A stretch of DNA of 64,000 nt from Promicromonospora thailandica (GTDB taxonomy: Bacteria > Actinomycetota > Actinomycetes > Actinomycetales > Cellulomonadaceae): positions 1 through 64,000 of the forward strand of contig NZ_JAMTCS010000017.1 in NCBI RefSeq assembly GCF_024171955.1, written 5' to 3'. The translations under genes were made by a program, and so were the position numbers. Below, in pieces: positions 1 to 64,000 of the stretch (the first letter of the stretch is position 1; each line of letters begins with the position of its first letter). The notes beneath the pieces were generated by a model. The model was given only the letters and a program-made list of their open reading frames with translations. It made no database searches and had not been told where the DNA came from.

Positions 1-1
1 C

Positions 2-313
2 CTGCCGTCCTGGCTCACCCCTCGGCCTGCCTGCTACGCCGACACCGAGGACGGCGGCTACGTCGAAGACCCCGGACACGTCGAGATCCTCTCGATGCTC
101 GCGGACCTGAACGCCACCGACAACACGTTCTTCGTGATCTACCCCGAGGACGAAGACATCGACTGGTCGATCTCGGTCCACACCCGCCCCGGAGCGTTCG
201 GCGGCTACGAGATCGAGCACCGCGACCCCGCCACCGGCGAGCAAGCCACCACCGTCGAAGCCGACCACGCCACCATCGCCACCCACGTCCTGGACTGGCT
301 CAGCCACCGCTGA
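2..313 (+). CDS. Hypothetical protein, 5'-truncated by window edge
   Basis: The frame is open from the window edge to a TGA at 311-313, so the gene starts upstream. The first Met in frame is at 95, but the acidic sequence continues to the left without interruption, so the visible part is about 103 residues. The C-terminal half is rich in Asp/Glu (YPEDEDIDW) and ends LDWLSHR. I recognise no domain. Similar short acidic proteins are common in actinobacterial plasmids and integrative elements, often immunity-like, but that is only a resemblance in style. It is separated from the convergent Nudix gene by about 18 bp. Confidence 0.6.
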   Translation: MPSWLTPRPACYADTEDGGYVEDPGHVEILSMLADLNATDNTFFVIYPEDEDIDWSISVHTRPGAFGGYEIEHRDPATGEQATTVEADHATIATHVLDWLSHR

Positions 314-331
314 CCACTTCCGAAACACGCC

Positions 332-1009
332 CTAGAGCCGGCCTTCGGCACGGTCCAGAAGGACCTTCATAAGCCCTGCTACCGATGCCGCGCCGACGAT
401 CTGCCCGGACTCGATCAGTCCCGGGACCTCGGCGAGCGGGATCCACCGGATCTCCTCCGCCTCGTTGATATCGGGGGCAGCACCTGTGTCATGCCCGCCG
501 CGGGCGAGGTAGATGATGTTGGGCTGGTCCACGGTGCCGACCATCGGCTGGAAGCGCAGGTACTCGCGGACCTCGCGAGGTCGCCACCCGGTCTCTTCCT
601 CGGCCTCGCGGAAAGCAGCGGCCTGGGGTCCCTCGTTCGGGTCGAGGTAGCCACCAGGCAGCTCCCAGACCCAGGAGTCGATGATGAACCGGTGCCGCCA
701 CATCATCAGGACCCGGTCCTGGTCGTCCAGCATCAAGACCATGATCGCGGCCGGGACCCGGAGCACCCACTGCTCGAACTCCACGCCGTCGGGCAGACGC
801 ACGCTGGCGATGCTCACGTTCGCCCGACGGGTGTCATCCACCAGTCGCTCGCCCAGGATCTCCCATTGCGTCGGCCTGCTCGGCGTCACGGCGGCCTGTG
901 CGGAAACCGCTGGGGTCGGCGTGCTGGGCGTCGAGTTGCTCGGCTGAGTGCTCACGCTCGGCAGCGTACGGCCTGCTCGTACGGAACCGCCACGGGCGGG
1001 AACCCTCAT
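332..1009 (-). CDS. Nudix hydrolase (ADP-ribose pyrophosphatase-like)
   Basis: The protein is 225 residues. A complete Nudix box (G-x5-E-x7-REAEEETGW) lies near residues 117-140, introduced by the WVWELPGGYLDP strand typical of ADP-ribose or nucleoside-diphosphate-sugar pyrophosphatases. Such enzymes hydrolyse a nucleoside diphosphate linked to another moiety, using divalent metal bound by the Nudix glutamates. The first 45 residues are Ser/Thr/Pro-rich and unlikely to be part of the fold. A GTG at 955 would start the protein at residue 19 and is an equally plausible start, because neither candidate has a clear ribosome site. It sits at the left of the island, divergent from the HAD gene. The substrate cannot be told from sequence. 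Confidence 0.85.
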   Translation of the reverse strand: MRVPARGGSVRAGRTLPSVSTQPSNSTPSTPTPAVSAQAAVTPSRPTQWEILGERLVDDTRRANVSIASVRLPDGVEFEQWVLRVPAAIMVLMLDDQDRVLMMWRHRFIIDSWVWELPGGYLDPNEGPQAAAFREAEEETGWRPREVREYLRFQPMVGTVDQPNIIYLARGGHDTGAAPDINEAEEIRWIPLAEVPGLIESGQIVGAASVAGLMKVLLDRAEGRL

Positions 1010-1165
1010 CGGCGTACGCCAGCCGTCGTTTACTCAGCGGTGTACTCCGAAGCAGGCAGTTGTCTGCTGACAACGGCTGACGCGCCGCTCCTACCAGCGA
1101 ACACCCCGCCCCGGCCAGAGTTTCGGCAAAGAGCACGACACCCCGACACCTGCCGAGGACGCACC

Positions 1166-2380
1166 GTGAGCACTACACCCCTCAAGCCCCAGACGTTTGC
1201 TCGCTCTTCGATGCTCGTCGCATGCGATATCGACGGAACACTCCTGGAACGAGGCGGGAAGATCCCGGCGGAGACCGTGACGGCTCTGGATCTGGTGCGT
1301 GCGGCCGGACACGAGGTGGTGCTGGCGACTGGTCGGTCGTTGGTCGGATTGCTCCCCGTTGCGACAAGGCTCGGCCTGACCGAAGGATTCGCTGTCTGCT
1401 CCAACGGGGCTATGACCGTTCGCCTGGAGCGCGGTGCGGCCTCGGGCTACTCAGTTCACGAAGCCCGACGCTTCGATCCGAGCGCACTGATCGACCGGGT
1501 CCTTGGTCTAGTGCCCGGTGCGTACGTCGGGGTGGAAGAGATCGGCTGGGGCTGGCGAGTGAACGCCCTGTTCGAGCGAGGGCTGCTCAACGGGGAACAG
1601 AAGCAGGTACCTGTCGCTGACTTGTGCGCGGTGCCGGCAACCCGCGTCGCTCTACATGGTCCTGGTATCGCACAGCATGCCCAGGCCTTGGCCGAGTCCG
1701 GTGTGACGGTGACGCCGGCGGGCGCCGACTGGCTGGATGTCACCGCGCCGGAAACCAACAAAGCCTCAGCGCTCGAGCGACTGCGAGTGCACAGGAATAT
1801 CCGCCCCGACGCCACGGTGGCCGTGGGGGACGGTGTCAACGACATCGACATGCTCGCCTGGGCCGATCGAGGTGTCGCGATGGGGCACGCACCAGAGGTT
1901 GTCCGGGCCGCGGCACGCGAGATCACCGGCACGATCGGTCAGCGCGGAGCAGTGGCTGTTCTGCGCTCACTACTACCGCTCAATGTCGAGACGGCCACGC
2001 TGTCGCGGCTCGCGGGCCAGCTTGCCATGGCGGTACACACTGCGTCGGGCCCGACGACATTGCGCGTCTGGCACGAGCACCACTCAGAGATAGCGCGTTG
2101 CGACACCTGGACTCTTCGCGACGGCGTACGGGAGCGGCATGGTCCGATCCCCTCCGGCTCGGGCGCAACGATGCGCGCGCTCGAACTCGCCGCTCGTGAA
2201 GCCGGTCTCGAATATCCACGAGGTGACATCGGCCGACGCCGCGCGCACTGGCGCAGCGTGCACGACGGCCGAGGCCGGGCCGGGTTTGAGCTGCCCCTGT
2301 ACATGCGGCTGGATGCTCTTACTCGGACGGCCGGACAACCCGGACCCAACCCCGAGCGGCCGCCTGCGAACTCCCATTGA
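1166..2380 (+). CDS. HAD-superfamily hydrolase (Cof-type) with extra C-terminal region
   Basis: HAD motif I is DIDGTLLE near residue 19 from the chosen start; motif II is around LATGRS; the late Lys/Asp motifs are at ETNKASAL and VGDGVNDIDML, as in Cof/IIB-type sugar phosphatases. These enzymes remove phosphate from small metabolites using the first Asp as nucleophile. The GTG at 1166 has GAGGA just upstream; an ATG at 1211 would also retain motif I. After the HAD core (about residue 270) there is a further region of some 130 residues, with HHSEIARCDTW and Arg-rich stretches, that I do not recognise and that is not part of a normal Cof protein. The stop overlaps a possible TTG start of the next small gene, so co-translation is possible. 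Confidence 0.8.
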   Translation: MSTTPLKPQTFARSSMLVACDIDGTLLERGGKIPAETVTALDLVRAAGHEVVLATGRSLVGLLPVATRLGLTEGFAVCSNGAMTVRLERGAASGYSVHEARRFDPSALIDRVLGLVPGAYVGVEEIGWGWRVNALFERGLLNGEQKQVPVADLCAVPATRVALHGPGIAQHAQALAESGVTVTPAGADWLDVTAPETNKASALERLRVHRNIRPDATVAVGDGVNDIDMLAWADRGVAMGHAPEVVRAAAREITGTIGQRGAVAVLRSLLPLNVETATLSRLAGQLAMAVHTASGPTTLRVWHEHHSEIARCDTWTLRDGVRERHGPIPSGSGATMRALELAAREAGLEYPRGDIGRRRAHWRSVHDGRGRAGFELPLYMRLDALTRTAGQPGPNPERPPANSH

Positions 2381-2412
2381 CCAATGTGTTGCACACTGCC
2401 AACAGTCCGGGG

Positions 2413-2619
2413 ATGATCGCCATGCACAAAGAAGTCCGTAAAGCAGTCGACGAGGCACGACGGGCCGGCTTCACCGTGCGCGAGCTGAGCGGCCATACCT
2501 GGGGTCATATCGAGTGCTCGTGCGGAGCACACGTCAAGGTGTTCTCCACCGGCCGCAACCCCGAGAACGGCGCACGGCTGATCCGCAGATTCGTCGAACA
2601 GCACAGGAAGCACGTGTGA
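2413..2619 (+). CDS. Small basic protein, HicA-like toxin candidate
   Basis: About 68 residues from ATG 2413 (alternatives: TTG 2377 overlapping the previous stop, or ATG 2422). The sequence is compact, with an N-terminal helix (KEVRKAVDEARRAG), a strand-like section holding three histidines (SGHTWGHIECSCGAH), and a basic C-terminal helix (ARLIRRFVEQHRKH). The size, charge and central His-rich hairpin resemble HicA mRNA interferases, which are 60-80-residue double-stranded-RNA-binding-fold proteins. The canonical GSHHxF pattern is not exact. It overlaps the next gene by one base (TGATG), the tight coupling expected for a toxin-antitoxin pair. Function is inferred from arrangement and general look only. 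Confidence 0.5.
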   Translation: MIAMHKEVRKAVDEARRAGFTVRELSGHTWGHIECSCGAHVKVFSTGRNPENGARLIRRFVEQHRKHV

Positions 2620-3131
2620 TGACCGAATACGAGTTCTCCCTAGTTCTGGAACGCGATCCCGACGACGCCCAGACCGAAGCCATCGCGGGCAACGTGCCGT
2701 CCGTGACGGGCCTGGAGGGCGGCGGACCCGTCCCACTGGCACACGTGGTCATCGACGCGGCGAACTTCGCGACAGCAGTCAACTCGACCGTGCAGCAGAT
2801 CGAAGCTTGCGGCGCGCTCGTCGTGGGGCTGCAGACCGACGACCTGATCTCGATCAAGGAGATCGCCACCCGCACAGGCCGCAGCCGCGAGTCTGCGCGC
2901 CTGCTTGCGACCGGGAAGCGTGGCCCGGGAGGATTCCCCTCCCCCGTCTCCCCTGAGCCATGGAGCCTGTACTCCTGGACCGAGGTTGGAGGTTGGTTCT
3001 CCGAACACTTCCCGGAGCAGGACTTCGACCTGGACCGGCAGGCCACCGCCGCCGATCACTTCCTGCGTGGAAGGCACATCATCCGCAAGGAGCCGAACGC
3101 GGACGCCTGGGCGCAACTCTTATCCATCTGA
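2619..3131 (+). CDS. HTH protein, HicB-like antitoxin candidate
   Basis: 170 residues. The N-terminal half (FSLVLERDPDDAQTEA... to ALVVGLQ) looks like an alpha/beta domain as in HicB-type antitoxins. The middle (ISIKEIATRTGRSRESARLL) is a clear helix-turn-helix, followed by a loop with PGGFPSPVSPEPWSLYSW, a conserved pattern in many actinobacterial DNA-binding proteins paired with tiny genes. Coupled by a TGATG overlap to the upstream small basic protein. Such partners usually neutralise the toxin and autorepress the operon. An alternative is a plain transcription factor with no toxin partner. Confidence 0.55.
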   Translation: MTEYEFSLVLERDPDDAQTEAIAGNVPSVTGLEGGGPVPLAHVVIDAANFATAVNSTVQQIEACGALVVGLQTDDLISIKEIATRTGRSRESARLLATGKRGPGGFPSPVSPEPWSLYSWTEVGGWFSEHFPEQDFDLDRQATAADHFLRGRHIIRKEPNADAWAQLLSI

Positions 3132-3144
3132 GCAGGACGAAGCC

Positions 3145-3780
3145 GTGCAAGCACCACCCGACTTCTTGGAGCCGACCATCAACACGATCGCCCCGGATCT
3201 GTGGCTGACCCACGACGACATCGGCCTCGGCCCGCTCCGCGCCGACCTGGCCGAGACCTACTGGCGCTGGGAGAACTCGCTACCGGTCATGGCCGGCTAC
3301 GCCCGCCAGACCCCCGAGTCCCTCACTGAACGCACCGCCGGGCTTGAAGCCCAGCTCGAAGGCAGCGCCGACCAGACCCGGTTCACCATCTACCGCCACC
3401 ACGACGACGCCTGGACACCGGTCGGGATGACGTCCCTGCTCATCGACGACCGCTACCGCACCGCCGAGTTCTTCATCTACATCGGCGAACCCGACCACCG
3501 CGGGCGCGGCACCGGCACGATCGCTACCACGATGGTGCTGGACTGGGCCTTCCACGTCACCGCGCTGCGCTGCGTCTATCTTGAGGTCCTGGCGAACAAC
3601 ACCGCCGCCATCCGCGCCTACGAGAAGGCCGGATTCCGCACCGTCGGTACCCGACGCCGCACCGGCTCATGGCTCGGCCAACCCGCAGACGAGCTCATCA
3701 TGGACGCCGTCCCTGAGGAGTACAGCGGACCGCGACTCGTCGAAGCCGCCGTCCTCGGTACCCCGCGAGCCCATCCATGA
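3145..3780 (+). CDS. GNAT-family N-acetyltransferase (first of overlapping pair)
   Basis: 211 residues from GTG 3145. The acetyl-CoA-binding motif A is visible as GEPDHRGRGTGTIAT near residue 114, followed by the typical motif B stretch LEVLANNTAAIRAYEKAGFRTVG, which marks the RimI/RimJ-like group that acetylates amines on proteins or small molecules. The last codons overlap the start of a second acetyltransferase (ATGA at 3777), which itself overlaps a methyltransferase, so the three are probably translated together. That coupling suggests a shared substrate or pathway, but no substrate is identifiable. The C-terminal 30 residues beyond the GNAT fold are not assigned. Confidence 0.85.
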   Translation: MQAPPDFLEPTINTIAPDLWLTHDDIGLGPLRADLAETYWRWENSLPVMAGYARQTPESLTERTAGLEAQLEGSADQTRFTIYRHHDDAWTPVGMTSLLIDDRYRTAEFFIYIGEPDHRGRGTGTIATTMVLDWAFHVTALRCVYLEVLANNTAAIRAYEKAGFRTVGTRRRTGSWLGQPADELIMDAVPEEYSGPRLVEAAVLGTPRAHP

Positions 3781-4484
3781 CGGGTACCTCTCGGGACGCT
3801 CTGAGCGCAGTCCTACCGACATTCGGATTGCGGGTCCGTTGGGATGACCTGGAGCTCCGCCTGCCCGACGACATCGAGCTACTCGCACTCGCCGGCCTCG
3901 CCGCCGATGGTGTGCACAACCCCGAGGTCGCCCCGTTCTCCTGGCCATGGACCCGGGGCACCCACGAAGAGGTCAAGCGGAATGTCCTCGCTCACCAGTG
4001 GAAGAACCGGGGCCGGACCGCCGCCGACGACTGGGCACTGTCGCTTGCCGTGTTCCGCGACGGCGCGATCGTCGGGGAGCAACAGATCTCCGCGAAGTAC
4101 TTCCGGGTCACCCGCTCGGGACTCACCGGCTCCTGGCTCGGGCTTCGACACCATGGCCAGGGCATCGGCACCCGGATGCGACTCATGGTGCTACACCTCG
4201 CCTTCGAAGGGCTCGACGCAGCAGAGATGATCAGCGAGGCGTACGACGACAATCCCGCCTCGAACGCGGTGTCCCGCCGTCTGGGATACATGGCGAACGG
4301 GTCGCGGGTCACCGCCCGCGAAGGACAGTCGGTCATCGAGCACAGCTACCGCTTGACCCGAGAGCTGTGGGACGCCCGCCCGGACGACCTGCGTGCCGAG
4401 ATCGCAATCGAGGGAGGCTCGTCGGTCCGCCAGCTGTTCGGAATCGATCAACCGAAGCGATCGACTTACAGGGGGAATGCATGA
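3777..4484 (+). CDS. GNAT-family N-acetyltransferase (second of pair)
   Basis: 235 residues. The N-terminus LRVRWDDLELRLPDD, followed by WPWTRGTHEEV, is the pattern seen in the RimJ/RimL-like actinobacterial acetyltransferase group. The CoA-binding site is less canonical (LRHHGQGIGTRMRLMVL), followed by DDNPASNAVSRRLGY, the usual motif B. It overlaps the previous GNAT gene by four bases and the following FxLD-type methyltransferase also by four bases (ATGA at 4481). The two acetyltransferases are not close copies of each other. No substrate can be assigned. Confidence 0.8.
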   Translation: MTGTSRDALSAVLPTFGLRVRWDDLELRLPDDIELLALAGLAADGVHNPEVAPFSWPWTRGTHEEVKRNVLAHQWKNRGRTAADDWALSLAVFRDGAIVGEQQISAKYFRVTRSGLTGSWLGLRHHGQGIGTRMRLMVLHLAFEGLDAAEMISEAYDDNPASNAVSRRLGYMANGSRVTAREGQSVIEHSYRLTRELWDARPDDLRAEIAIEGGSSVRQLFGIDQPKRSTYRGNA

Positions 4485-5734
4485 TCCAGAGCGATGCGCA
4501 GACCGACATCGAGGCCGACCCGACGTTGAGTCCCGAGGCCTTGCGTGAGCGGATGATCGCTGAGCTCATCGACTCGGGTGTGCTCTCGGACCCGAAGATT
4601 GAGGCAGCGTTCCGTGCAGTAGCGCGCGAGGTGTTCGCACCCACTGGCACCCCGGCAGACCTGCCATACGGGATCCACAATGCCTTGCAGACGCGGTTCG
4701 CCGACGACGGCAAGGCGCTGTCCTCGCTGTCCGCACCAACGATGCACGCGGGCAACCTGGCCCAGGCCCATGTCGAGGACGGCCAGCGCGTGCTGGAGAT
4801 CGGGTCCGGCGGCCCGAACGCGGCAATGCTTGCCCACCTCGTCGGACCCACCGGCCAGGTGGTGAGTGTCGATATCGACGCAGGAGTCACCGCCCGTACA
4901 CGCACCGGGCTCGCACAGCTCGGCCTCACCGACCGGGTCGAGGTCATCACCGCCGACGCCGCCGAACCCCTCGGGCGCGGTGTGTTCGATCGGATCATGG
5001 TCACCGTCTCCCCCTGGTCCCTCCCGGACACCTGGATCGAGCAGCTCGCGCCCGACGGGATCCTGGTCGTCCCCCTCCAGGTCGCCCCAGGGCTCCAGCG
5101 CATCATCGGCTTCCGCAAGAAAGACGGGCGGCTCGTCTCGGAGTCAACCGTGCCGGGCGGGTTCGTGCCGCTGCAGGGCGCGGAACTGTTCAACCCCGCC
5201 TCTGCCCAGCTGACAGGACCGTCAGGCAAGCCGGTCACGTTCACGTTCCCCGGCATCGGGATCCCTGAGCGGTTCGGAGTGTCAGACGACGTACTGGCGT
5301 CCGACCCGACCGAGGCCTGGTCCGGCGTGATCTACAAGAACCGCACCATCTGGCTCGACCTGCTCACCTACCTCCTGGTCCAGCCAGGCGCCTTCGCGAT
5401 GGAAGCCGAGGACCCGGCGGACCGCGGCTCAAACATGTCGTTCTACCCGGCCCGGGTCGACGGGGCGTCGTTCGCGGCCTTGCACCGCCGCCCCGCCTCA
5501 GAGACCACGGTTGAAGTCGGCGCGATCGGCAAGGGCCCCGACGCGGCACCGCTCACCCGACGGCTCGCCGACACGATCGCCCGCTACGGCGCCGAATACC
5601 GCGGCGCCGAACCGCTGTTCCAGTGGTGGCCGACCGGCACCGAGCTCGAAGAGGTCCCGCCGCACGTGGCGCATCTGCCACGCGCGCACGGCACGCTGAC
5701 CATCAGCTGGCCTGTGACGGGATGCCATATGTAG
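4481..5734 (+). CDS. SAM methyltransferase of the FxLD / protein-L-isoaspartate type
   Basis: 417 residues. The N-terminus has LRERMIAELIDSGVLSDPKIEAAFRAVAREVF, the PCMT-like lead-in. The SAM-binding motif I is VLEIGSGGPNAAML near residue 105, with VSVDID after it, and the post-motif region has DRIMVTVSPWSLP, all characteristic of the methyltransferases annotated as 'FxLD system'. Family members normally sit beside lanthipeptide-type precursors carrying an FxLD motif and a modifying enzyme, and are thought to methylate them. The C-terminal 180 residues are specific to this group. Here the usual precursor and dehydratase are absent from the visible neighbourhood. Instead it is coupled to two acetyltransferases, so it may be an orphan or act on another substrate. 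Confidence 0.75.
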   Translation: MIQSDAQTDIEADPTLSPEALRERMIAELIDSGVLSDPKIEAAFRAVAREVFAPTGTPADLPYGIHNALQTRFADDGKALSSLSAPTMHAGNLAQAHVEDGQRVLEIGSGGPNAAMLAHLVGPTGQVVSVDIDAGVTARTRTGLAQLGLTDRVEVITADAAEPLGRGVFDRIMVTVSPWSLPDTWIEQLAPDGILVVPLQVAPGLQRIIGFRKKDGRLVSESTVPGGFVPLQGAELFNPASAQLTGPSGKPVTFTFPGIGIPERFGVSDDVLASDPTEAWSGVIYKNRTIWLDLLTYLLVQPGAFAMEAEDPADRGSNMSFYPARVDGASFAALHRRPASETTVEVGAIGKGPDAAPLTRRLADTIARYGAEYRGAEPLFQWWPTGTELEEVPPHVAHLPRAHGTLTISWPVTGCHM

Positions 5735-5773
5735 TCGCCCCGGGATGGGCGGGTAACGCGCCCTTCGCGCCCT

Positions 5774-6304
5774 TCAGAAGCGGAGCTCGGAGATCGCAGA
5801 CAGGTCGATGCCGTACCTGCCGTAGACCTTGATCGTGTTCTCCCCGGTGAGGTCATCAGCACCGTAGCCGAGCACGCCGGCGATACGGATTACTTCCTCG
5901 GCTGACCCGGCTTCGATCTCCAGGTAAGTGGGAATCCGCGGCCAGCTGTCTATCTCGATCTCGGCGCCGTCGAGAAGGAAGCTCACCCGCTTGTTCTCCT
6001 GGTACGACTTCGCGGTGAAACCGAGTATCCCGAGCAGCACGTTGGTCTCCTCGAAGCTGTTGACGACGACCTCGGTCTCATGGGTGCCGTCGATCGCGTC
6101 GCTCTTGATCTCCTTGACCGTGAGCGTCGTTTCCTTGCCGGTGTCCCGCAGCCGGATCCACTTGGACATGTCGCCGGGCACGATGTCGTAGACATACCGG
6201 CGCATGAGCTTTTCGCCCAGTTTCTGCCCGCCCTTGTCGAGGATCGTCCGCTCGACGGCGGCTGGGTCGATGTCGAGGATCTTGCCCTCGTGCTCGATCG
6301 GCAC
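5774..6304 (-). CDS. CYTH-domain protein (class IV adenylate cyclase / triphosphatase fold)
   Basis: 176 residues with the CYTH signature ExExK at the extreme N-terminus (EHEGK), and alternating charged strands typical of the eight-stranded triphosphate tunnel: RLRD, TLTVKEIKS, HETEVVV, KRVSFLLDGAEIEID, YLEIEAGS. Members are class IV adenylate cyclases, thiamine triphosphatases or inorganic triphosphatases; they bind a triphosphate and divalent metal inside the tunnel. Which reaction applies cannot be read here. It is downstream of a radical SAM gene on the same strand with a 28-bp gap, so the two are very likely one transcript. I know of no defined pathway joining the two activities. Confidence 0.8.
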   Translation of the reverse strand: MPIEHEGKILDIDPAAVERTILDKGGQKLGEKLMRRYVYDIVPGDMSKWIRLRDTGKETTLTVKEIKSDAIDGTHETEVVVNSFEETNVLLGILGFTAKSYQENKRVSFLLDGAEIEIDSWPRIPTYLEIEAGSAEEVIRIAGVLGYGADDLTGENTIKVYGRYGIDLSAISELRF

Positions 6305-6332
6305 AACAGGTCCTTTCGGTTGGTGTTCTGTG

Positions 6333-7415
6333 TCAGCCAGCGGCGCTGGCGGTCAACTCGCGGTACTCGGCATCCCGCAACGCCAGGATCTCCTCGCGGA
6401 GACCACTGGACAGGAACTCGTCGACGGGCTGGCACAGGTCCATGCGCTGGATGCAGACGCCTACCTGGTACTGACCGTCGCGATCGTAGTAAAGCCGGAC
6501 GCCGTAGAAGCCCTCCTCGCAGTCGGTGTCGTTGTTGAACTTGCACCCGGCACACGTCTCGGGCAGGCGGACCCGTCTGATCTGCTTGAAGTACACGCGA
6601 CGCCCGTCAGGCAGCCTGTACGAGGTGCGCGAACCGGAGACACCCGCGGTGACGTAGTTCGCCTCGGGAACAGCACCACGCTCGGCCAGGACTCGCTCGA
6701 TCGCGTCCACCGAGGCGGACCCGTGGTCGAGCGAGTTGAGCAGGCGGACGGTCAGGTGCGGCGAGTACTCGTCGAGCAGCCGGTGCACGCGAGGCGCGTG
6801 GCTGTCGTCCAGGACGACGATGTTCGCGCTGGCCTTGACTCCGCGATCCGCACAGACGCTGATCGAGCGGTGGAGCTCCTTGATCTTCCGTTCAGCGAGC
6901 TTGGGGTTCCGGTACTTCGCGTGCTGGACCTCGGCGAGCTCGTTCGCGGTCGTCCCGAAGATCGAAAAGTTGACCCGATCAAGCCCAGCCTCCGCACAGT
7001 CCGACAGGACGTTGCCGCCGTTCTCCCCGTTGGAGGTCATGCCGACCTGGTAGCCGGCACCGGTGGCGATCTTGGTCAGTCGCGCGACGTCCCGGTGCAA
7101 CGTCGGCTCGCCGCCGGTCAGGTGCACCTCGGTCAGCTCGAGCGCATCGCGCAGGTCCGCGAGCACCCGACCGAATCGCTCGTCGGCGGGAATCGGGGCG
7201 GGCAAGAACCTCGCGCCGTTGGTCGCGGCGTAGATCGACATGCGTCCGCTCGGTCCGCCGATCGTGAAGGTGCCGGCCGAACGGCCTCGGTTGTCCGCTG
7301 CGACCGGAGTGCCTTCGTTGTGGCAGAACGTGCAGGTCAGTCCGCAGGTGTCGCCAACCTTGACCCGCAGTGTCGTGTCGGGCTCGACATACGTGGGGAT
7401 TCCGGGCACGGGCAT
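6333..7415 (-). CDS. Radical SAM protein, MoaA-like, with C-terminal Cys cluster
   Basis: 360 residues from ATG 7415 (AAGGGA upstream). The radical SAM cluster motif CxxxCxxC is CGLTCTFC around residue 24. After it come the GGEPTLH motif (SAM-binding) and a TIM-barrel-like body with TSNGENGG and NFSIFGT. Near the C-terminus there are further cysteines, CAGCKFNNDTDC and later VGVCIQR, consistent with an auxiliary iron-sulfur cluster of MoaA or SPASM type. A MoaA itself would be expected near other molybdopterin genes, and none are here. The gene leads an apparent two-gene operon with a CYTH protein and is divergent from an XRE regulator gene across a 340-bp gap. The substrate is unknown; peptide or nucleotide modification are both possible. 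Confidence 0.85.
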   Translation of the reverse strand: MPVPGIPTYVEPDTTLRVKVGDTCGLTCTFCHNEGTPVAADNRGRSAGTFTIGGPSGRMSIYAATNGARFLPAPIPADERFGRVLADLRDALELTEVHLTGGEPTLHRDVARLTKIATGAGYQVGMTSNGENGGNVLSDCAEAGLDRVNFSIFGTTANELAEVQHAKYRNPKLAERKIKELHRSISVCADRGVKASANIVVLDDSHAPRVHRLLDEYSPHLTVRLLNSLDHGSASVDAIERVLAERGAVPEANYVTAGVSGSRTSYRLPDGRRVYFKQIRRVRLPETCAGCKFNNDTDCEEGFYGVRLYYDRDGQYQVGVCIQRMDLCQPVDEFLSSGLREEILALRDAEYRELTASAAG

Positions 7416-7755
7416 GTGACTGTCCCTTCGTCGTGCATGGCTGATCACGCAGGGCCACGACATAGGCGGCGTGTGTGTCGCCGAGCGGCTCAGTGGTCGG
7501 ACGGTTCAGTCCGTCTGCGTGTAACCAGCCTCACGGCGTCACCACTGGTTGGGGAACGACCGCCCGCGGCACCGTGCCCGAACGTCTGCTGTACCCACCG
7601 GCTTGCCCCCTGGCCCGGATCATCCAGTTGCGAGGGCCATCTGCATGTCTGCGTGACGGATGTGCTCAAGTTCGGGCACCATTGCCGAACCGGTGCTGAA
7701 CTGCTGCCGAAGGTCGGAGGTGGGGGCCTGTCTTGAGGTCTGATGTGGGGGAACG
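7416..7755. other. 340-bp intergenic region between divergent radical SAM and XRE genes
   Basis: Both flanking genes are transcribed outward, so both promoters should lie here. No coding frame with a plausible start and composition is apparent. The XRE gene has GGGGG just before its ATG, and the radical SAM gene has AAGGGA. Several short G/C-rich repeats occur (for example GTTCGGGCACC near 7671 and GCCGAACCGGTGC near 7684) but I see no clear operator. A regulator encoded beside it could bind here. Confidence 0.5.
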
Positions 7756-8907
7756 ATGACAGGCAGTGTGCACCGGTGGACCGGTCGAGAGACCAAGCAG
7801 CTTCGGCAGGCGCTTCGTATGACGCAGCGCCTGTTCGCCGAGCATCTGGGCGTCAGCGACCGAGTGGTCGCCAAGTGGGAGTCAGGGGGCACTGACTACG
7901 TTCCGCGGCCCGAGACACAGGCTCTTCTGGACACGGCGCTCGCTCGTGCTTCCGACGAACAGAGCGGGCGCTTTCACAGCCTGACGGCGCCAGGCGGCAA
8001 GCGCCTAGGTCGTGTCAGGGACGCCGCGGCCGACGCCATCCGGGTCGACTCGCACAAGTTCATGCCGGTCTTCGTCGGGCACTACCTCGCCGCCAGGCTC
8101 ATGAAACGAGTCGGGCTCGAGGCGCCCGAGGCTCTTCTGGACACAGGATTCGCGCCCATCGATCACCCTGATGCCGACCAGTGCTCGCTCTATGTGCATC
8201 CCTGTGGAGTGGCCCTGTTCCACATCGTCCAGCCGCGCGAGCCCGAGACGCTCTCGGAGCTCGCCGAATGGCGGTACCGCACCTATGCGACAGACCCACC
8301 ATGGGCCGCGCAGGTACTGGCGGATCTGCTCGGCGCCAACGGCCACACCGACCTGAGGCCGGAGTATGTGCTGTCCGCGTATTGGCTCCACGACTGCCCG
8401 TGGGACGACGCCCAGTACGAAACTGCTCTGCAGCTCATGGCGACACCGTCGCCGCTGGTCGATCGCAGCGACCCGAACGAGGTGAGGGTGCTCGGCGCAG
8501 AGACCGAGACGACGCTGTTGTCGTCGGGCTTCGCTCATCCGGCGGTCACGTCCATCGGAGTGCACGGAATCGCGGCAGGCTTCGTCGGATGGTCTGGGGT
8601 CTCCTATCACCCGCTGGCACTCGAGCGTGCGCTGACGATCGACGAACTCGTCGAGACCGAGGTACTCGCGCAGCTCATCTGGTGCTACTCGGCGCACATA
8701 CAGAGATCCGTGGAGACCGGCCGTGACCCCGACGTCCCCGACCAATACGGCTGGCGCTTTCTGCGCGCAGCTCACTCGCGCCTGACTTCCGCCCGACCGC
8801 TGGAGACAGCCCAGCACCGCCTGATGAGAGAGGCCATCGTGAACACCAGTGGACTGACCGACATCCTGCTCGGTGCCCAAGCAGCCCTTCGAGAAGACCA
8901 GCGGTGA
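7756..8907 (+). CDS. XRE-family regulator with large uncharacterised C-terminal domain
   Basis: 383 residues. The N-terminal helix-turn-helix (residues about 8-45: ETKQLRQALRMTQRLFAEHLGVSDRVVAKWE) is a typical Cro/C1 fold. The remaining 330 residues are not a regulatory domain I know, though there is a Trp/Tyr-rich core (SELAEWRYRTYATDPPWA, AYWLHDCPWDD). Proteins of this layout are common in actinobacteria as pathway-specific regulators or sensors. It is translationally coupled (GTGA overlap) to an isochorismatase-fold hydrolase, which is coupled in turn to an FAD oxidoreductase, so it likely controls or senses something in that reaction. No ligand is inferred. Confidence 0.75.
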   Translation: MTGSVHRWTGRETKQLRQALRMTQRLFAEHLGVSDRVVAKWESGGTDYVPRPETQALLDTALARASDEQSGRFHSLTAPGGKRLGRVRDAAADAIRVDSHKFMPVFVGHYLAARLMKRVGLEAPEALLDTGFAPIDHPDADQCSLYVHPCGVALFHIVQPREPETLSELAEWRYRTYATDPPWAAQVLADLLGANGHTDLRPEYVLSAYWLHDCPWDDAQYETALQLMATPSPLVDRSDPNEVRVLGAETETTLLSSGFAHPAVTSIGVHGIAAGFVGWSGVSYHPLALERALTIDELVETEVLAQLIWCYSAHIQRSVETGRDPDVPDQYGWRFLRAAHSRLTSARPLETAQHRLMREAIVNTSGLTDILLGAQAALREDQR

Positions 8908-9479
8908 CGAGCGTGACCAGCACCCAGCTCCGCAACCCTGCTCTCGTCGTCGTGGACGTACAGAACGGCTTCGTCAATCGGCACAGCAAGCACGTTGTCC
9001 CGGCCATCGCCGACCTCATCACAGCCTGGACGAGCCTGAAGCTTCCGGTGGTGTTCACCCGCTACCTCAACCAGCCGGGGAGCGCGTACGAAAAGTACTT
9101 CTCTTGGTCGCGCCTGATGGAATCGCCCGAGATCGACCTCGCACCTGAGATCCAGCCGCTCGCTGCCGGGCATCCTGTGATCGACAAGCTCGGGTACACC
9201 TTGTTCAGCGACGAGGGAGCAGCTCTGGTCAGTGACCAAGGCTGGAACGACCTGGTGTTCTGCGGGATCGCGACTGAGAGCTGCGTGCTGAAGTCTGCGG
9301 CCGACGCCTTTGAGCGCGGGTACGGGCCATGGGTCGTGACCGACGCCTGCGCCAGCGACGCAGGAACCGAGACCCACGAGGCCGGGCTCGCCGTCACTCG
9401 CCGCCTGATCGGACGGCGCCAGCTCGTCACCACCTCGACGCTGCTCGAATCGCTCGCGCCAACTCAAGCCGACCGATGA
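8904..9479 (+). CDS. Isochorismatase-family cysteine hydrolase
   Basis: 191 residues from GTG 8904. The fold markers are clear: VVVDVQNGF (catalytic Asp) near residue 14, the LPVVFTRYL strand, and the cis-peptide/catalytic cysteine segment CGIATESCVLKSA near residue 113, followed by VVTDACAS. The family hydrolyses isochorismate, nicotinamide, N-carbamoyl compounds and related substrates through a Cys-Asp-Lys centre. It sits between an XRE regulator and an FAD oxidoreductase with four-base overlaps on both sides. Neither substrate nor pathway is determined by the sequence. Confidence 0.85.
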   Translation: MTSVTSTQLRNPALVVVDVQNGFVNRHSKHVVPAIADLITAWTSLKLPVVFTRYLNQPGSAYEKYFSWSRLMESPEIDLAPEIQPLAAGHPVIDKLGYTLFSDEGAALVSDQGWNDLVFCGIATESCVLKSAADAFERGYGPWVVTDACASDAGTETHEAGLAVTRRLIGRRQLVTTSTLLESLAPTQADR

Positions 9480-10327
9480 CGTCAGAAACGGACCTGGTCA
9501 TCATCGGCGGCGGACCCGCCGGATGCGCCGCAGCCGTCATGGCGGCAAGTGTCGGACTCACCAGCACCATCATCGAACCCAGGGCGCGTCTCGGCGGCGC
9601 TCTGTGGCGCATCGCCACCATCGACAACGCCCTCGGTGGGCACAGGACCGGTCCAGACCTCGCCGCAGCGGTACTCGCCGATGTCGAGCGCGCCGCGCCC
9701 GACATCGTGCACGCCGCGGTAACGCGCATCGACGCAACCGACCACTCGGTCAGCGTGACACTTGCCAGCGGGCGTCAGATCAAGGGGAAGCACGCCATCG
9801 TCGCAACCGGCGTCGCCCCCATCCAGCCGCACGACGCACCATGGATCATGGCAACCACCCCCATGAGGCTGTCTCCGCTGTGGGACGCCGATGCCGCTGG
9901 CGCCGTCGGCCAGACCTGGCTTGTCCTGGGTGCCGACCGCCCGCTCGGCACTTTTCTGCGCGCCAACCCGGCGCTCGATGTCAAGTTGCTGGTCCCGCAC
10001 CCACCGTCAGATTCCTACAAGACCGATGAAGTCGCCGACGACCCACGGGTCACCTTGATCCCCGTGGACGCGCTGATGGTCGATGACGACCTTGTCGCAC
10101 AGCCGGGCAACCTGCGGGGTGATCAGACATTCACCAATATCGGTGTCGCACCCGTGGCCATCCACGGACTCGTCCACGATGCGGACGGTTACTGCCCCAT
10201 CGAGGGCCAGCACCCACGAGTGCACATCGCTGGCGACCTGCGCTCGTCACGCGGGCAACGTGTCCAGACCGCGATGGGGTCCGGCGCCGAGGCTGCGCTG
10301 AGTGCTTACTACGCAGGGCGAAGCTGA
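9476..10327 (+). CDS. FAD-dependent oxidoreductase, thioredoxin-reductase-like
   Basis: 283 residues from ATG 9476, overlapping the previous stop. The N-terminal dinucleotide motif is VIIGGGPAGCAAA, with a glutamate-ending strand (TIIEPRARLGG) that binds the adenosine ribose. ATGVAP is the usual second motif, and near the C-terminus HIAGDLRSSRGQR matches the FAD-binding GD motif. The internal NADPH domain and redox-active CxxC of true thioredoxin reductases are not evident; the cysteine near the N-terminus (PAGC) is not in a CxxC. It may act as a small-molecule oxidoreductase in the same pathway as the hydrolase upstream. Convergent with the acetyltransferase at 10386. Confidence 0.8.
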   Translation: MTSETDLVIIGGGPAGCAAAVMAASVGLTSTIIEPRARLGGALWRIATIDNALGGHRTGPDLAAAVLADVERAAPDIVHAAVTRIDATDHSVSVTLASGRQIKGKHAIVATGVAPIQPHDAPWIMATTPMRLSPLWDADAAGAVGQTWLVLGADRPLGTFLRANPALDVKLLVPHPPSDSYKTDEVADDPRVTLIPVDALMVDDDLVAQPGNLRGDQTFTNIGVAPVAIHGLVHDADGYCPIEGQHPRVHIAGDLRSSRGQRVQTAMGSGAEAALSAYYAGRS

Positions 10328-10385
10328 TGGATGCGCTGCCCGCGGGACTCACATTTCAGTGTGGGCTGATCGAGCTGCGGTGTGC

Positions 10386-10880
10386 TCATCGCACCATGCG
10401 GATCAGCGCGAAGCCGAGGCTGTCGGTAAGCCCCGCGCCGTCCGGTGTGAACCCGTGCTTCTCGTAGAACCTACGGGCGCGCGGGTTCGCACCAGCCACC
10501 CAGAGTTCGGCGGACCGGTTGGACGGCAGAACGGTGTCGAGGAGGAGCCCGCCGATCCCGGTCCCGTGGTACTCACCGAGCACGTAGAGCGACCACAGCT
10601 CATCGTCCCGGACAGGCGGAGGAACGCCCTGCGTCGTCCGCGTCGGACCAGCCTTGGCGAAGCCCACCACCTGTTCGTCGACGACGGCGACCGAGGGGTG
10701 CCCGGCGTCGACGTCGGACAGCCGTTCGTGCCACCGCTGCGCGCGGCGCTCGACCGTGTCGGTCTCCCAGTGCTCGACCGGGAGCAGGCCGGAATAGGTC
10801 TGCACCCAGGAGGTGTGGTGCACGACGGCGATCGCCTCGGCGTCATCGGGGACCGCGGGCCGCACCAGTGGCTCGCTCAT
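10386..10880 (-). CDS. GNAT-family N-acetyltransferase
   Basis: 164 residues. Motif A is seen as LYVLGEYHGTGIGGLLLDTVL and motif B as LWVAGANPRARRFYEKHGF, the classical GNAT pattern of small-molecule acetyltransferases. N-terminal PAVPDDAEAIAVVHHTSW fits the start of the fold. It is convergent with the FAD oxidoreductase and has about 230 bp of non-coding sequence before the next gene. Substrate not predictable. Confidence 0.85.
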   Translation of the reverse strand: MSEPLVRPAVPDDAEAIAVVHHTSWVQTYSGLLPVEHWETDTVERRAQRWHERLSDVDAGHPSVAVVDEQVVGFAKAGPTRTTQGVPPPVRDDELWSLYVLGEYHGTGIGGLLLDTVLPSNRSAELWVAGANPRARRFYEKHGFTPDGAGLTDSLGFALIRMVR

Positions 10881-11110
10881 CGGCCCACGATGACACCTGA
10901 CGCTCCCTGGCCGCGAGGCATTTGCGGCAGCCTCAGCACGTCGAGGCCAATCCGACTGTCCAGCACCGGCGTCCTCGCCTCGGGAACGTCCACGCCCTGA
11001 CGCGGGGCGCTGCGCTCTTCCTGAGGTTCCTTCGGACCAGTACAGCGGTGGCTCCGTAGCCGAGAGAATGCCGTGGCGTCCCTCGGAGGACCGCCGATAC
11101 GGTCGCGCTC

Positions 11111-11728
11111 ATGCTCGAAATCCCGCAACGGCAGGTACGTGCTGTGTTCGACGACGCCACGATCGTCGTCTACCAGGCCTACCCACCCGCGATCGCTGAC
11201 GCCGCCCTGGCAGCCGGGACGTTCGTGCCACCGTTCAAGCGCGAGCGGATGACCTGGATCAAGCCGTCGTTCCTCTGGATGATGTATCGCTCCGGCTGGG
11301 CGACCAAGCCCGGTCAGGAGCGCGTCTTGGCCGTCCGAATCACCCGCGCTGGGTTCGAGGAGGCGCTGGCGACTTCATGCCTGTCGCACTTCGACCGGTC
11401 GGTGTACGACGACGCCGCGGCCTGGACCACGCGCAAGCGCCAGTCCGAGGTGCGAGTGCAGTGGGACCCCGAGCGGACGTCGTCCGGCGGCCCCTTGCCG
11501 CACCGGTCGCTACAGGTCGGGCTCAGCGGCAGCGCCGTCAGCGCGTACATCGACGAGTGGATCGTCGGGATCGACGACGTCAATGAGCAGGTCCGCCATC
11601 TGCGCGACCTGCTGCGCTCCGATCCGGACGCTGTCGCCGCCATGCTTCCGCCGGAGGGCGCCTACCCACTTCCCGACGACGTCGCCCAGGTCATCGGTGC
11701 AACACCCACGCCGGTTGCGACCCGATGA
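11111..11728 (+). CDS. DUF4291 family protein
   Basis: 205 residues. It contains the hallmark patterns of the DUF4291 family: VVYQAYPP near the N-terminus, ERMTWIKPSFLWMMYRSGWATK, and RVQWDPER, with LPHRSLQVGLSG further on. The family is widespread in bacteria and eukaryotes and has no established biochemical role; conserved Lys, Trp, Arg and Asp residues suggest a nucleic acid or nucleotide role, but that is guesswork. It stands alone on its strand after a 230-bp gap with no evident gene and precedes the mobile-element backbone. Confidence 0.85.
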   Translation: MLEIPQRQVRAVFDDATIVVYQAYPPAIADAALAAGTFVPPFKRERMTWIKPSFLWMMYRSGWATKPGQERVLAVRITRAGFEEALATSCLSHFDRSVYDDAAAWTTRKRQSEVRVQWDPERTSSGGPLPHRSLQVGLSGSAVSAYIDEWIVGIDDVNEQVRHLRDLLRSDPDAVAAMLPPEGAYPLPDDVAQVIGATPTPVATR

Positions 11729-11977
11729 AGCTGGCCGGGATGGCCTGAAGCACGCTGGCGGCCGACGTCGCCGTGGGCGGGCGGAAGTTCCGTGTGGTGC
11801 GCCCAGCTCCGCCGCCGCAGCACGCCCCGCTGTACAGACGAGTAGGTGGCGGGCGATGCGCACCGGCGCACACCGCCCGGGAAATGCAGCAGACCAGGAT
11901 GCCGATCTCAAGCGACTGTGCCGCGAAGCAGGCCTCACGACGAGAAATAGGTGCGCGCCCCTGACCAGGGCACACGC

Positions 11978-12026
11978 TCCGCACACCAACAGGTGTGCGC
12001 TCCTTGGGTGTGCGGAAAGTGCGCGC
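11978..12026. promoter_or_regulatory. Cluster of GTGTGCG-type repeats, likely operator or iteron region
   Basis: In the 320-bp gap before the gene starting at 12048 there is an inverted pair TCCGCACACC (11978-11987) and GGTGTGCGGA (12007-12016). A further copy of GGTGTGCGC lies at 11992-12000, and nearby variants are GGCACACGCT (11969-11978) and GTGCGCGCAC (12019-12028). The motif repeats over about 55 bp in both orientations immediately upstream of the start codon. Such a cluster fits a regulator binding site of the mobile element or short iterons of a plasmid-type replication region. No function can be told from sequence alone. The remaining part of the gap (11729-11968) contains nothing I can identify. 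Confidence 0.5.
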
Positions 12027-12047
12027 ACGATCTGCATGATCGCGCCC

Positions 12048-13220
12048 ATGAACACGAAGCCGAACACTCCCCCGAAAGATCCCACGTCGCACGGCGACCC
12101 GAGCAATTCGTGCGGCCCGCGACCACCAGACACCGCGGCCAAACTGCACGAGTTGGGGGACATGGACGACCCACACATCGACCTGCGTGAACGCCATGTC
12201 CCCCAACCGCCTGGACTGCAGAATGCGCGCCCAGGGGGACGTCGCGTGGTACCTCGACGGGTACAGGTGCAAGTCACGGTGCAGGACATGGACGCCACCG
12301 ATCGCATGACGCCGCCCGGCCCGCTCGGCCAGCCGGCAGAGCCACGCGGATTCACTTCACCAGAAGGCCTGCGCCAGCTCTTGCTTCGACTGCATGGCGC
12401 GGGCCCCGACGTCTGGGCCACCGATCCGGAGGCAGAGGCCCTGCTTGAGCACTGCGCCCGCCGGTTCGGTGCGCTGGCCCGCCGGTACCGGCAGACTCCG
12501 CACGACGCCGCGGTAGCCGCGTTCGAGGTGCTGCGTGCCGCCGCGACCGCGCGTGCCGTGGATCCGTGGGCGGTGGTGACCAGAGCGGTGGAACTGACCG
12601 TGCAGGCGAACGAGCGCGCCGACGCCCTGCTGTGCTCCACCGGCAAGGCCCGGCGCCTGATGTCCGGCGAGCACCATGACGTGGTCCGGTTCGGCGAGCG
12701 CGATGACGGCGACCGCTCGTGGGCAGACCACCTCGATGCGATCTCTGGTGCTCGGCGCCGGGCGTCCGCCGACGCTTCCGCCGGCCCGAGTCCAGTCAAC
12801 GGTGTCACTCCCGGGGAGGTTCCGGTGGCCGTGACGAACGTCGTCGAGCTGCTCGTCGCGCTCGGCTGGCCCCGAGCCGTCGCCACGAACGGCCTGGACT
12901 ACATCTGCTCCCGCTTGGTCGAGGCCGGCAACCCAGCCACCGCATTCGAGTACCTGCGGCGTGACCTGACGCCATTGACCCTGCTGGACATCCCGCACCG
13001 CTCGTGGACCGCCCTGTGCCGCATCGTCCTGGGACCCGATGATGGCCTCGGGCAGATCTCCGGTCTCCTGCGCCGTGTCCTGTCCGGCGAACCAATCGCC
13101 ACTCTGCTGACGGATCAGAAGCTCGTCGGTCAGGTCGTCCGTTTCTCACCGTCAGGACACAGAGCCATCGTGCCCGCGACAGATCGATCGGCCATGACAC
13201 GGACGGTGCGCAATGCCTGA
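12048..13220 (+). CDS. Hypothetical protein of integrative elements
   Basis: 390 residues from ATG 12048; ATG 12036 and ATG 12288 are alternatives, and the first 85 residues are poor in structure, so the true start is unsure. The core contains an alpha-helical region (HCARRFGALARRYRQTPHDAAVAAFEVLRAAATARAVDPW) and further helical segments to the C-terminus. I do not recognise a domain. It overlaps the ParB-like gene by eight bases, and the pair probably works together. The position just behind a repeat cluster, with a ParB partner, suggests a role in replication, partition or regulation of the element. The function is unassigned. Confidence 0.6.
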   Translation: MNTKPNTPPKDPTSHGDPSNSCGPRPPDTAAKLHELGDMDDPHIDLRERHVPQPPGLQNARPGGRRVVPRRVQVQVTVQDMDATDRMTPPGPLGQPAEPRGFTSPEGLRQLLLRLHGAGPDVWATDPEAEALLEHCARRFGALARRYRQTPHDAAVAAFEVLRAAATARAVDPWAVVTRAVELTVQANERADALLCSTGKARRLMSGEHHDVVRFGERDDGDRSWADHLDAISGARRRASADASAGPSPVNGVTPGEVPVAVTNVVELLVALGWPRAVATNGLDYICSRLVEAGNPATAFEYLRRDLTPLTLLDIPHRSWTALCRIVLGPDDGLGQISGLLRRVLSGEPIATLLTDQKLVGQVVRFSPSGHRAIVPATDRSAMTRTVRNA

Positions 13221-14349
13221 CGAAGCCGACGCCCTCGCCGGAGCGCTCACCGTGACCGTTGACTCGATCATCGTCGGGGCACGCCATCGCAAGGACGCTG
13301 GCGACCTTGATTCGCTCGCCGCGTCGATCGACCAGCTCGGGCTGCTGCAGCCCATCACCGTCACACCGGACCGGGTGCTGGTGTGCGGGTGGCGGCGTCT
13401 GGAGGCCGTCAAGCGCCTGGGTTGGAAGTCGATCAAGGTCTGGGTGCGCTCCGGGATCTCCGACCCGGTCACTGCTCTGCTGGCAGAACGCGACGAGAAC
13501 ACCCAACGGAAGGACTACACCCCGCTGGAGAAGGAAGCTCTCTACCGCGAGATCAAGGAACTACTCCGCGAAGATGCCGAGCGCCGGCAGGCCGAGACGC
13601 GGTTCGGCGGGGCGCGGCGGAATGAGAACAAGAAGACAGCCACGGTCGATGCCAGCGGTGGAGTCCACCGGACCTCACCGGGACAGCCTGAGGACAAGAC
13701 AGATGCCACGCACGACCGGTCTGGACGGGGCAAAGTCCGGGAGCAGGCAGCGCTGATCGTCACCGGCAGCAAGTCGCAGAACACGCTCGAACGCCTCAGC
13801 ATGCTCGTCGACCTCACTCGCGACGTCGCCCGGCCCGGCCACATCCGGAACCTCGCCACTGAGGCCCTGGCTCGGATCCAGGACGGGAACCCGGTATACC
13901 CCGAGTACGAGGCCGTACGGGCAGCTCTCGCCGCCACCGATCCGGACCAGCAGACTATCGAGCCTGTGACCGCCGACGACGTTCAGGAACTCCTGGCCAC
14001 GGTCAGGAAGAACGATTACCGCCCGCACCCCTCGAACAACGACGCGGGTAAGTTCGAAGGCCGCGAGAACGATCACCCCGGCAGCAGGTTGCGGACCGCA
14101 CCGGCCAGTCTTCGCCAGTGGGCCTCGATCTGGCCTGGCCTCAAAGGCTGGACCACCCAGTACGACCCCACGGTGATCGCCGCAAACGCCTCCGACACGG
14201 ACTGGACCACCTTTAGCGAGGTCCTCGCGGAGACCAACGCGTTCGCCCGACGCGCGGAAGCCGTACGGAACGCAAACCAGGTGTTGCCCGACGCCGGCGT
14301 CCAGACGCTTTTCGACGCCACCGACGGCACGACGGACAGACCAGGGTGA
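13213..14349 (+). CDS. ParB-like nuclease domain protein
   Basis: 378 residues. The N-terminal ParB domain is obvious: DLDSLAASIDQLGLLQPITVTPDRVLVCGWRR (box with GxRR as W-RR) followed by LLAERDENTQRKDYTPLEKEALYREIKELL, the helix-turn-helix approach region. The middle (residues about 120-190) is polar and low in structure, and the C-terminus (RTAPASLRQWASIWPGLKGW) is unknown. ParB proteins bind centromere-like DNA for plasmid or chromosome partition, or serve as regulators in integrative elements; no ParA is nearby, so a plain partition system is not shown. Overlaps the previous gene by eight bases. Followed by about 140 bp without a gene. Confidence 0.8.
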   Translation: MPDEADALAGALTVTVDSIIVGARHRKDAGDLDSLAASIDQLGLLQPITVTPDRVLVCGWRRLEAVKRLGWKSIKVWVRSGISDPVTALLAERDENTQRKDYTPLEKEALYREIKELLREDAERRQAETRFGGARRNENKKTATVDASGGVHRTSPGQPEDKTDATHDRSGRGKVREQAALIVTGSKSQNTLERLSMLVDLTRDVARPGHIRNLATEALARIQDGNPVYPEYEAVRAALAATDPDQQTIEPVTADDVQELLATVRKNDYRPHPSNNDAGKFEGRENDHPGSRLRTAPASLRQWASIWPGLKGWTTQYDPTVIAANASDTDWTTFSEVLAETNAFARRAEAVRNANQVLPDAGVQTLFDATDGTTDRPG

Positions 14350-14493
14350 CTACGGTGCCATGGGCCAACCATGGCAGTGGAATTGATCCGACTCGGGCCA
14401 CCACGGCAACTGAAAGCTGCGGGCATCGAGGACGCACGGACCTCTTCCATACGGTGGCACCCACCGACACGTGGGGTATTTGCGATTCCCGCC

Positions 14494-15066
14494 TTAGGAA
14501 GTACGGCCGTTCCGGCTACGCTTCGCGTGAGCCCTGCGAGCGATTTTTCGCGCGCCCGTGGCGTTCATTCGCCAACGCGCGAAACTCACGCTGACTCCAA
14601 ACCGAGTGGCTACACTAGCATCACTGACATTGTCATACGCGAGGCGGAGAGCGGCCTCGGTCGGCAAGAGCAACTCACCGCTAAGTTCAGCAGCCTCGTC
14701 CTCGTGGTCCTTATTCATGACACGACAGCGACCAGCATCTGTAAGAGTGGCCGAGAACGGATGCTCCAGGACAACGTGCGAAATCTCATGGCTCGCAGTG
14801 GAGACGCGCCGTTCGGGAGCGTGCAAGTCATTCTCTACAATGAAGACACTGCCGTCAACACACGGAACCAGGGCTCCTGAAAAAACATCCGGCCTGCTCA
14901 CCGCAAAGTGTTCCATCGCCTCGGGCGTGCACTCCGCCTCCGAAAGCTGGATCACGTCAACGCCGTAAAGATCAGCCAGTTCGTACGGGTCGAATCTATC
15001 ATGAGCAGTAAGGTCAACTTCGCGGCGTAGTTCTAGAGCTAGCGCTTTCAGTTGCGCCTTATTCAA
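14494..15066 (-). CDS. ImmA/IrrE-family metallopeptidase
   Basis: 190 residues from TTG 15066, overlapping the preceding XRE gene's stop codon. The zinc protease motif HExxH is visible as STASHEISHVV near residue 91, with a downstream DHEDEAAELSGELLLP segment that provides the third ligand region. Family members cleave or sense a cognate repressor; ImmA of ICEBs1 cleaves ImmR to start element excision. Coding composition here is clearly less GC-rich than the neighbours, suggesting recent transfer. It follows the XRE gene directly, exactly the ImmR/ImmA order. Confidence 0.85.
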   Translation of the reverse strand: MNKAQLKALALELRREVDLTAHDRFDPYELADLYGVDVIQLSEAECTPEAMEHFAVSRPDVFSGALVPCVDGSVFIVENDLHAPERRVSTASHEISHVVLEHPFSATLTDAGRCRVMNKDHEDEAAELSGELLLPTEAALRLAYDNVSDASVATRFGVSVSFARWRMNATGARKIARRAHAKRSRNGRTS

Positions 15067-15431
15067 TCTCGCTCTCCTCGTTTTGCCGATGCACGCCTCA
15101 GAGTTGCCTGAATAACTTCCTGAAGGTACTCGATATCTTCTTTATTGAGATCCTTCCGCGCTCGAAGCAATGGGGCGAGTTCGGCCATCAGTTCCGGCTG
15201 GCGAGCAGCCGCATGTTCATCCATCAGGAAGCGCTCCGCTGGGATACCCAACCATCGGACCAACGTCATAAAGCCCTCAGCATCGGGCTTATACCCATTG
15301 CGGAGCCGGGACAACAAGGATGGCGTTACACCAATCTCGCCAGCAAGTTGCCGCCAGGAGAGCGCTCTCTCGATCCGCACCTGATCGAGAGCGTCTTGGA
15401 GAGCAGGTGTGTTGATGCGCGTCTTGGCCAT
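15063..15431 (-). CDS. XRE-family repressor paired with ImmA
   Basis: 122 residues from ATG 15431. The Cro/C1 helix-turn-helix is at about residues 9-60 (ALSWRQLAGEIGVTPSLLSRLRNGYKPD then LVRWLGIP), with a C-terminal helical tail rich in Lys/Arg/Glu. It overlaps the ImmA gene by four bases, so the pair is likely co-translated. Such repressors hold the excision and transfer genes of integrative elements off and are removed by the peptidase when DNA is damaged or the cell is recipient-ready. Its own operator is probably the divergent region at 15472-15551. Confidence 0.85.
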   Translation of the reverse strand: MAKTRINTPALQDALDQVRIERALSWRQLAGEIGVTPSLLSRLRNGYKPDAEGFMTLVRWLGIPAERFLMDEHAAARQPELMAELAPLLRARKDLNKEDIEYLQEVIQATLRRASAKRGERD

Positions 15432-15471
15432 GCATCCTCCGATCAGAGTCAGAGGTCGTGATCTTACCACT

Positions 15472-15551
15472 GATGCACCGGTTTCGACCCACCGGTTGCA
15501 TCTCGACACACAGCCTGCCTACTATCGGATCAGTGGTTCGATATCGGATCA
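15472..15551. promoter_or_regulatory. Divergent control region with direct and imperfect inverted repeats
   Basis: Between the XRE gene and the small YjzC-like gene there are two identical decamers TATCGGATCA at 15523-15532 and 15542-15551, spaced 19 bp apart. Left of them GATGCACCGG (from 15472) is followed by an approximate inverted copy CCGGTTGCATC (15493-15503). This arrangement fits repressor binding sites for the neighbouring XRE protein at a bidirectional promoter. Both repeats are seen directly; that they bind the XRE protein is inference. Confidence 0.55.
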
Positions 15552-15571
15552 CAAGAGCCAAGGAGGAATCC

Positions 15572-15739
15572 ATGCCCGTCCCCATCGGAACCACCGCACG
15601 TACCGGACAGACCTGCCCGGAGAGCGGCGTCTGGGAAGTCGTCACCGCCCCCTCGACGACGGCACCCATCGCAAAGGGGAACACCATGCCGCCGTACAAC
15701 GGCGGTGCTGTCACCTGGAGGCTTATCCAGAAGGCCTGA
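15572..15739 (+). CDS. Small YjzC-like protein
   Basis: 55 residues from ATG 15572, with a strong ribosome site (AAGGAGGA) 6 bp upstream. The pattern TGQTCPESGVWEV, then TTAPIAKGNTMPPYNGGAVTW, resembles the small YjzC family found in Bacillus and actinobacteria, in which a Gly-x2-P-x-S-G-x-W/Y signature is followed by a KGxxFPP turn. The function is not known. It is divergent from the XRE repressor and shares its control region, so expression is likely tied to that element switch. An upstream in-frame start would add residues but lacks a ribosome site. Confidence 0.65.
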   Translation: MPVPIGTTARTGQTCPESGVWEVVTAPSTTAPIAKGNTMPPYNGGAVTWRLIQKA

Positions 15740-16093
15740 ACCCGTACACGCAGGACCGAGCACATTCGGAGCCTCCGAGAGCACTCAGCGCTATCGACCG
15801 TGATCCGGCCCGTACGGGCCGGATCACGGTCGATTTCGTTCAACCGGGCGACGGTCAGACCTCGATCCTGCACTGCATCGCCCGACCCAGGGTGCCTCGA
15901 CGGCTGACCCGTTTACCGGTCTACGTCGGCCTACCAAGGCGCCAGTGCTGCCAACTCCAACATGAGATGCACACCCAACCCGGCCCCCACCCGAACAGAG
16001 GTGCTGCTACCCGACGACGAGTCCCCTCACGCAGGCAAAGCCGGGGGTTCCTTCTCACCTATTCCACAAAGCCGGAACTTGAGAGGAGCCATC
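15740..16093. other. 354-bp gap with a 42-bp palindrome and no recognised gene
   Basis: The only structured feature is the perfect palindrome at 15793-15834 (listed separately). After it, about 250 bp up to the excisionase start contains no convincing open frame; a GAGGAG motif lies just before the ATG at 16094. Part of this could be attP arm sequence or promoter for the xis gene, but I see no arm-type direct repeats. Confidence 0.5.
15793..15834 (+). terminator. 42-bp perfect palindrome, probable terminator
   Basis: The sequence is self-complementary over the full 42 bp, centred on GTAC, and is followed by TTCGTT. It follows the small YjzC-like gene by about 54 bp and would form a 19-bp stem with a 4-nt loop, so a factor-independent terminator is the simple reading, although the T-tract is poor. 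A protein-binding site is an alternative. Confidence 0.55.
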
Positions 16094-16306
16094 ATGCCGC
16101 GCACCAACCCGACGCCTGCGCACCCCACCCACCTGGTGCCGCTCTCCGCCGCCGCCGAGCACTTTCACGTGTCCGTCAAGACGCTGCGTCGCCGAATCGC
16201 AGATGGCACTATCGCGGGCTACCGAGTAGGCCGGCTCATCCGGGTCGACCTCGACGAACTTACACAGAACCTTGTGGTCGCGATCCCGACGTCACGTTCC
16301 GTGTGA
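16094..16306 (+). CDS. Excisionase-like HTH protein
   Basis: 70 residues from ATG 16094. The core (LSAAAEHFHVSVKTLRRRIADGTIAGYRVGRLIRVD) is the excisionase (xis/AlpA-type) winged helix-turn-helix pattern, with the 'R-x-I-x-x-G-x-I-x-x-x-R-V-G' sequence typical of the helix_turn_helix excisionase family. Such proteins bend DNA at the attachment site and control directionality of the integrase. It is convergent with the integrase and 82 bp away from its 3' end. A longer start at 15962 is possible but has no ribosome site. Confidence 0.85.
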   Translation: MPRTNPTPAHPTHLVPLSAAAEHFHVSVKTLRRRIADGTIAGYRVGRLIRVDLDELTQNLVVAIPTSRSV

Positions 16307-16387
16307 TCCCGGATCGATGGTGGCAGCGCGCACATTGCGACCACGGCGGCTGGACCTCCTCGCGAGGGAAGTCCAGCCACTCACGCA

Positions 16388-17692
16388 TCAAGCAGCCCGG
16401 TCCTCGGACTTTGCACGCTCCATCTCCACCCGGATCTCTTCCCCTGCCGTCACACTCATCCGCGCCGCGAGCTCGATGTCGCGGGCGATCGTCGCCTTCT
16501 GGTACCGCAGCACCACCGTCACGTCGGAGTGCCCGCCACGCCGCATGAGCTCGGCGAGCGTTGCCCCTTCCTGCGCGATCCGGGTCAGCCCCGTGTGCCT
16601 GAGGTCATGGAACCGATATCCGTCCGGAAGTCCCGACACTGCGCCCCGAGCGGCCGCCCAGATGCCGTTCCAGCGCGACGCCGACAGGTACTGGTTACCC
16701 CGTACAGCACCCGGCACCACGGGCGCCATCCGTCCCCGCCCCACGTGCTCGTCAAGGTGCTCGCGCAACCGCTCGATCATGAGCGGAGGCACGGCCATGG
16801 ACCGGCGCCCGCTGTCCGACTTCGGATCGGTGAGCTTGCCCGTGCTCCCGTTCTTCTGCCGTCGCACATGCAGGATCGCCGCGGTCCTGTCGCTGTTCCA
16901 GACGATGTCGTGCCGCTGCAGCCCCAGCACCTCCCCGCGCCGCAGCTGGCACCACGCAGCGAACAGCACGGCGATCCTCCAGGGCTGCGGCACGGCACCG
17001 TAGAGCAGGTCGACCTGAGTCGGCGTCGCGACGTCGTCCTCAGGAGTGTGCGCGTCGTCGTGCCGCACCGACTTTCGGGTCGGCGTCGGCACGTCCGGCA
17101 TCTTCGCGAGCAGCCCATCACGCGCCGCCGCCCGCAGAATCATCTTCAACACGTCGACGGCGTCGCCCGCGATGCCGTTGTGCTTGGCGTCCTCCTTGAG
17201 CACCGACGGCATGGCGACGAGCTTGATCACGAGGGCACGCACCTGCTCAGTGTCGATCTCTCGCACCTTCACGTCCCCGAGCGGTGTCATGAGGTAGTTG
17301 CGCACCCGCCCTCGGTACGCGAGCACGGTGCCCGGCCGGCGGAGCTTGCCGCCCTTGCCGGGCTCGGTCGTAATGCGCTCCAGCCACCGCTCGGCGTACT
17401 CGCGGAAGGTCACGTCCCGCGCGGCTACGGCCTCAGCGGCGGCCCGACGCCGTCGGACAGCCTCGCCGGGCGGAAGCCACTCCCCTCGGCTGATCGCGGC
17501 GTGCACCCCGTTGAGCCACGCACGCGCGTCACCCTTGGTGAGAAAGGTCAGTGGCTTGTCGTCCTCGGTCCGCGCCGAGTACACCTTGTCGTCCGGACCC
17601 ACATATCGTGCCTGCCAGCGCTTCGAGGGCAGCTTGCGCAGCCTGCCCCATGCCTCTCGCTTTTGCGGCCGTACCTCGGTCTTTGTGCCCAT
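16388..17692 (-). CDS. Tyrosine site-specific integrase
   Basis: 434 residues. An N-terminal arm-binding region (GRLRKLPSKRWQARYVGPDDKVYSA) is followed by the SAM-like core-binding region and the C-terminal catalytic domain. The catalytic residues are visible: Arg in CQLRRGEVLGL, His-Leu-Arg-His in YRFHDLRHTGL, Gly-His-Ser in RRGGHSDVT, and the nucleophile Tyr in LRYQKATI. It catalyses integration and excision of the element through a 3'-phosphotyrosine intermediate. The 5' end faces lpdA, so the chromosomal junction should be within the 100 bp before lpdA's terminator. The gene is the last of the island; no tRNA gene is visible at the junction. Confidence 0.92.
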   Translation of the reverse strand: MGTKTEVRPQKREAWGRLRKLPSKRWQARYVGPDDKVYSARTEDDKPLTFLTKGDARAWLNGVHAAISRGEWLPPGEAVRRRRAAAEAVAARDVTFREYAERWLERITTEPGKGGKLRRPGTVLAYRGRVRNYLMTPLGDVKVREIDTEQVRALVIKLVAMPSVLKEDAKHNGIAGDAVDVLKMILRAAARDGLLAKMPDVPTPTRKSVRHDDAHTPEDDVATPTQVDLLYGAVPQPWRIAVLFAAWCQLRRGEVLGLQRHDIVWNSDRTAAILHVRRQKNGSTGKLTDPKSDSGRRSMAVPPLMIERLREHLDEHVGRGRMAPVVPGAVRGNQYLSASRWNGIWAAARGAVSGLPDGYRFHDLRHTGLTRIAQEGATLAELMRRGGHSDVTVVLRYQKATIARDIELAARMSVTAGEEIRVEMERAKSEDRAA

Positions 17693-17797
17693 CGTCGGTT
17701 CCTTCCTGGTCGTGTCGGCGTGCCTCCTGCGTGCCTCTCAGGGAGGCAATTCGGGGCTCCTCACGTCCATAGGTGTCCACGACGCCCCAGGACGCAA

Positions 17798-17837
17798 AGA
17801 GGCCCGGATCCGCGGAATTCCGCAGATCCGGGCCTCT
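17798..17837 (-). terminator. Terminator of lpdA
   Basis: A 40-bp near-perfect palindrome with outer arms AGAGGCCCGGATC (17798-17810) and GATCCGGGCCTCT (17825-17837), one mismatched pair inside. On the minus strand it is followed by TTTGCG, so it fits a factor-independent terminator for lpdA, whose stop codon is 38 bp upstream. Confidence 0.75.
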
Positions 17838-17874
17838 GACCAGGTTCGACTCCCGAGAAACCGGGAGACCGGTC

Positions 17875-19278
17875 TCAGAAGTTGATCATGTGCCCAGCAA
17901 TCCCATGGATCGACTCCTGCAGCGCCTCCGACAGCGTCGGGTGGGTGTGCACGTTCCGCGCCATCTCGTCGGCCGTCAGATCCCACTTCTGCGCCAGCGT
18001 CAGCTCCGGCAGCAGCTCCGAGACGTCCGGCCCGATCATGTGCGCGCCCAGGATCTCGTTGTACTTGGCGTCCGCCACGAGCTTCACGAAGCCGGTCGGG
18101 TCGCCCAGGCCGTGCGCCTTGCCGTTGGCCATGAACGGGAAGGTGGCGACCTTGACGTCGTAGCCCTCGTCCTTGGCCTGCTGCTCGGTGAGGCCGAACG
18201 AGCCGATCTGCGGCGAGCAGAAGGTCGCGCGCGGCATCATGCGGTAGTCGCCCAGGGTCTGGGTCTCGGCCCCGCCGATGGTCTCGGCGGCGACGACGCC
18301 CTGCGCCTCCGCGACGTGCGCCAGCATGAGCTTGGCCGTGACGTCGCCGATGGCGTAGATGTGCGGCACGTTGGTGCGCATGTAGTCGTCGATGTCGATG
18401 GCGCCGCGGTCGGTGAGCTGCACGCCCGTGTTCTCGAGGCCGAAGCCGCTCACGTTGGGCGCGAAGCCGACGGCCATGAGCACCTTGTCGACCACGAGCT
18501 CGCCCGGCTTGTCGTCCTTGACGCCCTTGTAGGAGACGGTCACCGAGGAGCCGTCGTCCTTCACGGTCTGGACCGCGGTCGAGGTCAGCACCTTGATGCC
18601 GAGCTTCTTGTACTGCTTGGCGATCTCCTTGGAGACGTCCGCGTCCTCGTTCGGCAGGGCACGGTCGAGGAACTCGATGATCGTGACGTCCACGCCGTAG
18701 TTCTTCAGCACGTAGCCGAACTCCATGCCGATGGCGCCGGCGCCGACGATGGCGATCGACTTCGGCAGGTCGCGCGTGAGGATCTGCTTCTCGTAGGTGA
18801 CCACGTTCTCCGACAGCTCGACGCCGGGCAGCAGGCGCACCTGCGAGCCGGTCGCGATGATCGCGTTGTCGAACGTCACGGTCTCGGTGCCGCCCTTGTT
18901 GAGGGCCACCTCGATCGTGTTCGCGTCGCGGAAGGTGCCGCGGCCGTCGTACTCGGTGATCTTGTTCTTCTTCATGAGGAAGTGCACGCCCTTGACGCGC
19001 CCGTCGGCCACGGTGCGCGACCGGTCGAAGGCCTTCCCGAAGTCGAACGTGACGTCCCCGGACATGCCGAAGAAGTCCTTCTGGTGGTTGAAGATGTGGG
19101 CCAGCTCCGCGTTGCGCAGGAGAGCCTTCGAGGGGATGCAGCCCACGTTCAGGCACACACCACCCCAGTACTTCTCCTCGATGATCGCGACGGACTTACC
19201 GAGCTGGGCAGCGCGGATGGCGGCGACGTAGCCACCGGGTCCCGCGCCGAGGAGAACGACGTCGTAGTGGGAAGCCAT
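17875..19278 (-). CDS. lpdA: Dihydrolipoyl dehydrogenase
   Basis: 467 residues. Starts with the FAD motif [14 protein letters not shown]. The redox disulfide is in [13 protein letters not shown] near residue 41. The NAD-binding glycine motif is [13 protein letters not shown] near residue 175, [15 protein letters not shown] binds FAD, and the catalytic His-Glu dyad is at [10 protein letters not shown] near the C-terminus. The enzyme reoxidises dihydrolipoyl groups of E2 subunits in pyruvate and oxoglutarate dehydrogenase and glycine cleavage complexes, using NAD+. It is 76 bp downstream of rnhA and followed by a strong terminator. The junction with the island lies just beyond its 3' end, so lpdA itself is intact. 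Confidence 0.95.
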
Positions 19279-19354
19279 GGTCCAAGGGTATTAGGGCGCG
19301 CCAACCCCGGTGACGTGACGTCGGTCTCGTTGCGTGGACACGCGGGAACGCACG

Positions 19355-19843
19355 TCAACGCACGCTGTCGACGCCCTTGTTGGCCAGCGCGTCGGCCCGC
19401 TCGTTGCCCGGGTCGCCCGCGTGTCCCTTGACCCAGACCCAGCTCACCTGGTGCCGCGCCACCTCGGCGTCGAGCTCCTGCCAGAGGTCCACGTTCTTGA
19501 CGGGCTGCTTGGACGCCGTCTTCCAGCCGTTGCGCTTCCAGCCGGCGATCCAGCTCTTCATGCCGTTCATGACGTACGACGAGTCGACGTGGATGATCAC
19601 CGTGCTGGGCCGCGTGAGCGCGCGCAGCGCCTCGACGACGGCGGTCAGCTCCATGCGGTTGTTCGTGGTGACCTTCTCGCCGCCGAACAGCTCCTTCTCG
19701 TGCCCGCCGAACCGCAGCAGCGCACCCCAGCCGCCCAGCCCGGGGTTGCCCTTGCAGGCGCCGTCGGTCCACATCTCGACGGTGCCCTTGAGGGGTTCCG
19801 GCATGTCGCCGGTGCTGGCCTGCACGGTGCTGCTCTCGGTCAC
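19355..19843 (-). CDS. rnhA: Ribonuclease HI
   Basis: 162 residues from GTG 19843. Carries the full RNase H signature: the catalytic Asp in [18 protein letters not shown], Glu in [13 protein letters not shown], Asp in IIHVDSSYV, and the final acidic residue in [12 protein letters not shown]. It degrades the RNA strand of RNA-DNA hybrids, including R-loops and primers. Gene order places it upstream of lpdA on the same strand. An IS110 insertion lies 38 bp before its start codon and may separate it from its original promoter; a promoter reading out of the IS cannot be excluded. Confidence 0.9.
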
Positions 19844-19866
19844 GGGCTCACCCTAACCGCGATGAT

Positions 19867-21214
19867 GCTCCTATCCGCTGTCAAGCGGTCAGGAGCCAGT
19901 TGCGGTAGGCGGTGGCGAGGTCGTCGTTGCGGGTCTTGCCGAGCTCGAGGCGGGAGATGACGGCGGGCCAGACGCCGAAGTGGTCGGCGACGGTCTGCAG
20001 GGAGAGGCCCTTGCTGTGGCGTAGCGGCCGTAGGTCGTCGATCTCGGGGACGGGCTCGGGATGGACCAAGAGGTGCCAGACCTCGCGGGCGATGGCTCGT
20101 CGCAGGCACCGCAGGATGTCCTTGGTGCTCTTGCCGGTTGCTCGGAGTTTGGTCACGTAGGCCCGGGTGGTCGGGTCGTGGGACCAGCGCACCAGGGCGA
20201 TCTGGTGCAGGGCGCAGTTGGCTTGCCGGTCTCCGCCGCGGTTGAGGCGGTGGCGGTTGGTGCGTCCGGAGGAGGCGGGGATGGGTGCGGTGCCGGTCAG
20301 CGCGGCGAACGCGGCCTCAGAACGCAGCCGTTCGGGGTTGTCGCCGGCGGTGACCAGGAGTGCTGCGCAGGTGACGGTCCCGAGGCCGTATGCGGCTGCC
20401 GGGGCTGGGGCGGTCTGCTTGTTCAGGATGTCGAGGTCGGTGTCGAGGTCGGTGATCTCGCCGGTCAGGTGCTGGTAGCGGCGGGCCAGGATGCGTAGGG
20501 AGCGGCTGACGGCCGCGTCGACGGACTCGGTCGCTGGTGCGGGTCGGATCGCGGCCAGGGTCTGGATGAGTGCTGGGTCCTTGAGCGGTTCGAACCGGTC
20601 TCGGAGGTGCTGGGGTGCGGTGACCAGCATGTTCTTGATCTGCTGGATCGCGGCGCTGCGGGCCTTGACCGCGCTGCGCCGCACGGCCAGCAGGTGGCGG
20701 ATCTGCTCGACGCTCCCGTCCGCGCTCTTCGGAGTCGGTAGGTCGCCGGTCTCCAGGTCGGCCAGGACCTGCTGCGCGGCTGCGAACGCGTCGATCGGGT
20801 CGGACTTGCCCCGGCGGCGTTGGGCGCGCTTGGGCCGGATCACCTCGATGACCGGGACTCCGGCGGCGCGCAGCTGGCGGGTCAGGCCTGCGCCGTAGGA
20901 GTTGGTGCCCTCCACACCCACGACCCGGACGGTGCCGAACGAGGCGATGAACACGACCAGCTCGTCGTAACCGGCCGCCGTGGCCGGGACCTGCCGGTCG
21001 CCCAGGCGGACACCGCTGCGGCTCAGGACCGCGACGTGGTGGGTGTCTTTGTGGGTATCGACGCCGGCGATGATCTCGACGGTTGTCTCGGGGGTGATCT
21101 CGACAGGCGTGGCTGACATGATGAGTGGGTGCCTTCCGTTCGCGCGGAATCAGGGCACACCGGCCGGGGGCTGGGCAGACAAGACGTTGATGGGACGCGT
21201 TGACAGGCTCCTAT
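19867..21214 (-). mobile_element. IS110-family insertion sequence (ends tentative)
   Basis: The transposase gene fills most of it. An exact 8-bp repeat GCTCCTAT occurs at 19867-19874 and 21207-21214. Just inside, an inverted heptamer is present: CTGTCAA on the left (19878-19884) and TTGACAG on the right (21200-21206). This subterminal inverted repeat layout resembles the IS1111 branch of the IS110 family, in which the true ends lie a few bases outside the inverted repeat. However, a long stem spanning 21161-21237 crosses the right boundary, so the element may extend further right, to at most about 21390. The exact ends need a comparison with another copy. There is one copy in the window. Confidence 0.65.
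19881..21119 (-). CDS. IS110-family transposase with C-terminal HTH
   Basis: 412 residues. The RuvC-like DEDD domain begins with IIAGVDTHKDTHHVAVL near residue 14; a central helical region follows, then the Transposase_20 domain with GLGTVTCAALLVTAGDNPERLRSEAAFAALTG (catalytic Ser region APIPASSGRTNRHRLNRGGDR). IS110 transposases recombine without classical inverted repeats and depend on a bridge RNA encoded by the element. The last 55 residues (LRPLRHSKGLSLQTVADHFGVWPAVISRLELGKTRN) form an XRE-type helix-turn-helix, an unusual addition not needed for the family's catalytic fold. ATG at 21119; stop lies about 6 bp from the tentative left end. Confidence 0.88.
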   Translation of the reverse strand: MSATPVEITPETTVEIIAGVDTHKDTHHVAVLSRSGVRLGDRQVPATAAGYDELVVFIASFGTVRVVGVEGTNSYGAGLTRQLRAAGVPVIEVIRPKRAQRRRGKSDPIDAFAAAQQVLADLETGDLPTPKSADGSVEQIRHLLAVRRSAVKARSAAIQQIKNMLVTAPQHLRDRFEPLKDPALIQTLAAIRPAPATESVDAAVSRSLRILARRYQHLTGEITDLDTDLDILNKQTAPAPAAAYGLGTVTCAALLVTAGDNPERLRSEAAFAALTGTAPIPASSGRTNRHRLNRGGDRQANCALHQIALVRWSHDPTTRAYVTKLRATGKSTKDILRCLRRAIAREVWHLLVHPEPVPEIDDLRPLRHSKGLSLQTVADHFGVWPAVISRLELGKTRNDDLATAYRNWLLTA

Positions 21215-21355
21215 GAAGTCATGCCCGCCCCCGGCCGACGCGCAACGGACGCGCCCCGGCCGACGAGCCGACAGATCAGCGCAAAGGCAACCCTCCGGGC
21301 ACCAGTCAGTGGCAGGGTCAGACCCGCCGAACGAGGCACCTACATCATCAACGTC
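21120..21355 (-). ncRNA. Candidate IS110 bridge-RNA region
   Basis: The gap upstream of the transposase (the element's left-end non-coding region in IS110 terms) holds nested inverted repeats. CGGCCGGGGGC-T-GGGCA (21161-21177) pairs with TGCCCGCCCCCGGCCG (21222-21237) through a 16-bp stem with one bulge. The 44-nt loop between them contains TTGACAGGCTCCTAT. An outer pair GACGTTGATG (21183-21192) and CATCAACGTC (21346-21355) is also exact. A direct repeat CCCCGGCCGACG (21229-21240, 21254-21265) offers an alternative partner for the stem. The loop octamer (GCTCCTAT) also occurs at the opposite IS end (19867), as expected if a guide loop matches the target or donor. The structure is seen; that it is a bridge RNA is inference. 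Downstream to the LLM start nothing else is recognised. Confidence 0.5.
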
Positions 21356-21419
21356 AGTGGTGCCGCGTAGCGTGGGGTGCAGACGTCGGACGAGAGCACC
21401 AGGCCAACGGAGGAACGGT

Positions 21420-22274
21420 ATGAAGTTCGGTTTCATCAGCAGCTTCGGCACCATCGACGAGCACGTCGCGCTGGCCGGCGAGATCGAGGAGCACGGCTGG
21501 GACGGGTTCTTCACGTGGGACGCGGTCAGCATGGACGGCGAGTGGTCCATGCCGGTCTACGACCCGTTCGCGGTCCTGGCCGCGGTGGCGGCCCGCACCG
21601 AACGCCTCACGCTCGGCGCCATGGTGTTCGCGATACCGCGGCACCGGCCGTGGGAGCTCGCACAGCGCGCGCTCACGGTCGACCGACTCTCGGGCGGGCG
21701 GCTCGTGCTGCCCGTCGGGGTGGGCGTCGGCAACGACCGCGGCTTCACCTCGGTGCCGGGCCAGGCCACCGGCCTCAAGGAGCGCGCTCAGCAGCTCGAC
21801 GAGGTCCTGGAGTGGCTGGAGCGCTCGTGGTCCGGCGAGGAGTTCGAGTTCACCGGCGAGCACATCACCACGGGCCCGTTCCGGTTCCCCGAGCGCCCGG
21901 TGAACGGCCACATCCCGGTGTGGCCCGTCGGCGTGTGGGACGCGGAGCGGCCTCCCGTGAAGAACCTGCGGCGCACGCTCCGCTGGGACGGTATCGTGCC
22001 GCAGCTGCGCGGCACGGCGGACGACCTCACGACGAAGGACATCGCCGGCCTCGTCGAGTGGCTCACCGCCCACCGCGAGGCCGACGACGACGGCCGCCCC
22101 TTCGAGGTCATCCTCCAGGGCAAGCTGTCGGCCGACCGGGGCGAGGCCGCCGAGCAGGCCGCTGCGATGGCCGAGGCGGGCGTCACGTGGTGGATCGAGT
22201 CCTGGTGGGACCCGTCCACGGACACGCCGGAGTCCCTGCGCCAGAAGGTGCGGACCGGCCCGCCCACGGTCTGA
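21420..22274 (+). CDS. Luciferase-like (LLM) flavin-dependent monooxygenase
   Basis: 284 residues from ATG 21420 with GGAGGAAC upstream. The N-terminus (MKFGFISSFGTI, then EEHGWDGFFTWDAV) and RLTLGAMVFAIPRHRPWELAQRALTVDRLSGGRLVLPVGVG match the bacterial luciferase-like fold, a TIM barrel that binds F420 or FMN. The family includes F420-dependent and FMN-dependent monooxygenases. Which cofactor applies cannot be told. It lies on the plus strand, convergent with leuD, and has the 300-bp IS region upstream, so its promoter may overlap the insertion. Confidence 0.85.
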   Translation: MKFGFISSFGTIDEHVALAGEIEEHGWDGFFTWDAVSMDGEWSMPVYDPFAVLAAVAARTERLTLGAMVFAIPRHRPWELAQRALTVDRLSGGRLVLPVGVGVGNDRGFTSVPGQATGLKERAQQLDEVLEWLERSWSGEEFEFTGEHITTGPFRFPERPVNGHIPVWPVGVWDAERPPVKNLRRTLRWDGIVPQLRGTADDLTTKDIAGLVEWLTAHREADDDGRPFEVILQGKLSADRGEAAEQAAAMAEAGVTWWIESWWDPSTDTPESLRQKVRTGPPTV

Positions 22275-22286
22275 GCGCACGCGAGA

Positions 22287-22332
22287 GCGCCCGCCCGGCA
22301 CCGGACCTCGAGGGTCCGGCGCCGGACGGGCG
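22287..22332. terminator. Bidirectional terminator between LLM gene and leuD
   Basis: A long GC-rich imperfect inverted repeat, with GCGCCCG/CCGGACC on the left and GGGTCCGG/CGGGCGC on the right around a TCGA centre, lies between convergent genes. No long T-tract on either side, so strength is uncertain. Confidence 0.6.
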
Positions 22333-22351
22333 CCACGTGGGACGAGTCCGG

Positions 22352-22987
22352 TCAGACCGGCCGCGCCGCCTCGATCTCGACCGACGGCAGGTGCCGCGCC
22401 GGCAGCGTCTTGGGCCGCCAGGACGCACGGGTCTGCTCGAACGCGGTGATGTCGGCCTCGTTCTGCAGGGTGAGGCCGATGTCGTCGAGCCCCTCCATGA
22501 GGCGCCAGCGCGTGTAGTCGTCGATCTGGAAGGGCACGGTGACGTCGTCGGCCGTGGCGGTCTTGGCCTCCAGGTCGACGGTCACCTCGGTGCCCGGCTT
22601 GGTCTCCAGGATCTTCCAGAGGATCTCGATGTCCTCGGGCGAGACGATGCCCGTGACCAGGCCCTGCTTGCCCGAGTTGCCGCGGAAGATGTCGGCGAAC
22701 CGGGAGGACAGCACCACGCGGAAGCCGTAGTCCTTGAGCGCCCAGACGGCGTGCTCACGCGAGGAGCCGGTGCCGAAGTCGGGGCCGGCCACCAGCACGG
22801 AGCCGGCGGAGTAGGCCTCCTGGTTGAGCACGAAGGACGGGTCGCCGCGCCAGGCGGCGAACAGCGCGTCCTCGAATCCGGTGCGCGTGACCCGCTTGAG
22901 GTACACGGCCGGGATGATCTGGTCGGTGTCGACGTTGCTGCGCCGCAGCGGCACGCCAACCCCGGTGTGGGTGGTGAACTTCTCCAT
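22352..22987 (-). CDS. leuD: 3-isopropylmalate dehydratase small subunit
   Basis: 211 residues from ATG 22987. The swivel domain is clear: [30 protein letters not shown] and the [15 protein letters not shown] segment that positions substrate. With LeuC it isomerises 2-isopropylmalate to 3-isopropylmalate in leucine synthesis. Overall length matches the family. It lies 14 bp downstream of leuC, in the normal leuCD order. Sometimes leuD also serves citraconate/citramalate in isoleucine synthesis via CimA; cimA is in this window, so both pathways may share the enzyme. Confidence 0.95.
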
Positions 22988-23001
22988 GGTCAGCAGTCCT
23001 T

Positions 23002-24516
23002 TCAGCGCGCGACGGGCAGCGGCAGGTCGACGACGACGTTCTCGCCCAGCGGGGAGGCGCCCACGCCGTCGAGCGGCGAGCCGTCGAACGTGGTGATGTC
23101 GACGCCCTCGGGCAGGTCCAGGTCGCCCACGCTGGACAGCGTGCCCCGGATCGCCGTCGCGGCGGCGACCAGCGGCGAGACCAGGTGCGTGCGACCGCCC
23201 TTGCCCTGCCGGCCCTCGAAGTTGCGGTTCGACGTGGACGCCGACCGCTCCCCCGGCGCGAGCTGGTCGGGGTTCATGCCCAGACACATCGAGCACCCGG
23301 CGTTGCGCCACTCGGCGCCGAACTCCTTGAAGATCACGTCGAGGCCCTCGGCCTCGGCCTGCAGCCGCACCCGGGCCGACGACGGCACCACGAGCACCCG
23401 CACGTCCTGCGCCTTCTCGCGGCCCTTGACCACCTTGGCGACCGACCGGAGGTCCTCGATGCGGCCGTTCGTGCACGAGCCGATGAACACCGTGTCGACC
23501 TTGATGTCGCGCAGTGGCGTGCCGGCGTCCAGGCCCATGTACTCCAGGGCCCGCTCGGCGGCGACGCGCTCGGACTCGTCCGAGATCTCGGCGGGCACCG
23601 GCACGGCCGCCGAGAGCGGCAGGCCCTGGCCGGGGTTGGTGCCCCAGGTGACGAACGGCTCCAGGTCGGCGGCCTCCAGCACCACCTCGGCGTCGAACTG
23701 CGCGTCGTCGTCCGACCGCAGGGTCTTCCAGTACTCGACCGCCTCGTCCCAGTCCGCGCCCTCGGGCGCGTGCGGGCGGCCCTTGAGGTACTCGAACGTG
23801 GTCTCGTCCGGCGCGATCATGCCCGCGCGGGCACCGGCCTCGATCGACATGTTGCAGATGGTCATCCGGGCTTCCATCGACAGGTTCCGGATGGCCTCGC
23901 CGCGGTACTCGAGCACGTAGCCCTGGCCGCCGCCGGTGCCGATCTTGGCGATGATCGCGAGGATGATGTCCTTCGACGTCGTGCCCGCGGGCAGCGTGCC
24001 GTTGACCGTGATCGCCATAGTCTTGAACGGCGCGAGCGGCAGCGTCTGCGTGGCGAGCACGTGCTCCACCTCGGACGTGCCGATGCCGAACGCCAGCGCG
24101 CCGAACGCGCCGTGCGTGGACGTGTGCGAGTCGCCGCAGACCACGGTCAGGCCCGGCATGGTCAGGCCGAGCTGCGGGCCCACCTGGTGCACGATGCCCT
24201 GGTCGGCGTCGCCGAGGCTGTGCAGCCGCACGCCGAACTCCCGGGCGTTGGCGCGCAGCGTCTCGATCTGCGTGCGGCTCGTCGCGTCAGCGATCGGCCG
24301 GTCGATGTCGAGCGTGGGGGTGTTGTGGTCCTCGGTGGCGATCGTGAGGTCGGGACGACGCACCTGACGCCCGGCGAGGCGCAGCCCCTCGAACGCCTGC
24401 GGGCTCGTGACCTCGTGCACGAGGTGCAGGTCGATGTAGAGAAGATCGGGCGAGCCGTCCTTGCCTCGACGCACGAGGTGCGCTTCCCAGACCTTCTCTG
24501 CCAGCGTGCCGGCCAT
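23002..24516 (-). CDS. leuC: 3-isopropylmalate dehydratase large subunit
   Basis: 504 residues from ATG 24516; longer frames upstream (24543) are non-coding and cross the control region. The [4Fe-4S] ligands are visible: Cys in [13 protein letters not shown], and the Cys pair in [13 protein letters not shown] near residue 402. Family motifs [12 protein letters not shown] and [14 protein letters not shown] are present. It forms the heterodimer with LeuD. The promoter region is shared with ndgR, and the interrupted palindrome at 24558-24584 lies 42 bp upstream of the start. Confidence 0.95.
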
Positions 24517-24557
24517 TGCGGTTCGCCTCCCTGTAAGAAACAACTTCGGGCCTCGAC

Positions 24558-24584
24558 TTGCAATCTCACGTTCCGAGACGGCAA
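24558..24584. promoter_or_regulatory. Interrupted palindrome in leuC-ndgR gap, candidate NdgR operator
   Basis: The sequence reads TTGC-2-TCTC-7-GAGA-2-GCAA, a symmetric element with 8 of 8 base-pair matches in two blocks. It lies 10 bp before the ndgR start and 42 bp before leuC. IclR-type regulators next to leuCD in actinobacteria bind the intergenic DNA; the symmetry here fits a dimeric operator. Assignment to NdgR is inference. Confidence 0.5.
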
Positions 24585-24593
24585 TATCGCGGT

Positions 24594-25313
24594 ATGGACG
24601 ATACTAGCGGAGTCGGCGTCTTGGACAAGGCGGCGTCCGTCCTCGGGGCACTCGAGGCCGGTCCGGCCACCCTGGCGCAGCTCGTCTCCTCCACCGGTCT
24701 GGCTCGCCCGACGGCCCACCGCCTCGCGGTAGCCCTCGAGCATCACCGCCTGGTGGCGCGAGACATGCAGGGCCGTTTCGTGCTGGGTCCGCGCCTCAAC
24801 GAGCTGGCCACGGCCGCCGGTGAGGACCGCCTCCTGGCGGCTGCGAACCCCGTGCTCATCGCGCTGCGGGACCACACGGGCGAGAGCGCACAGCTCTACC
24901 GCCGGCAGGGCGACCACCGCGTGTGCGTCGCCGCCGCCGAGCGCCCGGTGGGCCTGCGCGACTCCATCCCCGTGGGGGCCACGCTCAGCATGAGCGCGGG
25001 CTCCGCGGCGCACGTCCTGCTCGCCTGGGAGGAGCCGGACCGGCTGCATCGCGGGCTGCGCGACGCGACCTTCACGGCCACGATCCTGTCCGGCGTCCGA
25101 CGCCGCGGCTGGGCCCAGTCCGTCTCGGAACGTGAGCTGGGCGTGGCGTCCGTCTCGGCGCCCGTGCGCGGTCCGTCGGGCCGTGTCGTGGCCGCCGTCA
25201 GCGTCTCCGGACCCGTCGAGCGCCTCTCCCGGCAGCCCGGCCGGCTGCACTCGGCCGCCGTCGTCGCGGCCGCGAACAAGCTCACCGAGGTGCTGCACCG
25301 CTCCGGCGAGTGA
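24594..25313 (+). CDS. ndgR: IclR-family regulator, NdgR/LtbR type
   Basis: 239 residues from ATG 24594. The winged helix at the N-terminus ([48 protein letters not shown]) is the IclR type; the ligand-binding domain follows ([36 protein letters not shown]). Divergent position beside leuCD is the conserved arrangement of NdgR (Streptomyces) and LtbR (Corynebacterium), which regulate leucine and other amino acid synthesis in response to branched-chain or other amino acids. The gene starts directly behind the palindrome above and likely autoregulates. Confidence 0.85.
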
Positions 25314-25433
25314 CCCCCGCGGCATCGGCGGGCCGAGAGGCCGCAGGCGCCGCTGCTGTGCGCACGACGTGTGCGCGCCGTGAGCGGTCCGTGAGCGTTG
25401 GCCCGCCACGCCGGGGCTGGTGATTCCCCAGGT

Positions 25434-25460
25434 CCGGGTGACGTCAGTAGTGTCACCCGG
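25434..25460. promoter_or_regulatory. 9-bp inverted repeat upstream of small membrane gene
   Basis: CCGGGTGAC (25434-25442) is mirrored by GTCACCCGG (25452-25460) with a 9-nt spacer. It lies 47 bp upstream of the small gene at 25507. It could be an operator or a weak hairpin; no T-tract follows. The rest of the 193-bp gap shows nothing else. Confidence 0.4.
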
Positions 25461-25506
25461 GACGTGTGCACGCCGGGTGCGCACGCGCCTACGTCGGAGG
25501 ATTCTG

Positions 25507-25689
25507 ATGCCGCCTAAGGTGAGACTCATCATCATCTGGGTCGTGGTGATCTTCTTGCTCTACTCGGTCATCAACGACCCCGAGCGTTCCGCCGACGTCG
25601 TGCTTGCCCTGTGGGACGTCATCTGGGGAGCCATCGCCAACATCGGCACCTTCTTCGAGGAGCTCTTCACCGGGTCCATCGGCCGGTGA
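25507..25689 (+). CDS. Small membrane protein
   Basis: 60 residues from ATG 25507 with GGAGG upstream. One transmembrane helix near the N-terminus (VRLIIIWVVVIFLLYSVI) is preceded by a basic stretch and followed by an acidic soluble part with helix (ADVVLALWDVIWGAIANIGTFFEELF). No family is recognised; it resembles tiny membrane proteins found near PH-domain proteins in actinobacteria, and the PH gene follows 48 bp later on the same strand. Possible accessory of that protein. Confidence 0.7.
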   Translation: MPPKVRLIIIWVVVIFLLYSVINDPERSADVVLALWDVIWGAIANIGTFFEELFTGSIGR

Positions 25690-25737
25690 CCGCATAGGGT
25701 CGGCGACGAGCATCCGACCACACCCCCGGGAGGCCGC

Positions 25738-26979
25738 ATGAGCGTTGCAGCGGACTTCGTCCCGAACCGCGCCCTGCGGCGGTACATCCTCGCGGACGAA
25801 CGGGTGATCGTCGCCACCCACCGGCACTGGGCCAAGCTCTGGGAGCCGATCCTCACGACCTCCGGAGCGTTCATCCTCGCGCTCGCGCTCCTGGTGGCCG
25901 TGGACCCCGGCGTCCGGGACAGCCTGGGCTGGGTCTGGCTGCCGTTCCTGGTGCTGGGCGCGCGCCTGCTCTACAAGTGGCTGGGCTGGCGGGCCGAGTG
26001 GTTCGTCATGACCGACCGGCGCCTGCTCCTGCTCGACGGGTTCCTGGTGCACCGCGTGGCGATGATGCCCTCGGAGAAGGTCACCGACCTCGGCTACGAA
26101 CGCACTCCCCTGGGCCAGGTGCTCGGTTACGGAACCTTCATCTTCGAGACGGCTGGGCAGGACCAGGCCCTCGACCGCGTCACCTGGGTACCCCGCCCCG
26201 ACGCCCGCTACCGCCTCATCATCGCCACCCTCTTCCACCCGGACGCCACCGACGCCGAGGTCGCCGCGCAGGCAGGCACGGACAACCGCCCCGTCGTGAT
26301 CCAGCCGTCGGAGCCCGCCGCCGCGGTGACGCCCCCGCCCGCGCTCATGCCGCGGATCGGACGTCGCAGCAACCCGCCCACGCAGCGCATCGAGCTGCCG
26401 GTGGTGCGCGGCGAGGGCAGCCTCACGGGCGACGCCCCGGGCATGACCTCGGACGCCGAGCGCCCCCTCCCCTCCGGCCGCCCCACGGGCGCGGCACCGG
26501 GCTGGACGGGCAACGTCCTGGCGGACGGCGGCGCCCCGGCCGGGAGCACGGCCGGCGGTCCGGCGGGCGCCGGCACGGCGGGCGGCAGCTCGGCGGGCGC
26601 CCCGGGCCCCCGCACCCCGGGCACGACGGCGGACGGCGGCCCGGGCTGGTCCTCGACCGGCGCTGCGGGCCCGGCAGCAGGCAACCCCGCAACGGGCCCG
26701 GCGGTCGGCGGCGCTGCAGGCGCTGCGTCCGGTGGCGCTGCGGCCGGCGGCGGGGCGCCCGGCGGCTCGACATACGGCGGGGTGCCCGGCGCCGGGACGT
26801 CCGGCGCCGGGACGTCCGGCGGCTCGAGGTCCGGCGGCCTGGCCCCGACGCCCGGCACGGCACGGCGCCCTCGCCCCGGCGACGCCGGACACGTCCCGGG
26901 CGGCCCCACCGCCTCGGGAGACGACGAGGGCCTGTTGCCCAAGCCGTTCCTCGAGGGCGGCGACCCCAAGATCCGCTGA
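25738..26979 (+). CDS. PH-domain membrane protein with Gly/Ala/Pro-rich tail
   Basis: 413 residues. An N-terminal domain with two transmembrane helices (GAFILALALLVAVD and LGWVWLPFLVLGARLLY) carries a bacterial PH (YdbT/bPH2) fold: EWFVMTDRRLLLLDGFLVHRVAMMPSEKVTDLGYERTPLGQVLGYGTFIFETAG. The rest, from about residue 210, is low-complexity: runs of GGxAxG and xPxP with many GA repeats, probably disordered. Such proteins bind membranes or other proteins through the PH domain. The repetitive tail is unusually long and GC-extreme. It is followed by the repeat-rich intergenic region before the tRNA cluster. Confidence 0.75.
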   Translation: MSVAADFVPNRALRRYILADERVIVATHRHWAKLWEPILTTSGAFILALALLVAVDPGVRDSLGWVWLPFLVLGARLLYKWLGWRAEWFVMTDRRLLLLDGFLVHRVAMMPSEKVTDLGYERTPLGQVLGYGTFIFETAGQDQALDRVTWVPRPDARYRLIIATLFHPDATDAEVAAQAGTDNRPVVIQPSEPAAAVTPPPALMPRIGRRSNPPTQRIELPVVRGEGSLTGDAPGMTSDAERPLPSGRPTGAAPGWTGNVLADGGAPAGSTAGGPAGAGTAGGSSAGAPGPRTPGTTADGGPGWSSTGAAGPAAGNPATGPAVGGAAGAASGGAAAGGGAPGGSTYGGVPGAGTSGAGTSGGSRSGGLAPTPGTARRPRPGDAGHVPGGPTASGDDEGLLPKPFLEGGDPKIR

Positions 26980-27012
26980 GCCAGGCCCGCGGGAAGACGG
27001 TTGCTCCCGAGC

Positions 27013-27055
27013 GTGTGTTGCTCTGAGTAGACCGTGTCGACACAGAGCAACACAC
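27013..27055. repeat. 13-bp perfect inverted repeat, 17-nt loop
   Basis: GTGTGTTGCTCTG (27013-27025) is matched exactly by CAGAGCAACACAC (27043-27055). It lies 33 bp after the PH-domain gene stop and could serve as its terminator, but lacks a T-tract. It is one of several intergenic inverted repeats in this window built from unrelated words. Confidence 0.75.
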
Positions 27056-27134
27056 CCGCGCACAACTGTCTCTCCCCGGACCGCCGCACCGCCCGCCGGG
27101 CCGGCCGGGACCGTCACCGCGAGTCCCCTCACGC

Positions 27135-27202
27135 CGAGGTCGGCTCGTTGTGGCGAGGTCGGTCCAGGCCTGTGCCGACCTCGCCACAACGAGCCGACCT
27201 CG
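27135..27202. repeat. 28-bp perfect inverted repeat, 12-nt loop
   Basis: A 28-base left arm at 27135-27162 is repeated exactly in inverted orientation at 27175-27202. Each arm contains GAGGTCGG twice, flanking CTCGTTGTGGC, so arms have internal direct repeats. A partial further copy (GAGCCGACC) follows at 27210-27218. The length and perfection exceed a normal terminator and there is no T-tract; it looks like a conserved intergenic repeat element rather than a gene-specific terminator. Confidence 0.8.
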
Positions 27203-27237
27203 CGACGAAGAGCCGACCCGCCACCATTCAGGCAACA

Positions 27238-27272
27238 GGAAAGGCCCGGTCCGCGTGAGACCGGGCCTTTCC
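27238..27272 (-). terminator. Terminator of the tRNA-Gln/Glu/Glu transcript
   Basis: A 14-bp perfect stem (GGAAAGGCCCGGTC with its complement) around a 7-nt loop, ending in TTTCC on the minus strand, directly beyond the last tRNA-Glu. A standard factor-independent terminator. Confidence 0.8.
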
Positions 27273-27276
27273 GTGG

Positions 27277-27349
27277 TACCCCCAGCGGGATTTGAACCCG
27301 CGTTACCGCCGTGAGAGGGCGGCGTCCTAGGCCGCTAGACGATGGGGGC
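27277..27349 (-). tRNA. tRNA-Glu (CTC), distal copy
   Basis: 73 nt on the minus strand with all arms: acceptor GCCCCCA with G-U wobble at position 1, D-loop TAGCGGCCTAGGA, anticodon stem-loop with CTC, and T-arm GGTTCAAATCC. The encoded CCA follows at 27274-27276. The mature part is the same as the proximal copy at 27387-27459. Confidence 0.95.
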
Positions 27350-27386
27350 CTGAACTGATCCGCCGGCCGGAACCGGAAGACCTGCG

Positions 27387-27459
27387 TACCCCCAGCGGGA
27401 TTTGAACCCGCGTTACCGCCGTGAGAGGGCGGCGTCCTAGGCCGCTAGACGATGGGGGC
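27387..27459 (-). tRNA. tRNA-Glu (CTC), proximal copy
   Basis: Identical to the distal copy; 37 bp separate the two. The 3' end is followed by CGC on the minus strand, so CCA is not encoded here. Tandem duplication of a major glutamate tRNA upstream of gltX (about 2.2 kb away) gives a cluster of glutamate-translation genes. Confidence 0.95.
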
Positions 27460-27490
27460 CTGAACTGTTGCTGCGTTACTGCGACGTGCG

Positions 27491-27562
27491 CTGGGGTACC
27501 AGGACTCGAACCTAGACTAAGTGGACCAGAACCACTCGTGCTGCCAATTACACCATACCCCA
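27491..27562 (-). tRNA. tRNA-Gln (CTG)
   Basis: 72 nt on the minus strand: acceptor TGGGGTA pairs with TACCCCA, anticodon CTG in the loop GGTTCTGGTCC, T-arm GGTTCGAGTCC, discriminator G. It is first in the cluster, followed 31 bp later by the first tRNA-Glu. Confidence 0.95.
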
Positions 27563-27679
27563 TGGGGGTAACAGCCTCGGGATGCACCTGTCTCCGACAG
27601 GCATTCCGTGGAGGCCTTACCGCTGGAGAACATTACCTGACCTCGGACGGTGCGCAAAACCGGATTGGGGTGCCGTCCG

Positions 27680-28462
27680 TCACCTGCGCGCCGCCGGGCC
27701 GTAGCCCAGCGCGGCCGGGAGCTCGGCGAGCGTCTCGATGACCAGCACACCCGCGGCGCGGAGGGCATCGGGGTCCTGCGGGTCGGGGCGTGTGCCGTCA
27801 GGTCCGGCGGGGCCGCCGTAGCCCGGCCCTCGCCGGTGACCGGCCCGGTCGAGCCAGACACCCGTCAGCCCCGCCTCGTGGGCCGCCAGCGCGTCCACGG
27901 ACGGCTCGTCGCCTACGTAGGCGCTCCGTGCCGGGTCGGTGCCCAGCAGCCGTGCACCCTCGAGGAACACCCGGGGGTCGGGCTTGCCGAAGCCCAGCGT
28001 GTCCACGCCCACGAGCACCGGCAGGTCGGCCAGACCGGCGAGCTTCAGCTTGCGCTCCTGCAGCTCGGCCGCGGCGTTCGTCACCACGCCCACGCGCATA
28101 CCGGCGGCCAGGGCGGCGTCGACGGCGGCGCGGGCATCGTCGTGCGCCGTCCACGACTTCTCGAACGTGCCCCAGAACAGGGCGTCCCACGCCTCGAAGT
28201 CGGTCACGGGCGGGCCGTCGAACGTCTCGTGCAGCAGCACGGCGCGGTGCCGCCGCTGCGTGTCGTGGTCCATCTCGCCGCTGGTGTAGCGGCGGTAGTA
28301 GCCACCCGGGTCGGTGCGCCAGTGCGCCAGGATCTCCTGGCCGCGCTCCGGCGGCACGTGCGGCAGGTACGCGGCCCGGATGGCCTCCAGGGCCACCGCG
28401 AAGGCGCCCTTGGTGTCGACGAGGGTGTCGTCGACGTCGAACAGGATGCCGTCCGTGGTCAT
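27680..28462 (-). CDS. HAD-family hydrolase
   Basis: 260 residues from ATG 28462, which overlaps the stop of the upstream CPBP gene. Motif I is ILFDVDDTLVDT, motif II VGVVTNAA, motif III around GFGKPDPRVF and motif IV YVGDEPSVDALAA, with the cap insert YYRRYTSGEMDH between I and II. These place it in the HAD subfamily I (phosphatase or haloacid dehalogenase-like, including phosphoglycolate phosphatases). Substrate unknown. It is immediately downstream of the CPBP protease gene and probably co-transcribed. Confidence 0.88.
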   Translation of the reverse strand: MTTDGILFDVDDTLVDTKGAFAVALEAIRAAYLPHVPPERGQEILAHWRTDPGGYYRRYTSGEMDHDTQRRHRAVLLHETFDGPPVTDFEAWDALFWGTFEKSWTAHDDARAAVDAALAAGMRVGVVTNAAAELQERKLKLAGLADLPVLVGVDTLGFGKPDPRVFLEGARLLGTDPARSAYVGDEPSVDALAAHEAGLTGVWLDRAGHRRGPGYGGPAGPDGTRPDPQDPDALRAAGVLVIETLAELPAALGYGPAARR

Positions 28463-29568
28463 GCCGTCGCTCCGTTCGCCGCACCCGCCGGGACCGCCGT
28501 CGGCCCCGGGTCCTCCACCACCACGGCGGGCCGCTGCCGCCGACCCCACCACAGCAGCACCGCCGCCGTCACGAGCGTGGTCGTGATGCTCGCCGCGCCC
28601 TCCGCGGGCGCGACCTCCGTGATCAACAGCGAGTCCGCGAGCCCGTCGTAGGCGATGGCGAGCCCGAACGCGACCAGGTTGTTCGCCACGTGCAGCGCCA
28701 CAGCGAGCTCGAGTCCGCCCGTACGCCACACGAGCAGGCTCGCCACCAGGCCGAACACGAGCCGGTCGGCGAACAGCCACGGGCTCTGCGCACCGTGCGC
28801 CATCGCGAACAGCAGCGCCGTCACCACCGCCGGCACGATCACGGCGAGCCACCGCCACCGCAGCAGGCTGCCCAGCCACTGCGAGGCCCAGCCCCGGAAG
28901 AAGTACTCCTCGCCGGCGGCCTGCAGCGGCGTCGTCAGCAGGATCACCACGGACAGGGCCAGCCAGCCGGCGGCAGGGGTGAGCGGCCAGAGGCCGCCGT
29001 CGTCGGCCGCTGCGGGATCGGCCGGGACCAGCGGCGAGACCAGCAGGCTGGAGGCCACCGTGAGCGGCAGCAGGAGCAGCAGCGACAGCCCGAGGCCACC
29101 GAGCACCAGCCGCCAGCGCACACGGCCCAGCACCGACGACACCAGGCCGGGGCGGCCGGCCTGCGCCCACGTCGCCACGAGGGCGACCGGGATGCCGACC
29201 GCCAGCCCGAGATTGGTCACGAGCATGCCCGCGGGCGAGACGAGGAAGGCGTCCGTGGTCGGGTCGGGCAGGTCCACGCCGAGCAGCTGCGCGACGACGA
29301 ACCCCAGCGTGAGCAGCAGGATCGACCCCGCCACGACGACCAGCGCCCCCACGAGGGTGCCCAGCCCGACCAGCGGCCGCCACCACCGGTGCCGCGGGCC
29401 GCGCAGGGCCTGCGGGTACTCACGCGGCCCGACGACGGGCGCCGGCTCCGCGAACCACCCGGCAGCGGGGCCCGACGACGGCGACTGCGACCGTCCCGGC
29501 GCCGCCGGGACGGTCGCTGGCGGCTCGGTCGGGGGCGGAACGGCGTCAGGTGTCATGGCGTCGGTCAC
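28459..29568 (-). CDS. CPBP-family intramembrane glutamic protease
   Basis: 369 residues with a proline-rich cytoplasmic start of about 70 residues and eight predicted membrane helices. The catalytic motif EExxxR is seen as GEEYFFRGW near residue 219; the second motif (FxxxH) is LFAMAHGAQ and the third HxxxN is LHVANNLVAF. CPBP (Rce1-like) proteases handle lipoproteins, peptide pheromones or bacteriocin self-protection; in actinobacteria their role is mostly unknown. Overlaps the HAD gene by four bases. Confidence 0.85.
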   Translation of the reverse strand: MTDAMTPDAVPPPTEPPATVPAAPGRSQSPSSGPAAGWFAEPAPVVGPREYPQALRGPRHRWWRPLVGLGTLVGALVVVAGSILLLTLGFVVAQLLGVDLPDPTTDAFLVSPAGMLVTNLGLAVGIPVALVATWAQAGRPGLVSSVLGRVRWRLVLGGLGLSLLLLLPLTVASSLLVSPLVPADPAAADDGGLWPLTPAAGWLALSVVILLTTPLQAAGEEYFFRGWASQWLGSLLRWRWLAVIVPAVVTALLFAMAHGAQSPWLFADRLVFGLVASLLVWRTGGLELAVALHVANNLVAFGLAIAYDGLADSLLITEVAPAEGAASITTTLVTAAVLLWWGRRQRPAVVVEDPGPTAVPAGAANGATA

Positions 29569-29632
29569 GCCTCACACGCTACAACGTCGGTGAACTGGCC
29601 CTTCGGGCCTGCCCGCCCCCGGCCGGCCGGGG

Positions 29633-31063
29633 TCACTCCGCGGCGAGCCGGGCGAGCGCCGCGTCCACGCGAGCGAGCGTGCGCTCGCGGCCCAGCACCT
29701 CGAGCGACTCGAACAGCGGCAGGCCGATCCGGCGCCCGGTCACCGCGACCCGTACCGGGGCCTGCGCCTTGCCGAGCTTCATGCCGTGCTGCTCGCCCAC
29801 CGTGGTGACGGTGTCCTTGAGCGTCTCGGCGTCCCAGGCCGCGTCGGCGAGCGCCGCGCGCACGTCGGTGAGCAGCTCGGCGGCGCCGGCCTTCATGGCC
29901 TTGTTCCAGGAGTCCTCGTCGACGATCGGCTCGTCGAGGAAGAGGAAGTCGACGTTGTCGGTGATCTCGGACAGCAGGGCCACGCGGGTGTGCGCGAGCG
30001 GTGCGACGGCGTCGAACACCTTCTGGTCGAACTGCTCCGGCGTCCAGGGCGCGGCCGGAGCCTGGAGCCACGGGGCGCAGGCGGCGGCGAAGTCCTCGAC
30101 GCTCAGGGCGCGGATGTACTCGCCGTTGAAGGCGGTGAGCTTCTTGATGTCGAAGAACGCGGACGACGAGTTGATGTCCTCGACGCGGAACCGGCGCACG
30201 AGCTCGTCGAACGGGAGGATCTCCTCGTCGTTGCCGGGCGCCCAGCCGAGCAGCATGAGGTAGTTGACCATGGCGTCGGGCAGGATGCCCTCGGCGAGGT
30301 AGTCCTCCAGCGCGACCTTGTCGCGGCGCTTGGAGAGCTTCTGCCGCTTCTCGTTGACGATCACCGGCATGTGCGCCCACTGCGGGGGCGTCTTGCCCAG
30401 GGCCTCCCAGAGCAGCTGCTGCTTGGGGGTGTTGGGCAGGTGCTCCTCGGCGCGCATGACGAGGGTGATGTTCTCGTCGATGTCGTCCACCACGTTGGCC
30501 AGCAGGAACACGGGCGAGCCGTTGCCGCGCGCGATGACGAAGTCCTCGAGGTTGGCGTTGGGGAACGTCGGGTTGCCGCGGATGAGGTCGACCACCTGGG
30601 TCTCGCCCTCGTCGGGCGTGCGGAAGCGCAGCGCGCGGCCCTCGGCGTACTCGAGCCCGCGGTCGCGGCAGAAGCCGTCGTAGCCGGTCTGCTGGCTGCC
30701 GGTGCGGGCGATGACGTCGTCGCGCGTGCAGTCGCAGTAGTACGCCTTGCCCTCGGCGTACAGGCGCTGGGCTGCCTCCTTCTGGATGCCGGCGTTCTCG
30801 GACTGGAAGTACGGGCCCTCGAAGGCCGGGTCGTCCTTGGTGATCCCCAGGGACTCCATGGCCGACAGGATGCCGTCCACCCACTCGGGCTGGTTGCGCG
30901 AGGCGTCGGTGTCCTCGATGCGCAGCACGAACGTGCCGCCCTGCTGCTTCGCCACGGCCCAGTTGAACAGGGCGGAGCGGGCGCCGCCCACGTGGAACAT
31001 GCCGGTCGGGGACGGCGCGAAGCGGACACGGATCGGGGAGCTACCGGGAGCGGGAGATGTCAC
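29633..31063 (-). CDS. gltX: Glutamyl-tRNA synthetase
   Basis: 476 residues. The class I HIGH region is [21 protein letters not shown] near residue 15 (the classical HIGH is replaced by HVGG, as in this enzyme group), and the KMSKS motif is KLSKRRDKV near residue 252. The Zn-binding-like region CRDRGLEY appears around residue 130. It charges tRNA-Glu with glutamate; in actinobacteria it also mischarges tRNA-Gln, which is corrected by GatCAB, so the tRNA-Gln/Glu cluster 2 kb downstream fits. It is 10 bp from the small membrane gene on the same strand. Confidence 0.95.
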
Positions 31064-31072
31064 GCCCCAAGA

Positions 31073-31543
31073 CTAGGCCGTGGGACCGGGTGCGGGGTTC
31101 TCGACCGCAAGACGGCCCCGGCGGTCCGACACGAGCAGGCCGACGGCGTAGGTGAGCCAGGCAGGGACCGACGCGAACAGGGCGACCTGGACCAGGAGCG
31201 CGTCCCAGTCCTCGTCGTCGCCGCGCCAGGGTGCGTCGTTCACGTAGTAGACCGCGGCGACGGCGGCGACCAGGGCGAGCGCCGTGCCCAGCACCGCGGC
31301 GGGGCCGAGGCGGGACCAGCCCAGGGCCACGGCGGCGACCAGGATCGCCGCGAGCACCAGGACGTTCACCACGAGGATGCCCAGCACGAGGTAACCGACC
31401 TGCTCGAGGTCGGCCGGGTTGGTCAGGTCGGCCAAGTCGCCACCGATGGCCACCCCGTAGACCACCCCGTAGACCACCCCGGCGAGCAGGGTCACGGCCA
31501 GGGCGACGGGCGCCAGGACCAGGAACCGCCGGATCGTCGACAT
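31073..31543 (-). CDS. Four-helix membrane protein of unknown function
   Basis: 156 residues from the MSTIRR start near 31543. Four hydrophobic helices: FLVLAPVALAVTLLAG, VGYLVLGILVVNVLVLAAILVAAV, AAVLGTALALVAAVAAVYYV and LVQVALFASVPAWLTYAVGLLV. No conserved motif recognised. It is 10 bp downstream of the Nudix gene's region and directly upstream of gltX on the same strand, so the three likely form one transcript. Upstream in-frame starts add an Arg-rich non-membrane stretch and are unlikely. Confidence 0.7.
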   Translation of the reverse strand: MSTIRRFLVLAPVALAVTLLAGVVYGVVYGVAIGGDLADLTNPADLEQVGYLVLGILVVNVLVLAAILVAAVALGWSRLGPAAVLGTALALVAAVAAVYYVNDAPWRGDDEDWDALLVQVALFASVPAWLTYAVGLLVSDRRGRLAVENPAPGPTA

Positions 31544-31584
31544 GCCCACATCGTGCCTGCCGCTCGGCGGCCCGGCCACGAAAG

Positions 31585-32172
31585 TCACCGCGTGAGCCCG
31601 TTCTCCGAGGCCACGCGCGCGAGGGACACGAGCTCCGCGAGGTCGTCGCCGGGCAGGGCGTCGACGGGCCACCAGCGCACGTCGAGGGACTCGTCGGAGA
31701 CCACGGCCTCCGCGCCCGGCGCCGCGACGGCGAGGAACCGCACGTCGAGGTGGTGCACGGGCCGGTCGGGGTCGCCGGTGCCCGGGCGGCAGAACGGCAC
31801 GGCGTGCTCGTCCAGGTGCACGGGCACCGGGTCGACGGTGAGCGGCAGGCCCGACTCCTCACGTGCCTCCCGTTCGGCCGCGCCGGCCAGCGTGCGGTCG
31901 CCGGGCTCGAGGTGCCCACCGAGCTGGAACCACTGCTGCGCCTTGGCGTGCAGGGTGAGCAGCACGCGGGTGCCGTCGTGCGAGAGCACCACGGCCGACG
32001 CCGTCAGGTGGTCCGGCACCGACTCCCGGAGCACGCCGGCGCCTGGCCCTGCCGCCGCCTCCAGGTGTTCCACGTACCGGGCGCGCAGGCGCTCCTGTCC
32101 GGGGGACGGCGCGGTCCAGTCGCGCAGGGTGCGGAGGGAGTCGGCGTGCAGGGGCGCGGGTGCCTCCGTCAC
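31585..32172 (-). CDS. Nudix hydrolase
   Basis: 195 residues. The Nudix box is GGHLEPGDRTLAGAAEREAREESGL around residues 84-108, with the typical preceding strand FQLGGH. N-terminal LRDWTAPSPGQERLRARYVEHL is a helical extension. Nucleoside diphosphate-linked substrate unknown. Directly downstream of the FAH gene (overlap of 1 bp gap) and upstream of the membrane protein, probably one operon toward gltX. Confidence 0.85.
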   Translation of the reverse strand: MTEAPAPLHADSLRTLRDWTAPSPGQERLRARYVEHLEAAAGPGAGVLRESVPDHLTASAVVLSHDGTRVLLTLHAKAQQWFQLGGHLEPGDRTLAGAAEREAREESGLPLTVDPVPVHLDEHAVPFCRPGTGDPDRPVHHLDVRFLAVAAPGAEAVVSDESLDVRWWPVDALPGDDLAELVSLARVASENGLTR

Positions 32173-32173
32173 C

Positions 32174-32956
32174 TCAGCTCCGCCGGAGCACCGGGTTGGC
32201 CAGGACGCCGAGCCCCTCGACCTCGCACTCGACGCGGTCGCCGTGGTCGATCCGGCCCACCCCCGCGGGCGTGCCCGTGAGGATCACGTCACCGGGCAGC
32301 AGCGTCATCGCCTCGGAGATGTACGACACGAGGAACGGCACGTCGAACACCATGTCGCGGGTGCGGCCGTCCTGGCGCGGCTCGCCGTTCACGCGCGAGC
32401 GGACGCCGACGTCCTCCGGGTTCAGGTCCGTGTCGATCCACGGGCCGAGCGGCAGCGACGTGTCGAACCCCTTGGCGCGCGCCCACTGGCCGTCGGTGCG
32501 CTGGGCGTCGCGCGCCGTCACGTCGTTGGCGACGGTGTAGCCCAGCACGTACGACGGCGCGTTCTCCGGCGTGACGTCCTTGCACACCTTGGAGATGACC
32601 ACGGCGAGCTCGGCCTCGTAGGAGACCTCCTGCGTGAAGTCCGGGATCACGATCGGGTCGTCCGGCCCGATCACCGCGGTGTTCGGCTTGAAGAAGAGCA
32701 GCGGGCTGGTCGGCACGTCGCCGCCCATCTCCTTGGCGTGGTCGGCGTAGTTCTTGCCCACGGCCACCACCTTGGAGCGTGGGATCACCGGGGCGAGCAG
32801 CCGGACGCCGTCGCCCAGCTCGATACGCTCGCCGGTCGGCATGGCCGGCATGTAGAGGGGGTCGCCGCCCAGCACGGCGAGGAAGGTCTTGCTGCCCTCC
32901 TGCTGCACGAGGGCGAAGCGGGGGTCGTCTCCGGTGGTAAATCTCGCGATACGCAC
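32174..32956 (-). CDS. Fumarylacetoacetate hydrolase family protein
   Basis: 260 residues from GTG 32956. Conserved patterns VVAVGKNYADHAKEMG, PLLFFKPNTAVIGP (substrate and Mg-binding Lys), and the metal ligands in EVSYEAELAVVI (E-x-E) with a later Asp in LGYTVANDVTARD, then VFDVPFLVSYIS and ILTGTPAGVG, fit the FAH/YcgM-like acylpyruvase group. Enzymes here hydrolyse acylpyruvates or decarboxylate oxaloacetate with Mg2+. Located first in the FAH-Nudix-membrane-gltX run. Repeat region follows upstream of its promoter. Confidence 0.9.
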   Translation of the reverse strand: MRIARFTTGDDPRFALVQQEGSKTFLAVLGGDPLYMPAMPTGERIELGDGVRLLAPVIPRSKVVAVGKNYADHAKEMGGDVPTSPLLFFKPNTAVIGPDDPIVIPDFTQEVSYEAELAVVISKVCKDVTPENAPSYVLGYTVANDVTARDAQRTDGQWARAKGFDTSLPLGPWIDTDLNPEDVGVRSRVNGEPRQDGRTRDMVFDVPFLVSYISEAMTLLPGDVILTGTPAGVGRIDHGDRVECEVEGLGVLANPVLRRS

Positions 32957-33012
32957 GGCCTCAGCGTAAGCCGCCGCCGCATCCCCTGGCGCGAGCCGGA
33001 CACTCCGCCGCT

Positions 33013-33459
33013 GACATCTGGTGATCCGGCGCCGAGCGCCGGAGCACCGCCGTCGAGATCTGGCGATCCAGCGCCCAGAGCCGAAGCACCGCCACCGAGA
33101 TCTGGCGGTTCGGCGCTGAGATCTGGGGCTTGCGCCGAGCTCTGGCCGTGCGCCACCAGATCTCAGCGCGACCACCAGATCTCGGCGCCGCAACGCCAGA
33201 TCTCAGCGAGGGAGGTGGCGCGGCAGCACCAGATCTCGGCCCCGAGGCGGCACTGCACCGAGAGCGAGAGCCAGAAGCACCGCCGCCGAGATCTGGCGGT
33301 TCGGCGCCGAGATCTGGGGCTTGCGCCGAGATCTGGCCGTGCACCGCCAGATCTCAGCGCGACCACCAGATCTCGGCGCCGCAGCACCAGATCTCAACCG
33401 GGAGACGGCGCCGCAGCACCAGATCTCAACCGGGAGGCAGCGCCGCAGCACCAGATCTC
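33013..33459. repeat. Array of 15 AGATCT-centred nonamers in both orientations
   Basis: This 516-bp gap (32957-33472) has no gene. It holds GAGATCTGG at 33055, 33097, 33118, 33288, 33309, 33328 and the reverse complement CCAGATCTC at 33156, 33175, 33196, 33229, 33347, 33366, 33387, 33419, 33451, plus variants at 33013 (GACATCTGG) and 33137 (GAGCTCTGG). A 110-bp unit is duplicated: 33083-33192 and 33274-33383 (offset 191 bp) with about five differences. A second shorter repeat, AACCGGGAG... GGCGCCGCAGCACC, recurs three times near the right end. The runs of same-orientation copies (plus to 33126, minus 33156-33237, plus 33288-33336, minus from 33347) create nested stem-loops. Confidence 0.85.
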
Positions 33460-33472
33460 AGCCGCAAACCAC

Positions 33473-34429
33473 CTACGCCCTGGCCAGGACCTCGCCGTTG
33501 AGCACCGCGAACCAGCCGTCCGGGGCCGCGGCCCACTCGCGCCAGCCCTGGGCGAGCTGCTCCAGGGCCACGTCGTCCGCGAGCGCCGAGTCCTGGGCCT
33601 GCACGGCGAAGTTGGACTCGGTGCAGCGCTCGGCCCAGAGGCCGCCCCACCAGGTGCGGTCGTCGGGGGTGGCGTAGCACCAGACGCTGGCGCCGGGCTC
33701 GATGGTGTCGGGGTCGAAGCCGGCGTCGCGCACCCAGGAGGCGAGGCGGCGTCCGGCGTCGGGCTCGAAACCGTAGGCGTGGGTGACCTCGTGGTAGAGG
33801 GTGTTCCACTCGGTGAGCTCGGGCGACTCGGGGTACCAGGCCATGGCGGCGTAGTCCGCGTCGCGGACGGCGACGAAGCCGCCGGGCTTGGCCACGCGCT
33901 TCATCTCGCGCAGGGCGGCCACGGGGTCGGAGAGGTGCTGCAGCAGCTGGTGGGCGAAGACGACGTCGAACGAGTCGTCCTCGAACGGGAGCTCGTAGGC
34001 GTTGGCGTGCTCGAAGGTGATGTTCTTCGTGCCGTGCGCGTCGGCGAGGCCGCGCGCGGACTCCAGCACCTCGTCGGAGGCGTCGACGCCGACGACGCTG
34101 CCCTGGGTGAGGCGCTCGGCGAGGTCGACGGTGACCGTGCCGGGGCCGCAGCCGACGTCGAGCAGCGTCATGTCGGACAGGAGGTGGGGCAGCAGGAACG
34201 CAGCGGAGTTGGCCGCCGTCCGCCGCCGGTGGGAGCGCAGCACGGACTCGTGGTGGCCGTGCGTGTAGGACTCCGACTCCTTCGTCAGGTCCTTGACCGC
34301 GCCCGGGTCGTTCCGGTCCTGGCCGGTCAGGCGGGACAGGCTGCTGGGCGCGTCGACCGCGTCGATCGGGTCGGTCCCCGCGAGCCTGTCGCTGCGGGGC
34401 GTGTGGTGCTCGTTGGTGCTGCCGGTCAT
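33473..34429 (-). CDS. SAM-dependent methyltransferase
   Basis: 318 residues from ATG 34429. SAM motif I is LLDVGCGPGTVTVDL near residue 89; the acidic loop VVGVDASDEVL follows; the motif IV/post region DSFDVVFAHQLLQHLSDPVAAL and later CWYATPD-like segment fit the Methyltransf_11/31 class I fold. Substrate not assigned. The 5' 60 residues (HHTPRSDRLAGTDPID...) precede the fold. It lies on the far side of the repeat array from the FAH gene, so its 3' end is 14 bp from the last AGATCT copy. Confidence 0.85.
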   Translation of the reverse strand: MTGSTNEHHTPRSDRLAGTDPIDAVDAPSSLSRLTGQDRNDPGAVKDLTKESESYTHGHHESVLRSHRRRTAANSAAFLLPHLLSDMTLLDVGCGPGTVTVDLAERLTQGSVVGVDASDEVLESARGLADAHGTKNITFEHANAYELPFEDDSFDVVFAHQLLQHLSDPVAALREMKRVAKPGGFVAVRDADYAAMAWYPESPELTEWNTLYHEVTHAYGFEPDAGRRLASWVRDAGFDPDTIEPGASVWCYATPDDRTWWGGLWAERCTESNFAVQAQDSALADDVALEQLAQGWREWAAAPDGWFAVLNGEVLARA

Positions 34430-34555
34430 GGGCGCACTGTATGTGGGTCTCGCGGGGGCGCACACCTGCGTTCTCATCCCTCGGGACGGCCGTCCGGCGG
34501 CCGGTCGACGGCGTGGCCGCGAGCGCGGGACCCGGGGAGGCGCAAGGATGCCCGC

Positions 34556-35830
34556 ATGTCCACGCACGTCGAACGGTCCGGCCACCCTGCCGCGACCCCC
34601 GCCGCACCCCGGGTTCGGCGCCGGGTCGCCCGGAACCTGCTCGGCGGCCCCGGCCGCGTGACGGGCGCCGACCTGGCCCGGGGCATCGCGGTGCTCGGCA
34701 TGTTCACGGCGCACGTGGGCGTGACGTCGGCGGACCTGGGCTCCCCGGAGGGCTGGCTGGGCCTGGCGCACGGGCGGTCGTCGATCCTGTTCGCGACGGT
34801 CGCGGGCCTGTCGCTCGCCCTGGTCACGGGCGGCACGACGCCGTTCGCGGGCGCGGCGCTGCGCACGGCCCGGGGCCGCATCCTGGTGCGGGTGGTGCTC
34901 CTGCTGGCGCTGGTGGCCGTGCTGGACCTGTTCGGCACGCGGGTGCTGCTCATCCTCGGCTTCTACGCGGCGTACTTCGTGCTGGCGCTGCCGTTCCTGC
35001 GGGTGACGCCTGCGCGGCTCGCGGCGACGGCGCTGGTCGTCGCCGTGGTGGGGCCCGTGCTCGTCTACTACGGCCCGGAGGCGCTGGCCCGGGCGGGGCT
35101 GCGCGCGCCGCACGACGGCTCGGGCGCCGCCACGGACTTCCTGCTCACCGGCCACTACCCTGCGCTGGTCTGGATGGCGTACGTGCTCGCGGGCCTGGCC
35201 GTGGGGCGCAGCGACCTGCGTTCGCCTACGCTCCAGCTCGGCCTGGTGGCGGGCGGGTTCGGGGCGGCGGCGCTGTTCTCGCTCGCGTCGGCCACCCTGG
35301 TGGCGGGGGCCGGCGGCGCGGTGACGATCGACGGGCAGGTGACCGTCACGTCGGCGCAGTACCTGGCGCAGGTGCCCGGCTGGTCCGACCCGTGGCCGCC
35401 CCTGTCGGGCCTGTACCTGGAGGGCCCGCACGACGACACGATGTTCGAGGCGCTGGGGTCCGGCGGGTTCGCGCTCGGGGTGCTCGGCCTGTGCCTGCTG
35501 CTCGGCCGGGTGGTCGAGGGCCGCGCCGCGGGCGCGGTCACCCGCGCGGTCCGGTGGGTGGTCCTCGTCGTGGTGACGCTCCTGGCCGCGGTCGGCGCCC
35601 TGGCGCTGACCGTCTACTCCGCGCAGATCGTCGCCATCTGGTGGTGGACCCGCACGTACTTCGACCTGCTCGACCCCCCGACCAACGGCCCGCTCGGCTG
35701 GATGGTGCTGATCAGCCTCGCCGCGGCGACGCTCTGGCGGGCGCTGCTCGGCCGCGGCCCGCTGGAGCGCCTGTTCTCGGGCGTCGCGCGCCGTGTGTTC
35801 CCCGCAGACCGTCACGACGCGGACCGCTAG
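34556..35830 (+). CDS. Acyltransferase-like membrane protein (HGSNAT/DUF1624-type)
   Basis: 424 residues with about ten membrane helices. The N-terminus RVTGADLARGIAVLGMFTAHVG and following GWLGLAHGRSSILFATVAGLS is the heparan-alpha-glucosaminide N-acetyltransferase catalytic (DUF1624/HGSNAT-like) signature: a conserved helix with Asp-Arg-x2-A-x3-G-x-F and a His-rich loop. Family members transfer acyl groups across membranes. A role in surface polysaccharide or lipid modification is likely but unspecified. Its last codon overlaps the convergent PhzF stop codon by four bases (CTAG). Confidence 0.75.
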   Translation: MSTHVERSGHPAATPAAPRVRRRVARNLLGGPGRVTGADLARGIAVLGMFTAHVGVTSADLGSPEGWLGLAHGRSSILFATVAGLSLALVTGGTTPFAGAALRTARGRILVRVVLLLALVAVLDLFGTRVLLILGFYAAYFVLALPFLRVTPARLAATALVVAVVGPVLVYYGPEALARAGLRAPHDGSGAATDFLLTGHYPALVWMAYVLAGLAVGRSDLRSPTLQLGLVAGGFGAAALFSLASATLVAGAGGAVTIDGQVTVTSAQYLAQVPGWSDPWPPLSGLYLEGPHDDTMFEALGSGGFALGVLGLCLLLGRVVEGRAAGAVTRAVRWVVLVVVTLLAAVGALALTVYSAQIVAIWWWTRTYFDLLDPPTNGPLGWMVLISLAAATLWRALLGRGPLERLFSGVARRVFPADRHDADR

Positions 35831-36672
35831 AGCGAGACCTCGCCCACCACCGTCGTCACCGTGTCGCCGCCCACCCACACGGCGCCGTCGGCGAGCTTCT
35901 CCACGTGCACGCGGCCGCGCCGTCCCAGCGCGGTGCCCTGGGACGCCACGTACGACGACGGCAGCACGTCACCTGCGAGCCACTGCCCCAGGCCGGCGTT
36001 GAGGCTGCCGGTGACCGGGTCCTCCCCCACGCCGATGGACGGCACGAAGGCGCGCACCTCGACGGCGGGGCCGTCGTCGTCCGCTCCCGGGTACGCGCCC
36101 ACCACGCCGAGCTTGAGGTCGCCCATGGCCGCGAGGTCGGGCTCCAGGGCGAGCACGGCGTCGGCGTCGCGGAGCTGGGCCGCCACCCAGCCCGGTCCGT
36201 TGTCCACCCAGGCCGCGCGGACGACGTCGGACGCCGCGATGCGCAGGGCCCGCGCGATGCGGGCCAGGTCCGCGTCGTCGACCGGGCCCGAACGGGCCAG
36301 CGGCGGCGCCGCGAACGCGAGGCGCTCGCCCCGGCGCAGCCGCACCAGGCCCACGCCGCACTCCTGCACCACGTCGGCCCCGGCGGGCACGCCGCCCGCC
36401 TCCAGCCACGCGTGGGCCGTGCCGAGCGTCGGGTGGCCGGCGAACGGCAGCTCGCCGCCCGGCGTCCAGATGCGCACGCGGTAGTCGGCGCCGCCGTCCC
36501 GGCCCGCGGGCGTGGGCGGCAGCAGGAACGTGGTCTCCGACAGGTTGGTCCAGCGGGCGAACGCGGCCATGTCGCCGTCGCTCAGGCCGTCCGCGTCGTG
36601 CACGACGGCGACCGGGTTGCCGCCCACCGGCTGCGGCGAGAAGACGTTGACCTGGCGGAAGCGGCGGCTCAT
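35827..36672 (-). CDS. PhzF-family isomerase
   Basis: 281 residues from ATG 36672. The PhzF fold markers are RQVNVFSPQPVGGNPVAVV (the Gly-Asn-Pro near residue 18), IWTPGGELPFAGHPTLGTAHAW and, near the end, GVGEDPVTGSLNAGLGQWLAG. PhzF-like proteins are diaminopimelate-epimerase-fold enzymes; PhzF itself isomerises a phenazine precursor, but most homologues act in unknown pathways, and no phenazine genes are near. Overlaps the aldo/keto reductase gene by four bases, so the two are likely co-translated. Confidence 0.88.
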   Translation of the reverse strand: MSRRFRQVNVFSPQPVGGNPVAVVHDADGLSDGDMAAFARWTNLSETTFLLPPTPAGRDGGADYRVRIWTPGGELPFAGHPTLGTAHAWLEAGGVPAGADVVQECGVGLVRLRRGERLAFAAPPLARSGPVDDADLARIARALRIAASDVVRAAWVDNGPGWVAAQLRDADAVLALEPDLAAMGDLKLGVVGAYPGADDDGPAVEVRAFVPSIGVGEDPVTGSLNAGLGQWLAGDVLPSSYVASQGTALGRRGRVHVEKLADGAVWVGGDTVTTVVGEVSL

Positions 36673-37631
36673 GCCGGGAAGATCTCGTCCAGCTCGGCCA
36701 GGTCGTCCGCCGTCGGCGTCCAGGTCCAGGCCTGCGCGTTGGCCCGCACCTGCTCCGGGCGGGTGGCCCCCGCGATCACCGACGACACCTCCGGCCGGGA
36801 CAGCAGCCACGAGAACGCGACCACCGTCTCGCTGGTGTCGCGCTCGCGGCAGAACGCGGCGAACCGGTCCAGCGCCTCCCACGGCGCGGACTCCAGCAGG
36901 TGCTTCTTCTCGTTGACCAGGCGCGTGCCGTCCGGCCGCGCACCGCCCGAGTACTTGCCCGTGAGCAGGCCGTTCGCCAGCGGGAAGTAGGGCAGCACGC
37001 CGAGGCCGTACGCGCGCGCCGCGGGCAGCACCTCCCGCTCGACGCCCCGCGACAGCAGCGAGTACTCGTTCTGCGCCGAGACGAACCGGGCGCCGCCGAG
37101 CGAGCGCGCGACATGCTCGGCGTCGGCCAGCTGCCAGCCCTTGAGGTTGGAGTGGCCCACGTAGCGCACCTTGCCCGCGCGCACCAGGTCGTCGAGCGCG
37201 GCGAGCGTCTCGTCGACCGGCGTCGCCGGGTCGGGCGTGTGCAGCTGGTAGAGGTCGATCCAGTCGGTGCCCAGCCGGCGCAGCGACGCCTCGGCCGCGC
37301 GCACGATGTACCGGCGCGAGCCGCGCGCGCCGAAGTCCGCCCCGTTCAGGCCCCGCAGGTCGAGGCCGAACTTGGTGGCGACCAGCACGTCGTCCCGGCG
37401 GCCCTTGAGGGCGCCGCCCAGCAGCTCCTCCGACAGGCCCGGGCGCACGCCGTAGCTGTCCGCGGTGTCGAAGAAGGTGACGCCCGCGTCGATCGCGGCG
37501 TCGACCAGGGCGGTGGCGCCCTCCTGGTCAGCGGTGACGGTGCCGGAGCGGCCGAGGTTGTTGCACCCGAGACCGATCACCGGGACGGACAGGCCGGAGC
37601 GCCCGAGACGGCGCTGGGGAAGGTCGGACAT
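36669..37631 (-). CDS. Aldo/keto reductase
   Basis: 320 residues. Starts with PQRRLGRSGLSVPVIGLGCNN, then the catalytic tetrad: Asp and Tyr in FFDTADSYGV, Lys in LVATKFGL, His in YVGHSNL. NADPH-binding end region (SVIAGATRPEQVRANAQAW) is present. Reduces carbonyl groups of aldehydes or sugars. It is transcribed first in a pair with the PhzF gene, divergent from the gene at 37690. Confidence 0.9.
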   Translation of the reverse strand: MSDLPQRRLGRSGLSVPVIGLGCNNLGRSGTVTADQEGATALVDAAIDAGVTFFDTADSYGVRPGLSEELLGGALKGRRDDVLVATKFGLDLRGLNGADFGARGSRRYIVRAAEASLRRLGTDWIDLYQLHTPDPATPVDETLAALDDLVRAGKVRYVGHSNLKGWQLADAEHVARSLGGARFVSAQNEYSLLSRGVEREVLPAARAYGLGVLPYFPLANGLLTGKYSGGARPDGTRLVNEKKHLLESAPWEALDRFAAFCRERDTSETVVAFSWLLSRPEVSSVIAGATRPEQVRANAQAWTWTPTADDLAELDEIFPA

Positions 37632-37689
37632 GGTCGCACCCTACGTCCGGGCGCGCAGGCACCGCCCGGGCCCGCCGTACCCTGGACCG

Positions 37690-38610
37690 GTGACCACGAC
37701 CCTCGGCGAGACCGCCACGCACGACGCCGTCGTGCGCGCGCGGGTCCTGGCGCCCGAGGAGTGGCTGCCGCGCGCGGCAGCGCACGCCGAGCGGGCCGAC
37801 GCCCTCACCGCCGTCTGGCGCGCGGCCCGCGCCGCGGGGCGCAAGCACGCGGTCGAGGACTTCCTGTTCACCTACTACCCCACCCGCGTGGCGCACCTGC
37901 GCCGCTGGCACCCGGGGCCGGGGGTCGCGCTCGAGCTCCCGGACGAGCCGGCGGACGACGCCGGCCGCCGCACCTGGCGCTGGTATATGGGCTCACCGGT
38001 GACCCTCGACGTGCCCGCGTTCCTCGCCGACCGCGGCGACACCGTGCGCTACGTGCACGCGCTGCTGTCGGCGACGGCGTCGCGCCCGGGCACCTTCGGC
38101 TGCTTCGGGCTGCACGAGTGGGCGATGGTCTACCGCGACCGCGAGGCGGGCCGCGACCACCGGCACCCGCTGCCCCTGCGGCTGGGCCACGCGGGCACGG
38201 ACGCCGTGGTGGAGGACAACCCGGTGCGCTGCTCGCACTTCGACGCCTACCGCTTCTTCACGCCGGAGGCGACCGGCCGCAACCAGCTGCGGCCCACGCG
38301 CGCCGACCAGGTGGCCCTGGAGCAGCCCGGCTGCCTGCACGCGAACATGGACCTCTACAAGTGGTGCCTGAAGCTCGGCCCCGCGGTGCCCGGCGACCTG
38401 CTGCTCGACGCCTTCGAGCTGGCCCGAGACATCCGCTGGACCGACATGGCCGCCTCCCCCTACGACGTCTCGGAGTACGGCGTCGCCGCCGTCGCGATCG
38501 AGACGCCCCAGGGCAAGGCGGAGTACGTGCGGCGGCAGCGGTCGTTCGCCGAGCGGTCGGCGCGGCTGCGGGCCCGCCTCCTGGACGTCTGCGCGGCCCT
38601 GCTCGCCTGA
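37690..38610 (+). CDS. Conserved actinobacterial protein, often called 3-methyladenine DNA glycosylase
   Basis: 306 residues from GTG 37690. It carries VEDFLFTYYPTRVAHLRRWHPGPGVALEL near residue 60 and GCFGLHEWAMVYR near residue 140, patterns shared by a conserved actinobacterial group that databases name 3-methyladenine DNA glycosylase. A classical helix-hairpin-helix glycosylase motif is not visible, so I treat the name with caution. Further conserved residues HFDAYRFFTPEA and GCLHANMDLYKW probably define the active site. Stands alone between the AKR promoter and the AA10 gene. Confidence 0.6.
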   Translation: MTTTLGETATHDAVVRARVLAPEEWLPRAAAHAERADALTAVWRAARAAGRKHAVEDFLFTYYPTRVAHLRRWHPGPGVALELPDEPADDAGRRTWRWYMGSPVTLDVPAFLADRGDTVRYVHALLSATASRPGTFGCFGLHEWAMVYRDREAGRDHRHPLPLRLGHAGTDAVVEDNPVRCSHFDAYRFFTPEATGRNQLRPTRADQVALEQPGCLHANMDLYKWCLKLGPAVPGDLLLDAFELARDIRWTDMAASPYDVSEYGVAAVAIETPQGKAEYVRRQRSFAERSARLRARLLDVCAALLA

Positions 38611-38611
38611 C

Positions 38612-38672
38612 GGGGGCTACGTAGGTAGGTAGTTGCCCTACTTGTTCGCGGCGCGTGCGCTTTCTAGCGTCG
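38612..38672 (+). promoter_or_regulatory. Promoter of first AA10 gene, matches second AA10 promoter
   Basis: The 60 bp align with 39371-39429: GGGG, TACGTA, GCCCT-2-TTGT, GTGC, TTT and CTAG followed by TCG are in the same order. TTGTTC (38643) and TAGCGT (38665) with 16-bp spacing fit -35 and -10 boxes. The TACGTA element upstream could be an activator site. Confidence 0.55.
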
Positions 38673-38738
38673 AAGGGTCACACCCGGCACACAGGAGCGA
38701 TCCAGGAAACTTCCAACTTCACACCCGAGGTGAGCCCC

Positions 38739-39329
38739 ATGAGAATCGCCGCACCGCGCACATCCGCCACCAGGGTCCTGCTCGGCGTCCTCGCCGTCCT
38801 GGCCCTGACCCTGACGGCGCTGGTCGCCGTACCGAACTCGATGACACCGCGGGCCGAGGCCCACGGCTGGGTGGTCTCGCCGCCGAGCCGGCAGGACCAC
38901 TGCGCCAAGCGGACCGTGAGCTGGACCTGCAACGGGGTCGAGTGGGAGCCGCAGAGCGTCGAGGCGCCCAAGGGCTCGATGCTCTGCTCCGGCGGCAGCC
39001 GGTTCACCACGCTGGACAACGGCTCGCTGGCCTGGCCGCGCACCGGCATCGGCAGCACGCACACCTTCCAGTGGACGCTGACCGCCTTCCACCGCACCGC
39101 GAGCTGGGAGTACTTCGTGGACGGCCAGCTGTTCCGCACGTTCAACGACAACGGCGCCACCCCGCCACCCACGGTCACGCACACGCTCAGCGGCCTGCCG
39201 TCGGGCAACCACACGATCCTGGCCCGGTGGAACGTGTACGACACCGCCATGGCGTTCTACGCCTGCATGGACGTCAGCATCGGCGGACGCTCCGTCCCCG
39301 CCGGCCACCTGGCGGCCGCGCACCTCTGA
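38739..39329 (+). CDS. AA10 lytic polysaccharide monooxygenase (first copy)
   Basis: 196 residues from ATG 38739. A Sec signal peptide with hydrophobic VLLGVLAVLALTLTALVAV precedes cleavage after AEA, which exposes His-1 (HGWVVSPPSR) as the copper-binding N-terminus. The AA10 body has EPQSVEAPKGS, then the second copper histidine in LTAFHRTASWEYFV and the axial Phe region DTAMAFYACMDV. AA10 enzymes oxidise chitin or cellulose with reduced oxygen species; substrate preference cannot be fixed. No binding module is attached. The next gene is its close paralogue. A perfect hairpin terminator follows. Confidence 0.9.
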   Translation: MRIAAPRTSATRVLLGVLAVLALTLTALVAVPNSMTPRAEAHGWVVSPPSRQDHCAKRTVSWTCNGVEWEPQSVEAPKGSMLCSGGSRFTTLDNGSLAWPRTGIGSTHTFQWTLTAFHRTASWEYFVDGQLFRTFNDNGATPPPTVTHTLSGLPSGNHTILARWNVYDTAMAFYACMDVSIGGRSVPAGHLAAAHL

Positions 39330-39336
39330 CCCTCCC

Positions 39337-39363
39337 GGGTCCCGGGACCTGGTCCCGGGACCC
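39337..39363 (+). terminator. Terminator after first AA10 gene
   Basis: Perfect 12-bp stem GGGTCCCGGGAC / GTCCCGGGACCC with a 3-nt loop, 8 bp after the stop codon; no U-tract. Confidence 0.7.
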
Positions 39364-39370
39364 GCCCTAC

Positions 39371-39429
39371 GGGGATGTACGTACGGATTCGCCCTCATTG
39401 TCAGGAGCGGTGCCTTTTTCCTAGGTTCG
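39371..39429 (+). promoter_or_regulatory. Promoter of second AA10 gene
   Basis: Contains TACGTA (39378-39383), TTGTCA (39398-39403) and TAGGTT (39422-39427) spaced 18 bp, with GCCCT just before the -35. It repeats the pattern of the first AA10 promoter, so the two genes are probably regulated together although each has its own terminator and promoter. Confidence 0.55.
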
Positions 39430-39472
39430 TGAGCGACGACATTTCACCCGCTCGCGCAACGGAGGCAACGCC

Positions 39473-40096
39473 ATGAACCGTGCACGCACCCTCAGCCCGC
39501 CCCGCCGACTCCTGCTGTCCGCGCTCGCCGCGCTCGCCCTGGCGGCGGCCTTCCTCGTGACGGCGCCGCTCGCCCCGCAGGCACAGGCCCACGGCTGGAT
39601 CACCAACCCGCCCAGCCGCGCCGACCACTGCGCGTCCGGTGCCGTCAGCTTCGACTGCGGCGGCCTCCAGTACGAGCCGCAGAGCGTCGAGGCCCCGAAG
39701 GGCTCCATGGAGTGCTCGGGCGGCAGCGGCTTCACGGTGGTCGACGACGACTCCCTGCCCTGGCCCCGCACCTCGGTGGGCAGCGAGGTCACCTTCCGCT
39801 GGCAGATCACCGCCCGGCACTCCACCTCCACGTGGGAGTACTTCGTGGACGGCCAGCCCTTCCGGACCGTGGACGACGGCGGCGCCCAGCCCGGCGCGAC
39901 CGTCGAGCACACGCTGAGCGGCCTGCCCGCCGGTGACCACACCGTCTTCGCCCGCTGGAACATCGCCGACACCGCGATGGCGTTCTACCAGTGCGTCGAC
40001 GTCAGCGTCGGCGGGTCGTCGAGCACCGCGGGCCCCATGGCGCAGCAGGGCCTGCCGGGTCTGCTCGGCGCACCGGCGGTCCGCAGCGCGGTCTGA
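39473..40096 (+). CDS. AA10 lytic polysaccharide monooxygenase (second copy)
   Basis: 207 residues from ATG 39473 with GGAGG upstream. Signal peptide (LLLSALAALALAAAFLVTA), cleavage after AQA gives mature His (HGWITNPPSR). Body matches the first copy: YEPQSVEAPKGSMECSGG, second His in ITARHSTSTWEYFV, and DTAMAFYQCVDV. The C-terminal 25 residues are loose and small-residue rich. The two proteins are clearly paralogous and may differ in substrate or redox partner; no difference can be read from sequence. Confidence 0.9.
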   Translation: MNRARTLSPPRRLLLSALAALALAAAFLVTAPLAPQAQAHGWITNPPSRADHCASGAVSFDCGGLQYEPQSVEAPKGSMECSGGSGFTVVDDDSLPWPRTSVGSEVTFRWQITARHSTSTWEYFVDGQPFRTVDDGGAQPGATVEHTLSGLPAGDHTVFARWNIADTAMAFYQCVDVSVGGSSSTAGPMAQQGLPGLLGAPAVRSAV

Positions 40097-40117
40097 CGGC
40101 ACCGCCACCAGGCACGC

Positions 40118-40151
40118 GCGCGGCCGCGGGCACCGTCGCTCGCGGCCGCGC
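40118..40151 (+). terminator. Terminator after second AA10 gene
   Basis: 11-bp perfect stem GCGCGGCCGCG with its complement, 12-nt loop, 21 bp after the stop; no T-tract. Confidence 0.6.
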
Positions 40152-40237
40152 GGCCCGTCCGGGCGCATGTCGCCCAGTGCCCCGCGGCGCCACGAACCAG
40201 GAGCACTTTTTCACCCGCTCTATGGGACGATGGTGGC

Positions 40238-41092
40238 GTGTCGAGCGCACTGGTCGGCATCAGTCCGACACCCGTCGAGGTACCGCCCGTCGTGCACGGC
40301 CTGGCCGCGCGGCTCCGGTCCGGGGCGACGGTCGTTCCCGTGTGGCGCAACGAGTACGGCGGGCTCACGGTGCGGCTGGGCCCGCTCGCGGCCCCGACCA
40401 GCAGCGCGCCGAGCAGCCCCTACCTCAAGTGGGTCCCGGACGCCTCGCCCTCCCCCGACCCCCTCGCCGAGGCCGACCGGCTCGTCTGGGCGGGCTCGTT
40501 CACCCGCGTGCCGCACGTGCTCGACGCGGGCCGGGACGCGCGGGGGTCCTGGCTGCTCACCGCCGCGGTCGAGACGGACGGCGAGGTCGCGACGTCGGCC
40601 GTCGAGCCGCGGTGGCGCCCCTACGCCGAGCGCGCGGCGATCGCGATCGGCGTGGGGCTGCGACGGTTCCACGACACCCTGCCCACCGACACGTGCCCCT
40701 TCGTGCGGACCGCGCGGATGCGCGTCGCTGCCCTCACCACCGACGCGAGCGCCCCGCTCGACGACACCGAGCGCGCCGCGCTCGACCGGGCCCTGGGCGA
40801 CCCGCCGCCGCCCGACCGGCTCGTCGTGTGCCACGGCGACGCGACGGTGCCGAACACGCTCCTCGACCGGGTGGGCCGGTTCGCCGCGCACGTCGACGTG
40901 GGCGACCTGGGCGTGGGCGACCGCTGGTCCGACCTCGCGGTGACCACGCGCAGCGTGAGCCGCCGGTACGGCCCGGGCCTGGAGCCTCTGGTGCTCGCCG
41001 CCTACGGCGTGGCCCCCGACCCGGAGCGCATCGCGTACTACCGCGCGCTCTGGGACGCCGAGGAGGCGGTCCGCGCGCGGCGCGCCGCCTGA
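40238..41092 (+). CDS. APH-like phosphotransferase (first copy)
   Basis: 284 residues from GTG 40238. Protein-kinase-like fold of the aminoglycoside phosphotransferase family: VWRNEYGGLTVRL at the start, the catalytic HGDxxxxN in VCHGDATVPNTLL, and the metal-binding DVGDLGVGDRWSDLAV. The family contains antibiotic kinases but also many small-molecule kinases, and no resistance claim is justified. Similar in layout to the second copy at 42399. Its 3' end overlaps the convergent DUF418 gene by 55 bp. Confidence 0.8.
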   Translation: MSSALVGISPTPVEVPPVVHGLAARLRSGATVVPVWRNEYGGLTVRLGPLAAPTSSAPSSPYLKWVPDASPSPDPLAEADRLVWAGSFTRVPHVLDAGRDARGSWLLTAAVETDGEVATSAVEPRWRPYAERAAIAIGVGLRRFHDTLPTDTCPFVRTARMRVAALTTDASAPLDDTERAALDRALGDPPPPDRLVVCHGDATVPNTLLDRVGRFAAHVDVGDLGVGDRWSDLAVTTRSVSRRYGPGLEPLVLAAYGVAPDPERIAYYRALWDAEEAVRARRAA

Positions 41093-42258
41093 CCGCGCCG
41101 CTCGTACACCCGGTGCACGACCAGCTCGACGGGCCCGCGCGGCCACCGCCGCAGCCACAGCGGCGCCACGACCAGCAGCACGGCCGAGATGCCGGCCCAG
41201 ATCCCGACCACCTGCCAGGGGCCGCCGCCCGCGAGGCCGAGGCCCCAGTCGAAGCAGAGCACCGAGGCGAGCACGTTCTGCAGCACGTAGCAGGACAGCG
41301 CGGTGCGGCCGATCCCCTCGACGCCGCGGCGCAGCGGGCCCGGCGCGCGGCCGGCCCGCACCCGGCCCACGAGGGTGGTGCCGAGCGCGAGGATGCCGAG
41401 CGCCACCAGCGGCGGCACCAGGTAGCGGTCCACGAGGAACCAGCTCGGCCCGGCCCAGGCCGTGAGCGCGTTGAGCGGCACGCCGAGGCCCAGACCGGCC
41501 CACGCGAGCCGACGGCGCAGCCGTGCGCCCTCTGCCGTGGCGGCGAACAGCCCGGCGCGGACGAGCCGCGAGCCCACCACGAACAGGACCGTCGCCGAGG
41601 GGACGATCAGGAGCAGCTCCACGCGGAACAGCACGATGTCCGTCAGGCGGGCGCCCACCTGGTCGAGCCAGCTCGCCGTCGACGGCACGGCGGGCACGCC
41701 GCCCGCGGGCTCGCCCGGGACGGCGACCAGCAGCGCGGTGAGCGCGCCGATCGCCAGCACGTAGCCCGCGGCGATCGCCCCCGCCCAGGTTCGCACCACG
41801 CGGTCGCCGCGGCCGATCAGGTACGCCGCGGCCAGCGACGCGATCGCGTACCCCATGAGCACGTCGAACTCGAAGACGAGCACGTAGTGCAGCAGGCCCT
41901 CGACGAAGAGGATCGCGGCGCGCAGCACGTACCGGCCCGGCCACCGCAGCCCGCGCCGCACCATGGACCGGTACTGGAGCTCCAGGCCCACGCCGAACAG
42001 CAGCGTGAGCAGCGCCAGGAACTTGCCGTTCGACAGGGTCCGCAGCGCGGTGCGGACCGGGTCGTCCGTCTCGAACCCGCCCGTGAGCAGGGTCGCGGGA
42101 CCGCCGGGCGTGGTGAACAGCCAGATGTTGCTGGCGAGGGTGCCGAGGATCGCCACGCCGCGCAGCACGTCGAGCGCGGCGATCCGGCCGCCGGGGCGTG
42201 CGGCGGCCGGCACGGCCGGTGAAGGTGCAAGCACGGGGCCCGGGGCGTCGAGGGACAT
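41038..42258 (-). CDS. DUF418 membrane protein
   Basis: 406 residues with about ten membrane helices. The N-terminal RIAALDVLRGVAILGTLASNIW is the DUF418/HGSNAT-like start; DUF418 follows near the C-terminus with LVVAPLWLRRWPRGPVELVVHRV typical of the family's final helix and tail. Such proteins are thought to modify or transport membrane-associated substrates; function unknown. It is convergent with and overlaps the first APH-like gene by 55 bp. Together with the protein at 34556 it makes two related acyltransferase-like membrane proteins in 8 kb. Confidence 0.8.
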   Translation of the reverse strand: MSLDAPGPVLAPSPAVPAAARPGGRIAALDVLRGVAILGTLASNIWLFTTPGGPATLLTGGFETDDPVRTALRTLSNGKFLALLTLLFGVGLELQYRSMVRRGLRWPGRYVLRAAILFVEGLLHYVLVFEFDVLMGYAIASLAAAYLIGRGDRVVRTWAGAIAAGYVLAIGALTALLVAVPGEPAGGVPAVPSTASWLDQVGARLTDIVLFRVELLLIVPSATVLFVVGSRLVRAGLFAATAEGARLRRRLAWAGLGLGVPLNALTAWAGPSWFLVDRYLVPPLVALGILALGTTLVGRVRAGRAPGPLRRGVEGIGRTALSCYVLQNVLASVLCFDWGLGLAGGGPWQVVGIWAGISAVLLVVAPLWLRRWPRGPVELVVHRVYERRGQAARRARTASSASQSAR

Positions 42259-42398
42259 GTCCCGAGCCTGGCGCGGGCGGACGCCCGCCGGCGTCGGCCG
42301 TCCGGGCGATCCGTGCCGCGACCGTGTACATCCTTCGACGGACCCGCCACCGCGAATTGAGCTCGTGACCAGGCCGGGGGTTCTGCGACCCTGGGCCC

Positions 42399-43187
42399 AT
42401 GACGATTCCCACCGAGCCGGTGCCCGCGCCCGACCTGGTGCGCGAGCTCGCCGGCGACGGGCACCTCACGCTCGCGTGGCGCAACGAGCTCGGCGGCCTC
42501 ACGTTCCGTGTGGACCCGCCGGAGCCGACGGACCCCGCCACCTTCGTCAAGTGGTCGCCCCGCACCGACCGCGCCCTGACTGAGTGGATCGACCTGGTCG
42601 ACGAGGCGGCCCGGATGCGCTGGGCGGAGCCGTACACGACGGTGCCGCACGTGCTGGAGGTCGGCACCGACGGCGACGCGGACTGGCTGGTCACGGTCGC
42701 GCTCGACGCACGCTCCGCCGTCGACCCGCGCTGGCTCGCGGAGCCCGAGACCGCGGCCCGGGCCATCGGCGCGGGCCTGCGGGCGCTGCACGACAGCCTG
42801 CCCGTGGACCAGTGCCCGTGGACGTGGAGCATCGACGACCGTCTCGCCGTGGCCGAGGACCGCGCGGCCCGCGGCCACGCCGCGCCCGGCTGGTCGCCCG
42901 AGGCCCGCGCCCGGCTCGCCGACGCGCCGGAGCACGACCGGCTCGTGGTGTGCCACGGCGACGCGTGCGCGCCCAACACCCTCCTGGCCGACGACGGCGC
43001 GTGGTTCGGCCACGTGGACCTCGGCGCGCTCGGCGTGGCCGACCGCTGGGCCGACCTCGCGATCGCGACCTACAGCCTGGGCTGGAACTACGGTCCCGGC
43101 TACGACCACCTGGTCTACGAGGCGTACGGCATCGACGAGGACTCCGACCGGGTCGCCTGGTACCGCCTGCTGTGGGACCTGGGATGA
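42399..43187 (+). CDS. APH-like phosphotransferase (second copy)
   Basis: 262 residues. Shares with the first copy LAWRNELGGLTFRV at the start, VCHGDACAPNTLL and HVDLGALGVADRWADLAIAT at the active site. Catalytic Asp in HGD and metal-binding Asp in HVDLG are present. Overlaps the next P-loop kinase gene by four bases, so these two kinases are co-translated. The paralogous pair and a third kinase suggest a modification pathway for a hydroxylated small molecule. Confidence 0.82.
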   Translation: MTIPTEPVPAPDLVRELAGDGHLTLAWRNELGGLTFRVDPPEPTDPATFVKWSPRTDRALTEWIDLVDEAARMRWAEPYTTVPHVLEVGTDGDADWLVTVALDARSAVDPRWLAEPETAARAIGAGLRALHDSLPVDQCPWTWSIDDRLAVAEDRAARGHAAPGWSPEARARLADAPEHDRLVVCHGDACAPNTLLADDGAWFGHVDLGALGVADRWADLAIATYSLGWNYGPGYDHLVYEAYGIDEDSDRVAWYRLLWDLG

Positions 43188-43753
43188 GCCCTCGGACGAG
43201 CACGGACCACACGCCCCGCCTGCTCCTCGTGACCGGCCCGCCGGGGTCGGGCAAGTCGACCGTCACCGCGGCCCTCGCCGACCTCTGGGAGCCCAGCGTG
43301 CTCGTCGAGGGCGACGCCTTCTTCGCCTTCCTGCGCCGGGGCGCGATCTCGCCGTGGCTGCCCGAGTCGCACGCCCAGAACGACACGACCACGCGCGCGG
43401 CGGCCGCCGCGGCCGGCACCTTCGCGGCGGGCGGCATGGTCGTGGTGTACGACGGCGTCGTCGGCCCGTGGTTCCTGCCGGGGTTCGCGGCCGCCACCGG
43501 CGTCGACGTGCTCGACTACGTGGTGCTGCTGCCGCCCGTGGAGACCTGCCTGCACCGTGTCGCCACGCGCGCGGGCCACGGGTTCACGGACCTCGACGCG
43601 GCCCGGCACATGCACGAGGACTTCGTGCGCGCGACGGCGGACGGCGCCCCCGGCGCGGTGCTCCGCGACCCGCCGGCCGACGTGCCCGGGGTGGTCGACG
43701 CCGTCCGCGACGCGCTGCGCTCGGGCCGGTCGCGCTACGCCGTGGCGGGCTGA
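43184..43753 (+). CDS. P-loop ATPase/kinase
   Basis: 189 residues. Walker A is LLVTGPPGSGKSTVTAAL near residue 14; a Walker-B-like VVVYDGVVGP and LEGDAF-like VEGDAFFAFLRRG resemble the small-molecule kinases of the chloramphenicol/adenylylsulfate kinase type. Substrate unknown. Co-translated with the second APH-like gene. Its 3' end overlaps the convergent CGNR gene by 19 bp. Confidence 0.8.
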   Translation: MSPRTSTDHTPRLLLVTGPPGSGKSTVTAALADLWEPSVLVEGDAFFAFLRRGAISPWLPESHAQNDTTTRAAAAAAGTFAAGGMVVVYDGVVGPWFLPGFAAATGVDVLDYVVLLPPVETCLHRVATRAGHGFTDLDAARHMHEDFVRATADGAPGAVLRDPPADVPGVVDAVRDALRSGRSRYAVAG

Positions 43754-44283
43754 GCCGCCTGCCGCGCGCGGTGGGCGGCCTGCGCGTTGCGGTTGCTGCA
43801 CGTGGTGGAGCAGTACCGGCGCGACCGGTTGCGCGAGAGGTCCAGGACGACGCCGGCGCAGTCGTCGTCCGCGCAGACCGCCAGGCGCGACAGCTCGTCG
43901 TCGCGGACGACGTCGATCATCGCCATCGCGGTCTCGACCAGGATGCGGGTGGCCAGCGGGGCGTCATCGGGCACGGCGTGGATGTGCCAGTCCTCCCGCG
44001 GGTGCCGCACGAGGCGGGGTACGGCGCGCGCCTCGGCCAGCATGTCGTTGACCAGGCCGGCGGCGTCGTCGCGGCCGGCTAGGAGCAGCTCGCGCAGCCG
44101 GGGCCGCAGCGCCAGGACGTCGCGCAGCTCGGCGGCGGTGCCGTCGTGCCTGCCGGTGTAGCCGTGCCGCGTGAAGAACGCGTCCAGCTCGGCGACCGTC
44201 GTGAGGGTGACCGGCGGCTCCCCCGCGTTCACGAGCTCGACGGCGGACCGGAGCGCCTCCGCGGTGTCAGATGCGAAAACCAC
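43735..44283 (-). CDS. CGNR zinc-finger regulator (ABATE-type)
   Basis: 182 residues. The C-terminal zinc finger is classic: CADDDCAGVVLDLSRNRSRRYCSTTCSNRNA, giving the CGNR pattern with four Cys ligands. The N-terminal domain is the DUF1470/ABATE fold. Such regulators are usually divergent from a transporter, here the EamA gene 38 bp away, and are thought to respond to a small ligand. A short overlap with the kinase gene at its 3' end exists. Confidence 0.88.
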   Translation of the reverse strand: MVFASDTAEALRSAVELVNAGEPPVTLTTVAELDAFFTRHGYTGRHDGTAAELRDVLALRPRLRELLLAGRDDAAGLVNDMLAEARAVPRLVRHPREDWHIHAVPDDAPLATRILVETAMAMIDVVRDDELSRLAVCADDDCAGVVLDLSRNRSRRYCSTTCSNRNAQAAHRARQAAQPATA

Positions 44284-44321
44284 GTTGACACATTACCCGG
44301 CCCACCCTACCGTCAGGACCT

Positions 44322-45323
44322 ATGAGCGCAGTGACACCTGACACCGGCGGGCCGGTGGTGAGCGCGGCCGGCGCCGTCGGCCCCGCGCCCGCGCGCCGCC
44401 TGACCACCGGGCTGGTGCTGGCCGGCGTCTCGGCCGCGGCGTTCAGCCTGTCCGGGGTGTTCGCGAGCGGGCTGCTCGACACGGGCTGGAGCCCGGGCGC
44501 CATGGTGCTGGCGCGGGTGGCCCTCGCGGCCGTCGTGGTGCTGCCGCTCGGCATCCTGTCGCTGCGCGGCGACTGGGGTCCGGTGCGCCGCAACCTCGGG
44601 CTGATCTCGCTGTACGGCGCCGTCTCGGTGGCGGGCTGCCAGTTCGCCTACTTCTCCGCCGTGCAGTACATGCCGGTGGGGCCCGCCCTGCTCATCGAGT
44701 ACACGGCCCCGGCGGCCGTGGTGCTCTGGTTCTGGCTGCGGCACGGCCAGCGGCCCCGGGGCGCGACGGTGCTCGGCGCGCTGCTGGCGGCGGCCGGCCT
44801 GGTGCTCGTGCTGGACCTGGTCGGCGGGGCCGGGGGCGCCATGCACCCGGCGGGCGTCGCGTGGGCCCTGCTGGCGATGCTCGGCGTCTCGACCTACTTC
44901 GTCATCAACGCGAACGTGGACACCGGCCTGCCGCCCCTGGCCCTCGCGGCGGGCGGCCTGACGACGGCGACCGTCGCGCTGGGCCTGCTCGGCGCGACCG
45001 GCCTCATGCCGCTGGAGTACAGCACCGCCTCGCCGGTCTACGGCGGCACGGAGGTGCCGTGGTGGCTGCCGATCCTCGGCCTCGGTGTCGTGACGGCCGC
45101 CCTGGCCTACGTCGCGGGCATCGCGGCGGGGCGCCTGCTGGGCCCGCGCCTGGCGTCGTTCGTGGGACTGTTCGAGGTGGTCGCGGCGATCGGCTTCGCC
45201 TGGCTGCTGCTGGGCGAGCTGCCCCGCCCGGTGCAGCTCGTGGGCGGCGTGCTGATCCTCGCCGGGGTGGTCGCGGTGCAGGCGGGCGAGAAGCGCGCAC
45301 CCGCCGAACGCCCGGTGGGCTGA
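44322..45323 (+). CDS. EamA/RhtA-family transporter
   Basis: 333 residues with ten membrane helices arranged as two EamA repeats (GVSAAAFSLSGVFASGLL, LISLYGAVSVAGCQFAYF, then ILGLGVVTAALAYVAGIAAG). The RhtA/RarD branch exports amino acids or small metabolites. It is divergent from the CGNR regulator, the common paired arrangement. Export of threonine or homoserine is possible, but not shown. Confidence 0.85.
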   Translation: MSAVTPDTGGPVVSAAGAVGPAPARRLTTGLVLAGVSAAAFSLSGVFASGLLDTGWSPGAMVLARVALAAVVVLPLGILSLRGDWGPVRRNLGLISLYGAVSVAGCQFAYFSAVQYMPVGPALLIEYTAPAAVVLWFWLRHGQRPRGATVLGALLAAAGLVLVLDLVGGAGGAMHPAGVAWALLAMLGVSTYFVINANVDTGLPPLALAAGGLTTATVALGLLGATGLMPLEYSTASPVYGGTEVPWWLPILGLGVVTAALAYVAGIAAGRLLGPRLASFVGLFEVVAAIGFAWLLLGELPRPVQLVGGVLILAGVVAVQAGEKRAPAERPVG

Positions 45324-45366
45324 CGGCGCGGCCCCGGCTTCACCCGCCTGCAAGAATGGGCGCACC

Positions 45367-48078
45367 ATGACGGCGCCCTCCTCCACCTCCGCGTCCACGT
45401 TCTCCGCGACCTCTCAGCCCGCCGCCCCGCGGCCCGCCGGGACCCTGATCCCCTACCTGCCCGCGCCCACGGGCAAGGACCCGGACCCGGACGTGCTGTT
45501 CGAGAGCTTCAGCGAGTGGGCGTCGGCAGGCGGGCGGGCCCTGTACCCGCACCAGGAGGAGGCCCTCCTGGAGGTCATGACGGGTTCGCACGTCGTCCTC
45601 GCCACGCCCACCGGCTCCGGCAAGTCGATGGTCGCGATGGGCGCGCAGTTCGCCGCGCTGGCCGCGCACCGGTCCGGGCGCGGCGGCCGCACGTACTACA
45701 CCGCACCCCTGAAGGCGCTCGTCAGCGAGAAGTTCTTCGACCTCGTGGCGGCGTTCGGCTCGAAGAACGTCGGCATGATGACGGGCGACTCCGCCGTCAA
45801 CCCGGACGCCCCGATCATCTGCTGCACCGCGGAGATCCTGGCCAACCTCGCGCTGCGCCGCGGCACCAGCCCCACGGACGACGACGAGGGCATCGCGCAG
45901 GTGGTCATGGACGAGTTCCACTACTACGGCGACCCGCAGCGCGGCTGGGCCTGGCAGGTGCCGCTGCTGGAGCTCAAGGACACGCAGTTCATCCTGATGA
46001 GCGCCACGCTCGGCGACACGACGCGGCTGCGTGAGGACATCGAGGAGCGCACGGGCCGGCCCGTCGCGGAGGTCGCGGGCGCCGAGCGCCCCGTGCCGCT
46101 CACGTTCTCGTACGTGGTGGAGCCGCTCACCGAGGTGATCCAGGAGCTCGTGACCACGCACCGCGCCCCGGTCTACGTGGTGCACTTCACGCAGAAGGAC
46201 GCCGTCGACCGCGCGCAGTCGCTGCTGTCCATGAACGTGGCGAGCAAGGCCGAGAAGGAGGCCATCGTCACCGAGATGGGCGCCTTCCGGTTCGGCACCG
46301 GGTTCGGCAAGATCCTGAGCAGGTTCCTGCGGCACGGCGTGGGCGTGCACCACGCGGGCATGCTGCCGAAGTACCGCCGGCTGGTGGAGCGCCTCACGCA
46401 GAAGGGCCTGCTCAAGGTCGTGTGCGGCACGGACACGCTGGGCGTGGGCATCAACGTGCCCATCCGCACGGTGCTGCTGACGAGCCTCGTGAAGTTCGAC
46501 GGCGAGCGCATGCGGCACCTCAGCGCGCGCGAGTTCCACCAGATCGCCGGGCGCGCGGGCCGCGCCGGGTACGACACCGTGGGCGAGGTGCTGGTCATGG
46601 CGCCCGAGCACGTCATCGAGAACCGCAAGGCGCTGGCCAAGGCGGGCGACGACCCCAAGAAGCTCAAGAAGGTGGTGCGCAAGAAGGCGCCGTCGGGCGC
46701 GGTGAACTGGACCGACGCCACGTTCGAGCGGCTGCGCGACGCCGACCCCGAGCCGCTGGTCTCCCAGTTCCGGGTGAACCACGCGATGGTGCTCAACGTG
46801 CTGGCGCGCGCGTCGGCCGGCACCACCGACCCGGTGGACGCCATGCGCCACCTGCTGACCGCCAACCACGACACCGAGTCGCAGCAGGCCGAGCACGTGC
46901 GCCAGGCGTTCCGCATCTACCGGTCGCTGCGGGTGGCCGGCGTGGTGGAGAAGGTGCGGGTGCCCGACGCCGCGGGCCGCCTGCGCCCGTCGGCCCGCCT
47001 CATGGTGGACCTGCCGCGCGACTTCGCGCTGAACCAGCCGCTGTCCCCGTTCGCCCTGGCAGCCATGGACCTGCTCGACGTCGAGAGCCCGACGCACGCG
47101 CTCGACGTCGTCTCCGTCATCGAGGCCACCCTCGACGACCCCCGCCAGGTGCTCATGGGTCAGCAGAACAAGGCGCGCGGCGAGGCCGTGGCGGCGATGA
47201 AGGCCGAGGGCATCGAGTACGAGGAGCGCATGGAGCTGCTCGAGGAGGTCACGTGGCCCAAGCCGCTGGCCGACCTGCTGGAGCCCGCCTTCCAGACCTA
47301 CCGCCGCAGCAACCCGTGGGTGGCGGACGCCGAGCTGTCCCCCAAGTCGGTGGTGCGCGACATGGTGGAGAAGGCCATGACCTTCGCCGAGACGGTGAGC
47401 GTGTACGGGCTGGAGCGCACCGAGGGCGTGGTGCTGCGCTACCTCGCCGACGCCTACCGGGCCGTGCGTCAGGTGGTGCCCGAGGAGCACCGCACCGAAG
47501 AGGTGCAGGAGATCATCGAGTGGCTCGGCGAGCTCGTGCGCGGCGTGGACTCCTCGTTGCTCGACGAGTGGGAGCGCTTGGCCAACCCGGTGGACGACGA
47601 TGCCGACCTCGTGACCGACGGCGAGCTGGCCGACGCCGGCGCCGAGGCGCCCGTCCGGCCCGTCACGGGCAACCCGCGGGCGTTCCGGCGACTGGTCCGC
47701 AACGCGCTGTTCCGCCGGGTCGAGCTCGCGGCGCGCGAGTCGTACGGACCCCTGGCCGCCCTGGGCGGCGGGTGGGACGCCGACGCGTGGGCCGACGCCC
47801 TCGACCCGCTGTTCGAGGAGCAGGGCGACGACGCGATCGGGATCGGCCCGGAAGCCCGTTCGGCCGCGCTGCTCACGATCCTGGAGCCCGGCGCGGAGCT
47901 GCCCGCGGGCGCGGGCGGCGAGGGTGGGCGCGTGGAGCCCGGCACGTGGTGGGTACGGCAGGTGCTCGACGACGCCGACGCGAACCGCGACTGGGCTATC
48001 ACCGCGCAGGTCGACCTCGCGGCGAGCGACGAGGCGGGCGAGGTCGTGCTGACGGTGCTCGAGGTCGGACAGATCTGA
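45367..48078 (+). CDS. Ski2/Mtr4-like DEAD-box RNA helicase with DUF3516
   Basis: 903 residues. Motif I ATPTGSGKSMVAMG near residue 79, motif II MDEFHYYGDPQRG, motif III LMSATLGDT, and motif VI HQIAGRAGRAGYD are all present. The C-terminal third is DUF3516, an actinobacterial extension. These helicases unwind structured RNA and act in RNA turnover or ribosome-related processes. Start at ATG 45367, 43 bp after the EamA stop. The long, intact frame is well conserved in this group. Confidence 0.9.
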   Translation: MTAPSSTSASTFSATSQPAAPRPAGTLIPYLPAPTGKDPDPDVLFESFSEWASAGGRALYPHQEEALLEVMTGSHVVLATPTGSGKSMVAMGAQFAALAAHRSGRGGRTYYTAPLKALVSEKFFDLVAAFGSKNVGMMTGDSAVNPDAPIICCTAEILANLALRRGTSPTDDDEGIAQVVMDEFHYYGDPQRGWAWQVPLLELKDTQFILMSATLGDTTRLREDIEERTGRPVAEVAGAERPVPLTFSYVVEPLTEVIQELVTTHRAPVYVVHFTQKDAVDRAQSLLSMNVASKAEKEAIVTEMGAFRFGTGFGKILSRFLRHGVGVHHAGMLPKYRRLVERLTQKGLLKVVCGTDTLGVGINVPIRTVLLTSLVKFDGERMRHLSAREFHQIAGRAGRAGYDTVGEVLVMAPEHVIENRKALAKAGDDPKKLKKVVRKKAPSGAVNWTDATFERLRDADPEPLVSQFRVNHAMVLNVLARASAGTTDPVDAMRHLLTANHDTESQQAEHVRQAFRIYRSLRVAGVVEKVRVPDAAGRLRPSARLMVDLPRDFALNQPLSPFALAAMDLLDVESPTHALDVVSVIEATLDDPRQVLMGQQNKARGEAVAAMKAEGIEYEERMELLEEVTWPKPLADLLEPAFQTYRRSNPWVADAELSPKSVVRDMVEKAMTFAETVSVYGLERTEGVVLRYLADAYRAVRQVVPEEHRTEEVQEIIEWLGELVRGVDSSLLDEWERLANPVDDDADLVTDGELADAGAEAPVRPVTGNPRAFRRLVRNALFRRVELAARESYGPLAALGGGWDADAWADALDPLFEEQGDDAIGIGPEARSAALLTILEPGAELPAGAGGEGGRVEPGTWWVRQVLDDADANRDWAITAQVDLAASDEAGEVVLTVLEVGQI

Positions 48079-48089
48079 CTTTGCCGCTC

Positions 48090-48118
48090 GTTTACCTTTC
48101 TTCGGGCTTGGCGTAAAC
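48090..48118 (+). promoter_or_regulatory. GTTTAC/GTAAAC inverted repeat before SGNH gene
   Basis: GTTTAC (48090-48095) and GTAAAC (48113-48118), a 6-bp inverted repeat with 17-nt spacing, lie in the most AT-rich stretch of this gap (CTTTTAATTGAG follows). The spacing is close to a promoter and also to a regulator half-site pair; both readings are possible. Confidence 0.4.
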
Positions 48119-48178
48119 TCCTTTTAATTGAGTTCCGGTCAGCAGCGCCACGAGCGCTGCCTGGACACAGGAGTGCCA

Positions 48179-49429
48179 ATGACGACGCACCTGCGCACGC
48201 TCGCCCACCTCACCCTCGGTCTCCTCACCACCGCCGCCCTCGTCGCCACCGCGACACCGGCGCCGGCCCTCGCTCCCCCGCTCGCCGCCGACGGACCTGG
48301 TGTCGGCGCGCCCTGGGTCGTCACGCTCGGCGACTCCTACATCTCCGGCGAGGCCGGCCGCTGGGCCGGGGCCTCCAACCGTGACTACCGCCGCGCCGAC
48401 GCCCTCGGCGCGAGCGCCTACCACGACAACCCGGGCGGCACGGGCGAGCTCATCCCCCGCTGCCACCGGGCGTCGTCCGCCGAGGCCTACATCGGCGGCG
48501 GCGTCAACGGGCTCAACCTCGCGTGCAGCGGCGCGAAGACCGCCACCTCGGCCGGCTCGAACTTCAAGCCCGGCATCGACTTCTGGAGCGGCTCGGCCGG
48601 CAAGGGGCAGGCGCTCATGCTCCAGGAGGCGGCCGCCACGCGGAACGTGCGCATGGTGGTGGTCTCGATCGGCGGCAACGACTTCGGGTTCGCGAGCGTG
48701 GTCCAGACGTGCGTGGTCAACTTCCTCACCTCGCCGTCGTGGTGGAAGAACTACTGCCACGACGACAGCTCCGTGGCCGCGGCCTTCACCCCCGCCAACG
48801 TCGCCGCCGTCCGCGCCCGGGTGGCCCAGGCGCTCGGCAACGTCGCCACCGCCATGAGCAACGCCGGGTACCGCGCCGACCAGTGGACCCTCGTGGTGCA
48901 GACCTACCCGTCGCCCGTGCCGAACGGTTCCGGGTTCCGCTACTCCGAGTCCGGGTACACGCGCCAGTCCACGGGCGGGTGCGGGCTCTGGAACCGGGAC
49001 GCCGACTGGGCCAACGCCACGGTGCTGCCCACCATCAACGGGGCTCTGCTCGGCGCCGCCTCCGACGTCGGGCTGCCCAACGTGCGCACGCTCGACATGA
49101 CGCACGCGTTCGACGGCAAGCGGCTGTGCGAGCAGGGCGTCGGCCTCTACGAGGAGGTCGGCCTGGCCGACTGGCGCACGCCCGGCGCCGTGGACCGCAC
49201 CGAGTGGGTCAACCAGATCCGCACGGTCAGCACCATCGGCGACTCGCCCTACTACGTCCAGGAGTCGCTGCACCCCAGCTACTGGGGTCAGCTCGCCATG
49301 CGCAACTGCCTGCGCCAGGTGTGGAACTCGGGGGCCCCGCGCAGCGGGAGCTGCACCGTCGGCGACCTCGGCACGGCCCGCCTGACCCCGACGGGCGAAC
49401 CGGCGATGCACCTGACCCCCCTGCCCTAG
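48179..49429 (+). CDS. Secreted SGNH/GDSL hydrolase
   Basis: 416 residues from ATG 48179. Signal peptide with LTLGLLTTAALVATATPAPALA, cleaved near residue 30. The catalytic Ser block is VVTLGDSYISGE, the oxyanion Gly/Asn block is VVVSIGGNDFG, and the catalytic His block is SLHPSYWGQLAMRN. Secreted lipases or esterases of this type are common in actinobacteria; an acyl group or cell-wall substrate is likely. The start with SSGQQRHERC upstream is non-coding leader. Followed by the PstI-like repeat cluster. Confidence 0.9.
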   Translation: MTTHLRTLAHLTLGLLTTAALVATATPAPALAPPLAADGPGVGAPWVVTLGDSYISGEAGRWAGASNRDYRRADALGASAYHDNPGGTGELIPRCHRASSAEAYIGGGVNGLNLACSGAKTATSAGSNFKPGIDFWSGSAGKGQALMLQEAAATRNVRMVVVSIGGNDFGFASVVQTCVVNFLTSPSWWKNYCHDDSSVAAAFTPANVAAVRARVAQALGNVATAMSNAGYRADQWTLVVQTYPSPVPNGSGFRYSESGYTRQSTGGCGLWNRDADWANATVLPTINGALLGAASDVGLPNVRTLDMTHAFDGKRLCEQGVGLYEEVGLADWRTPGAVDRTEWVNQIRTVSTIGDSPYYVQESLHPSYWGQLAMRNCLRQVWNSGAPRSGSCTVGDLGTARLTPTGEPAMHLTPLP

Positions 49430-49437
49430 CCTGACCC

Positions 49438-49556
49438 GCCGACTGCAGACTTCCTCACCCCAGCCCCGCTGACTGCAGAGTTCCTCCCCGCGGAGCCCGC
49501 ACACCCCGGAAGGAACTCTGCAGTCGGCGCGCGGCGGGAGGAACTCTGCAGTCGGC
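49438..49556. repeat. Four CTGCAG-centred 20-mers in inverted pairs
   Basis: Two forward copies (49438-49456, 49468-49487) of CCGACTGCAGA(G/C)TTCCTC and two exact inverted copies (49508-49528, 49536-49556) of GGAACTCTGCAGTCGGC lie in the 160-bp gap. Each contains the CTGCAG palindrome. The fold is a double hairpin. Orientation order is plus, plus, minus, minus, as in part of the AGATCT array, but the word is different. Confidence 0.85.
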
Positions 49557-49590
49557 GCCGGCCCGCGGGGTCCGCCGGGGCTTTCCGCTG

Positions 49591-50349
49591 TCAGGTCAGC
49601 AGGGTCACCAGGCCGCGGGTCAGGGTCGCCAGGCCGCCCACGTAGGCGAGCGCCACCAGTACCCGCCGGGTGGCGCTCGCCGAGACCCGGCCGGCCAGCA
49701 GCTCGCCCACCCAGACGCCGCCGAACAGCGCGGCACCCACGACCAGCCAGGCCCACCAGGCCAGGGGCGGCAGGACGACGTCGGCCACGGTCACCTTCGC
49801 GACCACCGCGGCCACCGCGTTGGTCATGAAGAACGGCTGCGCCGTGGCGGCGAACGCGCGCGGGTCCCACCGGTCGAGCACGGAGTACACGGCCAGCGGC
49901 GGTCCGCCGATGCCCGCGGCCACGCTGCCGAACCCGCTGGCCACGCCGGTCACGAGCAGCGGCCACCGGGCGTGCTCCGGGAACGGGCGGCGCGCACCGC
50001 GCAGCCGGTTGGTGACCAGGGCCAGCGTCATCGCGACCACGACCACCAGGCCCACCACGATCTCCAGGGTGGCCGGGCTCGCGTCGCGCATGAGGAACGC
50101 GGCGGGCACGCTCGTGCTGACCGACGCCGCGACCAGCCACGCGTACCGCCGCCAGTCGACGCCGGAGAGCATGCGCCAGAGCACGACCAGCGCCATCACC
50201 GCGCCCACGGCGTTGACGAACAGGACCCCCTCCCGTGCCCCGAGCAGCAGCACGATGAACGGACCGGCCACGAGGCCGAACCCCATCCCTGCCACCCGCT
50301 GGAGAGCGCCGCCGAACAGGATGGCCAGGACGAGAAGGAGGAGGAGCAC
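49591..50349 (-). CDS. TauE/SafE-family sulfite exporter-like membrane protein
   Basis: 252 residues with eight membrane helices. N-terminal LAILFGGALQRVAGMGFGLVAGPFIVLLLG and the second half VTGVASGFGSVAAGIGGPPLAVY are the TSUP duplicated signature. Family members export sulfite, sulfonates or other anions. No partner gene is close. Stop is 35 bp from the CTGCAG repeats. Confidence 0.85.
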   Translation of the reverse strand: MLLLLLVLAILFGGALQRVAGMGFGLVAGPFIVLLLGAREGVLFVNAVGAVMALVVLWRMLSGVDWRRYAWLVAASVSTSVPAAFLMRDASPATLEIVVGLVVVVAMTLALVTNRLRGARRPFPEHARWPLLVTGVASGFGSVAAGIGGPPLAVYSVLDRWDPRAFAATAQPFFMTNAVAAVVAKVTVADVVLPPLAWWAWLVVGAALFGGVWVGELLAGRVSASATRRVLVALAYVGGLATLTRGLVTLLT

Positions 50350-50465
50350 GCCCCCACGCTAACCGCGTAGTTTCCGACCGGGCTCCTCGGGATTCACCCC
50401 GGGGAACGAGATCCGCACCGCGAGACCGGTGCGCCCCGGCGCCACCGGCACGGCACAATCGCGTC

Positions 50466-50972
50466 GTGGCCAAGAACTCGAAGTCCGCCCGCGCCAGCCA
50501 CGGGACGCCCGCCGTCGTGGCGCTGGAGAAGTCCGGGCTGCCGCACACGCTGCACCCCTACGAGCACGACCCGGCGAGCGACCTGAGCTACGGCATGGAG
50601 GCCGCCCAGGCGATCGGCGCCGACCCGGCCCAGGTGTTCAAGACGCTGCTGGCCGACGTCGACGGGAAGCTCGTGGTGGGCATCGTGCCCGTGGACCGCA
50701 AGCTGGACCTCAAGGCCCTGGCCCGCGCGGCGGGCGGCAAGAAGGCGGCGATGGCCGAGCCCGCGGCCGCCGAGCGCGCGACGGGGTACGTGGTGGGCGG
50801 CATCTCGCCGCTGGGTCAGAAGACGCGGCACACGACGGTGCTCGACGAGTCGGCCCAGGCGTACGACGTCGTGTACGTCTCGGGCGGACGGCGCGGGCTC
50901 GACGTCGGCCTCGCGCCGGCCGACCTGCTCGCCCTGACGGGCGGGACGACGGCGCCGATCGCCCGCGACTGA
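50466..50972 (+). CDS. ybaK: Cys-tRNA(Pro) deacylase, YbaK/EbsC family
   Basis: 168 residues from GTG 50466. The YbaK fold marks are LPHTLHPYEHDP, AAQAIGADPAQVFKTLLAD (the Lys near residue 60 is catalytic in the family), and VVGGISPLGQK-like substrate loop. It removes Cys wrongly attached to tRNA-Pro. The symbol is used for the family; alternative names are ebsC. Start is GTG with a modest ribosome site. Confidence 0.88.
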   Translation: MAKNSKSARASHGTPAVVALEKSGLPHTLHPYEHDPASDLSYGMEAAQAIGADPAQVFKTLLADVDGKLVVGIVPVDRKLDLKALARAAGGKKAAMAEPAAAERATGYVVGGISPLGQKTRHTTVLDESAQAYDVVYVSGGRRGLDVGLAPADLLALTGGTTAPIARD

Positions 50973-51002
50973 TCCGCGGGCCGGCGCCGTCGAGGCCCGG
51001 GG

Positions 51003-51416
51003 TCAGGCCGCGGCGACCTGCTTGCGGTAGGTGGGCAGCAGCGCGTCGCTGGAGACGATCTGCTTGCCGAGCGGCATGAGCGAGACCGGGATGAGCTTGA
51101 GGTTGGCCCACGCCATCGGGATGCCGATGATCGAGATGACCAGCGGAATCGCGGTGATCACGTGCCCGAGCGCCAGCCACCAGCCGGCCACGATCACCCA
51201 GATCACGTTGCCGATCAGGGCGAGCGCGCCGGAGCGCGGGCTCTCGACCACCTCGCGCCCGAACGGCCACAGGGCGTACCCCGCGATGCGGAAGGACGCG
51301 ATGCCGAACGGGATGGTGACGATGAGCAGGCAGCAGATGATCCCCGCGAGCATGTAGCCGACCCACAGCCCGAAGCCCGCGAAGATGACCCAGATGATGT
51401 TCAGCAGCGTCTTCAT
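51003..51416 (-). CDS. YccF-family membrane protein
   Basis: 137 residues from ATG 51416. Two homologous halves, each with TM and conserved turn: LNIIWVIFAGFGLWVGYMLAGIICCLLIVTIPFGIASFRIAGYALWPFG and IGNVIWVIVAGWWLALGHVITAIPLVISIIGIPMAWANLKLIPVSLMPLG. Length and pattern match YccF domain proteins, with unknown function. Transcribed against the YggS gene. Confidence 0.88.
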   Translation of the reverse strand: MKTLLNIIWVIFAGFGLWVGYMLAGIICCLLIVTIPFGIASFRIAGYALWPFGREVVESPRSGALALIGNVIWVIVAGWWLALGHVITAIPLVISIIGIPMAWANLKLIPVSLMPLGKQIVSSDALLPTYRKQVAAA

Positions 51417-51555
51417 GGACCCATCCTTTCGCAGTCCGGGGGGCTCTCGGTACCGGGAACCCCCTGACCCGACCCTGAACCCCCGGGCGCGCGCCCGCCA
51501 CCCGTGGCGCCGGGCCGGTCGCGGCGCTGCGGGCGGCCCGAAATAGACTCGCCCC

Positions 51556-52329
51556 GTGCCCGACCAGCCGCAGCCCTCGCTCCCCTCAGGATCCTCCGTC
51601 GCCGAGCGCCTCGCCGCCGTGCGGGCCCGCATCGCCGCGGCCGCCGACGCCGCCGGGCGGGACCCGGGCGAGGTGCGCCTGCTCGTCGCGACGAAGACGC
51701 AACCCGCCGAGGCCGTGCTCGAGGCGCTGGCGGCGGGTGTCGACCTGATCGGCGAGAACCGCGTGCAGGAGCTGGTGGCGAAGGCCCCGGCGGTGGCCGA
51801 CCGGGTCGCGGACGGCTCGCTGGAGGTGCACATGATCGGTCACCTGCAGCGCAACAAGATCAACCAGGTGCTGGCCACGGCCACGGGCCTGGAGACGCTC
51901 GACTCGCTCGACCTCGCGCGCGCCATCTCCGACCGGTGCGTGCGCGACGACCGCACCGGCGACCGCGCGCTGGACGTGATGGTGCAGGTCAACGTCACGG
52001 GCGAGGCGAGCAAGTCCGGCGTCGTCCCGGCGGACGCCGGCGCGCTGGCCACCGCCGTCGCCGCCCTGCCGGGCCTGCGGCTCACCGGGTTCATGACCAT
52101 CGGCGCGCGCCTGGACGACACGTCCGAGCAGACCGTGCGCGCCGGCTTCGCCCGCCTGCGTGCCGTCCGGGACGAGGTCGTCGCGTCCGGTGCGCCGGGC
52201 ACGGCGGGCGCGACGGCCCTGTCCATGGGCATGACCGGCGACCTGCACCTGGCCGTCGCGGAGGGCGCCACGGTGGTCCGCGTCGGCACGGCGGTCTTCG
52301 GCCCGCGCCCCACCCAGCCCGCGAGGTAG
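51556..52329 (+). CDS. yggS: YggS-family PLP homeostasis protein
   Basis: 257 residues from GTG 51556. The PLP lysine is in LLVATKTQPAEAV near residue 38, IGENRVQEL follows and the C-terminus has LSMGMTGDLHLAVAEGATVVRVGTAVFG. It is the alanine-racemase fold without racemase activity; members handle free PLP and influence amino acid pools. Isolated position between the YccF and murQ genes. Confidence 0.92.
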   Translation: MPDQPQPSLPSGSSVAERLAAVRARIAAAADAAGRDPGEVRLLVATKTQPAEAVLEALAAGVDLIGENRVQELVAKAPAVADRVADGSLEVHMIGHLQRNKINQVLATATGLETLDSLDLARAISDRCVRDDRTGDRALDVMVQVNVTGEASKSGVVPADAGALATAVAALPGLRLTGFMTIGARLDDTSEQTVRAGFARLRAVRDEVVASGAPGTAGATALSMGMTGDLHLAVAEGATVVRVGTAVFGPRPTQPAR

Positions 52330-52346
52330 CCAGCGGGGGCGCGGCG

Positions 52347-53303
52347 CTACCTCGGCGAGGCCGGGGGCACGCCCAGGCGGGACAAGGCGTCCCGGACCGA
52401 CGTGCCCGGGGTGGCCGCCAGGGCCGCGAACGCCGTGGACCGGTCCACGCCCGCCACCAGCATGACCAGGGCGGCCCGCAGGTCGCCGTCGGTCGCGGCC
52501 AGGGCGTTCTCGCAGACGTCGGGCTCCAGGTCGGTCGCCTGCGTGAGCAGCCGCACCAGGCGGCGGCGCAGCTTGGCGTTGGTGGCGAGCACCTCGACCA
52601 TGAGGTTCGAGTAGGTCTTGCCCAGGCGCACCATCACCGCGGTCGAGAAGGTGTTCAGCACCATCTTCTGGGCCGTGCCCGCCTTCATCCGGGTGGAGCC
52701 CGTGATGGCCTCGGGTCCGGTGTTCACCAGGATCGGCACGTCGGCCTTGGGCGCGAGCAGCGCGAACGGGTTGGAGGCCAGCAGCACGGTCCGGGCGCCG
52801 CGGGAGCGGCCCATGTCGAGGGCTCCCCCGACGTAGGGCGTGTTGCCGCTGGCGGCGATGCCGAAGACCATGTCGGCCGGCCCCACGTCGGACACCAGCG
52901 CGGCGCCGGCGTCGGCGTCGTCCTCCGCGCCCTCGACCGCCTTCTTGAAGGCGCCCAGCCCGCCGGCCAGGTGCGGAACGAACATCTCCTCGCCCACGCC
53001 GTAGGTGGGCAGCAGCTCGGCGGCGTCGAGCAGGCCCATGCGGCCCGACGTGCCCGACCCGACGTAGTGCACGCGCCCGCCGGCGCGGATGCCCTCCACG
53101 GCCAGGTCGACCGCCTCGACGATGCGCGGGTGCGCCGCGCGGACCGCCGCGATGACCGCGGCGTCCTCGTCGGTGATCATGCGCACCATGTCCGCCGTGG
53201 AGACCACGTCGATGTCACGGGTACGCGGGTTGCGCTCCTCGGTGGGTGAGACCGGGCGTGGCGCCGACTGTGCGTGCCGTTCGAATCCCGCCTCCGCGAT
53301 CAT
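52347..53303 (-). CDS. murQ: N-acetylmuramic acid 6-phosphate etherase
   Basis: 318 residues from ATG 53303. The SIS fold and active site are clear: VHYVGSGTSGRMGLLDAAEL near residue 76 (SGT loop binding the sugar phosphate), KKAVEGAEDDAD (catalytic Glu), FGIAASGNTPYV, and MKAGTAQKMVLN. It removes lactate from MurNAc-6-P to give GlcNAc-6-P, for reuse of cell wall. It is the last gene of the importer-NagZ-MurQ operon, 52 bp after the GH3 gene. Substrate phosphate presumably comes from the BadF kinase encoded nearby. Confidence 0.95.
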   Translation of the reverse strand: MIAEAGFERHAQSAPRPVSPTEERNPRTRDIDVVSTADMVRMITDEDAAVIAAVRAAHPRIVEAVDLAVEGIRAGGRVHYVGSGTSGRMGLLDAAELLPTYGVGEEMFVPHLAGGLGAFKKAVEGAEDDADAGAALVSDVGPADMVFGIAASGNTPYVGGALDMGRSRGARTVLLASNPFALLAPKADVPILVNTGPEAITGSTRMKAGTAQKMVLNTFSTAVMVRLGKTYSNLMVEVLATNAKLRRRLVRLLTQATDLEPDVCENALAATDGDLRAALVMLVAGVDRSTAFAALAATPGTSVRDALSRLGVPPASPR

Positions 53304-53355
53304 CGGCGTGCCCCTTTCCTTCGCTGGTCCTGTGCTCTGCACTGCTGTCCGTCGT

Positions 53356-55053
53356 TCATCGCCCCGGTGGCCGGTCGCCCCGCAGGCGCGCGACGGCCGC
53401 GGACGCGTTCGCCCGCCCCGTCCCGCACGCCACCACGACCGCGGGGCCACCGTCACGCAGCGCCCCGAACCAGTCGCCGACCGGCCCCGGGAGGCCCGTG
53501 TGCACCACGACAAGGTCCGGCCGCACGGCCCAGAGCTGTTCCAGCCGGGCCCGTTCGGCCGAACCCGGGACGGGCTCACGGGTGATCACGACGAGCGGTT
53601 CGCGACGCGGTGCACTCTTGGACAACCGTCCAGGAAATTCTGCACCACGTTCGGGACTGCTCTTGTCGAGATCCGCCGATACACCGTACCGGGTGAATCG
53701 GGCAATAAGCACGGCAAGTCCGGTTTCATCGAGGCCGAGCTCGGCCGGGACCGGCCCGGAGGCGTCCTGACCAGGCACGTCGTCCGGGTACACCCGAGCG
53801 CCGGGCCAGGCGGCCGCGAGCGCCGTCTGGACGTGCCGGGCGGTGCGGCCGGCGGCGTGGTCCAGCCGGGTGCGCAGGTCGGCGACGTCGGGTACGGCGT
53901 CGGGCGGTAGCGGCACGAGGGGCGCAGCGCCACGCACGTGCACGACGGCGTCCGCGATCCGTCCGCCGAGGTCGGCGAGCTCCGCGAGCGCCTCCTGGGC
54001 GGCGTCGGGGCCGGTGCGCGCGCCGGCGGCGGCGCGGCGGTCGCGGATGTCGGCCACGAGGGTGCGGGTGCGGGCGGCGGACTCCTCGAGCCGGTCGACG
54101 CTCACGCGCCCGGCGGCCACGGCCGCCGCGAGGGCGTCGTACGCCTCGGTGTAGAGGGCGGGGTCGAGGCCGAGGCAGAGCAGGTCGGCCCCGGCCTCGA
54201 CGGCGCGGACGGCGGCCTCGCCGACGGTGCCGGTGAGTCGGCGCAGGGCGCCCATGTCGAGGGCGTCGGTGATGATCGGGCCGTCGTGGCCGAGCTCGCG
54301 CAGCAGGCGGGTGGCGGCGGGCTCGACGGAGGCGGGCGCGGGTCCGATCGCGGGGTAGAGCACGTGGGCGGTCATGACGGCGTCGAGCCGGGACTGGTCG
54401 CGTGGGCCCTCCTCGGGGCGCAGGGCCTGCGCGAAGGGGGCGAGGTCGCGGGTGCGGACCACGTCGAGCGGTGCGTCCACGACCGGCAGCCCGACGTGGG
54501 AGTCCACGGTGGTGGCCCCGTGTCCCGGGAAGTGCTTGCCGCAGACGCCGACCCCGGCGCTGCGCACGCCCCGGGCGAACGCGATGCCGTGCCGGGCGAC
54601 GACGTCGGGCGTGGTGCCGAAGGCGCGGACGCCGACCACGGGGTTGTCGGGTTCGGAGACGACGTCGAGCACGGGGCTGAGCACGAGGTCGATGCCCGTG
54701 GCGGCGAGCAGGCGGCCCAGGGCCCGGCCGGCGTCGAGGGAGACGGCGGGCCCGCCGGGGTGCGCGCCGAGCGCGGCGGCGCCGGGCAGGGACGACCCGT
54801 CGGCCGCCTCGAGGCGCGATACGTCGCCGCCCTCCTCGTCGACCGCGACCAGGAGGTCCGGTGAGACGGCGTGCAGCGCGGCGGAGAGGAGAGCGGCGGT
54901 CTCGACGTCGGGCGTGTTGCGCGCGAAGCAGACGACGCCGGCCAGGCCGGCGCGGGCGGCGTCGGCCAGCCAGGCCGGGACGTCGGTGCCGGAGGCCTCG
55001 AAGCCCGGCAGGAGCACGCCGTTGACCGCGCGGACGGTGCGTTCGTCGCTCAC
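53356..55053 (-). CDS. GH3 beta-N-acetylglucosaminidase (NagZ-like)
   Basis: 565 residues without signal peptide, so likely cytoplasmic. The GH3 NagZ pattern is complete: VDEEGGDVSRLEA, GKHFPGHGATTVDSHVGLP (the His of the NagZ catalytic dyad), and the nucleophile in ITDALDMGALRRL. The C-terminal 200 residues extend beyond the usual NagZ (about 350 residues) and resemble the extra domain of longer GH3 proteins. It would cut GlcNAc from GlcNAc-MurNAc or GlcNAc-anhydroMurNAc. Lies between the ABC permease and murQ, which makes substrate identity as recycled peptidoglycan disaccharide likely. Confidence 0.88.
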   Translation of the reverse strand: MSDERTVRAVNGVLLPGFEASGTDVPAWLADAARAGLAGVVCFARNTPDVETAALLSAALHAVSPDLLVAVDEEGGDVSRLEAADGSSLPGAAALGAHPGGPAVSLDAGRALGRLLAATGIDLVLSPVLDVVSEPDNPVVGVRAFGTTPDVVARHGIAFARGVRSAGVGVCGKHFPGHGATTVDSHVGLPVVDAPLDVVRTRDLAPFAQALRPEEGPRDQSRLDAVMTAHVLYPAIGPAPASVEPAATRLLRELGHDGPIITDALDMGALRRLTGTVGEAAVRAVEAGADLLCLGLDPALYTEAYDALAAAVAAGRVSVDRLEESAARTRTLVADIRDRRAAAGARTGPDAAQEALAELADLGGRIADAVVHVRGAAPLVPLPPDAVPDVADLRTRLDHAAGRTARHVQTALAAAWPGARVYPDDVPGQDASGPVPAELGLDETGLAVLIARFTRYGVSADLDKSSPERGAEFPGRLSKSAPRREPLVVITREPVPGSAERARLEQLWAVRPDLVVVHTGLPGPVGDWFGALRDGGPAVVVACGTGRANASAAVARLRGDRPPGR

Positions 55054-55060
55054 GTGCGGC

Positions 55061-55891
55061 TCACGCCTTCACCGCGCCGGACGTCAGGCCCGAGGCGAGG
55101 CGGCGCTGCACCAGGATGAAGAAGATCATCACGGGCACGGTGATGATCGTCGAGGCGGCCATGATGGCGCCCCAGTCGTTGGCGTGGACGCCGAAGAACG
55201 AGCGCAGGCCGATGGCCACGGTGTAGTTCTCGGTGGTTCCGCCGAGCATCGTCATGGCGAAGATGAACTCGTTCCATGCCGTGATGAAGCTGAAGATGCT
55301 GGTGGCGACCAGGCCGGGTGCGACGAGCGGCAGCAGCACCGAGCGGAACATGCGGCCCCAGGTGGCCCCGTCGAGGTAGGCGGCCTCCTCGAGCTCGACC
55401 GGCACCGCGGCGACGAACCCGCGCAGCATCCAGATCCCGAACGGCAGGGCGAGCGCCACGTACACGACGACGAGGCCGAGCAGCGTGCCGAGGAGCTGCA
55501 GGTCGCGCACCTGCACGAACAGCGGGATGACCAGCGCCTCCAGCGGCACCATCTGCACCACGAGCACGAGCATGAGGATCTGGGTGCGCATGCGGAACCG
55601 GAACCGCGCCACCGCGACGGAGGCCAGCAGCGCGAGCAGCGCGGAGACCAGCACGGTGGCGAGCGCCACGACCAGGGAGTTGCGCAGGTAGCCGCCGAAC
55701 CCGCCCTCGCTCAGCACGAACGTGTAGTGCTCGAGCGTGGGCTCGGCGGGCCAGAAGCTGCTGGTGTGCCCGGCCTGGGCGTCCAGGGAGCTGTTCAGCA
55801 TCCAGTAGACGGGGAACAGCGTGAACACGAGCAGGAGGGCGACCAGCACGCCCTTGCCGGCCTGCCGCGCCGGGGAGCGTCGTGCGCTCAT
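55061..55891 (-). CDS. Carbohydrate ABC transporter permease (second)
   Basis: 276 residues from ATG 55891. MalG-type permease: six membrane helices and the EAA loop EEAAYLDGATWGRMFRSVLLPLVAPG near residue 185. Stop lies 8 bp before the GH3 gene. Its start overlaps the first permease stop by four bases. No ATPase gene is in the cluster; such importers share an MsiK-type ATPase encoded elsewhere. Confidence 0.92.
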   Translation of the reverse strand: MSARRSPARQAGKGVLVALLLVFTLFPVYWMLNSSLDAQAGHTSSFWPAEPTLEHYTFVLSEGGFGGYLRNSLVVALATVLVSALLALLASVAVARFRFRMRTQILMLVLVVQMVPLEALVIPLFVQVRDLQLLGTLLGLVVVYVALALPFGIWMLRGFVAAVPVELEEAAYLDGATWGRMFRSVLLPLVAPGLVATSIFSFITAWNEFIFAMTMLGGTTENYTVAIGLRSFFGVHANDWGAIMAASTIITVPVMIFFILVQRRLASGLTSGAVKA

Positions 55892-56877
55892 CGTTCCTCC
55901 TCCGCGAGCACGGTGCGGACGTAGACGGCGGTGATCGCGAGCAGCAGCAGCGTGAGGAGCACGGCGATCGCGGAGCCGAACCCGTACCGGTTCTGCCCGA
56001 ACGACTCGACGTACGACCACACCCCGAGGTTCAGCACCGATCGATTCGATCCCGCGCCGCCGGGCATGAGGTACACCTGCGCGAACACCTTGAAGTCCCA
56101 GATGGTCGACAGGATGATCACGACGGCGAAGACCTGGCGCAGCTGCGGCACGACGATCGAGAAGAACCGCCGGAACGCGCCGGCGCCGTCCATCTCGGCC
56201 GCCTCCAGCATCTCCTTGGGCACGCCGAGCAGGCCGGCGAGCACCGTGACCGCCACGAACGGGAAGCCGTGGTGGATCACGTTGAGCAGCACGATGGCGT
56301 AGAACGTCCAGCGGCCGGTGAACCAGTTGGTCGGGTCGTCCAGCAGGCCCAGGTTCATCAGGGTGTCGTTGAAGACGCCGCGGTCGGCGTCGAAGATCCA
56401 CACCCACACGTAGGTGCCGGTGACGGCGGGCATGGCCCAGGCCGCCATGATGGCGCTGGAGGTGACCGTGCGCCAGAACGGGCCGAGGGAGGCGAGCAGC
56501 ACCGCGACGGCCGTGCCGAACACGACCGTGCCCGCCACCGACAGCACCGCGAACCCGACGGTGTTGGGCAGCACCACGGTCCACAGCTCGGGCGCCGTGA
56601 GGATCTCGGTGTAGTTGCGCAGGCCGATCCAGTTCGGCTCGCCGGTGGTGATCTCGCGCAGGCCGTAGTCCTGCAGCGAGAAGAGGAACACCCGCACGAG
56701 CGGCCACAGCAGCAGCACCGCGAGGACGAGCAGAGCGGGGGCCAGCAGCAGCCAGGGCCGCGCGGCGGCGGCCCTGGCCCTGCCCGACCAGCCGCCCGAC
56801 CAGCCGCCGGCCGCCCGGCCGGCCCCCGCGGGGGCCTGACCGGACGACCGCGGCGTGGGTGGTGCCTGCGCGGTCAT
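55888..56877 (-). CDS. Carbohydrate ABC transporter permease (first)
   Basis: 329 residues from ATG 56877. MalF-type permease: six helices after an N-terminal cytoplasmic part, with the EAA motif EAAEMDGAGAFRRFFSIVVPQLRQV near residue 240. It pairs with the second permease and the binding protein; all three genes overlap by four bases. Function: import of an amino sugar or muropeptide-like disaccharide, inferred from neighbours. Confidence 0.92.
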   Translation of the reverse strand: MTAQAPPTPRSSGQAPAGAGRAAGGWSGGWSGRARAAAARPWLLLAPALLVLAVLLLWPLVRVFLFSLQDYGLREITTGEPNWIGLRNYTEILTAPELWTVVLPNTVGFAVLSVAGTVVFGTAVAVLLASLGPFWRTVTSSAIMAAWAMPAVTGTYVWVWIFDADRGVFNDTLMNLGLLDDPTNWFTGRWTFYAIVLLNVIHHGFPFVAVTVLAGLLGVPKEMLEAAEMDGAGAFRRFFSIVVPQLRQVFAVVIILSTIWDFKVFAQVYLMPGGAGSNRSVLNLGVWSYVESFGQNRYGFGSAIAVLLTLLLLAITAVYVRTVLAEEER

Positions 56878-58169
56878 CCAGCGCCGTTCAGCACGCTCGT
56901 CATCTCCTCTGCCGCCGCGGCCGACGCCGTGGCGACGTCCTGCTCCCCGGAGAGGATCGACTGCATCATGGTGCTCGTCGTGAGCTTGGCCTGCACCGCG
57001 CCGTAGGTGGGCGCCGCGGGCACGGAGGCGCCGCCGTCCACGAACTGCTCGGCGAACGGCGCCACCAGCGGGTCGGTGCTGGCGAGCGTCTCGTCCAGGA
57101 GCGACACCTGGCCCGGGAAGTACCCGGACTGCTCGGCCCACTTCTGGGCGAACTCACCGGTCGTCATCATCTCGATGAACGTCCAGGCCAGGTCCTTGTC
57201 CTCCGCGGTCTCGAACATGCTCAGGTGGGAGCCGCCCAGCACCGACGGCGCGATGCCGCCGTCCTGGCCCGGGATCGGCACCGCGGCGAACTTGCCCTCC
57301 ATGTCGGCGTTGGCCTCGACGATCGCGCCCGGGGTCCACGACCCCATGACGGCCATGCCGACGTCGCCCGCGGCGAACGCGTCGAGCACGTCGGTCTCGC
57401 GCCACGTCGTCGCACCCTCGGACGAGTAGCCGCCCTCGGTGGCCAGGCCCGTCCAGAACCCGATGCCCTCCTGGGCCTCCGGGCTGTCGAGGTGCGAGGT
57501 CCAGGTGTCGCCCTCGAGCGTGGCGACCTCGCCGCCCGCACCCCACACCCACGGGTACACGGTGAACTCGGCGTCGCCCGGCACGGCCACGGCGATCTTG
57601 TCCGGGAACTCCTCCTTGAGCGCCGCCGCGGCCTCCTCGAGCTCGTCCCACGTGGTGGGCGGCTCGACGCCGGCCTGCTCGAACATCTCCGTGTTGTAGA
57701 CCAGCGAGCGCACGCCGGCGTACCAGGGCATGCCGTAGAGCTGCTCGTCGTAGGTGCCCGCCTCGACCAGGCCCTCGACGAGGTCGTCGGTGACCCCGGC
57801 GCCGGACACGTGCTCGTCGAGCGGGGCCAGCGCGCCGGCGTCCGCGAACTCCGGGGTCCACGTGGTGCCCGTCTCGGCCACGTCCGGCGTCGTCCCGCCC
57901 GCGATCGAGGTCACGAACCGGTCGTGGGCGTCGCCCCACTCGACGAACTCGACGTCCAGGGTCGCGCCCGTCTCCTCCTCGAACGCGGCGGCGACCTCGT
58001 CGAAGAAGTCGTCGGCGTCGGGGTTGGTGCCCTGCATGATCCAGACGCTGAGGGCGCCGTCGCCCTCGCCGGAGTCGCCGCCGCTACCGCCGCCGCACGC
58101 TGCCGTCGTGGCGGCCAGGAGCACAGCTCCCGTGGCCGCGGCCACGGACCGCCGCATCGCTCGATTCAT
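56874..58169 (-). CDS. Sugar ABC transporter substrate-binding lipoprotein
   Basis: 431 residues from ATG 58169. Lipoprotein signal LLAATTAACGGGS, lipobox Cys near residue 25. SBP_bac_1 fold with GTTPDVAETGTTWTPEF, YGMPWYAGVRSLVYNTEMFEQAG and GDVGMAVMGSWTP. Together with the two permeases it captures a sugar, probably a peptidoglycan disaccharide or MurNAc-type ligand given the downstream nagZ-like and murQ genes. First gene of the operon; palindrome ATTTCT-G-AGAAAT lies 46 bp upstream. Confidence 0.9.
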   Translation of the reverse strand: MNRAMRRSVAAATGAVLLAATTAACGGGSGGDSGEGDGALSVWIMQGTNPDADDFFDEVAAAFEEETGATLDVEFVEWGDAHDRFVTSIAGGTTPDVAETGTTWTPEFADAGALAPLDEHVSGAGVTDDLVEGLVEAGTYDEQLYGMPWYAGVRSLVYNTEMFEQAGVEPPTTWDELEEAAAALKEEFPDKIAVAVPGDAEFTVYPWVWGAGGEVATLEGDTWTSHLDSPEAQEGIGFWTGLATEGGYSSEGATTWRETDVLDAFAAGDVGMAVMGSWTPGAIVEANADMEGKFAAVPIPGQDGGIAPSVLGGSHLSMFETAEDKDLAWTFIEMMTTGEFAQKWAEQSGYFPGQVSLLDETLASTDPLVAPFAEQFVDGGASVPAAPTYGAVQAKLTTSTMMQSILSGEQDVATASAAAAEEMTSVLNGAG

Positions 58170-58214
58170 CGTTCGGCTTCCTTTCGCTCGGTGCCGCGAG
58201 AGTAGCCAGGTGAT

Positions 58215-58227
58215 ATTTCTGAGAAAT
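58215..58227. promoter_or_regulatory. Palindrome ATTTCTGAGAAAT, operator candidate of recycling operon
   Basis: A perfect 13-bp palindrome in an AT-richer stretch, 46 bp before the binding-protein start. It is a good candidate site for the SIS/RpiR-like regulator encoded at 60799, which probably senses a MurNAc or GlcNAc phosphate. No second copy was found upstream of the kinase or the regulator gene. Confidence 0.5.
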
Positions 58228-58338
58228 GAACTTCCCAATACGCGGCATTGCGTGGAGATTACTGACGCAAAGATGCATCTGCTAGGGGTGTTACCAAACC
58301 GTGATTGCCCATCATGACACGGCGCGCCAGGGCCGGCC

Positions 58339-59385
58339 CTAGGGCACGCGCGCGGTCCATTCCGGGGTGCCGAACTTGCTCTCGACGAGCCCCGCGGCCA
58401 GGTCCCACTCGCGCTGCGTGATCTCGCCGGGCACGGTGCGGTACCGGGCGCGGAACGACGCGTCGAGCGCGTCGATCACCTCGGCCCGGCTCAGCCCGGT
58501 CTGCGAGCGCAGGGGGTCCACGCGCTTGTTGGCGCTGCGCGTGCCCTTGTCGCTGAGCTTCTCGCGGCCGATGCGCAGCACGTCGGTCATCTTGTCGGCG
58601 TCCATGTCGTAGGCCATGGTCGCGTGGTGCAGCACGGCGCCCCCGGCGAGCCGCTTCTGAGCGGCGCCGGCGATCTTGCCGGCGGGCGAGGCGATGTCGT
58701 TGAGCGGCACGTAGGTGGCGTCGATCCCGAGCCCGTGCAGCGCCCCGACCACCCAGTCGTCGAGGAACGCGTAGGAGCGTTCGAAGCTGAGCCCGTCCAC
58801 CAGGGAGCCGGGCACGTACAGCGAGTAGGAGATGGTGTTGCCGGGCTCCATGAACATGGCGCCACCCCCGGAGATCCGCCGGATCACGCGGGCCCCGTGC
58901 CGCGCGGCCCCCTCGGTGTCGACCTCGTTGCGCAGCGACTGGAACGATCCGATGATCACCGCGGACTCGTCCCACTCCCAGAACCGCAGGGTGGGTCCGC
59001 GGCGGCCCGCGCCGAGCTCCTCGGTGAGCACCTGGTCGAGCGCCACGTTGAGCAGGGGCGAGACCGCGGGGGTGCGGATCACCTGGAACTCGTGGTCCTC
59101 CCAGGCGGTCGCGTGGCCCAGCGCGCGCCGGGTGGCCACGGCCACGGCGTCGGCGTCGAACCCCACGGCGGTGGCCCCGTCCAGGGCTCCGCGCACCGCC
59201 TCGGTGAGCTGCGCCTTGGAGGCGTCGGCGGGCAGGCCGTCCAGCGCCTCCCCCATGGCCTCGAGCGCCTCGTCGGGCTCGAGGAAGAAGTCCCCGCTCA
59301 CCCTGGTGCCGGCCAGCCGCCCCGCGGCCAGACCGGTCTCGACACGAACCAGCTTCCCGGATGGAACCTTGTACTCTCCTCGCAC
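58339..59385 (-). CDS. Lipoate-protein ligase family protein
   Basis: 348 residues from GTG 59385; longer in-frame starts are Arg/Cys-rich and lack a ribosome site. The catalytic domain has RRISGGGAMFMEPGNTISYSL (substrate loop) and PAGKIAGAAQKRLAGGAVLHHATMAYDMD (the Lys of the lipoate motif). An N-terminal segment of about 90 residues resembles the C-terminal accessory domain of LplA, permuted. It attaches lipoyl or octanoyl groups to E2 or GcvH domains. Close proximity to lpdA in function but 40 kb apart. It is divergent from the kinase gene. Confidence 0.85.
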   Translation of the reverse strand: MRGEYKVPSGKLVRVETGLAAGRLAGTRVSGDFFLEPDEALEAMGEALDGLPADASKAQLTEAVRGALDGATAVGFDADAVAVATRRALGHATAWEDHEFQVIRTPAVSPLLNVALDQVLTEELGAGRRGPTLRFWEWDESAVIIGSFQSLRNEVDTEGAARHGARVIRRISGGGAMFMEPGNTISYSLYVPGSLVDGLSFERSYAFLDDWVVGALHGLGIDATYVPLNDIASPAGKIAGAAQKRLAGGAVLHHATMAYDMDADKMTDVLRIGREKLSDKGTRSANKRVDPLRSQTGLSRAEVIDALDASFRARYRTVPGEITQREWDLAAGLVESKFGTPEWTARVP

Positions 59386-59563
59386 GTGTTCACAGTAGGC
59401 GACGGTGCCTGCGGTGTCCGACGCCGGATCCCGCCTGAGGTACGGCAGGTGAGGTCCCGGCGTCGGGCACATCCGACTTTTGGCACAATGGCGCCGCAGA
59501 ACAGACCATAATTTCCTCCTCTCTTTAGACAACCTTGCCCTGGTTTCGTGTCAGAATGACCGG

Positions 59564-60694
59564 GTGTCCGAACTCGCACTGGGTATAGATGAAGCGGCGG
59601 TCGACGCCTGGGTCGTCGCTCTCGACGTGGGCGGCAGCGGCTCGCGCCTGGTCGCTGAATTCGGCAACTCCGTGAACCCCGAGCGCATCAGCCTGAACGG
59701 CCGCGCCGTCAAGGTGAACCACCGGGGCAGCGACGCCCCCGCGGTCGTCGCCTCCCTGTGCCAGTCGTTCAACGCGTGGGCCGCCCGCATGGGTGTGCAC
59801 GGCATGAGCGACGGCAGCACCGCGCCCGTCGCGTCCGCGGCGGTCGGCATCACGGGCCTGACCTCGCTCGTCGAGAAGCCGGTCGAGGTGCACGACATCC
59901 TCGCCCGCGAGCTGCGCACCAACCGCACCGCCGTCGCGGGCGACGCCCTGACCGCCCACCTCGGCGCGCTGCGCGGCCGCGCGGGCGCCGTCCTCTCCGT
60001 GGGTACGGGCGCCGTGGCCTTCGGCTACGACGGCGCGAGCCGCTGGCGCCGCGCCGACGGCTGGGGCCACCTGCTGGGCGACCTCGGCGCCGGTGTCTGG
60101 GTGGGCGGCGAGGCCCTGCGGGCCGCCGGCCGCTACCACGACGGTGCGAGCCGCGGCGGCTCCAAGCGCCTGCTGGACGCCGCCGTCGCCAAGTTCGGCC
60201 TCATCGAGAGCTGGCCCAACCAGTTCTACAAGAACACCCAGCGCGCCCGGCAGCTCGCCTCGATGGCCCCCGAGGTCATCATCGCGGCGGCCGAGGGCGA
60301 CGCCGTCTCCATCCGCATCCTGGAGGAGGCGGGCCGGCACCTCGCCGACACGCTGTCCAGCGCGCTCGGCCGCGGCATCCCGCCGCTGGCCTCCACGACC
60401 GGCCGCCTGGTGCAGGAGGAGTCGCCGCTGACGGTGTCGCTCACCAAGCACCTCTCGGAGGACCGGCCCGAGGTCTCGCTCGTGCCGAGCGGCGGCACGC
60501 CGCTCGACGGCGCGCTGCACCTGGCGCGCAAGCTGCGCGACACGCCGCAGTCGGTGGCCGGTTTCCGCCCGTGGCTGACCGTCCGTGTCGACGGCCACCA
60601 CACCAGCGGTGAGGCCGCCGAGGACACGAACGCCAACGAGATCCTCACCGCCGAGCTGTCCGCCACCGAGCTCCCGGGTGACGACTTCCAGTGA
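59564..60694 (+). CDS. BadF/BadG-family kinase, likely amino-sugar (GlcNAc/MurNAc) kinase
   Basis: 376 residues from GTG 59564. The ASKHA fold is plain: phosphate-1 VVALDVGGSGSRLV near residue 15, AAVGITGL, VLSVGTGAVAFGYDG and the conserved GWGHLLGDLGAGVWVGGEALRAA, typical of N-acetylglucosamine kinases. Substrate GlcNAc or MurNAc is inferred from neighbours, since MurQ needs a phosphorylated MurNAc. It lies on the opposite strand from the importer operon and 104 bp from the SIS regulator gene. Confidence 0.85.
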   Translation: MSELALGIDEAAVDAWVVALDVGGSGSRLVAEFGNSVNPERISLNGRAVKVNHRGSDAPAVVASLCQSFNAWAARMGVHGMSDGSTAPVASAAVGITGLTSLVEKPVEVHDILARELRTNRTAVAGDALTAHLGALRGRAGAVLSVGTGAVAFGYDGASRWRRADGWGHLLGDLGAGVWVGGEALRAAGRYHDGASRGGSKRLLDAAVAKFGLIESWPNQFYKNTQRARQLASMAPEVIIAAAEGDAVSIRILEEAGRHLADTLSSALGRGIPPLASTTGRLVQEESPLTVSLTKHLSEDRPEVSLVPSGGTPLDGALHLARKLRDTPQSVAGFRPWLTVRVDGHHTSGEAAEDTNANEILTAELSATELPGDDFQ

Positions 60695-60798
60695 CCGGCG
60701 GGCGGCCGATTCGTTCCTTCACACCCCGTTGTGCCCGAATCCCCGGTACGGGTGTATGTTCCGAGCCCTAGGCCTACCACCCGAACCCGGGAGATGCG

Positions 60799-61704
60799 AT
60801 GACAGGTGACGTTCTCGTCCGACTCCGGCGCGCACTGCCGACGCTGCGACCCGCGGAGGCCAGAGTCGCGCAGACGGTCCTCGACGACCCGAACACGGTC
60901 GTGGCGTCGACCATCACCGAGCTCGCCGGGCACGCGGACACGTCGCAGGCGACCGTGGTCCGGTTCTGTCGCGCCGTCGGCTACGCCGGCTACCCCGAGT
61001 TCCGCATCGACCTGGCGCAGGCGACCAGCCGCCGCGAGGTCGAGATGGAGCGCTCCGGCATCGCCGAGGGCGAGATCAACCAGACCGACGACATCGAGGC
61101 CGTCGTCTCCAAGATCGCGTTCCACGAGGCGCGGACCATCGAGGAGACGGCCCGCATGATCGACACGGACGCGATCGAGCGGGTGGCCACCGCGATCTCG
61201 GAGGCCAAGCGCGTCGACGTGTACGGCGTGGGCTCCTCGAACCTCGCGGCGTCCGACCTGGCGATGAAGCTGCAGCGCATCGGCGTCTTCGTGTTCAGCT
61301 CGCCCGACCCGCACCAGCAGCTCGCCTCGTCGGCGCTGCTCGAGCCGGGCCACGTCGCCATCGGCGTGTCGCACTCGGGCCAGACGCGCGAGACCAACCA
61401 GGCCCTGGAGATCGCGCGCAAGCGCGGCGCCCTCACCGCGGCCATCACGAACTTCCCGGACGCCGCCATCGGCATGGTGTCCGACGTCGTCCTGGCCACC
61501 ACCGCGCGCGAGACCAAGTTCCGCGTGGGCGCCATGTCGAGCCGCATCGCGCAGCTCACCGTGGTCGACTACCTGTTCGTCCGCGTCGCGCAGCGCACGT
61601 ACGAGCGCTCCTCGGCCGCGATCCGCGCCACCTACGAGGCCGTGCGCGACCCCCAGCTCCACCAGGTCAGCAGCACCAAGATGGAGCGGCCCACGGCCGT
61701 CTGA
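60799..61704 (+). CDS. RpiR/MurR-family regulator with SIS domain
   Basis: 301 residues. HTH_6 domain at the N-terminus (TLRPAEARVAQTVLDDPNTVVASTITELAGHADTSQATVVRFCRAVGYAGYPEFRIDL) and a SIS domain (RVDVYGVGSSNLAASDLAMKLQRIG and AIGVSHSGQTRETNQALE) that binds a sugar phosphate. MurR and similar proteins control murQ and MurNAc uptake in other bacteria. Encoded after the kinase on the same strand; a good candidate regulator for the whole locus. Confidence 0.9.
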   Translation: MTGDVLVRLRRALPTLRPAEARVAQTVLDDPNTVVASTITELAGHADTSQATVVRFCRAVGYAGYPEFRIDLAQATSRREVEMERSGIAEGEINQTDDIEAVVSKIAFHEARTIEETARMIDTDAIERVATAISEAKRVDVYGVGSSNLAASDLAMKLQRIGVFVFSSPDPHQQLASSALLEPGHVAIGVSHSGQTRETNQALEIARKRGALTAAITNFPDAAIGMVSDVVLATTARETKFRVGAMSSRIAQLTVVDYLFVRVAQRTYERSSAAIRATYEAVRDPQLHQVSSTKMERPTAV

Positions 61705-61720
61705 GCTCGGCACCCGTGCC

Positions 61721-61754
61721 GAAGCCCCTGCCCGGATCTCCGGGCAGGGGCTTC
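61721..61754. terminator. Bidirectional terminator between regulator and cimA
   Basis: Perfect 15-bp stem GAAGCCCCTGCCCGG with its complement around ATCT, between convergent genes; T-tracts are weak on both sides. Confidence 0.75.
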
Positions 61755-61763
61755 GTCGTGGTG

Positions 61764-63395
61764 CTATGCGCGGGGTTCGACGCCCGACTTCAGGAGGCCG
61801 AACACGTACGCCTCCGTGACCGCCTCCCACGCCGCCTCGACGAGGTTCGGGCCGACGCCGACCGTGGACCACGACCGCTCGCCGTCGCTGGTGTCGATCA
61901 GCACGCGCGTGATCGCGTCTGTACCGAGCTCGGTGTCCAGGATCCGTACCTTGAAGTCGATCAGCTCGAACCGGGCCAGCTCGGGGTAGACCCGCGACAG
62001 CGCGCTGCGCAGCGCCTGGTCCAGCGCGTTGACGGGGCCGTTGCCCTCGCCGGTGGACACGATGCGCTCGCCGCCCGCCCGGAGCTTGACGGTCGCCTCG
62101 GCCACGGCGGCGGCGTCCGGCGCGTGGACCGACGGCGGGGCGGCGCCCGCCGGGACCGTCTCGATGATCGTGCGCCACGACTCGACCGCGAAGTACTCGG
62201 GCCGCTGCCCCAGCTCGGAGCGCAGCAGCAGCTCGAACGACGCGTCGGCGGCCTCGTAGGTGTAGCCGGCCGCCTCGTCGTCCTTCACCCGGTTGGTGAC
62301 CCGCGAGAGCAGCTCGCCCTGGCCCGCGAGGTCGAAGCCCAGCTCGCGGCCCTTGAGCTCCACCGACGCGCGGCCCGCCATGTCGGAGACCAGCATGCGC
62401 ATGTCGTTGCCCACGAGGGTCGGGTCGGTGTGCTGGTACATGTCCGGGTCCACGCGGATGGCGCTGGCGTGCAGGCCGCCCTTGTGCGCGAAGGCGCTGG
62501 CACCCACGTACGGCTGCCGCGCGAACGGCGAGATGTTGGTGATCTCGCTGATGGCGTGCGCGATCCGGGTGGCCTCCCGCAGTCCGTCGTCGGCCAGGAG
62601 CGTCATGCCGGACTTGAGCTCCAGGTTGGCGACCACGGTGACGAGGTCGGCGTTGCCGGTGCGCTCCCCGTAGCCGTTGACGGTGCCCTGCACGTGCGTC
62701 GCGCCCGCCTCGACGGCGGCCAGCGAGTTCGCGACGGCACAGCCGCTGTCGTTGTGCGCGTGCACGCCCAGCAGCCGGTCCGGCCCGATGCCGGTCGTGT
62801 CGCGCAGCTCGCGCACGATCTCGCCCACCCACGTGGGCAGCATGCCGCCGTTGGTGTCGCAGAGCGTGACCACCTCGGCGCCCGCCTCGAACGCGGTCAC
62901 GACGGCGCTGGTCGCGTAGTCCCGGTCGTACCGGTAGCCGTCGAAGAAGTGCTCGGCGTCCAGCACCACGCGGCGCCCCTCGGCCACGAGGAACGCGACG
63001 GTGTCGCCGATCATGGCGAGGTTCTCGGCGCGCGTCGTGCGCAGCGCGCGCTCCACGTGCCGCACGTCCGACTTGGCCACGAGCGTGACGACGGGGGTGG
63101 CCGCGTCCAGGAGCGCGCGCACCTGCGGGTCGTCACCCGCCCGTACGCCCGCCCGGCGCGTGGCGCCGAACGCGGCGAGCACCGCGTTCTTCAGGGTCAG
63201 CTCGGCGGCGGCCCGGGCGAAGAAGTCGGTGTCCTTGGGGACCGCGCCCGGCCAGCCGCCCTCGATGTAGCCGACGCCGAGCTCGTCGAGCAGCGCCGCG
63301 ATGGCGAGCTTGTCGGAGACGGAGAGGCTCATGCCCTCCTGCTGCGCGCCGTCGCGCAGCGTCGTGTCGTACACCTGGAACGGGGCGGTGGTCAT
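61764..63395 (-). CDS. cimA: Citramalate synthase
   Basis: 543 residues from ATG 63395 with GGGAG upstream. Starts with VYDTTLRDGAQQEGMSLS, catalytic Asp/Glu in the DRE-TIM fold; HAHNDSGCAVAN binds metal, TVNGYGERTGNADL continues the barrel and the C-terminal LeuA dimer-like domain carries regulation. It condenses pyruvate with acetyl-CoA to citramalate for isoleucine synthesis through LeuCD and LeuB. An Ile-rich leader peptide and attenuator hairpins lie just upstream, so its expression is likely controlled by isoleucyl-tRNA supply. Confidence 0.9.
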   Translation of the reverse strand: MTTAPFQVYDTTLRDGAQQEGMSLSVSDKLAIAALLDELGVGYIEGGWPGAVPKDTDFFARAAAELTLKNAVLAAFGATRRAGVRAGDDPQVRALLDAATPVVTLVAKSDVRHVERALRTTRAENLAMIGDTVAFLVAEGRRVVLDAEHFFDGYRYDRDYATSAVVTAFEAGAEVVTLCDTNGGMLPTWVGEIVRELRDTTGIGPDRLLGVHAHNDSGCAVANSLAAVEAGATHVQGTVNGYGERTGNADLVTVVANLELKSGMTLLADDGLREATRIAHAISEITNISPFARQPYVGASAFAHKGGLHASAIRVDPDMYQHTDPTLVGNDMRMLVSDMAGRASVELKGRELGFDLAGQGELLSRVTNRVKDDEAAGYTYEAADASFELLLRSELGQRPEYFAVESWRTIIETVPAGAAPPSVHAPDAAAVAEATVKLRAGGERIVSTGEGNGPVNALDQALRSALSRVYPELARFELIDFKVRILDTELGTDAITRVLIDTSDGERSWSTVGVGPNLVEAAWEAVTEAYVFGLLKSGVEPRA

Positions 63396-63454
63396 CGAGG
63401 CTCCCAACGATGATGTGTCTGGTGACCCGGTCGGAGCCGGGCCGTCCGGCCAAC

Positions 63455-63483
63455 AAAAAAGACCCTCCAGGGTGTGGAAGGTC
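63455..63483 (-). terminator. Attenuator terminator before cimA
   Basis: On the minus strand a 9-bp stem (GACCTTCCA with TGGAGGGTC) around a 5-nt loop is followed directly by TTTTTTG, 60 bp upstream of the cimA start. This is a strong factor-independent terminator located in the untranslated leader, and a second 10-bp perfect hairpin (63485-63515) lies between it and the leader peptide's last codon. Premature termination in the leader is therefore likely. Confidence 0.75.
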
Positions 63484-63514
63484 TGCGCGTCCGGTGCGGT
63501 TCTCGCCGGACGCG

Positions 63515-63580
63515 CTACGAAATGATGATCACCTGTCGCAGGGTGGAGCTCAGGGTGAGGCACTCGGTCATGCGGGTCAT
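63515..63580 (-). CDS. Candidate isoleucine leader peptide of cimA
   Basis: 21 codons (MTRMTECLTLSSTLRQVIIIS) then TAG. The terminal V-I-I-I-S stretch is immediately before the hairpin 63485-63515, whose first base pair overlaps the stop codon. Runs of the regulated end-product amino acid directly before an attenuator are the hallmark of ribosome-stalling leaders such as ilv and leu leaders. No clear ribosome site is seen, so it may be leaderless or start at the second Met (18 codons). Found on the cimA strand, 185 bp before its start. Confidence 0.6.
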   Translation of the reverse strand: MTRMTECLTLSSTLRQVIIIS

Positions 63581-63732
63581 GGTGCCACAGCCCGGCGGCC
63601 CGCGGAAGTCGTGACCACCCTCTGAAGCGCGCGGACCCCGTGCGCCGCGGCCGAGGCATCGACGCGGTCGAGCCAGCGCACCTCGGCCTCGGCGACGAAG
63701 ACTCACGACTGGAGCGCGAGGGGTGCCCTCGG

Positions 63733-64000
63733 TCAGGCCGTCGGCCGCAGGCTCGCGGCGACCAGGTCGAGCAGGTGGGCGGTGCGGTCCGGCGTAGCCT
63801 CGGCGCCGGTGACCATGAGCGCCCCCACCAGCAGGGTCGTGACGTCGCCGGGGTCGACGTCACCGCGCAGCACGCCCGCACGGGCACCGGCCGTGAGGAT
63901 GGACCCGAGCGCCGTGGTGACCCGCTCGCGGGTGACGGACCGGTTGATGCGGCCGCTGGCCCAGCCGGCGCGCAACGTGTCGAGCATCCCGCGCTTGGTC
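63733..64000 (-). CDS. TetR-family regulator, C-terminal part only
   Basis: The frame continues past the right edge; only the last 88 residues are visible. The pattern TLRAGWASGRINRSVTRERVTTALGSILTAG, then DPGDVTTLLVGALMVTGAEATPDRTAHLLDLVAASLRP is typical of the ligand-binding C-terminus of TetR regulators of the SbtR type. The DNA-binding domain is outside the window. The 63581-63732 stretch before it contains only the leader's upstream sequence. Confidence 0.65.
   Translation of the reverse strand, partial: TKRGMLDTLRAGWASGRINRSVTRERVTTALGSILTAGARAGVLRGDVDPGDVTTLLVGALMVTGAEATPDRTAHLLDLVAASLRPTA

Follow-up and report, generated by a model that had tools for sequence, protein, structure and literature searches.

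Upstream of the citramalate synthase gene cimA, in the 64,000-nucleotide stretch of Promicromonospora thailandica DNA analysed here (the window), we found a compact element that is very probably a ribosome-mediated transcription attenuator, sensing charged isoleucyl-tRNA and controlling cimA. This reading is drawn from sequence comparison. A first-pass annotation of the window had proposed ribosome-stalling attenuation by isoleucyl-tRNA at this place. The proposal gained support from conservation in 74 of 80 cimA upstream regions, from covariation, and from leader codons that track the product of the gene, but its mechanism has to be revised, since the two hairpins have no strand in common. 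The features are as follows.

61764..63395, minus strand: cimA, citramalate synthase, the gene predicted to be regulated (TIGR00977, 626.7 bits; cut-off 450)
63455..63460, minus strand: terminator U-tract, six T (from the sequence; kept in the 74 relatives that carry the element)
63460..63484, minus strand: terminator hairpin T, joined to P1 without a linker (covariation; terminator scan; linker of 0-1 nt in 136/138 relatives)
63485..63515, minus strand: hairpin P1 of 10 bp, whose first pair includes the G of the stop codon TAG (covariation in two sets; fold)
63521..63529, minus strand: three Ile codons, ATC ATC ATT, the putative regulatory codons (Ile at codon -2 in 100/107 and at codon -3 in 94/107 leaders)
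63515..63571, minus strand: leader ORF MTECLTLSSTLRQVIIIS as read from the revised start, probably leaderless (its frame and its start keep their place with respect to the -10 element)
63579..63584, minus strand: putative -10 element CACCAT in the extended motif TGTGGCACCAT (7 nt before ATG 63571; hexamer in 112/135 leaders vs 2.9%)

A short leader and two hairpins precede cimA

The identification of the downstream gene as cimA was correct: the minus-strand ORF 63395-61764 exceeds the cut-off of the citramalate synthase model TIGR00977 by a wide margin, and 2-isopropylmalate synthase models score far under their own cut-offs on it. Its ATG (63395) lies 59 nt beyond the T-run.

As first annotated, the leader was a 21-codon frame on the minus strand, running from ATG 63580 to TAG 63517-63515 (MTRMTECLTLSSTLRQVIIIS) and ending V-I-I-I-S-TAG. 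That end is present, but a second ATG is the likelier start. The first ATG belongs to the conserved TGTGGCAnnATG and is overlapped by the -10 element (63584-63579). A [CT]AnnnT hexamer stands 6-8 nt ahead of an in-frame ATG or GTG in 112/135 leaders, compared with 2.9% for background ATG/GTG, and thus the likely start is ATG 63571. Because TGTGG is conserved ahead of the hexamer, the promoter would have an extended -10. With such a promoter before the leader, the transcript should begin at or beside ATG 63571, and the leader, now 18 codons, is probably leaderless. Most relatives have leaders of 8-11 codons, versus the 18 seen here.

Hairpin P1 (GCGCGUCCGG/CCGGACGCGC) overlaps the stop codon, as had been noted, and alone folds at -20.9 kcal/mol (z -4.2). 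The second hairpin, T, with its six T residues, was also found where it had been described, but the fold gives it 10 bp instead of 9; alone it folds at -14.6 kcal/mol. The segment 63571-63455 as a whole reaches -49.3 kcal/mol versus -32.2 +/- 3.8 for shuffles (z -4.5, 0/200). A terminator scan returned two nested matches at one place, T, against 0.2 expected.

The element is conserved together with cimA

Comparison of related cimA genes, the check suggested with the first-pass annotation, was run on 80 upstream regions collected by CimA protein similarity alone. The short frame with Ile codons, P1 at the stop, T and the U-tract were kept in 74 of them. After the U-tract, GTTG occurs in 89/135 relatives and GTTT in 22 (window 63451-63454). 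In five of the six regions that lack the element (L069, L075-L078), cimA lies directly behind another coding frame, by eye an ilvE-like end, which suggests that control moves upstream in such arrangements.

A covariance model built from 20 sequences scored the element in the window at 78.7 bits (E 1e-21), a degree of conservation not due to chance, and its only match in the P. thailandica genome was the cimA element. The model placed the element in 189/297 Actinomycetes genomes: 184/237 genomes with cimA versus 5/60 without (Fisher p 1e-23). The 53/237 cimA-bearing genomes with no model match count against the attenuator reading. At most of the class-wide loci inspected, the cimA start lies some 100-250 nt downstream of where the match begins; at the remaining loci the gene is mainly ilvB. 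Among the named carriers are Cellulomonas carbonis, C. uda, Isoptericola, Cellulosimicrobium, Pedococcus, Nocardioides, Nonomuraea, Amycolatopsis, Kutzneria, Lentzea, Pseudonocardia and Acidimicrobiia MAGs. Outside Actinomycetes the model also matched in 40 genomes, where the gene after the element was cimA (L157, L160, L162, L164), ilvB, leuA or leuB; within this outside-class set, no locus named after a bacterium from beyond Actinomycetota matched at E 0.1.

These distributions bear on the idea that the hairpins just end upstream transcription, with the gene transcribed from a separate promoter located between T and the cimA start codon. The 59-nt interval is compatible with that idea, as is the fact that the start of transcription has been deduced from sequence. 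However, the conserved extended -10 lies directly before the leader, and across the phylum the leader and both hairpins remain attached to cimA, at distances from T to the gene of 33 to 285 nt. We regard a separate cimA promoter as highly improbable.

Isoleucine codons keep their distance from P1, and the stop codon falls at or inside P1

Ile codons just before the hairpins, three of which the first-pass annotation had pointed out in the window, proved to be the rule. All 107 distinct leaders have at least one Ile within their last five codons; before P1, Ile occupies codon -2 in 100 and codon -3 in 94. Ile-Ile is present in 91/107, against 0.4% of shuffles, and the two other frames have no such pair. 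Both ATT and ATC are used, so it is the residue that is kept and not the DNA. The class-wide leaders were found by a model that includes the Ile positions, but the Micrococcales leaders, chosen by protein alone, give the same picture as the whole set (Ile in 67/67, Ile-Ile in 52/67). In 11 of these 67 there is a single Ile codon, which we count against the attenuator reading. The leader statistics exclude class loci L093, L098 and L101.

The stop codon is fused to the first pair of P1 in 104/138 leaders. In another 33 it falls at +7, +10, +13 or +16, inside the 5' arm or loop of P1, as in the frames MNTSVIIIGKRV and MPSQVLIIVRRAG. The spacing from Ile to P1 is the same whether the stop lies at the first pair or inside P1. 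Hence a ribosome that finishes the leader would always cover P1, and a stalled one need not. Judged by the footprint of a ribosome, one that stalls on the Ile codons would have its leading edge close to the foot of P1. The pattern fits a P1 that would form under isoleucine shortage but not when the amino acid is abundant.

The two hairpins abut and share no strand

Compensatory changes, anticipated for both hairpins, were present in two separate alignments, Micrococcales (69 distinct rows) and other taxa (66 rows). Both were fitted to the covariance model and so lean towards its structure; within them, 94.5% and 94.0% of cells, respectively, are paired, and two-sided changes occur at 15/21 and 18/21 pairs. 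None of 500 shuffles reached any of five covariation measures, and slid versions dropped to 32-62% paired. The upper stem and loop of P1 vary freely; its foot, GCGCG, is nearly invariant.

Among the 138 parsed elements, P1 and T are separated by 0 nt in 109 and by 1 nt in 27. This junction is constant while the P1 loop, the leader length and the distance to cimA vary. The two hairpins coexist in the predicted fold, and an all-column covariation scan found no alternative or third helix with covariation. We also searched for a cryptic antiterminator helix between T and either P1 or the leader, looking through the relatives by eye as well as by the scan, and found nothing conserved. The pairings AGGU:ACCU and UCCGG:CCGGA are possible in the genus of the window but are not kept in relatives. 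A small hairpin over the Ile codons can form in some genomes and is not general.

Related elements precede ilvB, leuA and leuB

The cimA model also recovers leaders of ilvB, among them MRFGILVLH, MRKTILVVLMKRVG and MQTIILVVLPERAA, each closed by a stop codon, with a P1-T linker of mostly 0-2 nt. P. thailandica itself has such an ilvB leader, the GTG-started MQTIILVVLPERAA, with the same layout (L255 3503-3396, minus strand); its frame crosses the 5' arm of P1, and an abutting terminator and seven T follow. In other classes we found leuA leaders (MSQNLLLT, MRSFALELLLR) and a leuB leader (MSARQNAVIIIE), again each followed by a stop; representative genes were identified by NCBIfam. The leuA elements L154 and L167 have the compact layout, Leu-Leu-Leu codons and a terminator, and the leuB elements L166 and L169 the compact layout with Ile codons. 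The leader codons thus match the product of the gene: Ile for cimA, Ile/Leu/Val for ilvB and Leu for leuA. There was also a weak match upstream of leuS (E 0.18).

Two further observations concern this set. One model match (L158) lies upstream of prephenate dehydratase and has GTA CTG CTG ATC ACC TAG before P1, with no Phe run. A TGAGAC box stands upstream of 8/24 ilvB leaders (e.g., L111-L113, L131; shuffled mean 0.4) and is possibly a regulator site. We considered whether it is common to ilvB and cimA, and at cimA it was just weakly enriched.

The sister elements help in judging whether the element might instead combine a terminator with a hairpin that binds a protein or ligand, the short frame being incidental. 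The near-invariant foot of P1 would suit a binding site, and the LEU element of leuA has been suggested to bind protein (PMC1262725). This explanation is nonetheless improbable: Ile is conserved at the level of the residue, with ATT/ATC exchange and other frames empty, the upper stem and loop of P1 are free to vary, and the codons change with the gene.

Proposed mechanism

The element has a predicted leader frame with end-product codons and an intrinsic terminator between that leader and the first gene. By position, the 5' arm of P1 would lie under a ribosome at the stop codon, the stop being at or inside P1 in 137/138 leaders. Neither the fold nor the covariation scan yielded a textbook antiterminator sharing a strand with the terminator. 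Our claim is therefore that the element works like an attenuator, not that it has the textbook layout.

In the sequence of events that we envisage, RNA polymerase would begin transcription at the start codon of the leader, followed by a ribosome translating the short peptide. When isoleucine is sufficient, the ribosome would reach the stop codon, which coincides with the 5' arm of P1 or lies just beyond it, and cover that arm; with P1 blocked, T would fold and transcription would end before cimA. When isoleucine is scarce, the ribosome would stall at the Ile codons, P1 would be present and cimA would be read. We infer the stalling, the termination and the sign of the response from the arrangement of these parts.

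How P1 would stop T is the least certain step, because the two share no strand and antitermination cannot be simple strand competition. One possibility, on which our opinion is evenly balanced, is that the foot of T (AGA:UCU), the weaker of the two, is prevented from closing inside RNA polymerase by the stable GCGCG foot of P1, which lies directly against T.

A rival scheme keeps the same sensing and makes P1 a mere pause hairpin, serving to bring RNA polymerase into step with the leading ribosome and leaving the decision at T to an unrecognised structure or to a ribosome-polymerase contact. It agrees with the compatibility of P1 and T in the fold and their lack of strand sharing, and a pause role has been proposed for the first hairpin of C. 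glutamicum ilvBNC (PMC11857589). Yet pausing would not require the hairpin to adjoin the terminator, as P1 does with a linker of 0-1 nt in nearly every element, nor the stop codon to be placed at or inside the 5' arm. We consider the pause scheme a plausible but rather unlikely account.

Returning to antitermination by abutment, we suggest, tentatively and with considerable doubt, that actinobacteria have a family of minimal leaderless attenuators spread over the phylum (cimA, ilvB, leuA, leuB and perhaps leuS) that would use it in place of strand competition. The hairpin left intact by a stalled ribosome would butt against the terminator, whose foot could not then close in the exit channel of RNA polymerase. 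With no strand shared and the 0-1 nt junction strictly kept, this new idea of antitermination is directly testable.

If the attenuator reading holds, the citramalate route joins the genes controlled by ribosome stalling, and such control would be widespread in Actinomycetota. The Ile codons would also provide independent evidence that the CimA proteins serve isoleucine and not leucine synthesis; within this enzyme family, protein similarity by itself hardly separates the two roles. Finally, the leader would be a simple target for freeing industrial actinobacteria from isoleucine control.

Comparison with known systems

In the open-licence literature we found no report of a leader peptide, attenuation or a uORF for citramalate synthase or cimA, and the available portions of papers on actinobacterial leaders do not mention a cimA attenuator. 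This agrees with the statement in the first-pass annotation that leaders are known for ilv, leu and trp but not for cimA. As far as the searchable literature shows, the attenuator class is known, its member at cimA is unreported, and the hairpin layout is unusual. Searches of Rfam gave no match to the cimA element.

Like the T-box of actinobacterial ileS (PMC1262725), the element would sense the supply of isoleucyl-tRNA. A T-box binds the tRNA itself and requires no frame to be translated, whereas the cimA element has a short frame; as a candidate T-box it was rejected, with no Rfam T-box match at E up to 5. The LEU element of leuA (PMC1262725) also has a short leader ORF with end-product codons and precedes a synthase of the same enzyme family. 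LEU elements are described there as pseudoknots involving the leuA Shine-Dalgarno box, without a typical terminator, in contrast to the two plain hairpins and terminator at cimA. We rejected this assignment too: the terminator is present, ends 33-285 nt before the gene, and the covariation scan shows no further helix. The leuA elements L154 and L167 also differ from the described LEU element in having a terminator.

The enterobacterial attenuators of trp, his, leu and ilvGMEDA have end-product codons, a stop over a hairpin arm and a terminator before the first gene. The cimA element resembles them in its leader peptide codons, in the stop over a hairpin arm and in the terminator before the gene, but it has no common strand, no leader hairpin 1:2 and no separate ribosome binding site.

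The closest parallels are at ilvB. Actinobacterial leaders of ilvB, leuS and leuA have been described already (PMC1262725, PMC8079986), and experiments in C. glutamicum (PMC11857589) and in M. tuberculosis (PMC13236596) have shown that ilvB leaders act by transcription attenuation. Changes to candidate codons in the S. coelicolor ilvB leader were reportedly without effect (cited in PMC1262725), which counts against the attenuator reading. The leaders of C. glutamicum ilvBNC, M. tuberculosis ilvB1NC and Streptomyces ilvL (PMC1262725, PMC11857589, PMC10272879, PMC13236596, PMC8079986) share with cimA a leaderless or near-leaderless short ORF with branched-chain codons. A hairpin followed by an adjacent intrinsic terminator is likewise common to both, and the cimA model finds the ilvB leaders. 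The cimA element differs in the gene it would control and in having Ile codons instead of Ile/Leu/Val. In C. glutamicum ilvBNC, the antiterminator and terminator are adjacent and overlap by three bases (PMC11857589), whereas P1 and T at cimA merely abut.
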